A stretch of 64,000 nt of DNA from the NCBI GenBank assembly GCA_025093985.1, contig JACAAK010000003.1, positions 496,001-560,000 on the forward strand, read 5' to 3'. The DNA comes from Calvatia gigantea (Eukaryota > Basidiomycota > Agaricomycetes > Agaricales > Lycoperdaceae). Made by a program: the position numbers and the translations under genes. Of this stretch, positions 1 to 64,000 are shown in pieces. The notes beneath the pieces are model-generated. The model saw only the letters and a program-made list of their open reading frames with translations, had not been told where the DNA came from and ran no database searches. Numbering within the stretch: the first letter of the stretch is position 1; each line of letters starts with the position of its first letter.

Positions 1-130
1 CAACATTCAGTGAAATTCAGGTTTAGTATCTTAATTGTTAACTTTCTTTTATTCTCGTCCAACTGACATACGTTTTTATGAGGGTCGGGAGATTGTCAAC
101 ATCTTCAGTGACATATCAGCATATCACAAG

Positions 131-1433
131 ATGCACGGTAGTGGCACTGTTGACCCGAACATTGATCCAGCCCTGCTTCAACCTCAGACTCAACCGCCAT
201 CCACCGTTCCCTCTGCTTCGTCCACCATCTCGGCTCTACATCCTCAGCCGTCTCCAGTTAATACTCAAACCGGTGCCACGGTAAGTCTATTGACGACTCT
301 GGCTTATCAGCGTGCTCAGACCTTAGCCTAGCCTGTCGTTCAACTTACATCTCAAGCCTCTGGTCCTACTATCATCGTCCAGCTAGCCATTCAAGCCCCT
401 CTTATTGTTGTTCAGCCGGCCATTCAAGTCCCCCCAACCATCACCCAGCCAGCCGTCGGGGCCTCTTCTGGTACCGTCACTCCAGCTGACCAAACATCCA
501 AGTCCCCCGTTATCAACATTGCCCAACCGTCCACTCAATCTACATTTCAAACTTCGTCCGCTATTACTCAACCAGTCGCTCAACCCCCCTGTACCATTGC
601 TCAGTCGATTGTTCAAGCCTCTACAACTGCTCAGCCAACCGTTCAGACCTCCCCAGTCATTATCCAGCTGACCACCCAAATCTCTCCAATCGTCGCTCAG
701 CCAATCGGCCTGATTCAAAGCACCGAAACACCACCGACCGCCCAGCCGAAGTCAGCTGCAGGCTCACATGAGTTTATATTCCCTGATGCAACAGCTGCAT
801 TGGCGGGGTTTGGTGCTTTCGCAGCTGGTTTGAAAGCCCAGGAGACCACAAAGTCAATGCTGGATGTCTTAAACAACGCGACCAAACCTGCCTTTGAACT
901 TGATGAAGAGGTAAACGTTCTATTGATCTAACAATACTTGTCTGATTTTGGGATCATCTTACATTCAGCTCAAACATCGACGGGAATATTGGGATCCTTC
1001 GGAGTGGTTTTCGAAGGCTCGGCAACGCAAACGGAAGACGTTTTCAGTATCCTCAACAAAAATCACACCAGAGTAGACGTTGTTCACTATCTCGTTCGTG
1101 GTTACTGACTTTTCCTGCATAAGAAATTTGTTCGCTCGTGATTGGTGTGCCCGACCAGAAAACAAGACTCGTACTCCCATCAATTTCGCAGATGACTATG
1201 ACAACCTTTCCTTAGAAACAAAAATCGTGAGACCTCATTCTCATACACGCCACCATCCTATCACTCAAGCTTATGCCCAGTCTTACTTCATTCGGGCTGA
1301 AATGGACCCAAACGCAGATGTGAGCCTCAAGTTATCAAGTTAGACTGCCCGTTACTGATGGTTACCACAGCACAGTTTCGTTGCGAAGGCATACCGGAAG
1401 AAGGGAAAAGGAAAAGCTCACAAGGGGGATTAA
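131..1433 (+). CDS. Pro/Gln/Thr-rich protein with basic C-terminus, five exons, function unknown
   Basis: I do not recognise the family. The model has exons 131-280, 332-910, 969-1072, 1124-1319 and 1371-1433 (1092 nt, about 363 aa). The introns are 51, 58, 51 and 51 bp with GT..AG ends, and the frame stays open across all of them. Residues from about 1 to 200 are low-complexity and rich in Gln, Pro, Thr, Ser and Ile (repeated Q-P/V-x units), like a disordered spacer. The middle part (FPDATAALAGFGAFAAG, then an EYWDPSEWF block) looks folded. The tail is strongly basic (AYRKKGKGKAHKGD), suggesting nucleic-acid or acidic-partner binding, which is inference. The start is uncertain: the ATG at 131 is the first in frame after a possible acceptor near 110, so the gene may begin further upstream. 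The splice model is seen in the sequence; any function would be a guess. Confidence 0.6.
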
Positions 1434-4326
1434 AACGTATGTTATTATTCATTCCCCTTGGTAATAGGTGCCGCTAACTACATTTATCTGTGGGTACACA
1501 GGAATACGGGTGCTCGCAGTCGTAGGGGACAGAGGTTGGGGATCGGAATGGTGGAACACAGTGTGGTGGGTGCGACAGTGGTCATGATGGCGGATCGTGT
1601 TGTAGGTGGAGTTGGGTTCTCGCCATAGGGGAGCAGAAGTGGAACAAAGGGGGTACCGGGGCGGGGTTTTACTGTCGGGGAGCAGGAGCGGAACAGGGAT
1701 ATCAGGGTGGGGTGCCTAGCGGTGTCTGCAGCTTGAAAAAATTGTTATAAATGTCCAATACCTGTAGTCACCTGGAATAACATGGAACGTCGAAGTGATG
1801 ACCAGCTCACTGAGGCTTAGTGCAGGCGACTCAGTTTCGTCACGGTGTGTCCTGCAGGAACCTGGAATGAGCTTTTCCCGGGCCCTCGAAAAAGCTCACC
1901 CCAGGTGACCCCGGCTTTATCCGTTTCTCACTGGGCCTGAGCAAGGCGAGGGCTTTGAAGCTCAATCAATCAGGGAAATGATTCACATCATTCCCACGGG
2001 ACGGTGCTTTGGCAGAGAGAATGGCAGTCATTCTCACCCGACAGAACCCTCCTCTTGCTTCGCAGAGTCGGGGACTTTAAGAACGTACATAATTCATAAG
2101 CGGCATACCGAGCACAACCCTGAAGGAATTGGTAGTCATTCCGAGGAATGAACCGAGTCTTATAGTACAAAGGCGCGTTTGGGATGAATTGGATAGTGTT
2201 CTCGAAGGGTGCCAATCGCGTATTTATATCGGCATAAGCCATGATTACGATGGCCGTCGGAGAAAAACAAGGGTGCAGAAGTTAGCGCCGGATGTACTTC
2301 AAGTATATATGGCGAAGCTACATAGGCTGGCAAATCTTTCAAAATCTGCCAGTGGCTGTGTGACCTTGAATCTGTCCCTAACTTGATGAAATAAGTATCA
2401 TTGACGTTGACTGACGTCTTGCACCATTGGAGATTGCCATTCGGCCCGCGATTCTGCCGTCTTGCGCATTCCGTCATCGGCTCTCACTTTCGACGAATTA
2501 ATAGATCGCTCAACAATCGGGGGCGCTTATCATTATCGCGATGTTGCCCCAGTGCCTTTTTCTTTCTTGCATGTGGGGAGCTGGATACCTGTCGTACTGA
2601 AACGGGTGCTGGGCTGGAGAAACAAGTTTCCATTGCGATCGTTGATTCGGAGAGCGTGCTAAGTAACGTCTTTGATCATCGGGCGTCACCACAAAGGGTG
2701 TTTCCTCCACGACGCACGGTGCGGCTCTCGAAGGACTCCATAATAAGCACGTATTTACTGTATACCAGGATCGGCCATGGTCATAGCCATCGGAGGCCCA
2801 GCAAGTCAGAAGAAAATGAGGGCACGACCTTGCGAAAATAATCGCACCGGATGGACCAGGACTGCCGGTGCGCAAGTTCGCTCTGAACCACAGATAATTG
2901 CGCTCGTTTGCTGGTACTCATCATGGCTCACTATGCTGACGAAAACTTCCGTGGTATGATGAAGAGATTCGCGGCTACTAAAACGGCGGTATCGAATTTC
3001 GAAATGTATTTTGACGCGAGGGCAGCTCGTGTGTGCGATAACTGTGAGTCCGTGGGTGTGAGTAGCTCCCCACCTCCTGAACGACCAATCCAGGGGAGTT
3101 GATATTCTAAGAACTGCGAAATAAATCGGACATCGTTCTTGAACAATAATTGGATAACATACGAATCATGAACTCCTTGAGAACCCGGACGCTAATGGTT
3201 GTAGGTCGAGAGAGCATAGTGGAGTAGGCCTGCGCGTGGGCGCGTCTAGACAAGCGTGAGGAGACCATTTGCAGGGGGTAAAGAGCGGCATAGCGTGGGC
3301 GAGGGATGGGTGAATGTCATGGACGCGTCCTAGGGGCCTAATGGCGCGTGGTGTGTGGAAGGGTGTGGCACATGGAGTAGCAGTGGGTGGGGCCGTGAAG
3401 GGCCACAGTGGTCGGGGCTGACGATGGCATCAGTAAAGGCATTGAGGGATGAGTGGACGTCAACGGGTGAGAGATGACGTAGGATAGGTGCCGTAGGTAC
3501 GTCTGTATGGCATGGATGGGCCAGAAACGGGTCGTAAAATTGTATGGCAGTGGAGACGACGGATGCGGACAGACGGTTCCATTGCGTGCGCTGTAGCGAT
3601 GAGAGCCGGCCTGTGGGTGGCACTATTGGTTCGTCAGCGAGGAGCAGGAAGAACGGGGGGCGAGGACAAACCTCGTTACCGTAAAAGGAGAGGGACGCCG
3701 AAGTAGTGGGGCGTGCAGGATCCTCACTGTACAGGTGATGTAAGCCTATCGTCATCAGATCTTCATAATGCCGAGGTCGCGATTGTCACCGATAATGATA
3801 AAATCCGAAAGGAAGAATAAACGAGGGCAGCGAGCCATCAATGATTAATGAGTAATGATCGATGAGGCCTTGAGGCGAATGGTGAGATGTTCTAGGAAGA
3901 TTTTCCACGGCCGGGTGATGGTGGCGGTAAAAGAAGCGTTGCGTCAACACGTTGCGGAGACCCAGTCGAATCTACTGTATTCGACCAATCCTTCGATACT
4001 GGACTCATCTTTTGATGAAGCGAATATCCACCCGAACCTTCCTGGTTCTTGGGGAACGCCGGGCATCGAGGTACCCGTCACAATGCAAGTACCTTCGCTG
4101 GAATGGAATGTCAAATCAGAAAATCTGAGGTTCAATAATACTGAACAGGGATGAGGCCGTGGCAAATGTAAAGTCATCAAGCATGCCACAAGCCCCGTAC
4201 GACGACGGTTTTCAAGGCTTCTGGCGTTGACTCAGCATTCAGCGATCCATTTTATGCTATAAATTGGAAACTGGATTTTACTGGCAACTTCAATCCCCTC
4301 GTACACACTTACCCTCTCTACAAACG
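1434..4326. other. Intergenic region without a convincing gene
   Basis: This 2.9-kb stretch has several open frames on both strands, but none combines plausible splicing with a recognisable protein. A G-rich patch lies at about 1500-1735. A possible short ORF at 2923-3102 (59 aa, starting MAHYADENFRGM) is the best coding candidate but has no known relative. The stretch from about 3945 is the promoter side of the gene at 4327 and is duplicated near 6045. TATA-like sequence stands shortly before the ATG at 4327. Confidence 0.5.
1983..2074 (+). repeat. Dispersed repeat also found in the palindrome spacer
   Basis: This segment matches the palindrome spacer at about 16950-17037 in the same orientation. 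The last 34 bases (2041-2074 versus 17004-17037) are identical and contain CTTGCTTCGCAGAGTCGGGG. The preceding 55 bp match imperfectly. It does not fold as a tRNA. Its identity is unknown; it may be a fragment of a short interspersed or MITE-like element. Confidence 0.7.
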
Positions 4327-5357
4327 ATGTCTGGGTCTAAGACCAAGTCAATCTTTATCCGCGCCCAGGACTTGGGTGTATCGGCAACTCTCACTCTAGC
4401 CTTTACGAATGGCGACAATCGACAGGACTGGGCGTAAGTGGTATCCCTCTTGTGTCGGAAGTCCTATGTAATTTCTATCCAGAGACGCCCGCTTTAACGC
4501 AACAGGTAGGTCGCCTACGTACATGTACTAGCCGCGTACCGACCACCAATAACATTGCGATAGGGTATTATTGGCTTGAAGGCGATTTTAAACCAGGGTA
4601 AGAACGCTTTCGTCTACTTGACTGGAAACGGTGTTCAACTTCAGGCGTCCTTCTAGCTCCCCTGCATTCACCAAATCCTTGCCCGGCTCGCACAGCCCAG
4701 ATTCAGGTTTGACCTATGTCCCCATCGATGTAAGTAAGGTCCTCCTCCATCTGTCCCTTATATTTATGGTTCGATGCCAGTTCCGCCACAAAACAACCCT
4801 CACGAGGGAATTTGGAACTGGAGCTCTTCCTACATTTGTATTCTCCGTGGGTATAACTTACACACTGAGGATTTTGTTGCTGCTAAAATTCCCACACAGA
4901 TCCCAGAACCTGACGAGGATTTGGAAGCAGATGAATTCGAAGTGATCAATGGCACTCAAATATCCAGTGGTGTTGAGGTTGGAATTGGTATGTGGGGGGC
5001 ATCCTATTATACATTTTCTCAACGTGGAACCGAACGCAGCCTCGTTTTCTGGCCCTGTAACTCGCCCTCCTTCCATCCTCTCAAAAGAAACAGTAATGTA
5101 AAGCAGATCTTTTCGATTTTTTGGTTCTCAATTAATATCCGGGTCCGATTTATAGAAGCTCTTTCAAGGCCACGCTCAATCCAACCATCGCGTTATTCGT
5201 TGAGGATGTTAAGCCGCCGACCAAGGACTCGAAGTCCAATGCAGCTACACCTGTTTGGTCGTCGCCTGCTTCTGAGCTTGCGGAAGCTAGTTACTATGTA
5301 CTCACATATGCCAGCGGCCAATTTACCCTTAACCGTGATGATACTAAAGCCAAGTAG
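4327..5357 (+). CDS. Unknown fungal protein, 239 aa, seven exons (tandem-duplicated family)
   Basis: Not recognised. The exon model is 4327-4433, 4483-4505, 4564-4597, 4645-4733, 4781-4987, 5040-5097 and 5156-5357; it totals 720 nt and is in frame throughout, with six introns of 47-58 bp. The N-terminus (SIFIRAQDLGVSATLTLAF) and later alternating hydrophobic strands (YYWLEGDF, EGIWNWSSSYICIL, TLNPTIALFVEDV, ASYYVLTYASGQFTL) suggest a beta-rich fold. There is no signal peptide or membrane segment, so a cytosolic small beta-sandwich protein is likely (inference). An acidic linker (PEPDEDLEADEFE) lies mid-protein. A truncated paralogue follows at 6331 and the upstream region is duplicated too, so the locus arose by tandem duplication. 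Confidence 0.65.
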
Positions 5358-6330
5358 CATATGTCGTCGATCCTTGATAATGGTAGGTGCGGCATGGTTT
5401 GGGATTGTAAGATGTACATAACTACATATGTACTATATCGATTTTTTCTTCTTTTGTGATCGCCCATGTAACTTGTTAGGTTGTTAGTATCGTCGTGTTG
5501 GGATTAAGTTTATGGTTCCGATTTTCATGGGCTCTGCGGTCAGCCAGGCAGGCAATTAGCTTGATCATTGTAACAAGCTCTACGTAGGCGCTCGCCACTT
5601 TACGCTTACTATCGCCGTGATCAACGTCCCGCGGGCAGAGATTAATTAGTACCGCAGAGTATCAAAGAGTTTACTAGGATGTCCAGACGTTGAGAAGGAG
5701 GCATGATCGCACAAATCAACCGGCAAGACTTAAACGAGGAAGTCAAGTGACACTAACAAAGGAGATCCTTACATAAAATAAAAGAAGCCCAAACCGATAA
5801 TCAACCGGTTCCTAGGCTCTGCTTCTAATCATCCAAATCGCTTCGGATATATTGGATCGACCCTCGAATACTGGCCACATAGAATCAAGGTCAGCCCAAA
5901 CCTTCTTGGTTCTCGGAGATCCCCGTCAAAATTCTGTTCATTCCCATGAAGTCAAGAAGCCATCGCCGACTCCGATATTCAAGGTCTGTGTTTCCAATTG
6001 TCAACCGTTACGTGTTCAACCCCATCTGCACGTTGCCCAGGCCTAGTCGAATCTATTCGAGTGACCCTTCGATACTGGACATCTTCTGATGTAACTTAAA
6101 GCAGGTCAACCCAAACCTTCCTGAATTTTGGGGGGCATCGAGGCACGCCGCACTACCCATTCCCGTCACAATCTAAGTACCTGCACTTACGCCGAATCGA
6201 GTGCCAAATTCTGAGGTTCAGGAAGGACATGGGACCGTGGTAGATGTGATATCGCCGACAGGATTCTGCCTTCGAATTCAAGTGAAAACCCCTTTTAAGC
6301 AAGTACCTCTCCTACCTTCTGCACCTAGTA

Positions 6331-6915
6331 ATGGCTCAAAAATCGATCTTCATCCGATCCCATAACCTGGGTGTATCTGCAAGTCTGACTCTAGCCTCTA
6401 CAAATATTGACGACCGGCATGACTGGGCGTGAGTGGCGTCCCTCTCGTCTCGGAAGCCCTATGTGATTAATCCTACCCAGAGACGCTCGTTTTGGTTCAA
6501 AAGGTAAGCCGTCGACATACATGTACTAAGCACGTACTGGCCACCAATAACATCGCGACAGGGTATTACTGGTTCGAAGGCCGGTTAAAACCAATAACGG
6601 CCCTCACGAGGGAGTATGAAAGTCGGGGTCTTCCGGTTTCAGAAACCGCAGGGTATAGTAGATCCTTTCAATTGTCTATTTCCCAACTGATACTCGAGTC
6701 TTCATAGGAATACTTACCCAGCTAAGGTCAATCCGACCATCGCGTTATTCATTGAGGATATCAAGGAGTCTAAAGACTTGAAGCCCTTCCACGATCCAAC
6801 TATACCCGTCTGGACGTTTCCCTTTCGTTCCCTCGAGCTCGCTAGTTACTGGGTGCTTACATACGCCAATCATCAATTCATCTTGCAGCACGATACTACT
6901 GAAGCCGCTCAATAA
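6331..6915 (+). pseudogene. Truncated tandem paralogue of the gene at 4327
   Basis: The first three exons match the gene at 4327: MAQKSIFIRSHNLGVSASL corresponds to its N-terminus, with the same intron positions (6429-6480, 6504-6561). After YYWFEGRLKP the copy jumps directly to sequence equivalent to the exon at 4781 and loses the fourth exon and intron. The middle is scrambled, and the copy resumes with the last exon (NPTIALFIEDIKES, then ASYWVLTYANHQF) to a TAA at 6913-6915. No splice model restores the full frame. A short protein from the 5' part cannot be excluded. Homology begins upstream (about 6045 against about 3960), so promoter and gene were duplicated together. Confidence 0.7.
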
Positions 6916-7444
6916 ATGACGGTATGGTTTGGGATTATGAGACGTAGCTACGTACTAGGTATACATATGTTTTTTTTTCGCTCTTATGAAACGTCTATCG
7001 TCTATTAATACCTCCGAGTTGTCGAACAACTCCTGGTTTCGATTTTCTCGCAGACAACGTTCTGTGTCGCCAGTACCAAGCAACGAGTTCAATTTGTTAT
7101 CGTAGCGGGCTCTACTACATTGGCATTCACCGGTGTTGTATCCTTAATTTTATTCAGATTATCCTAGCCCAAGTTCTTACTAAGACGTCCGGGATCGATA
7201 TCTAGAAGAAAGCATTCATACCAGATGATGCCATTGAACTGGACTCGACGCATCGCCTTCTCATTTTGGCACGTCTCTTTTTTATTTTTTTTTATACCAC
7301 TTCTCTCATCGGTATGCCTCGTCGTTCACACTCAAACTAACACCCTTTGAAGAATGGTGATGCACTTGACAGGACCCAGAGAGTTTTCTGGTTCCAAGTT
7401 CTATACTATGCACACTACATATACGAGAATTTCTACCCACTAAC

Positions 7445-8081
7445 TTAAGGAGAAGTAGAGATAGAGGTAATGTCAATCTCATTGGCCGCGACGGGCCTGT
7501 TTCCACCACGATGGAATGTAAAATACAGCCTGCCCCCCGTCTCATGCGCATATGCCTCGCATCTGATATGGTTATCACCCACTGACACCGCTCCACCCAC
7601 GGCGATCCACCAGTTATTTGTCACGAACGCCTGGCCCTGTCCGAGGCCGCACTTTGCAATGCGATAAGTCGTCCTGACCCCATCCACAGTCACAACAAAA
7701 TCGAGCGGCCCAACGAAGGCGAAGTTAAGGTCGTTAGGGTAGTTACCAAAAGTACTTTCGTTCGCCTCGAAGTTATTTCTCCAAAAGGATGCGACTGAGG
7801 AGCTCTTCTTGCGACCGACCCGGAAGATGAAGGGGCCCCCGCCGGTTCCAGTCCAAGTACGGGTTTGGCCTTTGGCTATCTCGCGATCTGGATCTTCTCC
7901 ACTGGTGATGGAAAAATCGTCGATAGTGTACGTAGAGGAGGAAATCGAGAATGCGCCACTTTTGACGACAAATAAGACTTCATTGTTATGATACTTCTGG
8001 TCGGGCGACGCTAGAGTAAAAAAAATGAGCAAGCGTTTACTGGGATATAAAAACGATCAACTTACGCTCCTCGCTAACCAT
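7445..8081 (-). CDS. Unknown 193-aa beta-rich protein, two exons
   Basis: Not recognised. The ATG at 8079-8081 starts a 16-nt first exon (8066-8081). A 55-bp intron (8011-8065, donor GTAAG, acceptor CTCTAG) joins it in frame to exon 2 (7445-8010), giving 193 aa. Without the tiny exon the reading frame would start in intron sequence, which is why this start was chosen. The protein is rich in Gly, Thr, aromatic residues and alternating hydrophobics (GQTRTWTGTGGGPFIFRVGR, LNFAFVGPLDFVVTVDGV, NNWWIAVGGAVSVGDN, GGRLYFTFHRGG). This suggests an all-beta lectin- or jelly-roll-like domain. There is no signal peptide. It lies next to two other beta-rich genes, perhaps a cluster of small cytosolic defence or lectin-like proteins (inference only). 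Confidence 0.6.
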
Positions 8082-9507
8082 GTTATTTTGAAGTTTGTTT
8101 CCGTTATCCCGGCTCATCTTGAATGCAAGAAAAAAAGAGAAATCTTGGATTCTTATAATGGCAGAAACGCATCACACAGTGATGTCATAATCATTCCGAT
8201 ATTGGAACCGGATCTACAACCGTCACTGACTGGCCGAAAAACGGCCATTCCGAGTGCGGTATGCGAATACAGCCCCAGAAGCAGAAGGCATAAGTAGTGA
8301 CTTCCCGTAAGGATCAGAAAATTCTAGAATCCCAACCAACTCCGCTCATTTCTAGATTGGACTGTACCACGCCGTATGCTGTAGATTGTTTGGATCAGCT
8401 TAGCTGATTTTAAATCAATAATATAGATGTACTTGCCTATGCACTACTTTCAATGCTTATACATTCCTTAGCAATCAATTTGAACAGGAGGGCGACTTGA
8501 AGTGAGATAGTGATCACAAACTGTCTGATAAAGAAAGCGGAACACCGAATGGACTTCATCTAATCCAGATTCACCGCTGGCAGGAGACAATTGATGATAT
8601 CGGCGCCAATTTTTTTGGTTATGTTCGAGAGATGGAGAATGAAGGGGCCTAATGGTAAAATTTTGTCTTAGCCGGGACTAACGTACACTTCTCTGTATTG
8701 AATAAGTACGTACTTACTGTAATTCTGAGTCACCTGAAGAAACCCCCATTTGGTCAAAGGCATTCATTCTAAGTCATGAGAAATAAATCCAATCTGCGTT
8801 AGTTCGGTAGTTCGAACTTCGAATGATACAGAGACTGGGGCACAGCCAAGAGATCCGAAATAGATTCATGTAAAAGGGAAAATGAAATCATACAGGTGAA
8901 GAAACGAACTGATTCAAACACAAGTGAAAGTACTTACGGTAGGTACATTCCGCAGTCCGGCTGGTGCATTTGGTGAGTTGGCACCTTGAGGGATCTGCAT
9001 CAAAATAAGTAGACAAGATGGCAGAGGCAAGCAGGCATGGAGGGAGTTGTAGATTGTACGGTCGAGATCGCGGAACCGCATGACATATAGTAACTACGAG
9101 GATGTGGCCACTGGGGATAGAACAACCCTGTTGCATTGGTTGTTGATCTTGACACAGGGAAAGATAGTCACATTATAAGCCTCCGTAGAGTGTGACAAGC
9201 CGCTCGCACTATTCCTTGGCTTTCTCCCTGCGGCATATCAATAACTCACAGGAAGACATTCTCTCACATCCAGAAGAAGAACACTTACACTGACAAAAGA
9301 ACAAACAATTATATTACGCTGAGCGCGAAGGCTGTGTGTGTTACGATGTTCCGCAGTTTTTTGCCCCCTTATTCAATAAATCAAACTGCGAACTTGAAGA
9401 TAGAAACATGAGGGACTCCGTCTTTTGCATCCCAAGCCCACATTATTTCCTTCAGCGAGTTGTAAACAAATCAGAAAAGTAAAGTATCGTCTCTTGATTA
9501 GTTCAAA
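8082..9507. other. Intergenic region, no gene seen
   Basis: Short open frames here (for example 8025-8297 plus and 8888-9136 minus) have no recognisable motif and no supporting introns. The sequence is moderately AT-rich. It probably holds the promoter of the minus-strand gene at 8081 and the 3' flank of the minus-strand gene ending at 9508. Confidence 0.5.
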
Positions 9508-10222
9508 TTAAACACCCAAAGCTTTGAGGAATACCCATTAGCATTGTAGAATCAGACAGGAATGGAGATCATTTATACCTCGAATAAATTCAAAATCAAA
9601 GCCGGAATTTTTTAGTCCTTCTTTAGCATATATTCGTGCCAGTTGTTTTGGATCATCGTACATGACCTCGACATTGTCAATACCTGGGAACTTCAGCTGT
9701 ACCCTACGAGGATAATCAGGAATCAGTACGCCATTTCAAGGCAAGAAACGAAAGTACCCGTAGTGGCGAATTTGCAACCCTGAATTAGACTCAGGGCGTG
9801 ACCTTGGATGTTCAAGGGCGGCGCGGTAAATTCTCCAATAGTTCCTGCGGGGATCGACTCCGCCAGACATAACCTGCCAGTCCGGCGCATCCGGGCCGCA
9901 CCAAAGAGGGCGATTTGTCTGGACATTCGTAATAAGCCAGCCTTGCGAGCTCTCTGACCACGCTAGAGCCCACTATGAGGGAAGGAGTTAAGAGAATTTG
10001 GTTGTAGCCCTTGATATAGCTTTGGTACTTGCCTCCTGTGATTTCATCGATCTGTCGTTCTCGTACAGGACGACTATGGAACAGAAATTCATGAGGCAAT
10101 TCGAACCGTAAGGTGACTACAATACCTGGTGACTGCCCTGCTTCCATGAGATCAAGGGCGAGCTCGTAGCGTCCCATTCCCGCATAGATACGATATATGC
10201 CAGGATCAAGAGTTTTGGACAT
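9508..10222 (-). CDS. Beta-trefoil (ricin B-like) small protein, five exons
   Basis: The exons, read on the minus strand, are 10126-10222, 10033-10073, 9758-9972, 9579-9703 and 9508-9521: 492 nt, 163 aa, in frame. The introns are 52, 60, 54 and 57 bp. The second has a GC donor (GAG|GCAAGT), the usual form of GC-AG introns. The start DPGIYRIYAG and the repeated W/G-rich pattern (WALAWSESSQGWLITN, DWQVMSG, NYWRIYRA) resemble ricin-B-type or mycocypin-like beta-trefoil proteins of mushrooms, which bind sugars or inhibit proteases. The C-terminal third (VEVMYDDPKQLARIYAKEGL) is unlike a trefoil repeat and may be a separate extension. There is no signal peptide, so it is probably cytosolic. The fold call is a resemblance, not a demonstrated match. 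Confidence 0.55.
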
Positions 10223-10499
10223 TCAAAGATCAACTTGAGGGAGGCAAGAATGTGGGGATGTCCAAAGATCAAACCCAGTGAAAGGTTGATCGTACATCAC
10301 CTGACACTTTCGGGGATTATCTGAGTTAATCAAACCCGAATCAACGTTTTTGATCATTTTCGCGTCTTCGTTGAATCTCTGAGCACAGCATTTGTACTTT
10401 TCAACACAATCGCTATATCCCCGGGCCCCTCGGATACCCGGGCGAGTTTCTTATATCTGGCAAGCCACTGCTGTGGCCGAGTTCCGCACCTGTGTACCA

Positions 10500-10514
10500 C
10501 CCCCCCCCCCCCCC
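10500..10514 (+). repeat. Poly-C tract (15 C)
   Basis: An uninterrupted run of C lies 17 bp upstream of the ATG at 10532. It is a likely site of length error or length variation. Confidence 0.9.
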
Positions 10515-10531
10515 AAGTCTGCACTTGAACC

Positions 10532-11065
10532 ATGCTGCGAGATCCAAAGAAGAAAGATGGGAAATACTGGTGTGAATGTCGACGCTGTGGTGGAGCCTGG
10601 AAAAGCGAGTCAACTTATCGGCGACATCAACGTGAGAGGAAAGAGGGGCAACATCAGGAGATGGTGTTTGTCAACAAGTCTGGGAAACCTCGAGCCCCGA
10701 AAAAAACCGATAAAGTGGGGGATACTGTGGTGGGGATACTTTTATTTTTGTTACACCAGTCCTCACCTGGCCAATTGCAGGACATGCAAATTCCTGGCCC
10801 ATCGTCCTCTCATGAGCCTACAAGCAATGTTCCACCATTGCTCCCACCTTTCGAGCCCGAAACTGACGCTCCATTGCTCCCACCTTTCGAGCCCGAGAAT
10901 GACGTTCCATTACTCCCACCTTTCGAGCCCAAGAACGATGTTCCGTTGCTCCCGCCTTTCGAGCCCGAGAACAATGTTCTGTTGCTCCCACCTTTTGAGC
11001 CCGGGAACGATGTTCCGTTGCTCCCACCTGGGTTTGCTGATTTACTGCCACCTACTGGAGAATAA
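10532..11065 (+). pseudogene. N-terminal fragment of a CACTA-like transposase with minisatellite
   Basis: The open frame begins with a C-x-C-x2-C ... H motif (YWCECRRCGGAW, then TYRRH) and a basic RERKEG segment. This start is typical of transposase-related proteins of the tnp2/CACTA type in mushrooms, as I remember the family. A likely intron ends at a TTGCAG around 10776. The frame then runs through a 12-aa repeat (LLPPFEPENDVP variants, 36 bp, about 5.5 copies, about 10837-11035) and stops at 11065. The catalytic part is absent. The piece continues into the next feature and ends at the palindrome, so it is a remnant. Confidence 0.45.
10837..11035 (+). repeat. 36-bp minisatellite (about 5.5 units)
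   Basis: Each unit encodes LLPPFEPENDVP or a close variant. Unit-to-unit differences are mostly transitions. Confidence 0.85.
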
Positions 11066-11083
11066 ATTCAGGATGCCCAGTAT

Positions 11084-11467
11084 ATGCTTCCGTTCGATCC
11101 CAACAACAACTCCGAAAGTGCCACACCACTGGGTGAACGCCAGGAAGGGCAAGGCAATACAGGTGATGGAGCTGTTGACTTCGACTACAATCTTCGTCAG
11201 CTTGAGCAAGAACTTGAAGAGGTTGTTATTCATCGAAAGGACCTTCAGCTTGCCATGGACTTTATCCAACTCATCCTGGAAGCCACTCTCGACAGCTCGT
11301 TTCTCAGTATCAAAGCCATCGAATGGCTCAGGAATCCCCTCAGCTCTACCCCCGGCCGAAGCGTAAAGAATGATGCAGAAGCAGAATTCACTGGGGCAGT
11401 GATCCCCTTCCGAATAGGTCCCCTCAATCATGAACCATCAATGTCACTCAGAATACACAGCCCATAA
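11084..11467 (+). pseudogene. Downstream part of the transposase-like fragment
   Basis: The open frame of 127 aa starts MLPFDPNNNSESATPLGERQ and contains an acidic, heptad-like helical stretch (FDYNLRQLEQELEEVVIHRK), probably a coiled coil. It follows the zinc-motif fragment directly and probably belongs to the same element. From about 11340 the sequence is also present, inverted and diverged, at about 22530-22620. That is where palindrome homology fades. No catalytic motif is seen. Confidence 0.35.
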
Positions 11468-11859
11468 TCAATTGCATACAAGGGGTCTGAACCGAAACCG
11501 GCCATTAAGGCCTCCACGACGGGGATTGCTACTCACGCTCAAGGACCCCAGATCAACACTGCTGATGACCATGCAGCTTGTCATCTTCAAGATGACCATT
11601 CCCCATCCTCCTGGTCTTGTTAAAAGTGATTGACGGTCTTTGTGATCCCCTCGCCCGCCCGTCACCATTATACTGTTCTCCGTCACCATGATATAATCAT
11701 TCTTGTTCTAGACAACGAAGGATTCCTGTTCTCCCGACCTACGCACAAAATTGCTTTGGAAATCCATTGTGTCCAGTATTATATAGATGTTGTTGCACCG
11801 CTAATCGTTGACTTTCGACCGATGAAGGTACCAAACATCACCTACACGAAGCTAACCAG

Positions 11860-14800
11860 CTAAACCAACTTATTCTCTAAGTTTCGGCTTTCCTTGAGTG
11901 CCACAAGCTTCTTGACAGTCTCATCTAATGGGATGGTTTCCGCACGACCTTTGATGCCCACATCATCACGGTTGCGAACGTTGACCGAACGCGCTTCGAA
12001 TTCTTCTTGTCCCACCACTATTTTGGTTGTAAGCCATTTTTGGTGGTGTTTCCAGGGGGCCGAGAATGTCAATATTGGAGAACGACCAGGGGCGGGCCAT
12101 TTATAAGGAGGTACACGCGACGCGCACAGCCAGTTGGAATGTTTCCAAGGGATGAAAATGGCCACCACAATATTTGGGCCCAGGTGCAGACCAACAAGGA
12201 GCACGCCGTCGTCAAGGATCGGGATGACCGTGGTAAAGGGGAGCATAAGCCAGATTTGAACGCAGCGTAATGTCGAAAGCCGGATCGCAGGTACCAGAGA
12301 GAAAGATACAAGATGGATTTCGGTCAGCGAGAATCCAACGCCAAGAAACGACGGGAGAAACTGACCGAGGATGAAGTTATACTGCGCAATCTCCCCGTTC
12401 CTGATCTTCTTGGGGAGCGTGTTCTCGCCGTTGTCCACATCAGCCCACAAACCAAGTTTCACAAGACGATCGGTTACTTCCGCAGCGTATTCTTTCTATT
12501 TTAAGGCAGAAGCAGGCACAAAAAGTTGTCGAAGGCAATGCGCTGAGGAAGGCAGAAAATAGAAGAGCGCGGGAATACTAGTGAGACACAGCCAACAGAT
12601 GTTAAGCGTGGCATTGGGACTTACGAAAGGTGCTGTGATGGGAATGACGAGGACCTGCTGAGGTGAAAGCCAGAATGGCCCCGAGTAAAAAGCGGTGAGA
12701 TATCAGCATGTGTTTCACATCTCATGAGAAAGAATGCCTGTACCATTTGCCAGCGAAGTGTTCGGTGATGATAGCAATAAACTGCTCTAGGCTGCCAAGG
12801 ATTGCACGGTGGATCATGACAGGTCGCGCTGCGGCCTCATTAGCAGAGTGGTATTTCAGGTTAAAGTGCTCGGGAAGTTGGAAGTCGAGTTGGATGGTGG
12901 CGCACTGGAATGAACGGTGAAGAGCATCCCTGACAGTAATGTCGATCTTGGGTCCATAGAAAGCACCATCTCCAGGGTTGAGTTCCCACTGACTGGGGTA
13001 ATCCGCTTCGAGAGCTTGTTTAAGTTGCTGATCGAAAACGATTAGCGTTAGACGCTAAGCAAGAGTAGATAAATACCTCTTCAGCCTGGTTCCAAGTCTC
13101 TACAGTTCCAAGATGATTGTCTGGACGGGTAGAAAGCTCGAGCTTGAACTGGAACCCAAAGAGACCATAAATATGTCTCATGAAGTCGAAAAGGGCACCA
13201 ATTTCCTCCTCGATCTGGGATGGCATGCAGAACATGTGTGTATTATCCTGCACGAATCTGCACACTCGAGTCAATCCACTCAAAGTGCCAGAAGCCTCGT
13301 TCCTATGAAGGATACCGAATTCGGCCATTCGTATTGGCAACTCTTTGTAACTCCTATCTCTCGAGTCAAAGATCAATGCATGACCAGGACAGTTCATTGG
13401 CTTCAGAGCCCATTTCTCTTTCTCTACGTCTAGTATGAACATATCATCTTTATAGTTCTGCCAGTGTCCGGAGGTTTCCCAAAGCTTGCTGTAATACATA
13501 TTCGGGGAAATGACTTCTTGATATCCACGCTTGAAATATTCTTGGTGCATGAGCTCTACAAGGGCATTGTAGATGCGAGTACTGTGTAGTAGGAAGAAAG
13601 CGGTTCCTGGACTAAGATCATGGAAGAAAAAGAGTTCCTGTTCTTTGCCAATCTTCTGGTGATCACATTTGGCTGCCTCGGCGAGGAAAGTCTTGTACAC
13701 TGCAAGTTGCTTTTTGTCGGGGAATGAAATGCCGTAAATCCATTGTAGGGAGTCATTGTTGGAGTCTGTGAGGAAATATGACACAGAATTCTAAAAAGGG
13801 TTTGAGTCATACCAATGCACAAAAACTCTGAACGCACCTTGGTAACCATAAATGCTTTAATTTTTCCAGCATTGGGAATATGCGGACTGACACAAAGATC
13901 CACCATGGGACCACAGCGATAGACAGTGGTGGAAGTGCCATCGGGAATTTTAGTTTGAATCAAATATTGCTTATATTTGTTATACTAGTCAAATTGTCAG
14001 CGTGTGTGTGCAGATTCTAAGCGCATAAACTCACGTTAAACATCCAAGCAGCTTTTCTTTCGGCACAACCAAACGTTCAAACTTCTGTTTCTCCTTGATC
14101 GCCATCTCAGAGACCTTTTCCAGAGCAGATAATCAGTGTTTGAAACTGGTCTATCAGTTGCCATTTCGTAGAAGAAACCGTCGTCGGTGGGAGGACCAAG
14201 ACATAGGTGGCAGCCGTAATGGCGTTCAGCAGCCTCGCCAAGAACATGGGTAGAAGAGTGCCAGAACACCTTCTTGCCTAACAGGACTTTCGTATGACAG
14301 GATCAAACCTTTGGCAACTACATTACACGCACCTTCTGGGTGCTCAAAATCGAGGAGCTCAAGCTTCATGGACTTTTCCAACGGGTGCTCAAGGTCCCAG
14401 AGCTCTCCGTCAACCTATCCATGCATATGATCAGGGACAGACATACAAGCAAACGACAATGACGACACACCTTCGCAATCACTACACGTTCAGCAAGGCT
14501 CTTCAACAATTCTTTCGCAATGTCCATGGGCAAAGTCTCCCAGCTTTTTCCCTTTCTTTCGGAACCATCAGGTAAAGTGACGGTGATTTCCTCATGTGGT
14601 TGTGCTGCAAAGCACCCGAATAAGTAGGTTACTTCTCGAGACTAGTAAGAATCTTACCAGCCACAAAGGCATCGTATTCAGCTTTTAGTTCGTCAAACAT
14701 TTTGAGACAATGGTCGAAGAATACGGGACATGGTTGGAGCTACCGATCGGACATCCAAATCCACTTCTACTCGTAAGGCATGTACAACAAACCTCGAGGG

Positions 14801-14936
14801 GAAATTCAGACCCTGTGGTTGCCTTGAGCTTTTTATCTTTGTTGGATTTCGGGGCCATCTGCTGGTTGTTAGCATACTCACTACTGAGGGCTGGTATCTG
14901 CGCCAGTTGAGGTGAGGAGGCAGCTGGGTGGGCCAT
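11860..14936 (-). pseudogene. Threonyl-tRNA synthetase pseudogene, left palindrome copy
   Basis: This is the mirror image of the right copy (x pairs with 33994 minus x), with the same two single-base losses and the same damaged intron acceptor. It keeps an intact GT donor (minus-strand GTAAGT, CpG at 12624-12625) for the intron at 12496-12624, where the right arm has AT. The product would be a class II cytosolic ThrRS, which charges tRNA-Thr: TGS-like and editing regions first, then the catalytic core with KPMNCPGH, then the anticodon-binding domain ending ESRNLENKLV. Summed exons are 2173 nt, two short of a multiple of three, as expected from two deletions. The genome should hold a functional ThrRS elsewhere. 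Confidence 0.8.
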
Positions 14937-15691
14937 TGCACAGGATCTCGAGAGTGGTGGGTGTAGCCAGGCGACGCAGAGAGGATGTGGATGTATGTGG
15001 CAGCGCTGGATAGACGACCGACTTAATTTTGGAAGAAAACAGATAAACCTGTTTGCCAGCATCCAATCCAATCGATCCAGTCACGTTCACAAAATCCGTG
15101 AAGAGAACGAGTCACGAAGAAATTCACAATTAAGGGAGCCCAAGTAGGGTATGCTGTTCCCACGTCTGTCTGGCCGACGGAATCGTCCCAATGCTCAAAC
15201 ATTGGTTTCTCCCCGCTTTACAGTTGAACCTGCTGCAGCACTTGTTCGTGCAAGGCAAACACGGGATCAAAGTGGGATGGGTGACGGGCCCGAAAGACGG
15301 CTCCCAGGTGAACCCCTTGGTTCAAATACAACCGAGACGTTGCCCTCGCCTCATAGTAGCGGGGGTGGATTCTCAATAACGCAAAGTTTGGAGTTCAACG
15401 ACTTGGTAATGAATTCAAACCTGTAGAGGAACGGTGGCAAATGATACACGATTACTGAATTTGAAGCTAGAAAGCTCAGGTTCCGGGACATGGGAAAGAT
15501 TGTGAAAGGACTGCCGTTCCAAGTGGTTTGGAGCCCGAGAAAAAGTGACCAACATATAGAAAATTAAACCTCGTGGTATTCACAGATGCCAATTCCAATG
15601 ATTCTATTATGCTTTGACTAGCGGAACTGCGTCGACGTATGTTGAAACTTGTCTGATTATCCGGGTACATGTTATTTCCCATGTTCCCTCA

Positions 15692-16736
15692 TCATTTTAG
15701 CCTTTGCGTCTTCCTAGAGATCAATAAGCAATAAATCAGAAGACAGGATGAAAAGAGCATACTACCAACTTCCGGAAAGCAAGGAATGCCCAGAATATAA
15801 TCTCCTGTCTCCCAATGTCTCCATGCCGGCCCCACCAGCAACAGGATGATATCTTGCAACGACGGTTGTGGTATCGGGACACTGCAAGTTTTTTACTTTA
15901 TCTACCAGTGACTCGCCAACTGTGATCTTGTAAAAAGTTACACGGGTTCCAATCATGATGATTGCTGGGAACATTTGCAACTTTAATGGGCTCCGCCCAT
16001 CCTTCTCGCACTGGTCAAGGTTGAACTAAAATGCCGCGATTGATTCAGCAGCAAGCTAGGGTTCGATAGAACCTTTATGGCTCCCGCGCTGGGATAGATT
16101 ACAACTTCGGTAAGCATAGATATGATTTTTGGTACTTACCTTGTTTTCTTGGATGAAGATAATTGGGTGGAATTCAGTTCCTGTGTATTGCTGGATGGCT
16201 AGGTTTGGCTTTGCACCACGAAGTATCCCATTCATGTAGAAGTGAACCTCTTTTTGCCTGCGAACTAAATGGTGTTCCCCATTGTAGTTGAACAGTATCA
16301 AAAGGTATCCTGCCAGGTCATCCGTACAGGATTCTTCTTCAATTGGAGCCCGTTGTAAGAGAAAGAAGAATCATCTGTCTTCTCGGGAGAGGACCGCTTC
16401 TGGCTCCGGGAGTCCAACGTCCAGGATCTGTCTGTCAGAGTAGACAACATCTTGTAACGATTCAACCCCAAAAAAACCTCGGGTTGATTCATCATTGAAT
16501 TCAGTGTGAAAGAATTTTAATTCAGTAGTGCCCCAACTGCTCCCTGACTTAGAAGAGGTGATGATAGATTCCATATGAGTATTGAAAAGAAGGGGGCGGC
16601 GGCGGGGAGAGACGTGAATTAAAGCACTTACAGGACCGAAGCACGTTAGTGTGGGCTTTCCCACGGCATTCTGGCAGCCGTTGCTGCTAGCGATGTCATG
16701 CTGTAGCGTACAGGGGGATGGAGAGACAGGAGTCAT
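15692..16736 (-). pseudogene. Unknown gene with in-frame stop, left palindrome copy
   Basis: Mirror of the right copy; exons are 16632-16736, 16140-16547, 15766-16025 and 15692-15713 on the minus strand. It carries the same in-frame TGA. The two copies are divergent from the palindrome centre and their ATGs are about 520 bp apart, so the spacer region would serve as a shared bidirectional promoter. Confidence 0.55.
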
Positions 16737-16945
16737 CCTCACAGTCCTGATAAACAACTTCACAATCAACGGTGCCTATATTTATTATGTGACGACATAG
16801 AGGCTGTGTAGCCGAACTTTTACCATTATGGAAAATTAACAAATAGTTCCGGGATTTAACCAGCATTATCTCCGTAAGCAGTCCAAACGGGTTTCATCTT
16901 TGTAAGATACATGCTCCCCCTACGTCAGACTCCTACCCAGTCACC

Positions 16946-17048
16946 AAATCACATTCCCACGGTTTGGTGTCATTTGGCAGAGACTCGTATCCATTTCAAG
17001 TCAACAGAACCCTCCTCTTGCTTCGCAGAGTCGGGGAAGAGCGTCCCA
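16946..17048. other. Palindrome spacer (103 bp)
   Basis: This is unique sequence between the two arms; the arms begin with GGTGACTGGGTAGG reading outwards on each side. The spacer holds the dispersed repeat also present at 1983-2074. With arms this long it would form the loop of a very large hairpin if extruded. Confidence 0.9.
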
Positions 17049-17257
17049 GGTGACTGGGTAGGAGTCTGACGTAGGGGGAGCATGTATCTTACAAAGATGA
17101 AACCCGTTTGGACTGCTTACGGAGATAATGCTGGTTAAATCCCGGAACTATTTGTTAATTTTCCATAATGGTAAAAGTTCGGCTACACAGCCTCTATGTC
17201 GTCACATAATAAATATAGGCACCGTTGATTGTGAAGTTGTTTATCAGGACTGTGAGG

Positions 17258-18302
17258 ATGACTCCTGTCTCTCCATCCCCCTGTACGCTACAGCATGACA
17301 TCGCTAGCAGCAACGGCTGCCAGAATGCCGTGGGAAAGCCCACACTAACGTGCTTCGGTCCTGTAAGTGCTTTAATTCACGTCTCTCCCCGCCGCCGCCC
17401 CCTTCTTTTCAATACTCATATGGAATCTATCATCACCTCTTCTAAGTCAGGGAGCAGTTGGGGCACTACTGAATTAAAATTCTTTCACACTGAATTCAAT
17501 GATGAATCAACCCGAGGTTTTTTTGGGGTTGAATCGTTACAAGATGTTGTCTACTCTGACAGACAGATCCTGGACGTTGGACTCCCGGAGCCAGAAGCGG
17601 TCCTCTCCCGAGAAGACAGATGATTCTTCTTTCTCTTACAACGGGCTCCAATTGAAGAAGAATCCTGTACGGATGACCTGGCAGGATACCTTTTGATACT
17701 GTTCAACTACAATGGGGAACACCATTTAGTTCGCAGGCAAAAAGAGGTTCACTTCTACATGAATGGGATACTTCGTGGTGCAAAGCCAAACCTAGCCATC
17801 CAGCAATACACAGGAACTGAATTCCACCCAATTATCTTCATCCAAGAAAACAAGGTAAGTACCAAAAATCATATCTATGCTTACCGAAGTTGTAATCTAT
17901 CCCAGCGCGGGAGCCATAAAGGTTCTATCGAACCCTAGCTTGCTGCTGAATCAATCGCGGCATTTTAGTTCAACCTTGACCAGTGCGAGAAGGATGGGCG
18001 GAGCCCATTAAAGTTGCAAATGTTCCCAGCAATCATCATGATTGGAACCCGTGTAACTTTTTACAAGATCACAGTTGGCGAGTCACTGGTAGATAAAGTA
18101 AAAAACTTGCAGTGTCCCGATACCACAACCGTCGTTGCAAGATATCATCCTGTTGCTGGTGGGGCCGGCATGGAGACATTGGGAGACAGGAGATTATATT
18201 CTGGGCATTCCTTGCTTTCCGGAAGTTGGTAGTATGCTCTTTTCATCCTGTCTTCTGATTTATTGCTTATTGATCTCTAGGAAGACGCAAAGGCTAAAAT
18301 GA
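17258..18302 (+). pseudogene. Unknown gene with in-frame stop, right palindrome copy
   Basis: Not recognised. The model has exons 17258-17362, 17447-17854, 17969-18228 and 18281-18302 (795 nt, 264 codons before the stop) with introns of 84, 114 and 52 bp. The frame stays open except for one TGA at about 17621, in a context that would read CGA before a C-to-T change. Visible blocks are DDLAGYLLILFNYNGEHHLV, FYMNGILRGAKPNLAIQQYT, FHPIIFIQENK, LQMFPAIIMIGTRVTFYKIT and ARYHPVAGGAGMETLGD. The protein looks globular and beta-rich, with no membrane segment. It could still be functional if the stop is a sequencing or annotation problem. Overlapping open frames at 17499-17696 and 18312-18518 are shadows. 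Confidence 0.5.
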
Positions 18303-19057
18303 TGAGGGAACATGGGAAATAACATGTACCCGGATAATCAGACAAGTTTCAACATACGTCGACGCAGTTCCGCTAGTCAAAGCATAATAGAATCATTGGA
18401 ATTGGCATCTGTGAATACCACGAGGTTTAATTTTCTATATGTTGGTCACTTTTTCTCGGGCTCCAAACCACTTGGAACGGCAGTCCTTTCACAATCTTTC
18501 CCATGTCCCGGAACCTGAGCTTTCTAGCTTCAAATTCAGTAATCGTGTATCATTTGCCACCGTTCCTCTACAGGTTTGAATTCATTACCAAGTCGTTGAA
18601 CTCCAAACTTTGCGTTATTGAGAATCCACCCCCGCTACTATGAGGCGAGGGCAACGTCTCGGTTGTATTTGAACCAAGGGGTTCACCTGGGAGCCGTCTT
18701 TCGGGCCCGTCACCCATCCCACTTTGATCCCGTGTTTGCCTTGCACGAACAAGTGCTGCAGCAGGTTCAACTGTAAAGCGGGGAGAAACCAATGTTTGAG
18801 CATTGGGACGATTCCGTCGGCCAGACAGACGTGGGAACAGCATACCCTACTTGGGCTCCCTTAATTGTGAATTTCTTCGTGACTCGTTCTCTTCACGGAT
18901 TTTGTGAACGTGACTGGATCGATTGGATTGGATGCTGGCAAACAGGTTTATCTGTTTTCTTCCAAAATTAAGTCGGTCGTCTATCCAGCGCTGCCACATA
19001 CATCCACATCCTCTCTGCGTCGCCTGGCTACACCCACCACTCTCGAGATCCTGTGCA

Positions 19058-22000
19058 ATGGCCCACCCAGCTGCCTCCTCACCTCAACTGGCGCAGATAC
19101 CAGCCCTCAGTAGTGAGTATGCTAACAACCAGCAGATGGCCCCGAAATCCAACAAAGATAAAAAGCTCAAGGCAACCACAGGGTCTGAATTTCCCCTCGA
19201 GGTTTGTTGTACATGCCTTACGAGTAGAAGTGGATTTGGATGTCCGATCGGTAGCTCCAACCATGTCCCGTATTCTTCGACCATTGTCTCAAAATGTTTG
19301 ACGAACTAAAAGCTGAATACGATGCCTTTGTGGCTGGTAAGATTCTTACTAGTCTCGAGAAGTAACCTACTTATTCGGGTGCTTTGCAGCACAACCACAT
19401 GAGGAAATCACCGTCACTTTACCTGATGGTTCCGAAAGAAAGGGAAAAAGCTGGGAGACTTTGCCCATGGACATTGCGAAAGAATTGTTGAAGAGCCTTG
19501 CTGAACGTGTAGTGATTGCGAAGGTGTGTCGTCATTGTCGTTTGCTTGTATGTCTGTCCCTGATCATATGCATGGATAGGTTGACGGAGAGCTCTGGGAC
19601 CTTGAGCACCCGTTGGAAAAGTCCATGAAGCTTGAGCTCCTCGATTTTGAGCACCCAGAAGGTGCGTGTAATGTAGTTGCCAAAGGTTTGATCCTGTCAT
19701 ACGAAAGTCCTGTTAGGCAAGAAGGTGTTCTGGCACTCTTCTACCCATGTTCTTGGCGAGGCTGCTGAACGCCATTACGGCTGCCACCTATGTCTTGGTC
19801 CTCCCACCGACGACGGTTTCTTCTACGAAATGGCAACTGATAGACCAGTTTCAAACACTGATTATCTGCTCTGGAAAAGGTCTCTGAGATGGCGATCAAG
19901 GAGAAACAGAAGTTTGAACGTTTGGTTGTGCCGAAAGAAAAGCTGCTTGGATGTTTAACGTGAGTTTATGCGCTTAGAATCTGCACACACACGCTGACAA
20001 TTTGACTAGTATAACAAATATAAGCAATATTTGATTCAAACTAAAATTCCCGATGGCACTTCCACCACTGTCTATCGCTGTGGTCCCATGGTGGATCTTT
20101 GTGTCAGTCCGCATATTCCCAATGCTGGAAAAATTAAAGCATTTATGGTTACCAAGGTGCGTTCAGAGTTTTTGTGCATTGGTATGACTCAAACCCTTTT
20201 TAGAATTCTGTGTCATATTTCCTCACAGACTCCAACAATGACTCCCTACAATGGATTTACGGCATTTCATTCCCCGACAAAAAGCAACTTGCAGTGTACA
20301 AGACTTTCCTCGCCGAGGCAGCCAAATGTGATCACCAGAAGATTGGCAAAGAACAGGAACTCTTTTTCTTCCATGATCTTAGTCCAGGAACCGCTTTCTT
20401 CCTACTACACAGTACTCGCATCTACAATGCCCTTGTAGAGCTCATGCACCAAGAATATTTCAAGCGTGGATATCAAGAAGTCATTTCCCCGAATATGTAT
20501 TACAGCAAGCTTTGGGAAACCTCCGGACACTGGCAGAACTATAAAGATGATATGTTCATACTAGACGTAGAGAAAGAGAAATGGGCTCTGAAGCCAATGA
20601 ACTGTCCTGGTCATGCATTGATCTTTGACTCGAGAGATAGGAGTTACAAAGAGTTGCCAATACGAATGGCCGAATTCGGTATCCTTCATAGGAACGAGGC
20701 TTCTGGCACTTTGAGTGGATTGACTCGAGTGTGCAGATTCGTGCAGGATAATACACACATGTTCTGCATGCCATCCCAGATCGAGGAGGAAATTGGTGCC
20801 CTTTTCGACTTCATGAGACATATTTATGGTCTCTTTGGGTTCCAGTTCAAGCTCGAGCTTTCTACCCGTCCAGACAATCATCTTGGAACTGTAGAGACTT
20901 GGAACCAGGCTGAAGAGGTATTTATCTACTCTTGCTTAGCGTCTAACGCTAATCGTTTTCGATCAGCAACTTAAACAAGCTCTCGAAGCGGATTACCCCA
21001 GTCAGTGGGAACTCAACCCTGGAGATGGTGCTTTCTATGGACCCAAGATCGACATTACTGTCAGGGATGCTCTTCACCGTTCATTCCAGTGCGCCACCAT
21101 CCAACTCGACTTCCAACTTCCCGAGCACTTTAACCTGAAATACCACTCTGCTAATGAGGCCGCAGCACGACCTGTCATGATCCACCGTGCAATCCTTGGC
21201 AGCCTAGAGCAGTTTATTGCTATCATCACCGAACACTTCGCTGGCAAATGGTACAGGCATTCTTTCTCATGAGATGTGAAACACATGCTGATATCTCACC
21301 GCTTTTTACTCGGGGCCATTCTGGCTTTCACCTCAGCAGGTCCTCGTCATTCCCATCACAGCACCTTTCATAAGTCCCAATGCCACGCTTAACATCTGTT
21401 GGCTGTGTCTCACTAGTATTCCTGCGCTCTTCTATTTTCTGCCTTCCTCAGCACATTGCCTTCGACAACTTTTTGTGCCTACTTCTGCCTTAAAATAGAA
21501 AGAATACGCTGCAGAAGTAACCGATCATCTTGTGAAACTTGGTTTGTGGGCTGATGTGGACAACGGCGAGAACACGCTCCCCAAGAAGATCAGGAACGGG
21601 GAGATTGCACAGTATAACTTCATCCTCGGTCAGTTTCTCCCGTCGTTTCTTGGCGTTGGATTCTCGCTGACCGAAATCCATCTTGTATCTTTCTCTCTGG
21701 TACCTGCGATCCAGCTTTCGACATTACGCTGCGTTCAAATCTGGCTTATGCTCCCCTTTACCACGGTCATCCCGATCCTTGACGACGGCGCGCTCCTTGT
21801 TGGTCTGCACCTGGGCCCAAATATTGTGGTGGCCATTTTCATCCCTTGGAAACATTCCAACTGGCTGTGCACATCATGTGTACCTCCTTATAAATGGCCC
21901 GCCCCTGGTCGTTCTCCAATATTGACATTCTCGGCCCCCTGGAAACACTACCAAAAATGGCTTACAACCAAAATAGTGGTGGGACAAGAAGAATTCGAAG

Positions 22001-22134
22001 CGCGTTCGGTCAACGTTCACAACTGTGATGATGTGGGCATCAAAGGTCGTGTGGAAACCATTCCATTAGATGAGACTGTCAAGAAGCTTGTGGCACTCAA
22101 GGAAAGCCGAAACTTAGAGAATAAGTTGGTTTAG
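19058..22134 (+). pseudogene. Threonyl-tRNA synthetase pseudogene, right palindrome copy
   Basis: The exons are 19058-19201, 19255-19336, 19390-19523, 19580-19661, 19717-19959, 20010-20156, 20204-20917, 20967-21250, 21315-21369, 21499-21628 and 21977-22134. Landmarks match eukaryotic cytosolic ThrRS in order: [33 protein letters not shown], the catalytic [14 protein letters not shown], and the C-terminal VGQEEFEARSVNV. Defects: a 1-base loss near 19868 (after NTDY), another near 19950 (before MFN), loss of the acceptor AG (now GG) near 21313, and a G-to-A that destroys the donor at 21370. Unusual residues (CVSPHIP, TRVCRF) replace conserved Gly and Arg. The last intron, 21629-21976, is 348 bp against about 50 for most others. 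Confidence 0.85.
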
Positions 22135-22891
22135 CTGGTTAGCTTCGTGTAGGTGATGTTTGGTACCTTCATCAGTCGAAAGTCAATGATTAGCGGTGCA
22201 ACAACATCTATATAATACTGGACACAATGGATTTCCAAAGCAATTTTGTGCGTAGGTCAGGAGAACAGGAATCCTTCGTTGTCTAGAACAAGAATGATTA
22301 TATCATGGTGGAGGGGAAAAGTATGGCGGTGAAAGGAGGGGGGGATCACAAAGACCGTCAACCACTTTCAACAAGACCGAGAGGATGGGGAATGGTCATC
22401 AGCAGTGTCGGCCTAGGGCCCTTGAGCGTGAGTAGCGGCCCCGTCGAATGGGCAGTTTCAGTTCGGGGCTCTTGTATGCGATTGATTATGGGGTGTGTAT
22501 TTTGAGTGACATTGATGATTCATGATTGAGGGAGACTTATTCGGAAGAGGATCGCTGCCGCAGTGTATTCTGCTTCTGCAGCATTCCTTGTGCTTCGGCC
22601 GCAACAGGTACTGCTGCCAACGGAGCCCCCCGGCTTAGATCACGATGAAAGAGAACAGTTATGGACACTCCTTGAACTCCCTGATCAATGTTCCACTCTC
22701 ATGCAAATGTCACCCAGCTGAGAGCATGTAGATACCGTTCCTTGGCTAGTCTAGGCTATGTCCACTATGTATGTGTTAGCAGTAAGTTGCGACATCATCA
22801 TCTCCTGTCACATGGGAGGTCACATGGACCACTACCTCTGGTCTCACTCTTTCTTGTCTCACTCTCATGCTGCGTGCCTTACACCTACACC

Positions 22892-24680
22892 ATGTCTGGC
22901 CTAGGAAAATTCTTGAGTTGCTTTGAGAGAAGTATAACTCTTGTTACTTGCTCGAGGTAAATAATTTATCTTGTGTCTGAAGTTATGCTCATCAAGTCAA
23001 GGTTTGAAAAATACTATCTACAACCAGTATACAAAAAATTGAGAAAATACTTTGAAGAGTGTCCAATTGTCTCAGTATGTATAGTCCCCATACCTATCTC
23101 CTATACTGATGACATTGTACAGACATTTGTTGTGATTTTTATTCTTCTTAGCTTTGGGATTGTTGTCTTCTTTGTGTGGGTGGCCCTTTCATAGACTAGG
23201 TGGTGACAATTGATATATATTTTAATAGCACTACAGCCATTGTCTTTTTCATGTTCACCACTACATCTCCACTTTTTGCCTCTATAATTGGAGTAGGAGC
23301 AATATTTGTTCTTAGTGTGTACTACTACTTTTTATGATCTTTAAGTGGCTAATACTGTATCCACAGTCCCTTTCCTGGCTCTTGTGTTTACTGGATTTCT
23401 TCTTCCTGCCATTTTTCTATTGGACATGGCACTTCTTTCCTCTCTTCTCTGTTTTGTGCTTTCTGTCCAACATGAGGATCCTTTCAAAGACATCTCAGAA
23501 AGGAAGGAAGTGGCAGCAAAAGGTGTTCTTTTGTCTACTAGTCAGCCCATAGCTGGGACTGGACAGAATTTATTCTGTTTTTGTATGTATTTGCTTTCTT
23601 TTTTATTATTGTTCTATTGATTTATAACATATCTTTTTTTTTTAGAAAGGCACCAGAACATGGATGACCTTGGTTGTGAAGTACCAAAGGAAATCATGGT
23701 TAATGGTCATGCCATGGCATTTGTGCATGATATTCCAGGTTTTACTCAATATTTGGTTCCAAATCCCAAGCCTGGACATGCCTGGAATAAAGATGAAATG
23801 CTTGCATTCAACATCAAGATTAAACATCAAGATTTTAGACAATTTTTTGGAGTTAGGACTTTACCAGATGTTAAGATCTGCCTTGCTATTTGGAAGGATA
23901 AGTACAGGCCTCAAGAGTCCAAATTATCAAAATCAGAGACAGACTTCTTCTCATATCTGGAGAATGTAACACCATGCAGATCTGATACAGCAAATCCAGG
24001 ATTGGGTGACCTTGTAGCCTTTTTGCTCAGGTTATTTGATTTCCATATGGACCAAAGGATTATCCACACCTATCAGGAATTGTCACTTGGCATGTACAAT
24101 GAAACAGTCTATATCAAGACTGACTTAACATTAATGGCATATATTCAAGAAACTCATAGAATTTATGGAAATCTTGTCTTTCCACAATGTTTTCTTTTTG
24201 TCCAACAGGTAGGTGTTATCTAATTTTACTAGATATTTATGAAATATTGTTTTATTTAAGTGGCTTTCATGGGAACCTACTCAACTTGTTGCAACAGCAC
24301 TAGCAGTGTTTGAGTGGAACAACCTTATTCAGAATAACTTTTGCCTTCATCCTTTGAAGTCACAAAACATTCTTGGTATTTGTATGTTTGCTACAGCCCC
24401 TTATTTTTTCAAAATCAGGATTACTGGGGCCCTTCAGACAGCTGTCTATCTTGGACTATATTCTTCAGAACCCACAGTTATTCAAATGTTGGATATACCT
24501 CCTGATTTGCATAACTTGTATTCTTTTGGTATACAATTTGTAGAAAATAGGCAGTTTATCTTAAAGTGCCTCAAATCTTTCAAAAATCTTTTGGTAAATT
24601 TTTTCTTATTTCTCTCCATACCTTATTACTTACTTGATCTTTAGGATAAAGAAATAAATGAAGGATATAAATGTGATTGA
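22892..24680 (+). CDS. Multi-pass membrane protein of unknown family, multi-exon
   Basis: Exon 1 (22892-22956, MSGLGKFLSCFERSITLVTC) joins through a 45-bp intron (22957-23001) to FEKYYLQPVYKKLRKYFEEC. Several hydrophobic segments follow, split by further short introns: FVVIFILLSFGIVVFF, SIIGVGAIFVLSVYYYF and FLALVFTGFLLPAIFLLDMA. A long soluble part begins near 23660 (DDLGCEVPKEIMVNGHAM...) and runs through an intron near 24209-24259 (SWEPTQLVATALAVFEWNN). A final 51-bp intron leads to the stop at 24678-24680. Internal splice sites between 23150 and 23650 are uncertain. About three to four membrane passes are expected near the N-terminus. The sequence is AT-rich compared with the palindrome next to it. 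I do not recognise the family. Confidence 0.55.
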
Positions 24681-25129
24681 CTTGAATAATATTAGTTACT
24701 TTGCAACCTTGTATATGTATTTCTATTGTCTGCCAACCTTGACTTGTTGACATCCTTTTGAGTCCTACTGTCATCAATTGTTTAATTATATACAATAGAT
24801 GCACACCTGAAACAAATGGTACAGTAGTCAATGGAGATGTCTTATTGAGGATAGGTGGATTGGAGACAGATTGATGTTTGGTCAGGATAATAGAATCTTC
24901 AAGGACAAATGAATTAAGTGAGATACTAGTCAGGTGCTGTTCTGTCAGCAGCCAACCTGCAGTCTCCACAGAATAACTACTACTATGCCACTTTGTTCAT
25001 AAACTACTCTTCATGTTTTGCATGTTCTGGTATTTCAACTGTATAAACTTATTGACCTCTTGTACTGTAGGAAATGACAAAAACATCAGTTTGATACCCA
25101 TGAGGTTGCTAAATGACATACCAAGTCTG

Positions 25130-26548
25130 TCAGGAGCTTTCTGGGGTATCTGTGTCTGACATCAACATCATTTCATTTGCATGGCTGAGCTCAAAACTTA
25201 CAAGATGGCCTGCATTGGGTATCCTCATGTTTGATGAATTCTTCAGCCTAATCCATACTCGTAAATGTATAGAACCTGGAGTGCCAAGCCTGGTATCTTT
25301 GCATTTGTACCTAGATAAAGTAAACAAGATAGATTGCAAGTACTCACTCTCCAGCTGTGGGTTTTCTAGGTACAATTCAATAGAGCTCTATCTTATCATC
25401 TAGATCTTTCATCTGTTGGTACACCTCAAACTGTGTTAATGTAGTGGCAAAGATGATGGCCTCCTGAATTCCTGGCATCTTTAACCAGGTTACAGGTCTG
25501 CTACAGGTGTCTTTCATATTATGGAGGCCACATTTGATGTAAATTTTGAGGATTTCAGGATCCCAAGATTTGAAGAAGGGATTCTCTTGAAAGCTTGCAA
25601 GTGCTTCCTCTCTATAATTTCATAAGTACCACTGGCAATTGCTAGTGGGGTGACACACTTGGATGCCTAGACTGAGCAATGGCTGAGGGCACTGTGTATC
25701 AAGCCGGAGACTTATGCATCCGCTAAGCCTTGTTCTTCAATATCATAGGGTTTGATAATGACAGGGTCAACCAGAATAAGAGATGAGAAGAGCTTGGGGT
25801 TCTCTAGGGCAGCAAAAGTCCTAAGACATGGAATGAAGGAGCATGTATTTGAGCGAAGAGTAAGGACCTCATGTTGAACAGCTACCATATGAATGTTCTA
25901 TACCCAATACTGTCCAGTACTTGAAACCCTGAACATGTCGAGAATGGGTCTCTTTAAGAGAAACACATTGAAAATGTGTGGGCAACAGCACATCAGTGAT
26001 ACATGAAGAAATGAAATATTGTAGAAAGTTCAAGATGTTGCATCTGTTATCAGCCCAGTCAACTTGAACCAATTTTAGTGGATAGGTACCAATTGTAAAA
26101 GTTGAATCACACATATAACCACCCCAAGGAATCCCTGTTCAAAAGAATAGAATTACTGTGCTGCATGGCCTCTCAAGACCAAATTTCATCCACCAATCCA
26201 CCCAAAGGCACATCCAAAATAAGTTTAATTACAGGTTCCCAAATCTACAAAGAGAGAGAAGTCATGACTTTAGTCTTTAAGATTCTGGCAGTGAGTTCTG
26301 ACACACCTCCTTGGGGAACCCATTAGCATGGGTAAGGAACAGAGTCAAGCCCATGCCCATTGCCCCCTTCTGTATGTAGTGATTCAAGCAATTCCACAAA
26401 AGTATAGGATGCCCAGAAGATGCTGGTGGTGATCCTAGGGTCTGCAGCTGGGCTCGGATCCTCTGATTGTAGCTAGTTTGATCAGCTTTTAATGGATCTA
26501 GGGGAGGTAGGGGTGGTATTGGGGCATATGGTAGAGTTTATAGACATG
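25130..26548 (-). pseudogene. Alpha/beta-hydrolase gene, C-terminal portion, cut by Copia insertions
   Basis: Reading the minus strand from 26548, the frame gives a Pro-rich linker (PYAPIPPLPPLDPLKADQ), then LTLFLTHANGFPKEV, the HANGF motif of a fungal alpha/beta-hydrolase family. It continues with VDWADNRCNILNFLQYF, a degraded nucleophile elbow (LGIEHSYGSCST where the family has G-x-S-x-G), SSLILVDPVIIKPYDI, NPFFKSWDPEILKIY, and the histidine region near the C-terminus (SSNMRIPNAGHLVSFE). It ends at a TGA at 25130. Several in-frame stops and lost splice sites show decay. The N-terminus lies at 40165-40423, beyond two LTR elements. Function: hydrolysis of an ester or amide bond by a Ser-Asp-His triad; substrate unknown. 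Confidence 0.75.
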
Positions 26549-26553
26549 CCGCA
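26549..26553. other. Target-site duplication CCGCA (left)
   Basis: The same five bases occur at 33326-33330 between the two elements, and as CTGCA at 40165-40169. Confidence 0.8.
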
Positions 26554-27098
26554 TGTTGAGAGAACGAGTAGACATCCCAATATAAGTTCACACTACCTAA
26601 GTGCATAGGCGTCAGTGGTGGAGGGTAGTCGTATTCATCTGGGAGACGGTCCAGTAGAAGAGGTGCATGGTAGCAGACATAGTCCTGCTTATACCAGCGT
26701 ACTCAGAGAGTCTTGAGGAGTAGGGAAGCAATGCTTAGAGAAGCTAGTGTAGAGGAGAGAAGATATATTGTCTTACGCCAAAGGGCGTAGCCAAGAGGCA
26801 TACATACTTCAATGCTACATAAGGGTATATATACCAATATCCCTGGTCTGTGCACTCTGAACCCTTATATGGGTGAGGTCTAACTACCAGTAGCATAATT
26901 GGGGCATACTGTGTACGATGCATGTACTAGAAGGTTCCATGCGGAGGGTATAACCAACTACCAGAAGGGCAGTACAACTACTGCATACATAGTCCGTGAT
27001 GGTCCATTATTATTGACCCTCTGAAGGTGAAATACTCGAACCCCGTTTCAGCTATAAATAGACTGAACCAACATAGTGGTACAAAGTGAGATTCAACA
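26554..27098 (-). repeat. LTR of element 1 (3' LTR in element orientation)
   Basis: 545 bp, TG..CA ends, paired with 32781-33325. About two dozen differences between the two LTRs, most of them TG/CG/CA alternatives. Confidence 0.9.
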
Positions 27099-27831
27099 CT
27101 CCTCCTCACTTGAAGGGGGGAAGATTAACGCTTCAATAATCTAGCAGTATTGAAACCAGACTTAGACATTGGAATCTTCAACAAAAGAGCAGCAGGGCCA
27201 AACATCAGATGTTGGAGTCATCAACGATCATGCAGATTTAACCAGCTTTTTGAAGGTTGGAAAAGAATTCCTGTAGTGGAGAGGAATTGATGCTAGCATT
27301 TGCTATGATGGCCATAAAGGACGCAATGACAATTGCTTTGAGCTATCAAATGTCCTTTAACTCAACTTTAAACTCCCATGACTAACTTGCTGTGACTTTC
27401 ATCTAAGAGTAGGAGTAGGAAAGCCTAAAAAGGCTCCTCCAGAAATTGTAAACAGCAATTCTTTCGAAGCATTTAACAAATCTGTTTTTCCATGTAGGTG
27501 CGAAATATAAAAACCATTTTTGCTGATGTGAAATCCTAAGTGATAAATCACTGGTTGCTAATCCAGCGTGCGATTATTGTGAGATCAGGAAAGTGGCAGT
27601 ATTAAGCCAGCATAACCAAGGCCGTCACTTTGCAGTTATGTAGATCAATTAGCCACGGCAGTCCTATGAGCCGGCAGAGCGATGATGCTACAAGCCTTGT
27701 TCTGATTTAACTCGAACAAATTCCAAATTAATGGATTTGCAAATGGAAGTGGTCTCATGCAATTTTCCTCCATGCAAAAGGCATTTCGGCTGATGCGGAT
27801 TAAGGATACAGTCCCAAGGAATGCATACACA

Positions 27832-28527
27832 CTTTTTGTTATTTCCCATCAACTCTGAAAAGGAGGGAGGAACGATTAGGTCCCTTATTTGTTTTTCCAT
27901 ACAACTCTGGAGAGGTGGAAGGATCTTGAAATTGACCCTGTATATTTTTCCAGACTCTCAATCTGAGGCAGATGGATAAATTCCATGTAGATGTTTTACT
28001 GTCAACTCATGAAGAGGTGGAAGGTTACATTCAAAACCTATGGAGTTTTTCCTCAATCTTGTGAAAGAGAGAAAGGATTGTTAGATCCTATCTTATTTTT
28101 ATCTTGCAAAAGGAATAAGTTCCTATCATATTTTTACAGTCGACTCTTGAACGAGTATGAAGGAATATGTTCCTGATTTGTTTTATCCAACAACTCATAA
28201 GAGGTGGAAAGGTAAAAGCGTAAACCTTATAATATTTTCTCCTACAACTCGTTAGAGGAGAAAGGAATAATTTCCTAATGTTATTTTTGCCTAGGATGCT
28301 CGTCTTGAGGCGTTGGCAGGGATAACTCCCCATTTGTTTTATCAGCGACTCATGAGAGGTGATAGGAACAATTGAAAGTCCTATGAATATATTTTTCCAG
28401 CAACTGTGGCAGAAAGGAATATTTCTGAACCTAATATTTTTATCCAAGCGTCTTTGTATGAAGGTGGAAAGGAATATCATATCCTTTATGTTTTCCCCAT
28501 CGACTCCGGAGAGGAGGGCTCATGATG
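27832..28527. repeat. Degenerate hairpin-unit tandem array (about 13 units of about 50 bp)
   Basis: The repeated pattern is a T-rich stretch, then C-A/G-ACTC, a few bases, GAG-A-GG, then GGAAAGGAA and CCT about 15 bases later. Examples begin near 27888, 27994, 28177, 28232, 28334 and 28433. Each unit can pair ACTC with GAG(A) and AGGAA with TTCCT. The array lies inside element 1 near its 3' end. Function unknown. Confidence 0.65.
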
Positions 28528-31500
28528 ATGTAGAAATTGGTATCATGTTGCGGCAATCGCTCGAGCCAGCTAGTTGCAAGGCTGTTAGACTTTATTGCCA
28601 AAGTAAGGTCAATGAAGTGGTTTTTGGAAAATGCGGATAAAATCCAGCGTAATCGCATGAAGGCGGATTAAATCCAGCTCAATCAAGGATTGAAAATTCC
28701 TTCCATGTAACACATATAGTGCTCATCTGGTGTCATTCAGACTCTCTTCTTATCTGGTAAGCCAAAGCCTGTCAGATTATTCCAGTGTATCTTCTCATCT
28801 AGTCTGCAAAAGCAGTTTTGTCATCAATGCTAAGCATATCTCACATGCGTGGATAACTGGAGAATTGAATCACAAAAGTGATGCCTTCAACTTATTGAAG
28901 TTCCTTTGCCATTAAGCCCAGGATAAGGTGGTCATCGGATTTGGAGTAAGAATACTGTATCTGTTGTTCTCCTCCATGCTTTTCAGCATGTTAAGTTTCC
29001 TAATACATGTTACTCAATTGTATTGCTTTTTAGGGCTTAGAGAGTGTTTATCATGTTACAAACCACCGTGGCACACATCAATTAAGACGGACTGGTGAAG
29101 TGTAGCCGTTTAAAGCTTTAATTGTATGCGGTTATTCACCAGCAATTAAGAACTTGTTTTACTGTACTCCTCCCTCAGCGACAAGTATTTCGATTTAAAT
29201 GTCAATGCGCATTGTCAATGGCGGATCATTATCAATGCAATTCCAGAAATAAAAGAATTTTCTCGCAAGTTTGTTGAGCTCTGTGAGGTGAAAGCTCATA
29301 TGGAGGTATAACCATCACATATTTTTAGGATGATATATCCGAGCTGTTATGCTTTTCTGGTAGATGCTAGTGTGAATGCGTAGTAAGTCTTATGCTTGTC
29401 CAACTCTAGTCGGTGAGTCCAAACGAGTTCTTCTTAAAATTGAACACCTAATCCATTATAGTCTACCTGTAGGTGACCTGTGTAATGAACAATGCGGTCT
29501 TTCCTAGTCAGGTTCAATTGTGCAGTGTGTTATTAACCAGCATTTTATTCTATAACTCCTCCACAATGGTCGTTCCACATAAGTGGCGACACAGAAGTGT
29601 GGTGTGTCAAAAGTGGTAGATATCCTGTAAAGGATGCGCATCTTATGCATTAAATTGGTGATTATATCTGTATAAGACATAGGATATGGTTGGCGGAGAT
29701 TTCTTGAATGGAAATGGAAAGGAATCAGGAGGTGATCGTGGAGTGTAATGGAATATATCCCACGACATCAAAAGATGGCGGATAAAGAAGTTTACTATCT
29801 CTTGCTTCGTGCAGGTTTTGCTCTCTTCTTTGCAAATGAACTGGTTTTACTGCTATCCAGTTACTAAATCATGATGTTTTAAGGGTATATTCCCTCATCG
29901 AATAAGGCATCCAAATATGGATTGTTTGTAGAATGTTAAACCTTTCTGTGTGCCGCTTGAACTTGAAAGTTCTTGTTGATCAAACAATCAAGGTATGTTA
30001 CGTCTCGAATAAGCGATCATGTTTGGGCGGTCATCATGTTAACTGATGCGCTGCGAAGCCAAACCCACAGTACAGAACCAAATTAATGGTTTATCCCTTG
30101 ATTTACACAATTAAGTGTCTTCCACTATAAATGCTTGGACTGGTGCATTACACTCTAGTCAATGCTAAACTACCACTGAGACAGGTAAGACATCCCCATT
30201 GCCATAAAGCTTTTAGGCTCTCAAAGTGTAGTGCAGATCAGTCTCTCTATGTCAACCATTGCGAAAGCATTGGGAGTAGGAGGTTTAAGTGGGTTATTCA
30301 TGCCACGAATATTTTGCTATTGCTCTCATTTAGACAAACTCTCCTCCATAATCAGTTGCGACATTGGCCATTGTCAGCTATACTGTAGAGGTTTCTCTAA
30401 TGAATTTTAGAGCCTCAAAACTTCTTTCGAAGGAGGACAACTATCATCATGAGATGAGAAGTCATAGAATAGCATCATAATCGATGACTAGCAATTCCAT
30501 CAAGTCCGAGTATTATGCTCAAGGATGAGGATATTCGTATAAGATATTCTGGATAAAGGTACTGATGCAATTTCCCTTGTGAAATAATCCAGAGTGGCGA
30601 TGAAATAATGCAACATCTCGACAAGTCATAAAAGACAAGTGGAGAAGGCATAATCATGGGAAGTTCTGTTTGATGATGTCAAACGATATAGTCTAGTAGG
30701 TGTAATGTTCAACAACCATTCATCTCCTTGCTTGTAATTGCAAGTTCGTGTACAATGATGAGATTGGGTGAACTAAAACAGCTCTGCATGACTTATTGCA
30801 AAGGTGGTGACCTTTAATGATTGCCTCAAAAGTATTACACTCAAGGACATACATTATAAGATTTTCTCGATATAGATCGGCTGCACACTAATGTGGTGCT
30901 ACAAATCTTTTCTCCCTAATGTCATAGACTAATGCTGGAATATGAAAGCAGTTCAGATACTTGTCATTCCCAAAGGATTCCAGTTTCTTGCCTCAAGCCA
31001 AATATAAAGCAGTGAGGTCTAAGAATTAAACTTGGTAACATTGTACTGAAGCTCAACCATTATATGTTGGGAGCTATTCTGTTAATTCCTAGACGTGTCG
31101 TAATTTCCTTTCTTTATAATGATGCGATTCACAAGATCCTATAAAGGATATTCTTCTCAAGTGAATAGAGCAATGTGTTCCCGCTATCATCTTTATATGA
31201 TCCATAAGGATTTCTCACTTGTTGCATAGAAAAGGATTTATATGCGCTTACATCTCATGCGGCACACCGTTATTCATAGCATTTATCAAGGAGTATGAAG
31301 TCAAAAGTACTACCGTATATCCTTCCATTAGTATCAAGGTCAGTGACATCTGAAGATGGCGATGCAAGAACTCCTCTGGTGCCAAGCTCTATAAAGAGCA
31401 GTCTAAAGGATTTCTTAAGGAATTCGTCGGTGTGTTGCATTGTGTGGTGCTATACACATCCTCTTTCTCAATTATAGTTGCTAAATAATGCACTCAAGTC

Positions 31501-32375
31501 CTAATGATGGACGGCAACTTTCATGAAGTCAAACTTCCTTAAAGCAATCATTGTTTTCCTGTAGTTGGCAGACAAAGCATTTTAACGTGCTCGTCCATGC
31601 TCTGACTTTTTAAACAGGTCTTCAAACTTGGGCACGTAAACATGCACTTAACACAAGTGAAGTAACGTTGATGCTGGAAGCAGGGCGCAATTTAAAGTGA
31701 CACAGCTCCTCTATAAGAGAAATAGTATATGGTGGCAATCGCTTGAGCCAGTGGCATATTTAAACTATATTCTGAAGTATTTCCTGAAATGACATGATGG
31801 CGGTATTACCAGCTCATTATCCTTCTCCCCTTATTTCCCAGCTGCAAGGACACAATTAACGTTCTTCTCCTTGCTATCTTCTTTGGATATTTTTGCGAAT
31901 GCTGCAAGTGCTGCTGCTATTGGCACAATGCCATGGTTTTATTGGTGCTGCAAGCCTTGTGGCTGCTGTCTACCATACCAGCATAAGCACTGCAAATGCG
32001 GTGGCCCACTGCCTTAGCGTGGCATAAAGCACTTAAAGCACATGAGCAATCCATAGAAAGAATAAAGTGGTAGTCGAATAGACATGGAAGGGGTAAAGCA
32101 TTGAAGTTTGGAGTGAAGGAATGAACAGTGGACTTCTCAAAGATATTTTCTATATCCCAGCTTTATTTGATTAAGCAGGCCTTAGTGACTTGTAACTGCC
32201 AGCTTAAGTGAGTCAAATAGCTCAGGTATATGCTCGTAGTGTGTTTTAATTCAAGGTGGGACTTGCCCAATCGACTTGGAACACAAGAACACAAGGCTTA
32301 TAATTTTCCTGACACTGCGGTATTTATTGTGGTTACTAAGACCAGCTAATTTACCAGCAAAGTGGAGTATAATGC
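28528..32375. other. Interior of element 1 without recognised coding content
   Basis: AT-rich sequence with stops in all frames and only short open frames. A short motif (GGCAATCGCT, then GAGCCAG) occurs near both 28551 and 31734. No host gene or transposon protein is recognised. Confidence 0.5.
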
Positions 32376-32780
32376 TCAGCGTAAATGATACATCATATAG
32401 TAAATTACTGAGGTGGATCTGAAGAGAATCCCAGAAAGCCTAAAGCAGTCATCGTCGATCAGAGAGAGAATACCAGAACAGAGGTGGAGCAACCAGAGCG
32501 GAACGGTTCTGCTACAACCCAAAATGGGGAGCGGACCTAGAGTGGTCGAACCAGACTGAAGATGACGGCTTGCCAGATCAAAAACCAAGAACGGGTAACA
32601 ACGTGTCAGCATCATGAAGGACTGCTGTGCATAGTGCATATGTTCACAACATGGGTCAGACAGGGTATCAAGTGGACCAAAGGCACCACTGTCTCCCAGG
32701 TTGAAAGTGACCATAGCCTCCTCAAACTCTACCAGCATTGCTAACGCAGTCCGAGTGAGTGGCAGTCGGGGCCCATAACC
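32376..32780 (-). pseudogene. Leader/gag-start remnant of element 1
   Basis: The open frame on the minus strand begins inside the LTR edge (MGCLLVLSTGYGPRL) and shares the first about 200 bp after the primer-binding site with element 2 (33751-33950). After that the two differ. The frame contains FEEAMVTFNLGDSGAFG and ends at 32376. It may be leader sequence rather than protein-coding. Confidence 0.4.
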
Positions 32781-33325
32781 TGTTGAGAGAACAAGTAGAC
32801 ATCCCAATATAAGTTCACACTACCTAAGCATGTAGGCATCAGCGGTGGAGGGTAGTCGTATTCATCTGGGAGACGGTCCAGTAGGAGAGGTGCATGGTAG
32901 CAGACATAGTCCTGCTTATACCAGCGTACTCAGAGAGTCTTGAGGAGTAGGGAAGCAATGCTTAGAGAAGCTAGCATAGAGGAGAGAAGACATATTGTCT
33001 TACACCAAAGGGCGTAGCCAAGAGGCATACATACTTCAATGCTACATAAGGGTATATATACTAATATCCCTGGTCTGTGCACTCTGAACCCTTATATAGG
33101 TGAGGTCTAACTACCAGTAGCATAATTGGGGCATACTGTGTATGACGCATGTACTAGAAGGTTCCATGCGGAGGGTATAACCAACTACCAGAAGGGCGGT
33201 ACAACTACTGCATATGTAGTCTGTGATGGTCCGTTATTATTGACCCTCTGAAGATGAAATACTCGAACCCCATTTCAGCTATAAATAGACTGAACCAACG
33301 TAGTGGTATGGAGCGAGATTCAACA
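32781..33325 (-). repeat. LTR of element 1 (5' LTR in element orientation)
   Basis: 545 bp, TG..CA ends, followed by CCGCA (33326-33330). Confidence 0.9.
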
Positions 33326-33330
33326 CCGCA

Positions 33331-33750
33331 TGTTGAATCTTGATCTGTACCACTACATTGGTTCAGTCTATTTATAGCTGAAATGGGTTCTTGAGTACTT
33401 CACTCTTGAAGAGAGATAATGAACTATGGACTACAGTACTAGTCCACACTCTAGGTTGCTGGCTATGGTCTATTAAATACATGACCTAGTACGCAGTATG
33501 CTCTACATATGCTACTGGTAGATAAGACCTCACCTGTATAGGTAGAATGGTGCACAGACCAGAGACATTAGATATATAAACCCTATGTAGTATGTGTACA
33601 TTCTTTAGACAATTAAGTCTTCTCTACTTGCCCATCATACCTCTAAGATATCCTCTAGCAACTGTTTATAATGCTTTCAACAAGCAACCCAGTGAGTACA
33701 ACTACCCTCCACCACTAGCATAGAGCTACTGTGGTGTACTCATCTCAACA
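33331..33750 (+). repeat. 5' LTR of element 2
   Basis: 420 bp, TGTTGAATCT to CTCAACA; contains GATATATAAACCC, a probable TATA box. Confidence 0.95.
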
Positions 33751-34064
33751 GGTTATGGGCCCTGACCACTGCTCACTCAGACTGCATTTAGCGACACTGG
33801 TAGAGTGTAGGAAGCTATGGTTGTATGCAACCTGGGAGATGGTGGTTCTTTGGTCCACTTGATCCTGAGTCTGCCCCATGTTGTGACGCATGCATTACGC
33901 ACTGCTGTCCTACATGATGCTAATGTATGTTTACCCTATTCTTAGATATGTCCAAACTGAGCTCCACTCCATCGGGGTTTGTTCAAACTCTTAGTGGACA
34001 GCTTCCGGTCCTTACTGGGATGGGGAATTACATGATCTGGTCCTTCCGCCTTTGATCCATACTG

Positions 34065-35606
34065 ATGTGCATCTCATTAAATGACTGTCCCTGGACCGGA
34101 TGGGATTTCTCTGGGGCTATTGTGGAACCGCCTCAATATGAGCAGTTGTATGGTCCTGACCATCCTGTAGTGACTGCTACCTCCACTTTGCCAGCCCATC
34201 TGTCGCATCCGGGATCTCTGATCCCAATGACTGCAGATGAGTGCCACAGTATTGGACAAGCAAACAACTTGCACATGCGCACTCTTGGGTTGATTGAGTC
34301 TACTCTCCCCAACAGCATGCTCAAGCACACTGCACATGATGCCTGCTCGCTGTAGTCCCAACTTGCCAGTCAATACGGCTTGCCAGGACCCATGCAGGTA
34401 TACAACGAGTTCATTCGTGTAATCACATTTGAGCTTCTGCTCGGTGGTGACCCCTTGCTTAAGATTAGTGAGTTACAGCAGATTTTCAGGCAGCTTGATG
34501 CCATGAATAGTGGCATTGCCTCGGAGATTGAAATCATGATCCTCCTCCACTCCCTCCATCTGTCTTTGAGCTATGTAGCTCAGATACTCCTCACTTCTAA
34601 CATATCGCTCCATGAGCTGACGTGGAATAAGGCCCGAAGTGGCATTATCACCACTTACGCATCCAACCAGACTGCCCATACGCAACGAGCGCACTTCACT
34701 CCTCATCAAGGAGGTGGGCAGCAACAGCAGCAGCACCAGTAGCAGCAAGGTGGGCAGCGACTACAAGGTCAGCAGTAGCCTTCGGGGTCTAAAAAGCCCC
34801 AGCAGCAGCAGCAGCAGCAGCAGAAGCCCTCTGGTGGTGATGGTGATGGCAAGAAGAAACGCTGATGGCACCCCTGAGGAAAGTGAAAAGGAAAGGGAAA
34901 GGAGGGAGGTGCGCAGGCTAATGCTGCCACCTCTTCTGGTTACATCCAGGATGTAGACTTTGCGTCACAGGCACAGGTCGTGCCGCCGCCCTCCACTCAT
35001 GCTCTTGTGGAAGCAACATGTCAAGCCAAGACGCCTCCTGTTGCCTCTGGATCAGCAGCCACTGGCAGCAATGCCACTCTGCTTGTGTCGCGCATCACTG
35101 TGCCCGAGCCCAAACACTATCACAAACCTTCAGTGAAAGCCAAGGTTACCACACTGAAGAAGTGGGATGAACGTTTCAAAGCAACTTCTTCTTTGGGCAA
35201 GAGTTTGGAGGAGATGTGGAAGCAGTTTGACGAAATGGATGTCAACACAAGCAGTCCATCCACCATCACAAGAGAAGAGGATTCAATAGCGTGGCCAGTG
35301 CCAGTGTATATGAAGCCAGCAATTATCAAGAAGCCCAAGCTGCTCAAGAAGAAGCAGGTGCCAAAGGAGATTGAGTCTGTCCTCAAGTTGGTCCTAGACA
35401 ACAATGACTCGGACACTGACTACAGTTCCAATGGAGGGTGTGGGTCAGTACCTTCTACTGACTACTATTCTTGTTCTGATGCAGAGGATGACATACAGCC
35501 CCATCAACGGATGGGACAGAACGATACAGACGCAGGGTCTGTCCACCTCAGAGTGGGACGCCCTGGAGATTCTGAAGTTGAGTTGGGACAACAAGGTAGC
35601 TGCTGA
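34065..35606 (+). pseudogene. Copia element 2 gag region
   Basis: Coding sequence is spread over open frames 34065-34355, 34380-34742 and 34980-35606 with frame changes. Blocks include a UBN2/gag-like helical segment (ELLLGGDPLLKISELQQIF, MNSGIASEIEIMILLHSL). A Gln-rich CAG-repeat patch follows (34718-34835), then a basic and acidic tail. No complete CCHC knuckle is visible, so it was either lost or disrupted by the repeat region. The product would be the virus-like-particle capsid protein. Confidence 0.6.
34718..34835 (+). repeat. CAG/CAA trinucleotide-rich patch (poly-Gln)
   Basis: Clusters of CAG and AGC triplets in gag, prone to slippage; several frames are open through it, which may have caused the gag frameshifts. 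Confidence 0.8.
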
Positions 35607-35687
35607 AGAGAGTGGAGTACCTATGCAGATGTAGCACATCATTCACCTCCTGTAGGGACTCGTCATAGACACCGCTGTACAGACTTT

Positions 35688-38600
35688 GTGAACTGCAATA
35701 TATGCTGGAAGTACACTCAAGGCGCTTCCCCTTCTGCTTATTCTGCTAGTGTGACTAAGCTGGAAAGTAAGTTGGCAGCTATATATACTGTGAATGATCA
35801 TGAGTATTCAGACGAGATAAGATCAGGTCTCCACAAAGAGCATGAAGATCTTAATTTGATTGATACATTTCACATCTGTGATCTGTCTGAGTGCTTTAAG
35901 TGTCGAGGAGAAGGGAAGAAGCATGTAATGAAAGATGCAGATTGGCTCCTAGATTCAGGGGCATCATACCACATCACTGGTTATCTCTCCAATTTCGCAG
36001 AGATTAAAATGGGCCATTATGGCATTATACAAGCCACTGGCAACCAGAATTATGAAATGACAGGATGAGGATCTGTAATCTTCCAGCATGACATGGTGGA
36101 TAAAGGCAAGACTTGGAGCGCTACTTCATGTATTGTGCCGGTTTTTTATATCAAGGAAATTACAGAACAGTTAATGTCCTTGGGCCAGATTCTTCGAACT
36201 GGACACACCCTAGAGGCATCTGTTAAAGGAACCACCATCCATGATAAATCGGGATGAGCTGCATTGTCTGCCTGGCCTCATCGGTTGTTTAAAAACAACA
36301 TACATACAGTGTACACGTATCTTTTGCATTATAGCAAAGAGAAGCCAGTTGCGTTAGCTTTACATGAACCCGATTATATTGATTGGCATCGTCAAATGGG
36401 ACATCCCTTGGATCATGCACTCTCTGAGCTTCCAAAGCACGTAGAGGATATCACGCCGATTCCTGCACCTCCTACTCAGAAAGGCATTTGCGACAGCTGT
36501 GCCAAGGGGAAAATGCATAATAACCCCTTTCCAATTAATCCAAAGCGAGCCTCTATAGTCTTTGAGCTATGTCACTCAGACTTGCTGGAACTACCAGTCA
36601 TCAGTTACCATAAATATAAATGGGCGATGACATTTCTTGATGACTTCTCTTCTCACACACATGTAGTCCTCCTTCAAAAGAAGTCTAAGGCTTCTGAGAA
36701 GCTAATAGAGCTAATCAGTGCACTTGAGAACTTATCTGGTATGTGCGTCAAATGACTTTGCACCGATAATGGAGGAGAATATGTCAATGAGAAATTATTG
36801 GCAGGACTCGCGGCATGTGGAATTACCCATGAGACCACTGCTCCCTATGTACATCAGCAAAATGGAAGAGCAGAGCAACTGAATTGCACCCTACATGAGA
36901 AAGCCCAAGCTATACAGCTATAGGCATGTCTACCTGACTCGTGGTGGGAGTTTGCATTGAACACAGCTATGCATTTATATAATCACATGCCAGTCCAGCA
37001 TCTGTAGTGAAAGACACCATTTGAGTGTTATTCAAGGGAAAAGCCAGACTTGTCCCATATTCGTGTGTTTGGATGTAGTGCATATGTATTTTTACCCAAT
37101 GAAATCCACCCAAACAAGTTGTCCGCAAAATCCGAGATTATGATCTTTCTTAGATATAAAGGCAGTAAAAATTACGTCTTTATGCAGCACATGACAGGCA
37201 ATGTGATCTTTGTATCACCTAATGCCTTATTCAACAAGGGATATTTTCCCAAATGCCCCAATTCAGTGCCGGATAGCAGTAACTGGCCTAATCACAGAGG
37301 AGAGAGAAATCTGCCAAAACCAGGATTAGAGGTTCCACCTCCTATTCTGCCATCTTTGGATGACACTGGAATTGTTCCACCTCCACCAGATCATCCAATT
37401 AAACTTCCTCCGACTTCTCCACCGTTCAAACCGAGATATTCTCTGCCAACACCTTCTTTACCCCAGTGCAATTCTAATTCACCAGATAGCATTGAATCAC
37501 GATGACTATCACCTGGCAATACGCCACCTTGGGTACCCCCACCTGAGTTGCCACCTTCACATGGAATGACTGTTGAGGAGGAGCCTGACCTGCATGATGA
37601 TTGGCATGTGGACAGGGATGTATGGGATTCTGACAATGAAGAATTCCCAGTTCCTGTTCCCAAGCATCATGCTGTTGGTTATGATCAGGTAGAGCCACGT
37701 TGTTCTGAATGACAAGGCAGGCCTCCTGTCAGACCTGGTAACACATATGGAGAGTATAGGCATCCAATTTCTATTGAAAGAGAAATAGATCAGACTCACC
37801 AACAAGAGCAGCAGAGGCAAAGGCAGTGTGTTCGCACCAATGCCCCTCTGGATGAAGTAATCTGTGAGTGGAGAGCAAGGACTAACCATCCTAAATACAT
37901 GAGACAAAGAGTTTGTGCTGAGCGGTACCTGCCACAACCCTTTGATTTACCTCCATTTCAGCTCCCTCCATGTCTGGAACTGCTGCCTATGCCTGAATTT
38001 CCTCTTTATGATCTGATGTCTCACGACGCGTGTGATATGGAAATTGATAGGCTTGTCGCTGAGGGTGGAGTAAAGTTGATCGATTTCTTGATACAGACAG
38101 TTCATAACACTGCACACAGAGAGCCTGAGAACTTCCATGATATGCTCAAGCTTCCTGAGCTAGTCAAGGCAAAATGGATGGCAGCATGTATCAAGGAACT
38201 TGACATGCTGAAAAAGCGTGGAGTTTATGAATTGGTTGATTTACCGAAAGGAAGGAGGACAGTGAAAAACCATTGGGTATTTCTCAAAAAGTCTGATGGC
38301 CGCCTGCGAGCTTGCTTAGTTGCAAAGGGTTTCTTGCAGATAGAAGGCATCAACTATAATGAGTTATTCTCATCAGTTGTCTGCTATGAGTCTACATACA
38401 TAAGCTTTGTACTCGCTGCAATCCATGATTGGGATATGCATAGCGTTGATGTAAAAACTGCCTATTTATATAGCAAACTGGATGAGGAGATATACATGGA
38501 ACAGCCCAAAGGGTTTCGACTTCCTGGGCAGGAAGGAAAGATGTGGCGCTTGAAGCGCGCAATCTACGGCCTTAAACAAGCCAGTCGCCAGTGGTGGAAG

Positions 38601-39719
38601 GAATTGCATCAATCTATGATTGAGCTGGGATTTACCCGCTGCAAATCCAACTATGCTGTATACTTTCACAGACATCCAAAGACGAAAGAGCTTGTAGTAG
38701 CCATCGTTTATGTTGATGACATGAATTTCTTGGGAAAGAAAAACTCCCCCCTCCTCAAAGAGTTGAAGGGAAAGTTCACTAAAAAGTGGGAATGCAGAGA
38801 CCATGGTCCCTGTGAAGAGTTTCTTGGAATGAAAATCTCGAGGAATCACTCCAAGTAACAAATCTTCATCCAACAAGTCAAGTACTTGGATAAGATCTTG
38901 CAGCGCTTCCAGATTCCGCAGTCTGCTGCAGCTAAAACACCATTACCTGCCAGCTTCCAGTTCATTATGAACAAGGACACTGCCACAGCCCCCTTCCATC
39001 AGAAGTACCAACAATTGGTTAGTTCTTTGATGTACTTGATGATCAGTACTAGGCCTGACATAGCCTTTGCCATAGTTAAGCTGGCACAGCATGCCACTAA
39101 CCCTGCACCTGAGCACTATTGTGCTGGAATTCACGTACTAAAGTACTTGTCCATGACAAGGAACTATGTGTTGAAATATGAAGGTGATACTGGGAAACCG
39201 ATGGTGATGTTGGAATGCCTCAGTGACTCAGATTGGGCTCAAGATACTGAAACCCGCCAATCTGTTTTGGGAAACATTTGTATGATCACATCCAGTGCTG
39301 TCACTTGGACTTTGTGGTGACAAAAGATGGTTTCGCTTTTATCCACTGAGGCAGAATATAAAGAACTGTCTGATACTTCATGTCAAGTGAAATGGCTGTT
39401 ACAGCTTCTGGAGGAGCTCGGTATAGAGCACCCAACTCCTATTCTCTATGGCAACAACAATGGGTCCAAATTCTGGACTGAAAATCCCATTGTTGAAAAA
39501 CAGTCAAAGTACATGGATATTCATTACCACTATGTGCGAGAATTAGTTGAGGAGGGTATTATTATTATTGGTGATGTGTCTTCACAAGACAATCCCGCTG
39601 ATATCTTTATGAAGAATCTTGGCATAACCAAAATAAACCTCTTTTGCCCTGAGCTAGGACTTATTTTCAGTTCTGACATTGAAGCATGGAATAAAGCCAC
39701 TCGATTGATGAAACGTTAA
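35688..39719 (+). pseudogene. Copia element 2 pol: protease, integrase, RT, RNase H
   Basis: Protease: WLLDSGASYHITG near 35942. Integrase: zinc region (HRQMGH, then CDSCAKGKMH, 36388-36520), core Asp in FELCHSDL and CTDNGGEY, Glu in QQNGRAEQLN. RT: NHWVFLKKSDGRLRACLVAKG through the YVDD motif near 38710. RNase H: STEAEYKELSDT to SSQDNPADIFMKNLG, stop near 39717. In-frame stops occur near 36066, 36254, 36753, 36922, 37006-37010, 37502, 37710, 38856 and 39318. Most are TGA where CGA is plausible. It would copy and integrate the element, but is inactive as read. Confidence 0.9.
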
Positions 39720-39744
39720 TCTCCCTCCTTCAAGTGAGGAGGAG

Positions 39745-40164
39745 TGTTGAATCTCAATCTGTACCACTATGTTGGTTCAGTCTATTTATAGCTGAAATGG
39801 GTTCTTGAGTACTTCACTCTTGAAGAGAGATAATGAACTATGGACTACAGTACTAGTCCACACTCTAGGTTGCTGGCTATGGTCTATTAAATACATGACC
39901 TAGTATGCAGTATGCTCTACATATGCTACTGGTAGATAAGACCTCACCTGTATAGGTAGAACGGTGCACAGACCAGAGACATTAGATATATAAACCCTAT
40001 GTAGTATGCGTACATTCTTTAGACAATTAAGTCTTCTCTACTTGCCCATCATACCTCTAAGATATCCTCTAGCAACTGTTTATAATGCTTTCAACAAGCA
40101 ACCCAGTGAGTACAACTACCCTCTGCCACTAGCATAGAGCTACTGTGGTGTACTCGTCTCAACA
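39745..40164 (+). repeat. 3' LTR of element 2
   Basis: 420 bp. Differs from the 5' LTR at seven dinucleotides, each explained by CpG decay. Followed by CTGCA (40165-40169). Confidence 0.95.
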
Positions 40165-40423
40165 CTGCAGGAGTAATATGTGTAGAGAGGGTGAAAGAAG
40201 CATCAAATGGAAGTTGTCAAGGCTTAGAGGGGAGCACTGGATATTCAAGAGACTCTGGAAGTAGATAGACAGGAATGGTTTTACAAGGGATTATTGTCTT
40301 CCATGTGTAAGGCTTGACTGGGGGATATGTGGAGGTCATGATGATAGTTGGGAGGACAGGGACAATTTTGAGCAAGGGAGTATTTAAGGTGGAGGGACAT
40401 TGAGTTTTGTGGCTCTGGAACAA
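40165..40423 (-). pseudogene. Alpha/beta-hydrolase gene, N-terminal portion
   Basis: The minus strand reads from a Met at 40423 or, more likely, 40339 (MTSTYPPVKPYTWKTI), through IPVYLLPESLEYPVLPSKP, a TGA where CGA is expected, then QLPFDASFTLSTHITPA up to the insertion point. This start is typical of the same fungal alpha/beta-hydrolase family as 25130-26548. The two parts become contiguous when the two Copia elements between them are removed. The gene was therefore cut inside its coding sequence about 60 codons from the start. Confidence 0.7.
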
Positions 40424-41205
40424 GGATACTGGGCCAAAATAAATGTTACCCTCAATGGCCTCAATGGCCTTAGTGCCTAGTTCAAATGGGAATGATAATC
40501 ATCATACTTAGACTGGATGGAAATATGTCACAAGGTTGAAATGTTGATTAATTACAATGCTGGGTATTCCATATTTATCATCATGCATGGCTTGTCAATG
40601 TAACAGCAAAGCTGTTTTCATGCTTGAAAATTGCTAATCTAAGGTATACAGGCCTAATCTAATGATTACATCAAACCTTCCTGTAGTAGTACAACCTAAT
40701 CTAAGAGCCCAACAGTATAATAAAAAAGTACTTGATCACTGTAGAATACTATGGCCATTGATGACAGATAGCAGCAGCTACAGGATGACCACTGTGCTTA
40801 ACTAAAAGCAATTCTAACAGTATACCATATGACCAGTTGTGATTCTGGCTGAACCAGGTAGTAAAACCATTCCAATATGTCTATACAGAGCTATGGGACC
40901 TCTCCAATGAGTCTAGACTTGAGAAATAAGTCCAACACACTTAATCTAAAAGGATGATCAGCATGTTCATGAGAAAATGCCACTATTGTTAGATTAATGA
41001 ACCTCACTTGGCACTAATGATGCATATAGATGTATTCGCATACAATCCATGGGGACATGTAGGAGAACAGTTCACACAACATCTGAAATCTTAGATGTTC
41101 TACATATTTAGAGAAGAATGCAGACCCAGAGAATGGGCTAAAACACAGCCCGGAACAAACAGATACCCAGAATCCTCCTATATTTCCAATATTTCACTAA
41201 TCTAA
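40424..41205. other. AT-rich flank upstream of the hydrolase N-terminus; no gene seen
   Basis: No open frame of note. It presumably held the hydrolase promoter (minus strand) and ends with TCTAA (41201-41205), the left target-site copy of chromovirus A. Confidence 0.5.
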
Positions 41206-41376
41206 TGTTGTAAACCTTCATCTATTCATATCTGCTCTGTACTTGTCTGCATTCTACTTTGTCTTGTGCCTGTTTCACCTATTCCAGTCCAGCAATCTCT
41301 GAGTATTGACTCACAGTAACTACCATGCCATTATCGTTGGACATTTCATGTAGTTACCTCCATCCATTCAAATGAA
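41206..41376 (+). repeat. Truncated 5' LTR of chromovirus A
   Basis: Matches the first about 170 bp of the LTR at 46856-47161, then breaks off after CATCCATTCAA and continues directly in gag sequence (GAAGAGGAGTTAGGACAAG). Confidence 0.85.
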
Positions 41377-45842
<4,466 letters not shown>

Positions 45843-45848
45843 ACAAAC

Positions 45849-46837
45849 ATGCCCTCCTCCCAATCTAACTGCATCACCATCAACTCCCTCGTTCATCCCA
45901 CCCCCACCAGAATTTCCTCTCTCCCATTCCCCGAACTAGGCAACAGCCGAGCATCCACCCCCCAAGATACCTGTTATAACCTTGCAAAGACGCTGTCCCC
46001 AGCACAAGGCCTCCTTGAAGCCCTGCTCAAGGATGTCGACAAAGCAACTAGCAGTGAAATAGAAAACATTAATGCCCAAAACAAATGACTTGTTGTAAAC
46101 TGACACATCACCCTCGCCACTGCATGCATCACCTTTGCCAACATGTATGCAGGATTTACCAATGCATCCTCCTCCACCAGCCAGCATATCCCCACCATCT
46201 TCCGAGCCCTAGACCAATCCACCCTCACCCCCAGTGAACAAGATCATGTCCAAGGACTTCAGAGCAGAATCGACCTAGGCCTCGAGGTCTTCAATCACCT
46301 TGATATCGCCAACATCTTCCTTGAACTAACCAACATAGCCATGAAGTTGCTTGGGAGAGATAAGACAAACGAAGACCCTGATATCAACACTCTGGTTGAT
46401 AGGATCCACACTACCCTCTCTGAGTTACATGATACAGTTAATCCCACTCCACCATCTCGTGCTGACACCCCCATGGACGAAGAAGTCACAGTCTCCATGA
46501 AGGAGGAAGTCAATGTCCTCCATCATTTCATAAAAACCATCACCCCACTACAACTTGTATCAGTTTTTCTTCCACCCACAAGGTTCTGCACTGTGTTACT
46601 AGGACAAGAAAAGGACCAACACTACTGGAGCTCAATAGTCAAGAGTTATTGGAACAGTTCCACCACCACTGACTTCCCATTCAACGGCATCCCAGTCCCT
46701 ATCTGACAAGATGGCAGAAGCTACTTGCCTATTTCTTCATGCAATCAAACAATGGAAAATTCCTCATCATGGCCACCAAGAAAGCACTTGCTGCCACCAT
46801 AGTAAATGGAGACTTTGACAAGCTTTCTGAGGCATGA
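45849..46837 (+). pseudogene. Chromovirus A third ORF, unknown function
   Basis: ATG 45849 lies 6 nt after the pol stop. Conserved blocks across copies are AQGLLEALLKDVDKATSSEI, HIPTIFRALDQSTLTPSEQDH, LQSRIDLGLEVFNHLDIANI, DTPMDEEVTVSMKEEVNVL, HFIKTITPLQLVSVFLPPTRF, HYWSSIVKSYW and FPFNGIPVPI. The C-terminus is ATKKALAATIVNGDFDKLSEA. The N-terminal two thirds look helical. There is no signal peptide or membrane segment, so it is not an obvious env. Defects: TGA codons near 46086 and 46100, a TGA near 46704, and a 1-base loss near 46735. Homologues: 47936-48318, 49206-50168, 63585-64000. I do not recognise the family. Confidence 0.7.
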
Positions 46838-46855
46838 AGCCTGAGTGGGGGGTAT

Positions 46856-47161
46856 TGTTGTGAACCTTTGTCTATTCATATCCACTCCATACTTGTCTGC
46901 ATTCTACTTTGTCTTGTGCCTGTTTGACCTATTCCAGTCCAGCGATCTCCAAGTATTGACTCACAGTAACTACCACGCCATTATCGTCGGACGTTTCATG
47001 TAGTTACCTCCATCCATTCAACTGGATGCCTACCATATTTAAGCATACATACATACTCCTGTATTCAGTATGCTTAACCACTTAGTTCCTCTCCTCTTAT
47101 TCGCCCTCAAGTCTTAGCCTAAAGTTGCAACCTGAGGTTTACTCAGACTAAGGTTGTAACA
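46856..47161 (+). repeat. 3' LTR of chromovirus A
   Basis: 306 bp, TGTTGTGAACC to GTTGTAACA, preceded by a G-rich tract (GAGTGGGGGG). Followed by TTTAA. Confidence 0.9.
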
Positions 47162-47935
47162 TTTAACAGGTTGCAGCTCTTTTGGCACATGATCTAATCT
47201 ACCAGTTTGTACCTTGCTTGATAATATGTTCCTAGTCATGTAATCATTATCTTGTTATAACAAACACCCAAATAATATATAAACCCCCTCTGAGGTGTCA
47301 GACGTAGCAAGGAACCTACTAGCCATTGCCCAGCTTTCAGAGCACAGTGAAAAGTGATCTATTGTGCCTGAGTGAAGCAAAGTAATAAGTTCTTTCGAGA
47401 TTAACTAGACTAAGTGACTTGAGCTAAGGTTGAGAACCTTTTGATCTAAGAAGAAGACCTTGGGCTTACTCATGAAGTGAGCTTAGATTAAGAACATATT
47501 GTATTGCTACACCCTGGTACTTGGTGTATCACAAGTGTAGGACAGTGCACTTCTGGTTGTTAACTTGATAAGGGTGAATCTTAGGGAGTACCTGAGGTTC
47601 TGTGTCTTGTTGACTTCTTGGATAAGGGATGTGAGTTGCACTTTTTTATAGTGTAACTTGGCTTTACTCTTCTTAGTGAAGGTAGTTAGCTATTCTAGTG
47701 TTCTCCATGTGTCATTATTTCACTTTATCTTGTGGAATTGTCTCTCATATTGTCAGATTGCCTCCCCACAAACTTGTCTTGTGCAGAAATCTTTAAATAT
47801 CTATTCCATCAGCTTAATCTAAGCTGTACATCCATATCACATTTAGTATTCTATTTCTGCCTCTTTATCAAGTCACATTTTTGATGGTGCATGCTGCACA
47901 GTGCACAGTGCACACTCTCAATACAACCAACCAGT
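47162..47935. other. AT-rich region, possible decayed LTR, no gene
   Basis: Contains a palindromic TGTTATAACA and ATATATAAACCCC near 47250-47290, like the promoter part of an LTR (compare the solo LTR at 51431-52354). No coding content is recognised. Confidence 0.4.
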
Positions 47936-48318
47936 TGGGTTTGACACCCCCATAGATGAAGAAATCACCATCTCCATGAAGGAGGAAGTCAATGCCCTAT
48001 ACTGCTTCATCAAAACCATTACACTACTACAAATTGTCTCAGTTTTTCTGCCACCTGCCTGCTTCTGCACTGTGTTACCCAGTCAAAAATGTGACCAACA
48101 TTACTGAAGCTTGATAGTCAAGAACTACTGGGAGAACTCTACCATCACTGAATTCCCCTATGAAGGCATTCCAGTCCCTATCTGCCAAGACAGTTGAAGC
48201 CACTTACCTGTCTTCTCCACACAATCCCACAGTGAAAAATACCTAATTGGCACCACCAAGAAAGCCCTTGCCACAGCCATAGTTCATGGTGACTTCAATG
48301 AGCTTCCTGAGGCATGAA
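47936..48318 (+). pseudogene. Chromovirus B fragment: C-terminal part of third ORF
   Basis: Matches copies A and C from DEEITISMKEEVNALY through FIKTITLLQIVSVFLPPACF to the terminal DFNELPEA. It is truncated at its 5' side near 47936 and contains stop codons. It is followed after a purine tract by a full LTR. Confidence 0.75.
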
Positions 48319-48335
48319 GCCTAATTGGGGGGTAA

Positions 48336-48630
48336 TGTTGTGGTTTTCACTGTTTCTATTGCACTACCATACTCATCTCCATTCCATGTAAATGTTCATC
48401 TATTTCTGTTTGAGCAATCTCCAAGTATTGACTCATATGCTACTATACCATTGTTATTGGACATTTCATGTAGTAGCTCTATTCATTCAACTGAATGTCC
48501 TTCAGTATTTAAGTATACATACATCCACCTGTATTCAGTATGCTTAACCACCTGGTTTCTCTTTCCTTACTCACCCTCAAGACTTAGCCTAAGTTGCAAC
48601 CTGAGGTTTTATCAGACTAAGGTTGTAACA
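48336..48630 (+). repeat. 3' LTR of chromovirus B fragment
   Basis: 295 bp, TGTTGTGG to GTTGTAACA, same family as 46856-47161 but more diverged. No matching 5' partner in the window. Confidence 0.85.
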
Positions 48631-48891
48631 GGAATATGCCAAAAAAAAGGATGTGTCAGACAAGTTGAGAGTACTTACCAATACTCTTACCATCTGGAAA
48701 CCCTACTTGCAAATCAGTCATCAAAATGTGTTCATAATGGATGGCAAAAACTGCAAGACTAATCATAGTTATTATAGTGGCTCAAACAAGAGTCATGATA
48801 TCATATTACTACCCACCTAGAATGTCCCACAAGCAGTGAGGGGACTAGCTGCCCTACAGATGACATTGAACATCCAGGTCTTGTTATGACC

Positions 48892-49187
48892 TTAGTCTGA
48901 TAGAACCTCAGGTTGCAACTTGGGCTAAGTCTTGAGGATGAGTAAGGGGAGAGAACTAGGTGGTTAAGCATACCAAATACAGGAGAACATATGTACACTT
49001 AAATATAGAGAGGGTCTTCCAGTTGAATAGAAGGAGTTACTACATGAAACATCTGATGACAATGGCATGGTAGTATGTGAGTCAATACTTGGAGATCACT
49101 AGGGACTGGAATAGATGAAACAGGTATAGAAGAGATGGAAATGGAGATGAGTATGGTAATGTGATAGAGATGGTGAAAACCACAACA
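48892..49187 (-). repeat. 3' LTR of chromovirus C
   Basis: 296 bp on the minus strand, starting TGTTGTGGTTTTC and ending GGTCATAACA; closest in its start to the LTR of B. Confidence 0.85.
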
Positions 49188-49205
49188 TTACCCCCAATTT
49201 AAGCT

Positions 49206-50168
49206 TCATGTCTCAGAAAGCTCATCAAAGTCACCATGGATCATGGCTGTGGCAAGAGCTTTCTTGGTGGCACCAATAAGGTACTTTCCACTGTTGGATC
49301 ATGGGAAGAAGATGGGTAAGTAGCTTCAACCATCTTGGTGGATAGAGACTAGGACACCTTTATATGGGAATTTGGCAATAGTGGAGTTTTCCCAGTAATT
49401 CTTGACTATCAAGCTCCAGTAATGTTAGTCACATTCTTGACTGGGTAATACAGTATGGTAGCAGGTAGGTGGCAGAAAAACCAAGACAATTTGTGGTGGT
49501 GTAATGGTTTTGATGAAATGGCATAGGACATTAACTTCTTCCTTCATGGAGACAGTGACTTCTTCATCCATAGGGGTGTCAGCTTGGGTGGTTGTCTTAG
49601 GCAGGTTGACTATGTCATAGAGATCTTTTAGAGTCAAATGGATTCTATTGATGAGTTCTTCAGTGCTGGCATCATCAGGAGTGGTGTTATGGCCTAGAAG
49701 GTTGGAGGCAATATCTCCTAGCTCTAGGAAGATTTCAGTGATATTGAGGTTCTTGAACACCTCAAGCACAAGGTTGATTCTGCTTTGCAGACTGTTTACA
49801 TGGTTTTGTTCAGATGGGATGAGGGGTGATTGGGCAAGGGTATAGAAGATGGCAGGGATATGTTTGCTCATGGAGATAGAGGCATTTTCAAACCCTGTAT
49901 ACATGTTGGTGAATGTGATGCATGTGGTGGAGAGTATAATAAGTTGGTTGGTGTTAAGCCTTTTGTTCTGGGCTGTAATGGTTGTGAGTTCTGCATTGGT
50001 AGCATTACTGACATCTCTGAGTAGGTCTTCTAGGAGGCCTTGAGCTAGTAATGGTGTTGTGGCCATATTGAAATGTGTGCTACTTGGGGTGGAAGCTTTG
50101 CTATTGTCTGGTTCAGGTATTGGGATGGACAAGATTCTGGTTGAGTTGGGGTGAATGAGGGAGGACAT
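49206..50168 (-). pseudogene. Chromovirus C third ORF, best-preserved copy
   Basis: The 963-nt frame (320 codons) on the minus strand is open for the first 247 codons, starting MSSLIHPNSTRILSIPIPEP. TAA at 49425, then TGA near 49325 and 49300, interrupt the end, but no frameshift is needed to reach the terminal DFDELSET. Blocks shared with copy A include MKEEVNVLCHFIKTITPPQI. The start matching A's ATG is changed (ATA) about ten codons upstream, so translation here would begin later. An open frame of this length beside a decayed pol suggests that it was under selection until recently. Confidence 0.7.
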
Positions 50169-50216
50169 TGTGATACAGCTAGATTGAGAGGCAGATATGT
50201 CTAGTGGGCTTGTTTG

Positions 50217-51430
50217 TTAGTTGGCTTATTGGATGCTTTTTTGGATTTTCTGTCCCTCTTTTTATAGATATCCTCCAGATGCCTTTTTAGGTAGTTCCGT
50301 ATAGCTTCTGCATTTCTAAGGTTAGATTCTGCTGTCCACATATCTTCTTCATTGCTATATTCTTTCCAATATACTAGGAACTGATATCTCTGTCCACATT
50401 TTTGTCATCCTTAGATTTTGTCTACTTTGTACTCTTCTTTATTGTTGATGATCACTGGGTCAGATGCTGGTGTATGTCTTTGGCTCAGGAACTCTGCCTT
50501 GTGTACTGGTATTAAAAGTTGTTTATTGAACACATTGTAAATTGCCCATCCTTCTGGCAGGTCAAGCTGGTATGCTACTTCCCCTATTTTTTTCCCTTAA
50601 TATGGAAAGGTCCATACCTTTTTTGGCCTAGCTTCTTTGATGTTTGTTTAGTATGGATGTTTGTGTTTTCAAGCCACATTTCATTACCAATTTGGTATGT
50701 CTTGGTATGGAGTCTACTATTGTCATGCTGTTGTTTCATCTTTTCCTGGTATGATTGCAATGCTGATGAGGCCTTATCTTGGGCAGTCTGTAGGTATTTC
50801 AGGAACTCCATTGCCATAAGGTTGTTGGTTGTTTCACTGCTCCTTCCTTTCCATGGGTGTCTTCTGTAGTTTAGGAAGAACAGTGTTTTCTTTGTTCCTC
50901 CATGTTGTTTATCATTGTAATGGGATTCTGCTATTGGAAGTCATTCTGCCCAGTCATTTTGGTTGTAGTTGCAGTATAGGTAGATATAGATCTCCACTTC
51001 CCTATTGATACATTTGGTTTGTTCATCTGTTTGGAGATGATATGCTGTTGACAGGTTGTGTTCTATGCCAAGTCCTTTGAATAGTTCTTTGGTGAATTCT
51101 GATGAAAATTGAGGTCCTTGGTCACTGAGTATCTTTTTTGGCAGTCCATGTAGTTTCCATATTTCATCTCAATAAATTCATGTGATGTCTTTGGATGAAA
51201 CATCTGTTGTTGTCACTATGAGTCATATCATTTTTGTAAAGCAGTTGACAATGACTAGTATTACATCTTTTCCTTCTGATTCTGGCAGGGGTATGATCAT
51301 GTCAATGCTGATTTCCTTCCATGGCCCATTTAGCACAAAAAGAGGATATAGTGGTGATTTAAGCAGAGCTGTCCTTGTCTTGCTTCTCTGACATGCTTGG
51401 TATCCTCAAGTGTATCTCTTTATATCCTTG
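50217..51430 (-). pseudogene. Chromovirus C pol 3' part: integrase core and chromodomain
   Basis: Read on the minus strand from 51430: integrase DDE region with SDQGPQFSSEF (the Gln codon CAA at 51118-51120), the C-terminal segment AYQEKMKQQ-like (SYQEKMKQQHDNSRLHT, 50584-50817 frame), then a chromodomain with WKEYSN-like residues at about 50290-50470. Pol stop is TAA, 50217-50219. It contains stops and indels. Confidence 0.8.
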
Positions 51431-52354
51431 TGTTACAAATATCAATATTTATGACATTATTAATGTCAAGAACAATGATGTAATCAATGACATCATAATC
51501 AGTTATATAATAATCAATATTGTATATTGATTATACAATGATTTATACAACATCTCTTAAGACTTGTATAATGTAAAGACATACATCAGAAGTCTTAGCA
51601 TTAACAGTATAACAGGATCAAGTCATGTACTCAGTCATATAATCACTACACTACAACATGTATAGTTACTTGAAGCACGACTAAATATCTTAGCATAATC
51701 CATACAATAAGATAATAATAATAGATTAAGTATTATTCTAATACTTAATATGATCTAGAACTACGACGAAAGTCTAGTAACAATCTAGACTAAGACTAGA
51801 GCAATCCAGACATAATCTATACTTAGAATTTAACTAGGCTTACTGAGACGTATCTAGAATATACCTAGACTAGACCTAGACTTAATAGGTTATAATTAGA
51901 ACTCCATTGTTCCACTAATATAGGAACTTAGATAATACTTCAAAGTCGTACCACTTCAAAGTCATACCACTTTTAAATACCATATATGGACAAGTAACAT
52001 ATCAATACAGTATAATACAATAGTACACCATTATAGTATATAAACCCCTCGACTTGACCAGTAGACCCCATTGTTTCTACTTGGTTAGGTGGAGACTCAA
52101 TCTATAACTCTTATCATTATCAATCTATGATCTGAACTTAAGAACCTCTTCTCAGCAATTAAGCTTTACTTCATAATAAGATAGGAGTTATATATTGAAG
52201 GTTCAAGACCTCTGATTGTAAGATGTAAGGTTATTTATAGTTACATTGTAAGTAACTATATTTAGCCAATAAGCCTTTGAGAAGGAGTCCTCTTTGATAT
52301 CATCTGCAGATAGATATCAGGTCAGCGAAGGACAAAGCTGATCTCACTATAACA
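51431..52354. mobile_element. Solo LTR inserted in chromovirus C integrase
   Basis: 924 bp, TGTTACAAAT to CTATAACA, very AT-rich with GTATATAAACCCC near 52038. Flanks CCTTG and CTTTG are a near-perfect 5-bp duplication. Removing the insert and one flank rejoins the integrase zinc-region coding sequence seen in copy A. No internal region, so it probably arose by LTR-LTR recombination. Confidence 0.8.
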
Positions 52355-52710
52355 CTTTGTGTATGGTTGGCCACCAATAGTCCCAGGTGATTAGCTCTGA
52401 CATCTTATGTTGCCTTAGATGCCCTGTATTTGGGGCATTGTAGTATTGTTGTAGGACTTCTTCTCACAGTTTTTGGTTGGGTGGCATATATGCACTACTC
52501 CCATTATAGACCACCCCATTGTCTTCAGTAAATCTTGATTCTTCCTTTAATAGTTCTGTAGTGACCAACATTTCAGGTCAAGGATCTTCTTGTATTTTCT
52601 CCAGGAATACTGGCTTCAGGAACAGTTCAGCTTGTAATAGCACTGTATCATCAGTGTTTTCTGTTTGTAACCAGCTCTTCCTGATTATAGTGACTAATTT
52701 GTCTTCTGTT
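52355..52710 (-). pseudogene. Chromovirus C pol, end of RNase H to start of integrase
   Basis: The minus strand corresponds to copy A at about 44265-44605: a GWxxP-type linker, the DKLVTII-like segment next to the D insertion point, and the start of the HHCC zinc region. It ends at 52710, where copy D begins. Confidence 0.75.
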
Positions 52711-53014
52711 TGTTGTGAACTTTTGTCTATTCACATCCACTCTGTATTTGTCTGCATTTTATTCTGTCTCGTATCTGTTTCATCTATTCCCACCCAGTAA
52801 TCTCCAAGTATTGACTCATAGAACTACTATGCCATTGTCATCAGATGTTTCATGTAGTTACCTCCATCCATTCAACTGGATGTCCTTAGTATTTAAGCAT
52901 ATACACATACTCCTGTATTCAGTACGCTTAACCACCTAGTTTCTCTTCCCTTACTTGCCCTCAAGACTTAGCCCAAGTTGCAACCTGAGGTTTACTCAGA
53001 CTAAGGTCATAACA
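52711..53014 (+). repeat. 5' LTR of chromovirus D
   Basis: 304 bp, TGTTGTGAAC to GGTCATAACA. The primer-binding region follows (TTTGGTTAAGTATCCCC); I could not assign its tRNA. Confidence 0.9.
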
Positions 53015-53103
53015 TTTGGTTAAGTATCCCCACCTCACCTTGCAAAAGGAAAAGGCTGAAACAGGCCTGAACAAACAATGAACCCAGAAGCTAGTTTATA
53101 AGC

Positions 53104-54245
53104 TTGAACCTAGATGAATATAGAGAACCAAATCTCGAAGTCACAGACAACAAGTCAGAAACATCAGACAAAGAAGAAACAGGGAACCCTGAAGTACCTA
53201 CAGAAACAACCAAACACAACGAACCTGGAGAATACATGCAAGGAACAAACCCAGTAGAAGAAGAAGTTATATCAGAACTTCTAAATGAACTTGACTTAGT
53301 AGAAGAAGAGTTAGGACAAGAACAGGAGGAATCAGAATCAGACAAAACAAGCTCAGAAGATACCAAATCAGAAATAGAGATGATGGACAATACTGTAGCC
53401 ACCGCTCCAGCATTAGTAACAACACCAAGTGGAAAGGGCTTAGTGTCTGACCCAGGATTCTTTGATAGAACCCAAACTAAGTTTGACAACTGGTGAAGAG
53501 CAATGACACTCTTCATGAAGTTCAACAAGATTGCTTTGGCCAATGACCAAGTCATAGTGGTTCTAGCCAGGCTGCGAGGAGGCACAGTGGAAGCATATGT
53601 GGCCATGAAAGCACTAGCCATCTTAGAATCTGAAGACTCAGTAGACTAGAAGGTCTTCTCCAAGGAGTTCAGAAGAACCTTCTCAGACAATGCCTCAAAC
53701 AGCAAAGCCGAATGGCAGATTGAAAAATTCAAACAAGAAAACCGAAACACTGCTGACTACCTAATCAAATTTGAGGTCCTAAAAAACAAAGCCAAGACCA
53801 ATAGCAAACATGCCATGTTCTTACTTAGAAAGAATGCCCAACAGGACATCATACACATGATTACTGGCTATCCACCTTTGGCCAGGCCAGACACATATGC
53901 AGAATGGAAGGAAGCCATACTCTCCATCAGACAAGGATACAAAGCATTTGAGTACCAAGGAGACAAGAAAACCAACACCAGCACCACTTATGAAGGAATA
54001 GGTGAACCTATGGAGATAAGAAGTAGGTGTCACATCTTCAATGACAAAGGAGAACTGAAATGCTACAACTGTGGCATTTTCAGCTACATTGCCAAAGATT
54101 GCAAGAAGCCCAAGGGGTTAACATGCTACAATTGCAGCAAGAAAGGATACATAGCCAAAACTTGCACAGCACCCAAGAAGATCCAGTCTGAGGAATAGAA
54201 GAAACCAATGTAGAAGAAAAGAAGGATTTTTCCAAAGACTCTGAG
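53104..54245 (+). pseudogene. Chromovirus D gag
   Basis: It gives the N-terminal acidic part missing in copy A (EYREPNLEVTDNKSETSDKEE, LLNELDLVEEELGQEQEE), then PGFFDRTQTKFDNW, LARLRGGTVEAYVAMKALAI, RKNAQQDIIHMI and two knuckles. In these the zinc pattern is changed (CYNCGIFSYIAKDC, CYNCSKKGYIAKTC: both His replaced by Tyr). Stops occur near 53494 and 53647, and a 1-base loss near 54185 shifts the frame. The start codon is not clear. Loss of the zinc histidines by C-to-T fits the decay pattern. Confidence 0.8.
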
Positions 54246-54550
54246 TAGGTGCTACCTCGAGAGTCAAGAAACTTGTATCTAGGATATCAGACAAATTCTA
54301 TATGATTCCCCAAAGAAGAAAGCGCAAACTAAACCTGCAAGGAAAAATAAAGATGGCAAAAAAGGAGATCATGGTGAACACAATCATAGACTCAGGATGT
54401 ATGACCAGCAGTATCAGCAAAAAACTAGTGGATGAAGAAGGGCTACCCACCCAAAAACTGGAATAGCAAATCTTGGTACTAAATGCAGATGGGACACCAA
54501 ATCAAGGCAGAAAAGTAACAGAGACAACCACAATCAACATAGACATCCAA
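54246..54550 (+). pseudogene. Chromovirus D pol, protease part
   Basis: Corresponds to copy A 42322-42616: SRVKKLVSRISDKFY, then TIIDSGCMTSSISKKLVDEE (catalytic D-S-G) and the start of the next block. It is cut by the solo LTR at 54551 within the codons for DIQGH. Confidence 0.8.
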
Positions 54551-55182
54551 TATTACATGCATTACCTTACTTTGTAACTGGGCCTGGATCGTCTCCACTC
54601 AGGGAGAGGTTCAATGCTATAGCCCAGAAGTATTCGACAAGTCTCAATGACTTCTGTGCAGGCTTTGGATCGCTCCCTTGAGTAGAAGCTCACGCTTGCC
54701 TGAGAAGTCTGAGTTAAGTGTCACTGCAGTCCCCAAGGTTGTTAACCTTGTAGCAGATGAGCAAAGATAAGGAAGCTTATTACTAGAATAACCTAAGGTA
54801 ATACAAAGTACTACTTAAGGTTTATATACTAGCTACGAGTAAGAGATGGGAGATTACGTAGTAAGCAGATATGAGTCAATGAGAAACTACTATGGGTTAA
54901 TTGGTAATATAAGGAATTATGGGGATAAGTGAAATGAATAGAGAAGAAGGAATATGAGTCATAGGAAGACAGAGACAAGTAAATAGAAGTACGATGATGA
55001 GAAAAGGTGAAGGTGAAACAGGAACATGATTCAGAATGAATCATAAGAAGTAAAGGTAGAAGTACACATGATAAATAAATAAAGAACGGACCAGGGTATA
55101 GGGCAAAGATAAGAAAGGAAAAGTCTAGATAGAAGGTTAATACGTTAATGGGAGAGTCCGGGGATGTGGTAAGTTCATAACA
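54551..55182. mobile_element. Solo LTR inserted in chromovirus D protease region
   Basis: 632 bp, starting TATTAC (expected TGTTAC) and ending CATAACA. Perfect 5-bp duplication TCCAA (54546-54550 and 55183-55187). Contains a TATA-like TTTATATACTAG near 54820. Ends resemble the solo LTR at 51431 but the length and body differ. Confidence 0.8.
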
Positions 55183-55921
55183 TCCAAGGGCACAAAGAAC
55201 AAATTGAGGCCTCAGTCATACAATTACAAGACAGAGCAGAAGTCTTCTTAGGACATGATTGGCTAGTCAAGCATAATCCAGAGGTAGACTGGAACAATGG
55301 AGAAATCAAATTCACCTGATGCCCACCAGACTGCCAATTTCCCCATTGGAACATTCCTATCACAGAAAAAATATGAAGCATGGCCACTACAGAAGACCTA
55401 TGGAAACAAAAAGATGAACCAGACCCAACCAAACCAGAAGACCTACCAGACTACATACAACCATTTACATACCTATTCAACAAAACAACATTCAATAAAC
55501 TCCCAGAATGAACTGAATGGGACCATGAGATAATCCTAACAGAAGATGCCCCAAAAGAAATAAGTGCAGGGACATACAACATGGCAGTCAAAGAACAGGA
55601 CGAACACAAAGCATTTATCAAGGAGAACCTAGAATTGGGACAAATACAACCATCAAAGTCCCCATATGCAGCACCAACATTCTTCATTCCCAAGAAAGAT
55701 GGATCCAAAAGGCTAATCCAAGACTACAGACAATTGAACAATATGGTGGTCAAGAATAAGACACCATTACCAAGAATCAGTGAAGTAATTGACAAACTTG
55801 GAAAGGCAAAGTATTTCAATAAGCTCAACATCATCTGGGGATACAACAATGTCAGGATCAAAGAAGGAGATGAATGGAAAGTAGCATTCCTTACCAATGA
55901 GGGACTTTTCAAACCAACAGT
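55183..55921 (+). pseudogene. Chromovirus D pol, protease end and first half of RT
   Basis: VFLGHDWLVKHN, then FIKENLELGQIQPSKSPY, APTFFIPKKDGSKRLIQDYR, LNIIWGYNNVRIKEGDEWK and FLTNEGLF. The frame is cut at 55921 by element E, just before the FGLSNSP motif, which resumes at 61094. Confidence 0.9.
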
Positions 55922-55938
55922 TTAGAGATCTGCCACTA

Positions 55939-56025
55939 ATGAGGTACGAGTGACGGCAGCAGAGTGCTGTCTTTGTAGGACCAGTCACGGTCACGAAGGA
56001 CAGCACTCCTGTCCTTCTACCTCAT
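55939..56025. promoter_or_regulatory. Imperfect hairpin near the 5' end of element E
   Basis: ATGAGGTA (55939-55946) pairs with TACCTCAT (56018-56025), and AGTGCTGTC (55963-55971) with GACAGCACT (55999-56007), around a central loop. YR elements use terminal inverted or split repeats, and this may be part of such a signal; that role is inference. Confidence 0.6.
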
Positions 56026-56137
56026 CGGCGTGGCCTGGTCCTGCTCGCCTGTCCTCAGGCTCTCGCTTTTCTACACTGCTTCGCTATATTTATTTACCCT
56101 CGAGTCTCCTACTCTCTGGCAACACTCACACGTCGCA

Positions 56138-57630
56138 ATGCCAGCCAATGAGGAACAAGACCAACAACCCCCCGACTACGCAGGGGAACAATACCTTGTA
56201 GCAAGGCAACAGCTGATGATAGGAACCGGCCTATCCGAAGAAGAGGTCATCCTCCAACTCACAGAGGCCTGGACAGCAGCTCAGCGTAGACGCTGGCAGC
56301 ATGAGGAGGACCGAAACCAGCAACCCCCGAACGAGAGGGAACCCCAACCAGAGCCGCAGCCGGAACCACTGCCTCTTCCACCAGGGGACAAGAGGAGAGT
56401 ACCCCGCATCGAAGAAGGACTCATGATCTCCGACAAAAGGGCTCTCGAACCTTCAGACTATGCCCTCTCCAAGCTCCGTAAATTCCAGTACGTTGAGCTT
56501 TGGTACTTCACGGTACATGGCTGCAGAGAAGCTGCCCATCTGGGACTTCCCGCAAACCCCGACACACTTTCCTTCACATGCGTTGACAACGTGCTCGAGC
56601 TACAACCATCACGGGCAATCTCACACTCGAAGGACGTCATCCAAGATCAGCACCTCTCCTGGGCAGACATGACAGTGGCGAAGAATAACATGATTGACCA
56701 CATGCGCGGCTGTGGTTGGTCCAATGACTACCTCGTCCCGCTAATGAGATTCTACATCGCACTCGACACCCATCCGATTCGAAAGGAACGCCACGGTGAC
56801 CAAGCTCTCCTCGCCTATCAGGCAGAAGTCCGTAGGAGCTGGCACCAAGAGATGCTGAAAGGAGAGGAACACAAGCTCTTCGACATCTCGATCATCAGTC
56901 AGGAGCGCCTAAAAGCCATCGAAGACGATCTTTACAAGCAACGCCGAGAGCAAACCCTAGCTGAGTCAGTTTTTCTCTCCTCATTTCCCAAAAACATGTG
57001 GCTCACCTTTTTCCTCTCCCCCCCCCTTTTCTGCCTTTTCCATATCTCCCCGCTCCAACCGCCCCGCTCCGCTGCAAACCCTGCCTGCCGTGGTCTTGAC
57101 TACTCAATGGGGTGATTAGTCTAACACAGGCGATCCACCTGGTGACGCCCAGGACTACACGTTATTCCAACCAAGCCAGGGCCCGCACCTCACAACGCAA
57201 CCGCTCCCCTAGCCCCGCAGCAATGTCCTCCCTTCCCCGAAGGAGCCGCATGAAGAGAAGACGCTCTCCGTCACCACCTCCCTCAGACGAGGAGCTACAG
57301 TCCTCACCCTCCAAGAAGCAGGCCACCAAGAGGTCCTTTCGAAATCCATCCTCACGTGTCTTCTCAGTCTGCCCCATGTGCCTCGGCCGCCAACAACATG
57401 ATGTTGCAAACTGCAGCGCCAGCCTTCGCTGGGATGGCAAAGAGAAAAACAGGTGCACTCGCAACCAGCGAGGACACCTCAAGGCCCCAGACGGCACCAT
57501 TCTCTGCACCGATTGGCAGAAGCCCCGAGGGTGCGACAACAACACCCATGACAAGAAGCACCAGTGCTCAGGGTGTGGGGCCACAGACCATGGAGCTCAG
57601 GACTGTCCTCGAGCACAAGCGATCATCTAA
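56138..57630 (+). CDS. Element E gag-like protein with a spliceosomal intron
   Basis: Exon 1 runs 56138-56964 (ATG in GCAATGCC; MPANEEQDQQPPDYAGEQYL) and holds an acidic/Pro linker and a helical core (LSKLRKFQYVELWYFTVHG, HMRGCGWSNDYLVPLMRFYI). A 188-bp intron (56965-57152, GTCAGT donor, CTAAC branch at 57121-57125, GCCCAG acceptor) joins in frame to exon 2 (57153-57630). Exon 2 encodes a basic Ser/Arg/Pro stretch and Cys-rich zinc motifs (CPMCLGRQQHDVANC; CSGCGATDHGAQDC). Unspliced, the frame stops at 57115 and the zinc part is lost. Both exons are fully open. Role: nucleocapsid-like RNA binding (inference from position and motifs). Confidence 0.65.
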
Positions 57631-59584
57631 CGTGCTCTCCCCTTACAAGCTAGGAGCCTGGACCAAGCACCTCGCTGCCTCAGGTCTCATGGCCAAATAC
57701 CCATCCCTCTTGTCTATGTTACATAGTGGTTTCCTCGCAGGCATCCCACCTATCCTCGCTACTTACATTCCTGATAATCGTCCATCCTTAATTGATCACC
57801 TTGATGAATTCCAAAAAATAACTCAGTCAGAGTTCGAGAAGGGGAGATACCTCGGCCCCTTCTCGAAAAGTGAGGTCACAGAGCTAATCGGTCCTTTCCA
57901 AACCTCTCCACTAAGCATCATCCCCAAACCAGGCAAACCTGGAAAGTTCAGGCTCATCCAGAACTTCTCACACCCACACTCGCTAAGTGCACCAGTAACT
58001 TCGATCAATAGTGTTATCCTCTCAGAAAACTACCCATGCATGTGGGGCACGTTCGGCACAGTGTCACTCTTGATCTGGCAGCTCCCACCCGGATCAGAGG
58101 GAGGCACTCGAGACGTCAAAGAAGCCTACCGAACAGTACCACTCCACCCTTCACAATGGCCAGGGATGGTTGTAAAATTAAATGGTGCTGACTCCTTCGC
58201 AATTGACACCCAGAATGCGTTCGGCCTAGCCTCAGGAGCAGGTGTATATGGCTTAATTGCTGATGCAGGCGTTGACATCATGAGAGCAAACGGCCTTGGT
58301 CCAGTTACGAAATGGGTGGATGATCACCTATTCCGCCGAATCCGTCGCAACTTCCTCACCGAGTACAACTTACTCAGAGCACAATTAACACAAAAAATCG
58401 CCCGTAATGGAGGGCTCAGACACAACAAAGGGCACCTCTGGTTCCGAGGGGACACAATGGACAATGGACGTTTCGAAGAATATGACAATGACAGTACCAT
58501 TCCCATCATAGATCAATTACCTCTCACAGCCCTACAACGTAACCAACATGATGCCCAATTCACCTATTCATTTGATGACATTGATATGTTCTCAGAAGAG
58601 CTAGGCATCCCTTGGGAACAAGAAAAGGACGTTCCATTCACCACTTCATTTCTTTTTATTGGGCTTGAATGGAACATCAAAGAACGTACAGTCGCTCTCC
58701 CTTCACCCAAAAGGAGAAAGTACCTGGCAGCCATTGACGAGTGGTTGAGTAAAACCACACATACCCTCGACGAAGCACAGAAACTCCATGGAAAACTCCT
58801 GCATGCCACACTTGTACTCACGAGTGGGCGCCCTTACCTAATCCACATTGAGGCTTTCCTAGCCGTTTTTCATAACTCTCCATTCAAACCACGCACACCT
58901 CAGAAAGCCCTCAACAATGACCTCCAATGGTGGATACAAGCACTCTCCCCAATCACAGTCGAGCGACCTCTCCCAGGACCAGTCATCGTCCTCGACACAG
59001 CAGCTTATTCCGATGCTAGCTCGGGAGTGGGCCTTGCAATTACCATCGGCAACCATTGGCGAGCCTGGAGACTCCTCCCAGGTTGGAAAGCTGAAGGGAG
59101 AGATATTGGCTGGGCAGAGGCAGTGGCCTTCTACTTCCTTGCAGCAACGATCGCAGCTCAGCACCCAAATGGGGGCCACTTCAGACTCTACGGTGACAAC
59201 CAGGGAGTGGTTGAAGGCTGGTGGAAAGGGAGGAGTCGAAATAAACCCTCAAACGAAGTCTTCAAATGGATCAACAAACTGGCTGAGGATTCTAGATCCT
59301 CCTTCTACACACGATATGTCCCCAGTGAGTTCAACCCAGCAGATGGCCCCTCAAGAGGAAAGTACGAGAGCACGGCACTCCTCCTCCCAGCACCCCCTAT
59401 CCCACATGCACTCCGGCACTTCGTTGTGGACTTCGATCATCCCCTCCTACCCCTTGAACAGAAACTCGCCAGGGAGAGCAAGCTACCGCTCCCTAAACCA
59501 AAACCTCCCCACCAGTCAAACCGAGCCCAAAACTTCCTTGACCAGCAAGCAGAGGACCTCGCGTCTCAGATCAAGACCTGGTAG
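57356..59584 (+). CDS. Element E reverse transcriptase-RNase H
   Basis: The open frame of 742 aa has no stop. The first about 85 residues overlap gag exon 2 in another frame and are probably not translated. RT motifs: FQTSPLSIIPKPGKPGKFRL, TRDVKEAYRTVPLHP (first Asp), FGLASGAGVYG and KWVDDHLF (catalytic VDD). RNase H: YSDASSGVGLAITIG, GWAEAVAFYFLAATIAA, FRLYGDNQGVVEGWW, and YVPSEFNPADGPSRG near the end. This RNase H start and the VDD form are typical of YR retrotransposons. Translation may begin by a +1 shift or re-initiation near 57600. It copies the element RNA. Confidence 0.88.
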   Translation: MSSQSAPCASAANNMMLQTAAPAFAGMAKRKTGALATSEDTSRPQTAPFSAPIGRSPEGATTTPMTRSTSAQGVGPQTMELRTVLEHKRSSNVLSPYKLGAWTKHLAASGLMAKYPSLLSMLHSGFLAGIPPILATYIPDNRPSLIDHLDEFQKITQSEFEKGRYLGPFSKSEVTELIGPFQTSPLSIIPKPGKPGKFRLIQNFSHPHSLSAPVTSINSVILSENYPCMWGTFGTVSLLIWQLPPGSEGGTRDVKEAYRTVPLHPSQWPGMVVKLNGADSFAIDTQNAFGLASGAGVYGLIADAGVDIMRANGLGPVTKWVDDHLFRRIRRNFLTEYNLLRAQLTQKIARNGGLRHNKGHLWFRGDTMDNGRFEEYDNDSTIPIIDQLPLTALQRNQHDAQFTYSFDDIDMFSEELGIPWEQEKDVPFTTSFLFIGLEWNIKERTVALPSPKRRKYLAAIDEWLSKTTHTLDEAQKLHGKLLHATLVLTSGRPYLIHIEAFLAVFHNSPFKPRTPQKALNNDLQWWIQALSPITVERPLPGPVIVLDTAAYSDASSGVGLAITIGNHWRAWRLLPGWKAEGRDIGWAEAVAFYFLAATIAAQHPNGGHFRLYGDNQGVVEGWWKGRSRNKPSNEVFKWINKLAEDSRSSFYTRYVPSEFNPADGPSRGKYESTALLLPAPPIPHALRHFVVDFDHPLLPLEQKLARESKLPLPKPKPPHQSNRAQNFLDQQAEDLASQIKTW

Positions 59585-60809
59585 CCCTCATCCAAAGATC
59601 GGACATCCTTTACAGGCTCGGACACAATCACTACCCCCTACCCCAGCCCCCTACAGTCCCATCCTCACCCCTACCCCGTCCTCACTACGTCCACATGTCC
59701 TCACTAAAGAACGGCTACTCAAATGGTTGCCAGCAAGACCACGACCAAATGCCGAAATTAGCTCACCCAATGCACAAATGCTCGTAACATTTAACACAGC
59801 ACAGGACGAAGACAGGTTGAGACACCTCCTCTCCCTCAGTTGGGACGAATCCACTCTCTCTACCTATGGTTCAGGCCTACTCGTATTTCATGTCTTCTGC
59901 GACTCCCGAGCTATTGACGAAGACCAGCGAGCACCCACTTCCTATCAACTCTTATCAACCTTCATCTCGAGCCTCGCAGGCTCTTACTCCCGAACCTCCA
60001 TTTCGAACTACATAAATGGGCTAAGGGCATGGCACATTCTACACAGAATGACATGGGAAACCAATGAGGCAGAGCTCGAAGTCCTACTCCGCACCTGCCT
60101 GAAGACAGCCCCGAGTTCCTCCAAAAAGGCCAAACGAGCACCATGGACCATAGAGATCATTGAAAAACTCCGAGCGGAGCTTGACTTCTCTATCCACGAG
60201 CACGTCGCCGTATATGCTTGCCTCACCACAGCCTTCTATGCCGCAGCACGACTTGGTGAACTTACAGTACCCAACCTGAAAGCCTTCGACCCGGCCAAAC
60301 ACCCCAAAACGTCGGACGTGCGTACAGAAGAAGATCGGAATGGTCTCACCTCCACGATCATTCACATCCCAAGCACAAAAGCGTCCCAGCACATAGGTGA
60401 AGACATATACTGGACTCAACAACGAGGCCTTTCAGACCCGAAAACGGCCTTCGACAACCATTTAGACTTCAACAAGCCCCCAGACGGAGCTCACCTCTTC
60501 TCCTACCCTCACGGCTCCAGCCACCGCCCCCTCTCACGAAAAACCTTTCTGGACACCGTAAACAAGGCAGCACGAAAAGCAGGGCTCGAGCAACTCCATG
60601 GCCATGGCATCTGAATAGGTGCCACCCTCGAATACCTTTTACGGGGCCTCTCATTCGAAGCAATGAAGGTGAAAGGACGTTGGGCTAGCGACGCCTTCAC
60701 AGGATACCTCACAAACCACGCTCAAATCCTGGCCCAACACACACATGCAACCTCAGAGTTGCATGATTCCATTTCCCGGATCACCATCCCACAGCTCCGC
60801 CGCCACTAA
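59585..60809 (+). pseudogene. Element E tyrosine recombinase with stop at its catalytic arginine
   Basis: The frame is open from 58917 (overlapping RNase H) to 60614, but recognisable recombinase sequence starts near 59700. Features: N-terminal SAM-like part (STLSTYGSGLLVFHVFCDSR), first catalytic Arg in FYAAARLGELTV, Lys in STKAS, the H-x-x-R box HGHGI*IGATLEYLLRG with TGA at 60612-60614 exactly at the Arg, then KGRWASDAFTGYL with the nucleophile Tyr at 60705-60707. It ends with TAA at 60807. TGA is one C-to-T from CGA. This is the only inactivating change I see in E. It would integrate the circular cDNA. Confidence 0.85.
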
Positions 60810-61093
60810 CTCGACTACTTCAGTGGGTACTAATCTTTGGCTTGATGTGTCGAGACTAATTTTCCTGGGTATCGCAGCCAAAACCCGGTACCCCTCGTTG
60901 TCCCTGCCAGGCAGGGAAGCCCTCTCAGGCTTTCGCCCATTAGTAGTCGCACACCTCACTCCGATCACACGTCGTATGCTACAGTTGTCACCTTTGCATT
61001 CTAGTCACCTCCTTTACATTGTCCCTAACTACCGAATTACCAAGTTTCCGCTTGCCTACAGCTCTGGAGTGGCCACGACAGGCCAGACAAAGA
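60810..61093. other. 3' end of element E, non-coding
   Basis: Contains an imperfect inverted repeat (GGGTACTAATCTTTGGCTT near 60827 against AGCCAAAACCCGGTACCC near 60878). It should carry the 3' terminal repeats of the element. No coding frame. Confidence 0.5.
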
Positions 61094-63578
61094 CATGTAC
61101 TTTGGCCTAAGCAACTCACCAGGAACATTCTCCAGAATGATGACAAACATCTTCCACAACCTCCTACAAAACAGAGATATCATAAATTATATGGATGACT
61201 TTGCCATCCTGGGTGACACCAAAGAACAATTAAGAGAATGAAAAATACAATTTCTAGAACGAGCGGCTCAGTACAACCTATGCTTCAAACAAACCAAATG
61301 CATCTTCGATGTGGAAGAAATCCCAATGCTAAGAGTCAGGGTAGGACATGGACAAATTGAAATGGAAGAGGAAAAAGTGAAATCAGTATGAGACTGGCCT
61401 GAACCCAAAAACACCAAAGGAATAGAGAGGTTCCTGGGTTTTGCAAATTACTATCAATGTTTCATCAAAAACTTCAGCAAAATTACAGGGCCATTAAACA
61501 AACTCAAAGGAGTAGCCACATGGGAATGGACACAAGAACACCAAGCCTCATTCGACCAACTCAAGAAATATATCACCAAGGAACCCATCTTGACATTACC
61601 ACAAAGGCAAGGCCAATTCAGAGTAGAGGTTGACACATCAGACTATACACTAGGAGGTGTACTATCACAGCTACAGGAAGACAAATGGCACCCAATCGCT
61701 TTCACATCACAAACACTATCAATAGCAGAATGAAACTACAAAATATACAACAAAGAATTGTTAGCCATTATCCATGCTCTGAAAGAATGGAGACACTACC
61801 TGCTGGATGCTGAAGAAAAGTTTGAAATCTGGACTGACCATGAAAACCTAAAATACTACCGAGAACCACAGAAGCTAAATGGATGACAAGCCCAATAGTA
61901 CCTACAATTACAAGACTATGACTTTGTACTATGACATGTGCCTGGAAAAACAAACACAAAAGCCAACCTATTATCCCGAATTCACCAAATACCAGAGGAG
62001 CAGGAAGACAAACTAGTCACTATGATCCACGAAAGCTGGCTCCAAGCAGAAAGCATGAACAACTCTGTGCTCCTACAAGCAGAGTTGTTCCTTGAACTAA
62101 CATTCCTAGAACAAATCTGCAATAGGACACAGTGTGAAACAATAGTACTCAATGAACTAAGGAAACAGAAGTCCAAACTTACCGAACACTACAAAGTTGT
62201 CTACAAACAAAATAGTGCATATGTTCCACCCAATTAAAAGTTATGAGAAGAAATTCTAACACAATACCATGATGTTCCAGATGCAGGACACCCAGGCCAA
62301 CATAGAATGACAGAACTAATCAATCACAATTATTGGTGGCCAACAATGTGGAAAGATGTAAAAAGGTACATCCAAGGGTGTTAAGCCTGCCAGAGGAACA
62401 AAACAAGAATGACACTGCTCAAATCACCACTACACTCTCTCCCAGTACCAAATGGACCTTGGGAAGAAATTAGCATTGATATGATTGGACCATTACCAGA
62501 GTCAGAAGGGAAAGACGTGATACTGGTCATCATAGACCACTTCACAAAAATGATACAGCTCACAGTGACAACCACAGATGTTTCATCCAAAGGCATTGCA
62601 AAAATATATTGAGATGAAATATGGAAGCTACATGGACTACTGAGGAAAGTAGTCAGTGACTGAGGACCTCAATTCACATCAGAATTCACCAAAGAACTAT
62701 TCAGAGGACTTGGCATAGAACAAAACCTATCAACAGCATACCGCCTGCAAATGGATGGACAAACAGAATGCATTAACAGAGAAGTAGAAACTTACATCTG
62801 TCTATATTGCAACTACAACCAGGATGACTGGGCAAAATAGCTCCCCATTGCAGAATTCCAGTATAATGACAAGCAACATGGAGGAATATGGGAAACACCA
62901 TTCTTCTTAAACTATGGAAGAAACCCATGGAAAGGCAAGAACAAACTAATAACAAACAACCCAGTGGCCACAGAATTCCTAAAACAACTTCAGACTGCTC
63001 AAGATGACACCGCATCAGTGCTATGTGCATATCAAGAAAAGATGAAACAGCAATACAACCACAATAAGACTAATGCCAAAACATACCAAATAGGTGTTGC
63101 AGTGTGGCTGGAGAACACAAACATCCATACCAATCAGACATCAAAGAAGCTAGGCCAGAAACAGTATGGACCTTTCCTTATTAAGGAAAGAATAGAAGAA
63201 GCAGCATATCGGCTAGTACTACCCAATGAATGGGCCATCCATGATGTATTCAACAAACAACTCCTGACACTATCACACCAGGCCAAGTTCCCAAGTCAAA
63301 AACAGCCATCAGTGCCCAATCCAGTGATCATCAACAATGAAGAAGAGTATAAAGTAGAAGAGATCCATGGACAAAGGAAACAGGGAAGGGGCTACCAATT
63401 CCTAGTCTACTAGAAGGAATATAGCAACAAGGAGGATACGTGAACAGTGGAGTCCAACCTGGAGAATGCAAAAGATGCCATATGAGACTACCTAAAAAGG
63501 CATCTGGAGGATACCCATAAAAAGGGGGGCAGAAAACACAAAAAAGCATCAAACAAACAACCCATACAAGAGAACTAA
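61094..63578 (+). pseudogene. Chromovirus D pol, second half: RT end, RNase H, integrase, chromodomain
   Basis: Resumes at CATGTAC with YFGLSNSPGTFSRMM and YMDD (61190s), then FLGFANYYQCFIKNF, RNase H (VDTSDYTLGGVLSQLQEDK, DHENLKYYREPQK), the integrase zinc region (AGHPGQHRMTELINHNY), core DMIGPLPESEGK and SD*GPQFTSEF (TGA 61 kb side at 62661-62663). It ends with the chromodomain (YKVEEIHGQ, GRGYQFLVY; two Trp codons now stops) and TAA at 63576-63578. Stops are scattered through it, so it is inactive. Confidence 0.9.
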
Positions 63579-63584
63579 ACAAGT

Positions 63585-64000
63585 ATGCCTTCCTCCCAAC
63601 TCAACCATATTGCTATCGACTCTCTCATTCATCCCACCCCTACCAGAATCTCATTCCTACCATTTCCAGAGCCAGGCAGCAGTAGAGCACTAGCTTCCCA
63701 AGGAACTTGCTACAACCTCACCAAAATGCCATCCCCAGCACAAGGCCTCCTCAAAGCCCTGCTTAAGGACATTGATAAAGCAACCAGCAGTGAGATAGAA
63801 AACATTACTGCCCAAAACAAATGATTAGTTGTAAATCGACATATCACTCTCACCACTGCCTATATCACCTTCACTGATATGTATGCAGGTTTCACCAATG
63901 TGTCCTCCTCCACCAGCCAATACATCCCCACTATCTTCTGAGCCCTAGATCAATCCACCCTCATCCCTAGTGAACAAGATCGTGTCCAGGGCCTCCAAAG
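63585..64000 (+). pseudogene. Chromovirus D third ORF, partial (continues past window)
   Basis: ATG 63585 lies 6 nt after the pol stop, the same spacing as in copy A. The frame reads MPSSQLNHIAIDSLIHPTPT, then AQGLLKALLKDIDKATSSEI, a TGA near 63822, then THITLTTAYITF-like and SQYIPTIF blocks with another stop near 63939. It is about 85% similar to copy A over this stretch by eye. Confidence 0.75.

What the first reader, a model, noticed from the sequence alone, without database searches (positions are those of the whole stretch)
45849..46837. A chromovirus family with a conserved third ORF placed 6 nt after the pol stop
Seen: copies A (45849-46837), B (47936-48318), C (49206-50168, minus) and D (63585 onward) all carry the same unrecognised protein after the chromodomain. 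In A and D the pol TAA and the ATG are separated by exactly 6 nt. Copy C keeps 247 open codons although its pol is damaged. Known: most Ty3/Gypsy chromoviruses encode only gag and pol; env-like third ORFs in other lineages carry membrane segments. Inference: this is a lineage-specific accessory protein without env features, perhaps translated by termination-reinitiation or as part of a readthrough product.
Basis: partly seen in the sequence, partly recalled or inferred. Interest (0 to 1): 0.8.

Follow-up and report, generated by a model that had tools for sequence, protein, structure and literature searches.

The report
Fungal retrotransposon's conserved orphan third gene
A very abundant jumping gene in what appears to be a fungal genome carries, besides its usual two genes, a third gene of unknown type that natural selection has preserved and that begins only a few letters after the second gene ends, as if the ribosome stops and restarts there.

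Summary
Confirmed. The window lies in a 46-Mb assembly (a fungus, by inference). Its four copies belong to one Ty3/Gypsy chromovirus family: LTR-gag-pol(PR-RT-RH-INT-chromo)-ORF3-LTR. ORF3 encodes about 328 aa and is genome-wide: 151 and 122 scored matches. Of 40 near-full-length pol matches, 39 are followed by ORF3, whole or broken. Purifying selection on it equals that on the pol chromodomain core (pN/pS about 0.23 for both; CpG-biased neutral simulation about 0.6). It has no convincing Pfam, PDB, gag or transmembrane match. A 16-sequence profile finds nothing at E<=10 in a 5.8-billion-protein set where pol finds thousands of relatives. Of 73 copies, the pol-stop/ATG gap is 6 nt in 46 (all three stop codons), 7 in four, and 2 in three from a clade of ten sharing that junction; the rest are mostly damaged, but two sister copies have 15. 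ORF3 thus occurs in any frame relative to pol while staying next to its stop, favouring termination-reinitiation over readthrough. Its function is unknown; a low-dose accessory protein is most likely. Window copies A, B, D are broken; C lost its original start.

The parts
41206..41374 (+). element A, 5' LTR remnant (partial)
   Evidence: blastn with A's 3' LTR, 91% over 169 bp
41428..42318 (+). element A, gag (match starts at residue 110 of the query frame)
   Evidence: tblastn with gag of a genomic copy, 77%
42300..45842 (+). element A, pol (PR-RT-RH-INT-chromodomain), damaged by stops, ends with TAA
   Evidence: tblastn 74-76%; stops; Pfam domains of the genomic copy
45840..45848 (+). junction in A: pol TAA plus the 6 nt before the ORF3 ATG
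45849..46837 (+). ORF3 of A, broken (five in-frame stops, frame change near the end)
46856..47161 (+). 3' LTR of A, 18 nt after the ORF3 stop (edges approximate)
   Evidence: sequence
47943..48317 (+). copy B: ORF3 C-terminal fragment (residues 205-328), two internal stops
48323..48630 (+). LTR following copy B
48882..49187 (-). 3' LTR of copy C
49206..50198 (-). ORF3 of copy C (2-nt-gap subfamily); open for 247 codons from an internal ATG, 50168-49425; original start no longer ATG
50210..52715 (-). pol remnants of copy C
   Evidence: tblastn pieces
52710..53017 (+). 5' LTR of element D
   Evidence: blastn 85% to A's LTR
53053..54186 (+). gag of D
   Evidence: tblastn 66%
54206..55922 (+). pol of D, first part (matches in pieces)
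   Evidence: tblastn
61095..63578 (+). pol of D, second part, after a nested insertion at 55923-61094
   Evidence: tblastn
63585..64000 (+). ORF3 of D, cut by the window end, two in-frame stops in the visible part; 6-nt gap

Best explanation
ORF3 is a real third gene of a high-copy chromovirus family in a fungus. Shown: it is long, conserved, under purifying selection like that on the pol chromodomain core, found (whole or broken) behind 39 of 40 near-full-length pol copies examined, and placed 2, 6 or 7 nt after the pol stop in most readable copies. Inferred: it is translated from the genomic RNA by coupled termination-reinitiation, in which a fraction of ribosomes that finish pol restart at the adjacent AUG, whatever its frame. 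This gives a small amount of a soluble 36-kDa accessory protein that assists the element's own cycle (genomic RNA handling, assembly or resisting silencing are candidates). Which of these steps it serves is not shown.
For: Genome-wide copies. Of the 40 near-full-length pol matches, 36 have an ORF3 match just downstream (some of these with in-frame stops), 3 have a frameshifted or truncated one, and 1 has none and is cut in the pol tail (my tally). Mean pN/pS by divergence bin is 0.17, 0.15, 0.16 and 0.22 among 32 stop-free copies and 0.28 in the 2-nt clade, against 0.58-0.61 in a CpG-biased neutral simulation; pol chromodomain core (up to 48 codons) 0.22-0.23, ORF3 0.23-0.24 for the same pairs. 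Third codon positions differ most. Gaps in 73 copies: 46 at 6 nt (27 TAG, 13 TAA, 6 TGA), 4 at 7, 5 at 2, of which 3 lie in the 2-nt clade. The 10 copies with the 2-nt junction motif form one clade, support 0.999. Position -3 is A or G in 62 of 62 copies with an ATG. Termination-reinitiation is described for victoriviruses, hypoviruses and SART1 (PMC5972666, section 15).
Against: No RNA or protein data. Reinitiation after a long ORF usually needs a tethering signal; the calicivirus-type UGGGA core lies in the 120 nt upstream in only 1 of 62 copies. The one conserved fold, a G-run with the region of the AUG, is weak: 3 of 200 shuffles as low, covariation term -0.19; per-copy duplex mean z -1.2 over 62 copies. 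A spliced or subgenomic mRNA could also place a start right after pol. The spacing is not absolute: two sister copies with open ORF3 (L034, L038) have an earlier pol stop and a 15-nt gap; 7 more of 73 gave odd values in what I read as damaged pol frames, 2 of the five 2-nt values are of that sort too, and 9 gave none. Single close pairs reach pN/pS 0.42-0.51, inside the neutral range for low divergence (0.40-0.91). The function rests on inference only.
Confidence: 0.6

Rival explanations
1. ORF3 is expressed from a spliced or subgenomic mRNA, or from an internal promoter or ribosome entry site, as env-type third genes are. The short gap then only reflects compactness.
For: Spliced mRNAs express env-like ORFs in some plant elements (PMC7264820, passages) and CERV in Cer1 (PMC10309623, passages). 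Any frame relative to pol is allowed, as seen. A 15-nt gap in two sister copies with open ORF3 fits loose spacing.
Against: In the printed junctions no YAG acceptor stands at a fixed place just upstream: the YAG at the stop exists only where the stop is TAG, while other copies have TAA or TGA there (by eye). Compactness alone does not explain why the gap is 2, 6 or 7 nt in 53 of 73 copies and no overlap is seen outside the two copies with negative values (L019, L063), which I read as damaged.
Confidence: 0.22
2. Readthrough: the stop is sometimes decoded, giving a pol-ORF3 fusion that the protease may cut.
For: In the 6-nt copies ORF3 is in frame with pol and separated by a single stop.
Against: 7-nt copies and the 2-nt clade put ORF3 in other frames, and the 2-nt clade still shows purifying selection (pN/pS 0.28, maximum 0.34 over 45 pairs). 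All three stop codons occur, and the following bases differ between subfamilies.
Confidence: 0.08
3. ORF3 is an env-like membrane protein.
For: It has the env position, between pol and the 3' LTR.
Against: The highest 19-residue hydropathy is 1.03-1.66 among 32 stop-free copies, and only 1 of 32 reaches 1.6. No Pfam match better than E 0.05. The protein start is Ser/Pro/Asn-rich rather than a signal peptide (by eye; no predictor was run).
Confidence: 0.03
4. ORF3 is a captured host gene or passenger without a role in the element.
For: Captured ORFs are known in LTR elements (PMC5408684 abstract).
Against: No host homologue among the candidates scored in a database that includes fungal nr entries. 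Selection matches that on pol across subfamilies, and ORF3 follows 39 of 40 near-full-length pol copies.
Confidence: 0.04

Closest known systems
Fungal chromoviruses with an 'additional ORF of unknown function' (Novikova et al. 2010, PMC2864245, Fig. 3 legend)
   Same: Gypsy elements surveyed in fungi; the legend of the structure figure has a label for an additional ORF of unknown function.
   Different: The text read (section 5 and passages) does not say which element carries it, what its sequence is, or whether it is selected or coupled to pol. Identity with this ORF3 could not be tested.
Agaricus bisporus and other mushroom chromovirus pols (P0008 and relatives)
   Same: Pol 56% identical over the INT-chromo part; Armillaria, Trametes and Leucocoprinus 45-47%.
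   Different: No ORF3 relative turned up in the same database. Their DNA downstream of pol was not available.
Cer1 CERV (C. elegans LTR element, PMC10309623)
   Same: A non-envelope extra protein of an LTR retrotransposon, shown there to be needed for genomic RNA export.
   Different: CERV is made from a spliced mRNA and is 517 aa; no sequence comparison was made here.
Additional ORFs of plant LTR elements and ORF3s of bdelloid rotifer elements (PMC7264820, PMC11963269, PMC5408684)
   Same: Extra ORFs between pol and the 3' LTR, in some families kept in most copies.
   Different: Those described in what I read are env-like, antisense TRP28 genes, or enzymes (GDSL, DEDDy); this one is sense, soluble-looking and without a Pfam match.
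Stop-restart genes of victoriviruses, hypoviruses and SART1 (PMC5972666, section 15)
   Same: A downstream gene placed at the stop of a long upstream gene; victoriviruses and hypoviruses are viruses of fungi (recalled).
   Different: Those overlap or often overlap at the stop-start site; here 2, 6 or 7 nt lie between in most readable copies, and the enclosing element is an LTR retrotransposon.

Membership tests
Ty3/Gypsy chromovirus | LTRs; gag with zinc knuckles; PR-RT-RH-INT order; chromodomain at the end of pol | tested here: met
   One natural copy read in two pieces: LTRs of 307 bp, 98.7% identical; zf-CCHC x2, Retrotrans_gag and aspartic protease; RVT_1, RNase H, rve, Chromo E 2.2e-14
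Selected protein-coding accessory ORF of an LTR element | Purifying selection, not neutral decay | tested here: met
   Mean pN/pS well below the CpG-biased neutral simulation and equal to the pol chromodomain core
Selected protein-coding accessory ORF of an LTR element | Present in most copies of the family | tested here: met
   39 of 40 near-full-length pol matches are followed by ORF3, whole or broken
Env-like third ORF | Membrane segment(s) or signal peptide | tested here: not met
   1 of 32 stop-free copies reaches hydropathy 1.6; no Pfam match better than E 0.05; no signal-peptide predictor was run
Duplicated gag | Sequence relation to the element's own gag | tested here: not met
   BLASTP best E 0.34, hhalign probability 0.4%; a fold-level relation is not excluded
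Coupled termination-reinitiation gene | Start close to the upstream stop, frame-independent | tested here: met
   2, 6 or 7 nt in 53 of 73 copies, three frame relations; two sister copies have 15 nt
Coupled termination-reinitiation gene | Tethering RNA element upstream (TURBS or pseudoknot) | tested here: inconclusive
   UGGGA in 1 of 62; weak conserved pairing of a G-run with the region of the AUG in 20 copies chosen for the 6-nt gap
Coupled termination-reinitiation gene | Translation of the second ORF depends on ending at the first stop | not testable with these tools
   needs reporter or ribosome data

The most novel reading that the evidence does not exclude
ORF3 is a new protein family restricted to one lineage of mushroom chromoviruses. 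Its start codon is hidden by pairing with the G-run of the pol tail (codons for KKGG) some 45-65 nt upstream, so that only a ribosome finishing pol opens it. This would be a translational switch tying the dose of an accessory protein, perhaps one that opposes silencing or carries genomic RNA, to completed pol synthesis.
Probability: 0.12. Interest if true: 0.72.

Novelty: new variant of a known kind. Interest (0 to 1): 0.5.

Why it matters
Most Gypsy elements detected in fungal genomes are chromoviruses (PMC3248453 abstract passage), and most full-length ones were described with a fused gag-pol or with two ORFs (PMC2864245, section 5). A conserved orphan third gene in a very successful family suggests that a further step of the cycle needs its own protein. 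The stop-restart layout, with all three frames in use, is a natural experiment on coupled translation in fungal LTR elements and is directly testable with reporters.

Tried and rejected
Env: rejected (no consistent membrane segment). Gag duplication: no sequence relation. Pfam below threshold only: ZapA E 0.22 in one member, CCDC138 coiled coil E 0.051 in 2 of 16. The WAVE1 hit to PDB 3p8c (E 0.0095 with one sequence) fell to E 0.44 with an 11-sequence profile: read as chance. Structure: AlphaFold2 on window copy C with window pieces only gave mean pLDDT 45.5, a helical but unreliable model; no fold search was made. Homologues: none in the 5.8-billion-protein set among 5,832 and 7,994 candidates scored, none in viral contigs (58) or genome contigs (59). 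Pol relative P0003 was not found in the last two either (69, 70), so those two say little about fungi. Junction as TURBS: no. Synonymous-site conservation near the junction (16 of 18 copies kept): lowest pol bin at the pol end, but equally low bins elsewhere; not counted as evidence. Another chromovirus family in the genome (C2:278167, 50% to P0090) has a different pol tail and no recognised ORF3 in the piece fetched, but the place looks nested; not used. Because searches of the genome score only the best candidates, more distant ORF3 forms or ORF3-less sister families may be unseen. Novelty in print: searches (listings). The nearest is the Fig. 3 legend of PMC2864245. PMC3411680 and PMC5381629 have no hit for the terms tried.

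Full report
OBSERVATION. The window is G000:C23:496001-560000 of a 45.95-Mb assembly in 77 contigs. The fungal host is inferred from the element's pol, whose best named mushroom relative is Agaricus bisporus at 56%. Copies A, B, C and D encode one protein. A and D have TAA, six bases, ATG. A, B and D are broken, and C is open for 247 codons from an internal ATG.

ANATOMY. One natural copy elsewhere in the genome (L071 and L031, read as two pieces) has LTRs of 307 bp, 98.7% identical. It has a gag frame of 406 codons stop to stop with two zinc knuckles and a Retrotrans_gag match. A pol frame overlaps the end of gag and carries protease, RT, RNase H, integrase and chromodomain. Then come the pol stop, six bases, a 328-codon ORF3, 18 nt and the 3' LTR. 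In the window, element A runs 41206-47161. C lies on the minus strand, 52715-48882. D starts at 52710, has an insertion at 55923-61094 within pol, and leaves the window inside ORF3.

COPIES. ORF3 searches of the genome gave 796 and 878 loose first-look candidates, of which 150 and 122 were scored and 151 and 122 matches listed. By my count, 52 of the 122 rows span the protein (nearly) full length without a stop. Of the 40 near-full-length pol matches, 36 have an ORF3 match directly downstream, some with in-frame stops. The other four were fetched: three have a frameshifted or truncated ORF3, and one is cut in the pol tail and has no ORF3 match. So no ORF3-less form of this family, apart from that truncated copy, was seen in that sample.

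SELECTION. Sixty-seven of the 70 loci then held gave a near-full ORF3 and were codon-aligned. L001-L030 were taken as best matches to window copy C, L031-L070 mostly because their ORF3 was open or nearly so. Group means of dN/dS in the printed part were about 0.09-0.35 (that output was cut). Stop-free copies (32 of 67) have mean pN/pS 0.17, 0.15, 0.16 and 0.22 in rising divergence bins; single pairs reach 0.51 and 0.42 in the two closest bins and 0.28 in the others. The neutral simulation, using a CpG-biased spectrum of my own setting modelled, gives means of 0.58-0.61 (ranges 0.40-0.91 at low and 0.51-0.72 at high divergence). The same subfamily pairs give 0.22-0.23 for the chromodomain core of pol and 0.23-0.24 for ORF3 (all). 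Of 716 changes counted in the main subfamily, 486 are C>T or G>A, 291 of them at CpG. The stops in old copies thus look like decay after insertion.

JUNCTION. In 73 rows (70 loci plus window A, C, D; the winC and L001 rows are the same copy) the gap from pol stop to ORF3 ATG is 6 nt in 46 (27 TAG, 13 TAA, 6 TGA), 7 nt in 4 and 2 nt in 5. Nine gave other values and nine had no readable start or pol frame. Two of the nine, the sister copies L034 and L038, have an open ORF3 and an earlier pol stop 15 nt before it, upstream of the usual one; the other seven, and two of the five 2-nt values (L023, L067), I read as damaged pol frames. The remaining three 2-nt copies lie in a subfamily of 10 that all show the junction motif ACTARAYAT (seen by eye), a clade with support 0.999 that includes window copy C. 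The four 7-nt copies fall in at least two places on the tree; one of them, L046, may be a recombinant. ORF3 is therefore in frame 0, +1 or +2 to pol while the distance usually stays short. The 2-nt clade has mean pN/pS 0.28, so its ORF3 was used after the frame change, if the change happened once at its root. Position -3 is a purine in 62 of 62. In 20 copies chosen for the 6-nt gap, pol tails differ in length by indels, and a weak conserved pairing joins a G-run in the pol tail to the region of the AUG (energy -5.28; shuffled mean -0.93, sd 1.26; 3 of 200 as low; covariation term -0.19). A similar basic KRGG tail ends the metagenomic pols P0004 and P0006, so the G-run may serve something else.

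IDENTITY. No Pfam match better than E 0.05 in 16 members (earlier 17). The PDB matches weaken with a profile and are read as chance. Against the 5.8-billion-protein set, one sequence gave none at E<=0.01 among 5,832 candidates and a 16-sequence profile none at E<=10 among 7,994; the method needs shared short words. The INT-chromo part of pol found 4755 proteins at E<=1e-10, the best 73% identical. ORF3 is thus rare or fast-evolving relative to pol. Whether the close relatives have one could not be read, since their contigs were not available.

INTERPRETATION. The shown facts are a selected, family-wide third gene and a stop-start proximity independent of frame. The inferred steps are reinitiation, low output and an accessory role. 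CERV of Cer1 shows that a non-envelope extra protein of an LTR element can serve RNA export (PMC10309623, passages). That is a precedent of role, not of kinship. An anti-silencing role is suggested only by the heavy CpG decay of old copies.

NOVELTY. Additional ORFs in LTR elements, also in a fungal Gypsy survey, are in print (PMC2864245 Fig. 3 legend; PMC7264820 passages). Within the nine searches made, whose listings I saw, I found no description of this protein, nor of a frame-independent stop-start junction in an LTR element. Hence a new variant of a known kind.

Noticed in passing
window 55923-61094: A 5.2-kb GC-richer insertion splits the pol of element D and holds long, partly overlapping open frames (361, 172, 742 and 565 codons). 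Weak Pfam hits to a viral polymerase C-terminus (E 0.001, below its cut-off) and a phage integrase (E 0.13) hint at a DIRS-like element.
   Followed up: partly
window 45783-45794; junction alignment A4: The pol tail carries a conserved polypurine run (AAAAAAGGGGGC in A) some 45-65 nt before the ORF3 start. It resembles a polypurine tract as well as a pairing partner of the ORF3 start.
   Followed up: partly
L046: This copy has a main-subfamily ORF3 body but an N-terminus and 7-nt junction like another subfamily, which suggests recombination between subfamilies.
   Followed up: no
main-subfamily ORF3 copies (26 loci): Copies differ mainly by C>T and G>A, 291 of 486 such changes at CpG, as expected if the repeats are cytosine-methylated.
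   Followed up: partly
L072 (G000:C2:275800-278400): A different chromovirus family, 50% to a Sanghuangporus pol, with another pol tail and no recognised ORF3 in the piece, apparently nested with another element.
   Followed up: partly
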